DNA from: Candidatus Nitrosopumilus sp.
GTDB lineage: Archaea > Thermoproteota > Nitrososphaeria > Nitrososphaerales > Nitrosopumilaceae
Direction: 5' to 3'
Assembly: GCA_011055585.1 (NCBI GenBank)
Contig: DRGT01000138.1
Span: 1-7,846 of the forward strand
DNA length: 7,846 nucleotides
Shown in pieces: positions 1-7,846 of this stretch. The notes beneath the pieces were generated by a model. That model was not told where the DNA came from. It saw nothing but the letters and a program-made list of their open reading frames with translations, and ran no database searches. The number at the start of each line of letters is the position of its first letter. Position 1 is the first letter of the stretch. The translations under genes were made by a program, and so were the position numbers.

Positions 1-74
1 TATTGCAATTGTACACTTTGAATGACTAATGTTTTAGAAAAATTGACAGCGATCTTTGCTTCGACAGTTCGCAT
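1..74 (-). CDS. Possible 5' end of an unidentified leftward gene, cut by the window edge
   Basis: Reading leftward from an ATG whose first base is 74, 24 codons stay open to the window edge. The product begins MRTVEAKIAVNFSKTL and continues off the window. An AT-rich element on the minus strand (CTTAAGTAT, 97-105) is centred about 27 nt upstream of the ATG, the spacing expected for a leaderless archaeal transcript. A TTG at 77 is a possible alternative start. An open run this short in AT-rich DNA could be chance, and I recognise no family. The start codon lies inside the 19-bp sequence that recurs at 618-636, where the same MRTV start is followed by a stop after nine codons. Confidence 0.3.
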   Translation of the reverse strand, partial: MRTVEAKIAVNFSKTLVIQSVQLQ

Positions 75-82
75 CAAATGTT
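64..82. repeat. 19-bp direct repeat, copy 1
   Basis: ACAGTTCGCATCAAATGTT occurs here and again, identical and in the same orientation, at 618-636. On the minus strand this copy spans the possible start codon of the leftward ORF at 74. An exact 19-mer recurring within 700 bp is unlikely by chance. It could be a short duplication remnant or a shared binding site. Confidence 0.7.
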
Positions 83-96
83 GTCTTTTTTGATCA

Positions 97-105
97 TACT
101 TAAGA
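97..105 (-). promoter_or_regulatory. Possible TATA-like element for the partial leftward ORF
   Basis: On the minus strand this reads CTTAAGTAT and is centred about 27 nt from the ATG at 74, compatible with a leaderless promoter. It is a weak match in AT-rich DNA, supported only by spacing. Confidence 0.2.
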
Positions 106-186
106 TCACATCAGAATCCCTATTGATAAATAATGTAACATCTTTTAGAATAGTATTACAAAAAGAATCGGTATGATGAATGAATT

Positions 187-312
187 ATGAAACTTTTAAA
201 ATGACATGTTAATGGTTTTCATGAAATTGAGTGTGATTGTGGTGAAAAATTAATTGTAGGTACTGATATTTTCTTTGAACACAAAATCAAATGTCCACAA
301 TGGGAAGATTAG
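187..312 (+). pseudogene. Decayed small zinc-ribbon ORF
   Basis: The frame from ATG 187 reads MKLLK, then an in-frame TGA at 202-204, then stays open to TAG 310-312. The open part contains a CDCG knuckle (codons at 232-243) and, about 17 residues later, CPQW (292-303). A zinc ribbon would normally have CPxC in the second knuckle, so the fourth ligand is replaced by Trp (TGG) and the protein ends three codons later. No ATG, GTG or TTG start lies between the TGA and the CDCG motif. A premature stop, a lost cysteine and a shortened end together suggest a decayed copy of a small zinc-ribbon protein. It could instead be chance similarity, given its length. Confidence 0.35.
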
Positions 313-335
313 CTAGTGACATTCAACTGAACGTG

Positions 336-355
336 AACAGTTTTACCGAACTGTT
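336..355. repeat. Short inverted repeat (7-bp arms, 6-nt loop)
   Basis: AACAGTT (336-342) and AACTGTT (349-355) are perfect inverted arms around TTACCG. It lies 24 nt after the stop of the decayed zinc-ribbon ORF and could be a hairpin or a binding site. No T-run follows directly, so a terminator role is not supported. Confidence 0.4.
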
Positions 356-384
356 GAAATCTAAGAATTAAGAATTTTTATGCC

Positions 385-425
385 TAAAAAGGGGTATTGC
401 CTTTTTATTGAGAGTAAAAAGGCAA
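385..425 (+). promoter_or_regulatory. Two mutually exclusive hairpins upstream of the zinc-finger ORF
   Basis: Three arms are visible. Arm A is TAAAAAGG (385-392), arm B is TTGCCTTTTTA (397-407) and arm C is TAAAAAGGCAA (415-425). B and C pair perfectly over 11 bp around a 7-nt loop. A pairs with the last 8 nt of B (400-407), also around a 7-nt loop. Because both structures use B, they cannot form together, which is an attenuator-like geometry. The middle arm also contains TTTTTATT, a TATA-like sequence about 37 nt before the ATG at 443, so the region could simply be a promoter with a palindromic operator. The pairing is certain from the sequence; the function is inferred. Confidence 0.4.
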
Positions 426-442
426 AGCACTAGGAATAAGAT

Positions 443-592
443 ATGAAGTACATGTGCAGAACCTGTAAAAAAAAATGTGATGATATTCAAAAACATTTGA
501 TGACAGTACACAGATTTTCAAAGGCAACTATAGAATCCCAACTCCGAACAAACCCAAAGAGTTATGATAATTCCTTTGTAAAATTAAAATAA
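443..592 (+). CDS. 49-aa C2H2-like zinc-finger protein
   Basis: The start ATGAAGTACATGTGC opens a 49-residue frame ending in TAA at 590-592. The N-terminus carries Cys5-x2-Cys8 followed by His18-x4-His23, with an extra Cys12, which resembles a small C2H2-type finger with a shorter-than-usual spacer (9 rather than 12 residues). The second half is basic and polar and ends in VKLK. Thaumarchaeal genomes carry many single-finger proteins of this size (from general knowledge), and role and partner are unknown. It stands alone, preceded by the hairpin/TATA region at 385-425 and followed by the cofG promoter. A TATA at 402-409 would give a 5' UTR of roughly 10 nt containing AGGAATAAG, a weak ribosome-binding site. 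Confidence 0.6.
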   Translation: MKYMCRTCKKKCDDIQKHLMTVHRFSKATIESQLRTNPKSYDNSFVKLK

Positions 593-617
593 TCAAATCT
601 AAGAATTTTCAGAATTA

Positions 618-636
618 ACAGTTCGCATCAAATGTT
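618..636. repeat. 19-bp direct repeat, copy 2
   Basis: This is identical to 64-82. It lies between the zinc-finger ORF and the cofG promoter, about 50 nt before the cofG start. On the minus strand it again contains ATGCGAACTGT, but here the frame stops after nine codons, so this copy is not the start of a functional gene. A 13-bp sequence just before it, AAATCTAAGAATT (595-607), also recurs, at 357-369. Confidence 0.7.
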
Positions 637-657
637 AATTTGAATGCTACGATACAA

Positions 658-667
658 GCATAAATAC
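658..667 (+). promoter_or_regulatory. TATA-like box of the cofG-cofH-tldE operon
   Basis: GCATAAATAC is centred 24-27 nt before the two candidate TTG start codons of cofG (686 and 689), the spacing of an archaeal TATA box to a leaderless start. Confidence 0.45.
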
Positions 668-685
668 TTGGGCTCAAGATGACAT

Positions 686-1858
686 TTGTTGAGCAAGCTT
701 GTCGTAAATTGTGAGCCATTAAACAGAATTTTAGATGGAAGGAAAATATCTCAGCAAGAGGTATATGAAATTTTTAATGTTTCTGAAAAAGAACCGACTG
801 AACTTTTTCAAACAGCCCAAATCCTTAGAAAGCAAAACAAGGGAAATTTTGTAAGTTTTTCAAAAAAAGTATTCTTCAATTTGGTTAACTTGTGCAAAGA
901 TACTTGTTCGTATTGTACCTACAAAGCAGAACCTAATGAATCAAAATTATCAATGTTATCAAAAAATGATGTGAATCAGTTGTTAACACTGGCAAAAAAG
1001 TACAATTGTGTTGAGGCATTGTTTGTAACTGGAGAAAATCCAGAACAAAAGTACCAAGAAGCAAGAACATGGTTGAAAACAAATGGTTTTTCAAGTACGG
1101 CAGAATATCTGATTCACATATCTGAGCTTGCCTTATCAAAGGGTCTTTTTCCTCATACAAATGCTGGAAATTTAACTAAAGAGCAAATGAGAGAATTACA
1201 AAAAACTAATCCTAGTATGGGCCTTATGCTTGAAAATGTGAGTGAGCGCCTTATACAAAAAGGAATGCCCCATTATCTAGCCCCTAGTAAAAAACCAAAA
1301 GCAAGATTACAGGTTCTTCAAAATGCAGGGGAATTGGGATTGCCAATGACAACAGGGCTGCTTGTTGGAATTGGAGAAACACCTTATGAAATAATTGAAT
1401 CCATTTTTGCAATAAAAAATCTCAATGATAAATATTCAAACATTCAAGAAGTTATTCTTCAGAATTTTCATCCAAAACCAGATACGTTGATGAATAACTT
1501 TCCATCTGCTGAAGAAAATTATTTTAAAATTGTTGTTGCGCTAACAAGAATTATTCTACCTGAGATGAATATTCAAATTCCTCCAAATCTTTCACCCAAA
1601 TCTTACCAAAGCTTTCTGTCAGTTGGAATAAATGATTGGGGTGGAGTCTCACCATTAACACCAGATTATGTAAACCCCGAATTTTCATGGCCTGAAATAA
1701 AAAAAATTGAAGAAAATTCTAAAAAAGCAGGTTTTAAGCTTCGTTGTAGATTCCCGGTATACCCAGAATTTTTCTCATTTCTTAATTCAGAACTAAAAGA
1801 AAAGATCTCAACTCTTGAAGATAAACAAGGATTTGTCAGGGAGGATTATTGGAAATGA
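686..1858 (+). CDS. cofG: FO synthase subunit 1 (7,8-didemethyl-8-hydroxy-5-deazariboflavin synthase)
   Basis: CofG is a radical SAM enzyme. It closes the deazaflavin ring of FO, the F420 precursor, from the tyrosine-ribityluracil adduct made by CofH. Residues Cys70-x3-Cys74-x2-Cys77 (LCKDTCSYC) form the 4Fe-4S/SAM motif. Other segments typical of CofG follow: TGENPE (115-120), a TTGLLVGIGET strand (222-232), FHPKP (261-265) and the C-terminal NDWGGVSPLTPDYVNPE (316-332). At 390 aa it is somewhat longer than many archaeal CofG proteins because of about 60 residues before the cluster. The start must be TTG at 686 or 689: a TGA at 680-682 closes the frame upstream, and the first internal Met (residue 90) lies beyond the cluster. 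It is the first gene of an operon and overlaps cofH by 4 nt. The family call is secure; the exact start is less so. Confidence 0.95.
   Translation: MLSKLVVNCEPLNRILDGRKISQQEVYEIFNVSEKEPTELFQTAQILRKQNKGNFVSFSKKVFFNLVNLCKDTCSYCTYKAEPNESKLSMLSKNDVNQLLTLAKKYNCVEALFVTGENPEQKYQEARTWLKTNGFSSTAEYLIHISELALSKGLFPHTNAGNLTKEQMRELQKTNPSMGLMLENVSERLIQKGMPHYLAPSKKPKARLQVLQNAGELGLPMTTGLLVGIGETPYEIIESIFAIKNLNDKYSNIQEVILQNFHPKPDTLMNNFPSAEENYFKIVVALTRIILPEMNIQIPPNLSPKSYQSFLSVGINDWGGVSPLTPDYVNPEFSWPEIKKIEENSKKAGFKLRCRFPVYPEFFSFLNSELKEKISTLEDKQGFVREDYWK
1838..1844 (+). promoter_or_regulatory. Shine-Dalgarno sequence deciding the cofH start
   Basis: AGGGAGG lies 10 nt before ATG 1855 and only 4 nt before the in-frame TTG 1849. 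The spacing and the better codon favour ATG 1855. This is the only strong Shine-Dalgarno I see in the window and fits an internal operon gene, while first genes appear leaderless. Confidence 0.65.
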
Positions 1859-3123
1859 CTTTGCAAGTTGAACGCCTAGATATTTTGTTAAAAAATGCAG
1901 ATCCATTAATTTCTGAAACCCTTAATCGGGCATTATCTGACAAAGAAATTTCTGAAAAAGAAGCAGTTAGGCTGTATGATGCCAAAGGAATTGATTTTCA
2001 TCTAGTAGGAATGGTTGCAAATGAGCTTAGAAAACGCAGGATTGGAGATGTGGTAACTTATGTTGTAAATAGAAATATCAATTTCACAAATGTTTGTATC
2101 AAAAGATGCGGTTTTTGTGCATTTAGTAGAGACTTTCGAGAAGAGGAAGGTTATCTTTTACCTGTTGAAGAGATTGTTAATAGAGCAAAAGAGGCACATC
2201 GCTATGGAGCCACAGAGGTTTGCATCCAAGCAGGGTTGCCACCGGATATGGAGTCTAATCTTTATGAGAAAATTTGTAGAGCGATAAAATCTGAGGTTCC
2301 GGAAATTCACATTCATGGGTTCTCGCCAGAAGAGGTACTTTATGGTGCAACAAGGTCTGAAGTTTCCATAAGAGAGTATTTACTCAGACTCAAAGATGCA
2401 GGGGTAAACACTCTTCCAGGAACGGCAGCTGAAATTTTAGATCAACAAATGAGAGACAAGATTTCTCCTGGAAGAATTAGTGTGAAAGATTGGATTGAAG
2501 TGATAACTACTGCCCATAAACTTGGAATTAATTCAACTGCAACTATGATGTTTGGTCATATTGAATCTCCAGAACATCGTGTAATGCATATTGCCAAGCT
2601 ACGTGAAATTCAAAAATTAACAGGAGGTTTTACTGAATTTGTTCCTCTGAACTTTATTGCCAGTGAAGCACCTATGTATAAACACAATCTTCATGATGGA
2701 ATAAGAAATGGCAGTAGCTCTAATGACGCGTTGTTAACTCATGCAATTGCAAGAATTATGCTTAACAATTTCATTGATAATATTCAAATGTCTTGGGTTA
2801 AAGAAGGACAAAAAATGTCTCAACTGCTTCTAATGTGGGGAGCAAATGATTTTGGGGGAACTTTGATCAATGAAAGTATTTCAACATCTGCTGGAGCACA
2901 AAACGGCCAATTAATAAAACCAAAAACCATTAGAAGATTGGTAAGAGAAGTTGGCAGAATTCCTGCTGAAAGAAATACCACCTATAAGATTCTAAAGAAA
3001 TTTGAAAATGGATTAGAATCAACTGATGCATTAGATGATTTAGAAGATGATAAAAAATTTGGTTCCTATTTTGATCTAATTAAGATTAAGAAATTCAAAT
3101 ATCAAAATCCTCGGCGAAATTAA
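1855..3123 (+). CDS. cofH: FO synthase subunit 2 (5-amino-6-(D-ribitylamino)uracil--L-tyrosine 4-hydroxyphenyl transferase)
   Basis: CofH is the radical SAM partner of CofG. It joins the 4-hydroxybenzyl group of tyrosine to 5-amino-6-ribitylaminouracil, the first step of FO synthesis. Numbered from ATG 1855, the SAM cluster is Cys81-x3-Cys85-x2-Cys88 (VCIKRCGFC). It is followed by VCIQAGLPPDM (122-132), IHIHGFSPEE (151-160), LPGTAAEIL (187-195), MMFGHIE (231-237), EFVPLNFIA (261-269), WGANDFGGT (328-336) and RNTTYKIL near 373-380, the order seen in the CofH/MqnC group. ATG 1855 overlaps the cofG stop as ATGA; an in-frame TTG at 1849 would add two residues. After RNTTYKIL there is an unusual tail of about 40 residues, first acidic (DALDDLEDD) and then basic and aromatic, not needed for the core fold. 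CofH rather than MqnC/MqnE is preferred because of the adjacent cofG. Confidence 0.95.
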   Translation: MTLQVERLDILLKNADPLISETLNRALSDKEISEKEAVRLYDAKGIDFHLVGMVANELRKRRIGDVVTYVVNRNINFTNVCIKRCGFCAFSRDFREEEGYLLPVEEIVNRAKEAHRYGATEVCIQAGLPPDMESNLYEKICRAIKSEVPEIHIHGFSPEEVLYGATRSEVSIREYLLRLKDAGVNTLPGTAAEILDQQMRDKISPGRISVKDWIEVITTAHKLGINSTATMMFGHIESPEHRVMHIAKLREIQKLTGGFTEFVPLNFIASEAPMYKHNLHDGIRNGSSSNDALLTHAIARIMLNNFIDNIQMSWVKEGQKMSQLLLMWGANDFGGTLINESISTSAGAQNGQLIKPKTIRRLVREVGRIPAERNTTYKILKKFENGLESTDALDDLEDDKKFGSYFDLIKIKKFKYQNPRRN

Positions 3124-4482
3124 TTGTCAGCCTGTGATAGGGCAATTGATTATGCTGAATCAAAAGGTATTGATGAATGCGAAGCAGTTTCTGTAAAAAG
3201 AAAAATCATCACCATAAGAATTACAGATTCACAAATTGCTGAGGCAAAGCAGAATCAAGAAGAATCAATGGGAATAAGAATTTTTCATACTAAGAAAATT
3301 TCATCGGCGCAAACTACCATTTTAGAAAATTTCAAAAATTCCATTGATCAAGCATTAGAGTTATCCAATCTTACAAAATCAAAGCCATTTTGGAGAAGCT
3401 TGCCTTTTGAATTTAAGAAAAGCTCACTTGAAGGGGTTTTTGATGAAAAACTAAAAGAAATCACAGGTAGTCAAGCGTCTGACATTGCTCAATCAATGAT
3501 TGATTCTTCAGAAAATCCAAAAATTAATTCTATTTCAGGTGCACTAAATATCGTCTCAGAAGAATTTACAATTTCTAATACAAATAATCTCAGATGCACA
3601 GATGATGCAACATACATTTCGGGAATAATCAATGCAGATTCAAATGAGGGAAATCTCCCAGTAAGTGGAATTGGTCAAGCATCTTGTAGAACATTAGATA
3701 ACTTTTCACCAAAACAAATTGGAGAAGATGCAAAAAACATGTGCATTAATTCCATTAATCCCCAACAATGTGAATTTGATACTTGTTCAGTTATTTTTGA
3801 GCCATATTCTGTTGGAGAGATTCTTTCTTTTGTTCTTTCATCAAACTTTAATCGTAAAATATATTCAGAGAAACGCAGTTGTTTCTCTGAAAAAATAGAC
3901 GACGTTGTAGCTGCTGAGAATTTTAGTTTAATTGATGATCCGCATTCTCCAGAAGGAATTGGAAGTAAATCTTTTGATGATGAAGGAGTTCCAACGAAAA
4001 TTTTACCTTTGATTGAAAATGGAGTTTTCAAAAACGTTTATTCTGATTCGTATAATGCGTTTAAAGAAAACAAAGAATCATCAGGTAATGCTCTAAGACC
4101 AGGATCTCCAATGGGACGCAGTGCTGAACCTATTCCTGTACTAGGAACTCATAATCTTAGAATTAAAAATGGTAATTTTTCACGTGATGAAATTATCAAA
4201 GAAACGAAAAAAGGTATCTTGATTGGGCGATTATGGTATACTTATGCAGTAAATCCAATCAAAGGAGATTTTTCATGTACTGCTCGAAGTGGAATTAGAA
4301 TTATTCAGGATGGCGAAATCAAAAATCCAGGAAAACCTGTTAGAATTGTTCACAACATTACAAATTTGTTGCAAAATATTTCCGCCATCGGAAATAATGC
4401 TAGAAATGTTCTGCAGTGGGCATCTTTGCCATCTATTTGCCCAAGTGTTAGAGCAGAAGATGTCAAATTAACCATAATTTAG
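3124..4482 (+). CDS. pmbA: TldE/PmbA-like member of the TldD/TldE metalloprotease family
   Basis: TldD and TldE (PmbA) form a heteromeric zinc protease that in bacteria degrades or matures small peptides such as microcin B17 and CcdA. TldD carries the HExxxH zinc site and TldE lacks it. This 452-aa protein has the family fold from MGIRIF (49-54) onward, a conserved DDP (271-273), FDDEGVPT (284-291), GNALRP (321-326), GDFSCTARSGIRI (381-393) and SAIGNN (420-425). Where TldD would have HExxxH, it reads EPYSVGEILSF (226-236) with no histidines, so it is the TldE/PmbA type and probably not catalytic alone. The TTG start at 3124 directly follows the cofH TAA in the same frame. The first ATG (residue 49) would remove conserved sequence. 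I see no Shine-Dalgarno, so translation may depend on reinitiation from cofH. No tldD lies in the window. Confidence 0.85.
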   Translation: MSACDRAIDYAESKGIDECEAVSVKRKIITIRITDSQIAEAKQNQEESMGIRIFHTKKISSAQTTILENFKNSIDQALELSNLTKSKPFWRSLPFEFKKSSLEGVFDEKLKEITGSQASDIAQSMIDSSENPKINSISGALNIVSEEFTISNTNNLRCTDDATYISGIINADSNEGNLPVSGIGQASCRTLDNFSPKQIGEDAKNMCINSINPQQCEFDTCSVIFEPYSVGEILSFVLSSNFNRKIYSEKRSCFSEKIDDVVAAENFSLIDDPHSPEGIGSKSFDDEGVPTKILPLIENGVFKNVYSDSYNAFKENKESSGNALRPGSPMGRSAEPIPVLGTHNLRIKNGNFSRDEIIKETKKGILIGRLWYTYAVNPIKGDFSCTARSGIRIIQDGEIKNPGKPVRIVHNITNLLQNISAIGNNARNVLQWASLPSICPSVRAEDVKLTII

Positions 4483-4494
4483 GGGATTTTGAGG

Positions 4495-5427
4495 CTAAAA
4501 AACGAAGGTTGCGACTAGATAGACAATATATGCTATTATGAGACCTATTCCAATTGGTCTTGTAATCAAACCAGTTTTCATGACAATAAACAAAACAAGT
4601 GCAAATCCAATCATTACAGCATAATCTACAAAAACTTCAGACACAACTGTTATTCCTGCAATGGTAGCACCAATTCCCATGATCATCAAAATATTATAGA
4701 TATTACTTCCAATGATGTTTCCAATTCCAATATCAGTATGACCTTTACGAATTGCAATTATTGATGTAATCAATTCAGGAAGTGATGTTCCAATTGCAAT
4801 CACAGTTATTCCGATAATTCTTTCTGAAAGTCCAAATGATTCCGCTAAAATTACTGCGTTATCTATAGTCAGTATGGCACCAAAATATAACAAAGTAATT
4901 CCAATGGCTATAAATCCAATTGAGCGCGGATAGATATTTTTTTTCTGAATACTTTCATCTGCGTTATTATCTCTTTGTTTTTTAACATCTCTGTAAATAA
5001 AAATTGTGAAAACAATTAGTAAAACAATTAGTAAAATACCATCATATTGTGAGATTTCGCCATCAATAGATAATGCAATTAATAATAGCGAAACTCCAAT
5101 CATTATTGGTACTTCTTTTCGTATAGTTATTTTATTGACAACTAGTGGAGTAATAATTGCAGCAATGCCAACGACCATACCAACATTAGCTATATTGCTT
5201 CCAATTACATTTCCTAGAATTATTGCACTATGTTCGCCAGCTGCTGCGATGCTTGCGGCTAACTCGGGGGTTGAGGTTCCATATGCAACAACGGTCATAC
5301 CAATAATTAATTTACTAATTCCAAGTTTTTTTGCAATTGAGACACCACCATCTACTAAATAATGTCCACCAATACACAACATGACAATTCCAACTATCGT
5401 TAGTACCGCATTGATAGCAATTTCCAT
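4495..5427 (-). CDS. Na+/Ca2+ exchanger-family (CaCA, YrbG-like) membrane antiporter
   Basis: This is an integral membrane cation antiporter that likely exports Ca2+ in exchange for Na+ (or K+/H+). From ATG 5427 it is 310 aa, with about ten hydrophobic helices in two homologous halves. Each half has the CaCA alpha-repeat signature: GTSTPE (50-55) with GNVIGSNIANVG (72-83), and GTSLPE (213-218) with GNIIGSNIYN (236-245). The acidic residues in both GTSxPE motifs are the expected ion ligands. The halves are joined by a short charged loop (about 145-167), as in prokaryotic members, with no large regulatory domain. A GTG at 5445 would add six residues, but a TTTAAA box at 5451-5456 sits about 27 nt from ATG 5427 and supports that leaderless start. 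Its stop faces the tldE stop across 12 nt. Ion specificity cannot be read from the sequence. Confidence 0.93.
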   Translation of the reverse strand: MEIAINAVLTIVGIVMLCIGGHYLVDGGVSIAKKLGISKLIIGMTVVAYGTSTPELAASIAAAGEHSAIILGNVIGSNIANVGMVVGIAAIITPLVVNKITIRKEVPIMIGVSLLLIALSIDGEISQYDGILLIVLLIVFTIFIYRDVKKQRDNNADESIQKKNIYPRSIGFIAIGITLLYFGAILTIDNAVILAESFGLSERIIGITVIAIGTSLPELITSIIAIRKGHTDIGIGNIIGSNIYNILMIMGIGATIAGITVVSEVFVDYAVMIGFALVLFIVMKTGLITRPIGIGLIIAYIVYLVATFVF

Positions 5428-5450
5428 GCTTGTTAATAAAATCACATTTG

Positions 5451-5456
5451 TTTAAA
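5451..5456 (-). promoter_or_regulatory. TATA-like box of the exchanger gene
   Basis: TTTAAA is centred 26-27 nt from the ATG at 5427, which predicts transcription starting at or next to the start codon. This spacing is the main reason to prefer 5427 over the GTG at 5445. Confidence 0.5.
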
Positions 5457-5567
5457 GGGACATTCTTACGCATAATTCACCATTCTAGCAATCAAAGTAG
5501 ATTTGTCCACAATCCCAAAAGGTGTAAAAAAATAACCTTGATGGATCAACAAAGCACGAGTTTAAGA

Positions 5568-5575
5568 TTAATAAG
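5568..5575 (+). promoter_or_regulatory. TATA-like box of the winged-helix gene
   Basis: ATTAATAA in this stretch is centred about 27 nt before ATG 5598, implying a leaderless transcript. The palindromic element at 5581-5598 fills the space between the box and the start. Confidence 0.45.
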
Positions 5576-5580
5576 GTAAT

Positions 5581-5598
5581 GTACTGTACAGTACTGTA
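5581..5598. promoter_or_regulatory. Operator-like overlapping palindromes at the wHTH start
   Basis: Bases 5581-5594, GTACTGTACAGTAC, are a perfect 14-bp palindrome. Bases 5587-5598, TACAGTACTGTA, are a second perfect 12-bp palindrome overlapping it. The block is also a tandem repeat of GTACTGTA with a 10-bp period, about one helical turn. It ends on the A of the ATG at 5598, between the presumed TATA box and the start codon. A protein bound here would block polymerase recruitment or initiation. The small DNA-binding protein encoded just downstream is the obvious candidate, suggesting negative autoregulation (inference). Confidence 0.6.
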
Positions 5599-5945
5599 TG
5601 ATGAGAGCACGATTAACCTACGTACCCATAGAGGTAGCCGATCAATTCGAAGATTTTATCATAAAAAGAGGCGAACAGGTCCTAGATGCTGTCAAAGCAA
5701 GGACACGTGACTATAGCACACTATCTCTGCTAAAGTTGTTGTACCAACTAAGAGGAAACCCATTGACATTTTCTAATTTATACTCTAAATCAAAGATCAG
5801 AATGAAAAAATCGTTTCTAAACTATCTGCATCTTTGTGTAAATTATAATTTCATTAAAAAAGAACCAGTTGGATCTAATGTGATCTACTCCATTACCGAT
5901 AAGGGTAGAACGATGTTAGATTTGTTCATGCAAAAAAGTAATTAG
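5598..5945 (+). CDS. Small winged helix-turn-helix DNA-binding protein
   Basis: This is a 115-aa protein, probably a transcriptional regulator. The first 35 or so residues form an amphipathic helical segment (PIEVADQFEDFIIKRG, 10-25). They are followed by a winged-helix pattern: helix STLSLLKLLYQL (40-51), a turn with LTFSNLYSKSKI (56-67), a probable recognition helix KKSFLNYLHLCVNYNFIKKE (70-89), and a wing ending in YSITDKGRTMLDLF (97-110). That final strand and helix are typical of archaeal PadR/MarR-like wHTH proteins, but no named family is certain. Two consecutive ATGs (5598, 5601) are possible starts; TATA spacing fits 5598. The operator-like palindrome ends on this start codon. The PAC2 gene follows after 22 nt and may be co-transcribed. 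Confidence 0.8.
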   Translation: MMRARLTYVPIEVADQFEDFIIKRGEQVLDAVKARTRDYSTLSLLKLLYQLRGNPLTFSNLYSKSKIRMKKSFLNYLHLCVNYNFIKKEPVGSNVIYSITDKGRTMLDLFMQKSN

Positions 5946-5967
5946 ACTGAAAATTTTGATGTAAAGA

Positions 5968-6696
5968 GTGCAAGGGGTATTTCCAGAAGCAGAAGTTTAT
6001 GAAATAAACAAAGTCAAACTTAAAAGCCCAATAATTTTTGCTGGTTTTGTAGGAGCAGGGCTGGTTGGTTCCATAGCAATTGAATGTATGATAAAAAAAT
6101 TGCAAATGAAAGAAATTGCATATATGAGATCAAAATATCTTCCCCCATCGACAGTCTTTATGAATGGCAGATTGCGTCACCCATTCCGTTTTTATGCAAA
6201 CAAAGAAGGGACTGTTTGTGCAATAATTTGTGAAATAACACTACGGATGGAAGGCTTGTACACAATTGCAGGTACAATTTTAGATTGGGCCAAAGAAAAA
6301 GGATCAAATGAAATCATAATTCTGGATGGGGTTGCAAGTGATGCACATGATAATAAAGCATATTGTGCTGCAGAAGAAGATCTTTGTAGAGTTATGGCTG
6401 ATAAAAACATCAACATCATTCCTCATGGTTTTATTACTGGTATTGCAGGTGGAATTCTTAATGAATGTTTGATAAGAGAAATTCAAGGAATAGCTTTGTT
6501 AGTCAAAGCAAACGCAATAATTCCTGATCCTGATGCGGCGGCCACTATAATTGAGGCAGTAAATAGATTATATGAAATGCAAATTGACACTGCGGATCTG
6601 AAAAAAGAAAAGGAGAAGATTGCTGCTGAATTAGAAGAGCTTTCTAAAAAATATCTTCAGTCCAAAAAAGAAGAATCTTCTGATATGTACATGTAA
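5968..6696 (+). CDS. PAC2-family proteasome assembly chaperone (PbaB-like) with HbYX tail
   Basis: This 242-aa protein belongs to the PAC2 (proteasome assembly chaperone 2) family. Archaeal members such as PbaB bind the 20S proteasome alpha ring. Visible family features are the glycine-rich GFVGAGLVGSIA (26-37), a strand with IIILDGVASD (116-125), GFITGIAGGILNE (154-166) and IPDPDAAATIIEAVNRL (185-201). Residues about 209-236 are a charged coiled coil (DLKKEKEKIAAELEELSKKY). The protein ends Met-Tyr-Met, which fits the hydrophobic-Tyr-X (HbYX) signal that docks activators and chaperones into alpha-ring pockets. The GTG start at 5968 is the first start after an in-frame TAA at 5962, and the first internal ATG (residue 34) would cut the conserved core. 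No proteasome gene is nearby. The family is secure; the chaperone-versus-activator role is inferred. Confidence 0.88.
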   Translation: MQGVFPEAEVYEINKVKLKSPIIFAGFVGAGLVGSIAIECMIKKLQMKEIAYMRSKYLPPSTVFMNGRLRHPFRFYANKEGTVCAIICEITLRMEGLYTIAGTILDWAKEKGSNEIIILDGVASDAHDNKAYCAAEEDLCRVMADKNINIIPHGFITGIAGGILNECLIREIQGIALLVKANAIIPDPDAAATIIEAVNRLYEMQIDTADLKKEKEKIAAELEELSKKYLQSKKEESSDMYM

Positions 6697-6716
6697 AATT
6701 CAGCTCTAAGCAAATT

Positions 6717-6724
6717 CTTTTATT
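6717..6724 (+). promoter_or_regulatory. TATA-like box of purM
   Basis: CTTTTATT is centred about 27 nt before ATG 6747, again predicting a leaderless transcript and a purM promoter separate from the PAC2 gene. TTCGCATCAA just after it (6723-6732) matches the core of the 19-bp repeat at 64-82 and 618-636, possibly by chance. Confidence 0.45.
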
Positions 6725-6746
6725 CGCATCAAGACCGACTCAACTT

Positions 6747-7775
6747 ATGGTCTTAACCTACAAAAAAGCAGGTGTAGATATAACAAAAATTAAAAAAAGT
6801 CAAGCCACGATTGGCAAAATTATTAAATCCACACATAAATTGCAAAGTAAAGCAAAAGTTGTTCATGGTTTTGGCCATTATGCAGGTATTACTGAATTAC
6901 CTGGAAAGATGATGTTAGCTATCCATACAGATGGAGTTGGGACAAAGGTTCTCATTGCAAATAAAATGAAAAAGTACGACACTGTTGGAATTGATTGCAT
7001 TGCGATGAATGTAAATGATATAATATGTATTGGTGCCACGCCAATTTCTTTTGTTGATTATATTGCTGCAAACAAAAATGATCAGAAAATTTTTAAAAAA
7101 ATTGTTGAAGGTCTAGTAAAAGGAGCTAAAAAGGCCGGAGTTCCTATAGTTGGAGGCGAAACTGCAATAATGCCAGATCTATTTGCAGGCAATGGTTTCT
7201 CATTTGACTTGGCAGGAATGGTTATTGGTTTGTTATCAAAAAAACAGATGGTTCTTGGAAAATCAATCAAAAAAGGTGACGTAATAATTGGCGCAAAAAG
7301 CAGTGGATTGCATTCAAATGGATACACATTAGCAAGAAAGGCTTTACTTTCAAAATATTCTTTAAAAAGTAAGATCAAAGGGATTGGTGTTTTAGGAAAT
7401 GCACTTCTAACTCCGACTGAAATCTATGTAAAACCTGTTTTAGAAATTATTCAAAAATGTAATGTTCATGGATTGGCACACATCACTGGAGGTTCCTTTA
7501 CAAAGCTTTTGAGATTAAAGAAAATTGGTTATGATTTAGATTCATTGCCAAAGCCACCTACAATAATGCAATTAATTGAAGAGCAAGGAGTAAAGAGCTT
7601 AGAAATGTACAAGACCTTTAACATGGGTGTTGGATTTTGTGTAGTAGCTCCTAAAAATGAAGAAAAAAGAATAAACTCGATTTTCAAAAAATTTGGAATT
7701 AAAAGTAGCCGAATAGGAAAAATTATTGAAAAGAAAGGAGTTTTTGTGAATTCTCTAAAACACCAATCCCTTTGA
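6747..7775 (+). CDS. purM: Phosphoribosylformylglycinamidine cyclo-ligase (AIR synthetase), 3' end suspect
   Basis: PurM uses ATP to close the imidazole ring of formylglycinamidine ribonucleotide, giving aminoimidazole ribonucleotide in purine synthesis. The 342-aa frame matches the usual family length. It has HTDGVGTK (60-67), DCIAMNVNDIICIGATP (83-99, with the conserved MNVND), GGETAIMPDLF (136-146), SSGLHSNGYTL (185-195), HITGGSF (245-251) and FNMGVGF (291-297). ATG 6747 fits the TATA spacing. The sequence from 7755 on is an exact reverse complement of 7304-7395 within this gene. Residues 337-342 (LKHQSL) and the TGA are therefore read from the antisense of its own middle, and the true C-terminus is unknown. 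By comparison with other PurM proteins, residues 1-336 should be nearly the whole protein, so only a few residues are probably wrong. Confidence 0.93.
   Translation: MVLTYKKAGVDITKIKKSQATIGKIIKSTHKLQSKAKVVHGFGHYAGITELPGKMMLAIHTDGVGTKVLIANKMKKYDTVGIDCIAMNVNDIICIGATPISFVDYIAANKNDQKIFKKIVEGLVKGAKKAGVPIVGGETAIMPDLFAGNGFSFDLAGMVIGLLSKKQMVLGKSIKKGDVIIGAKSSGLHSNGYTLARKALLSKYSLKSKIKGIGVLGNALLTPTEIYVKPVLEIIQKCNVHGLAHITGGSFTKLLRLKKIGYDLDSLPKPPTIMQLIEEQGVKSLEMYKTFNMGVGFCVVAPKNEEKRINSIFKKFGIKSSRIGKIIEKKGVFVNSLKHQSL
7304..7395. repeat. 92-bp inverted repeat, left arm (inside purM)
   Basis: These 92 bases, coding for about residues 186-216 of purM, are the exact reverse complement of 7755-7846. I compared them base by base and found no mismatch. 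This arm is the authentic coding copy, since it encodes the conserved SGLHSNGYTL segment in frame. Confidence 0.97.
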
Positions 7776-7846
7776 TCTTACTTTTTAAAGAATATTTTGA
7801 AAGTAAAGCCTTTCTTGCTAATGTGTATCCATTTGAATGCAATCCA
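7755..7846. repeat. 92-bp inverted repeat, right arm (fold-back copy at the window end)
   Basis: This is the exact reverse complement of 7304-7395, separated from it by 359 bases, and it runs to the last base of the window. Matching stops abruptly at 7755; outside it, 7754 and 7396 do not pair. The copy has no plausible role after purM: it supplies only the last six codons and the stop of that ORF. Lack of divergence, position at the sequence end and inverted orientation together suggest a fold-back chimera rather than a real duplication. Confidence 0.95.

Follow-up and report, generated by a model that had tools for sequence, protein, structure and literature searches.

The last gene of the 7,846-nucleotide archaeal contig analysed here (the window) is followed by a perfect inverted copy of a part of itself, and this raises the question of whether the terminal structure belongs to the genome or arose in vitro. 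The window encodes CofG, CofH, a TldD/PmbA-like protein, a calcium/sodium antiporter (minus strand), a PAC2-family protein and PurM, besides an unnamed ORF of 115 aa; no tRNA genes and no Rfam families were found in it. The purM gene (phosphoribosylformylglycinamidine cyclo-ligase; TIGR00878, E 5.2e-107) occupies positions 6747 to 7775 on the plus strand and, as read, encodes a protein of 342 aa.

The inverted copy (7755-7846, minus strand) reaches the window end and is the exact reverse complement of 7304-7395 on the plus strand (92 of 92 bases), an arm that lies within purM and is collinear with its relatives. Between the two lies a spacer of 359 nt (7396-7754, plus strand), the native 3' part of purM. 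The arms, their length of 92 bp and the spacer had been given in a preliminary description of this DNA, and every number proved correct on recheck. A second inverted pair sharing at least 14 exact bases is absent from the window, where the next-ranked pair comprises 28 nt at 79% identity. The first inward mismatch of the arms is at 7754/7396; as the pairing continues imperfectly past this point and reaches 7746/7404 (13 of 16 pairs over 7746-7761/7389-7404), a repeat search returns 101 nt at 97%.

What should stand at the end of purM can be seen from a separate public contig of 2,774 bases, whose PurM (P0001, compared at the protein level) is identical to that of the window over residues 1-338 and then ends with LA, giving a native terminus ...NSLKLA. 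Since an intact allele exists on this contig, the end found in the window is the odd one out. The window gene matches the native protein through codon 338 (position 7760). The preliminary description had considered LKHQSL and the stop unreliable; this holds for HQSL and the stop but not for LK, because codons L337 and K338 (7755-7760) agree with P0001, so that the foreign part is confined to codons 339-342 (HQSL) and the stop (7761-7775). Furthermore, neither HQSL nor any other SL ending occurs in the 120 homologues listed out of 1,694 matches in a search of clustered representative proteins. Among these 120, 115 end with LA or IA and five with LS, IV, LK or IS; 116 are 340 aa long, the others having 286, 309, 353 and 360 aa.

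The 80 best genome loci by PurM (71-79% identity; the top three by rank, at 77-79%, include the two 'theta' Nitrosopumilales bins) were used for comparison at the DNA level. The gene order of the window is collinear with them, a single alignment to one locus (L068) extending from 800 to 7760, and in the best alignments collinearity ends at ~7760, i.e., about at the junction. In 79 of the 80 loci purM is read to a normal end of 337-340 aa, and in all 80 the sequence goes on for at least 183 bp past the purM stop. In four relatives of the nearest group (L001, L002, L003 and L075), a long ORF (470-490 aa from one stop to the next) that looks hydrophobic by eye follows ~100 bp or less after this stop; the corresponding continuation is missing in the window. 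None of the 80 loci contains an inverted repeat of at least 25 exact bases (two apparent matches were gaps of 100 N). Searched with the 92-nt arm, 77 loci gave matches of ≥40 nt, all of them within purM, as expected for a copy matching its source, and no such match lies outside purM in any of the 80. The junction itself is found neither in these loci nor in the 120 listed proteins. We also considered whether a linear element might end here in a natural hairpin, and rejected this because the purM block is collinear with the relatives and an intact allele exists. In the remaining locus of this set (L048, purM match from 6001), the frame breaks near the purM end, perhaps owing to a sequencing indel.

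The junction can be read both ways for 7 nt: CTAAAAC (7755-7761, plus strand) corresponds to the expected native end of purM and is at the same time the complement of GTTTTAG (7389-7395, plus strand), and the true breakpoint may be at any position in 7755-7761. The native end is deduced from the relative L002, which has ATTCTCTAAAACT at the junction position; the overlap length of 7 rests on this locus and on the P0001 protein, the base after 7760 being deduced, and would be 6 if the native codon 339 were TTR. When 200,000 random fold-back joins were drawn from this window (separations of 80-1000 nt), overlaps of at least 7 nt arose with P = 0.0009 (~1 in 1,000) and of at least 6 nt with P = 0.0029.

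Microhomology is also found at some fold-back inversions formed in vivo, where microhomology-mediated fold-backs are known to occur. An event of this kind in some of the cells would have produced a real inverted duplication, with a palindrome at the 3' end of purM and a 342-aa PurM with an altered tail. The PurM frame indeed stays open over 342 aa, and the arm may in reality extend beyond 92 nt, since an assembly would break off at that point. Nevertheless, such a duplication is very improbable in view of the intact allele with an identical protein over residues 1-338, the absence of the structure from the relatives' loci and of the HQSL tail from the listed proteins, the zero divergence between the arms and the fact that the sequence ends inside the copy. 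Instead, the terminal inverted copy is almost certainly a fold-back artefact, whatever its origin, and therefore the last PurM residues as read here are wrong. The preliminary description had proposed a comparison with close relatives as a check of its fold-back chimera reading. This comparison favours the chimera (LA end of P0001, no HQSL in 120 proteins, no inverted copy in 80 loci), and the junction microhomology lends the same reading further support.

The artefact resembles the inverted chimeras formed by phi29 polymerase in multiple displacement amplification (MDA). According to a survey of 36.7 million phi29 chimeras, the overlap has its mode at 7 nt and is 3-13 nt long in over 95% of cases, and the joined segments are preferentially 80-280 nt apart, with a range to 5 kb (PMC5372508). 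Lasken and Stockwell (2007) report that 85% of 475 MDA chimeras were inverted, that 337 of 406 inverted chimeras joined segments <10 kb apart, and that priming took place on short complementary stretches (PMC1855051). In our case, too, segments of the two complementary strands of one locus are joined in inverted orientation at a distance below 5 kb (exact 92-nt copy), the complementary overlap of 7 nt (6 at least) falls within 3-13 nt, and the product is absent from the 80 relatives' loci while an intact PurM allele is present (P0001). The separation of ~360 nt, in contrast, is beyond the preferred 80-280 nt, though inside the 5-kb range.

Taken together, an origin in phi29 MDA specifically is probable. 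The fold-back would have formed in vitro on DNA of a Nitrosopumilales archaeon, most likely in the course of such an amplification. A copied strand whose 3' end lay at CTAAAAC, near the purM end, would have left its template; the freed end may then have annealed to GTTTTAG ~360 nt upstream on a strand of the same polarity and been extended backwards through purM. The assembler would later have crossed the junction and halted on re-entering used k-mers, thereby setting the arm at 92 nt. We infer this order of events from the junction, which alone is directly seen.

Inverted overlaps at contig ends are a known kind of structure in de Bruijn assemblies, and neighbouring contigs made by some assemblers share k bases, not k-1. 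In a toy de Bruijn graph of a molecule like the one proposed, the last k-mer not yet used reaches k-1 nt into the inverted copy, which for k = 93 means 92 nt and position 7846; this graph bears out the remark in the preliminary description that assembly soon halts once used sequence is re-entered. The window is like such contig ends in that it breaks off one k-mer length after re-entering bases used before on the opposite strand, yet 92 nt fits k-1 only at k = 93. A published multi-k SOAPdenovo metagenome pipeline works with k = 81, 85, 89, 93, 97 and 101 (PMC5369317, PMC4149020). The idea that the 92-nt arm only reflects the assembler, equalling k-1 only for k = 93 in graphs that share k-1 bases, is suggestive only, as some assemblers share k bases. 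If it is right, the arm length has no biological meaning, and in the molecule itself the false copy may extend further.

A fold-back artefact could also have arisen without MDA, in library preparation, through end repair or through template switching of single strands during PCR, or as a purely computational misjoin. All the evidence for the falseness of the copy fits such an origin equally well, and the arm equals k-1 at k = 93, one of the values in that pipeline (PMC5369317, PMC4149020). However, an overlap of 6-7 nt appears too short for a k-mer assembler to have created the join by itself, and therefore molecules bearing the junction probably existed; moreover, a fold-back with a 359-nt loop should be rare in a short-insert library, where native reads should outvote it unless it was amplified early. 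We regard a source other than MDA as rather unlikely. Recognition of the artefact prevents a false HQSL C-terminus and a false palindrome from entering annotation and repeat surveys. The rest of the assembly may contain similar joins, and breakpoint, overlap and arm length suggest that contig ends of this type might be screened for quickly by three marks: a junction overlap only a few nt long, an arm near the assembler k-mer length and an intact allele on other sequence.

Two further observations concern PurM. When P0001-P0011 were compared with the window protein over residues 313-330, near-identical proteins were found to differ near the C-terminus, having either FKKFGIKSSRIGKIIEK or FKKYGMKSKRVGQIIER; recombination or mixed assembly within the population may account for this. 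A search for a close purM in viral contigs returned only two relatives, at 37%.

The left end of the window raises a question of its own, as it carries repeated sites. The stretch 615-638 is TTAACAGTTCGTATCAAATGTTAA with one mismatch, and 61-84 is TTAACAGTTCGTATCAAATGTTAA with five mismatches, only one of them inside the 18-base core; both have the same orientation. ACARTTCGYRTCAAATGT, the pattern of this clade-restricted site, is present in 61 copies in G001, 62 in G002, 28 in G003, 51 in G006 and 13 in G004 (all Nitrosopumilales genomes) and in one or two copies in three further genomes, the other 18 of the 26 genomes having none; as controls, the reversed pattern gave no match in the 26 genomes and an altered pattern none in 12. 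Over 61 copies the core positions are 90-100% conserved, which partly results from selection (at most 3 core mismatches), and the unselected adjoining positions (TTA before, AA after) are 73-90% conserved; the flanks beyond are not conserved. The layout of the site is ATTAACAGTT-CGTATC-AAATGTTAAT, i.e., inverted arms around an asymmetric 6-bp centre. Core sites of tyrosine recombinases, dif among them, generally have inverted arms with a central spacer, and the left-end site is similar to dif in this respect.

The copies mostly share one orientation. On contigs of G001-G003 that carry two or more listed exact sites, neighbours no more than 5 kb apart point the same way in 63 of 64 cases, and all neighbours taken together in 70 of 74 (median gap 1,261 bp). 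With looser sites (at most 3 mismatches), taken from 100 regions that were chosen for holding sites and of which two overlap, 191 of 222 neighbours within 5 kb are co-oriented. The sites are largely intergenic (92 of 96 with at most 2 mismatches in 20 regions), though ORFs of at least 60 aa cover 79% of those regions. Of the sites, 86 are flanked by an ORF on each side: at 40 of them both ORFs are directed opposite to the site and at 13 both follow its direction, the remainder being mixed; as the strands of neighbouring genes are mixed but uneven, a tie of the site to gene ends is possible. Comparison of 186 inter-site units yielded 54 listed pairs of similar ones; 9 of these pairs, some of them within a single genome, match over their whole length, and the other 45 do not.

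Breaks in homology accumulate at the site. Between 99 regions, 239 of 977 distinct match ends lie within 10 bp of a site, compared to a mean of 22.9 (maximum 36, 200 draws) for random places and of 42.7 (maximum 63) for random intergenic places. The latter are the fairer control, and the excess over them is 5.6-fold. Within 25 bp, 299 ends were counted against an intergenic mean of 68.1 (maximum 94). With the sites masked, the count was 146 of 847 against 17.8 at random places; note that masking itself can break alignments. These breakpoints fit co-oriented units that are rearranged at the sites, three quarters of the breakpoints being elsewhere.

Tyrosine recombinases gave 41 matches, for 30 of which loci were given, and the site lies within none of these 30 loci. 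In G004, no tyrosine recombinase was detected, although this genome has sites. A group of candidate recombinases of 311-318 aa, two in G001 and also represented in G002, shows 53-62% identity together with a shorter relative of 263 aa from G006; in the set of 30 loci it has no members from the site-bearing G003 and G004, and its link to the site is one of co-occurrence only. Archaeal integrons are known, and the main text of the corresponding report has no words beginning with thaumarchae or nitroso (PMC9668308). The repeat is probably not an attC site of an integron: no integron-integrase match exceeded the cut-off in 10 genomes, and the covariation of the arms is no greater than expected for independence. 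Literature searches and a whole-word term search of PMC6563490 gave no description of the site for this clade, which by itself does not prove novelty. Slightly more likely than not, the left-end site is a recombination site belonging to a gene-cassette array, its layout being similar to that of dif.

The left end contains other repeats as well. A second repeated site, AACAGTT TTACCG AACTGTT, consists of perfect inverted arms of 7 bp that enclose a centre of 6 bp (336-355); this stretch (also as 336-380) recurs at up to 96% in G001, G003 and G006. Next to it, 358-618 is a multi-copy segment, of which up to ~260 bp recur with 84-94% identity at several positions of G001, G003 and G006. The segment holds an ORF of 49 aa (443-592) with a zinc-finger-like motif recognised by eye. 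A role of this ORF as a unit between two copies of the site was considered but is not claimed, as most of 16 loci have no site at the ends of homology; relatives of the ORF are present in 7 of the 13 genomes searched.
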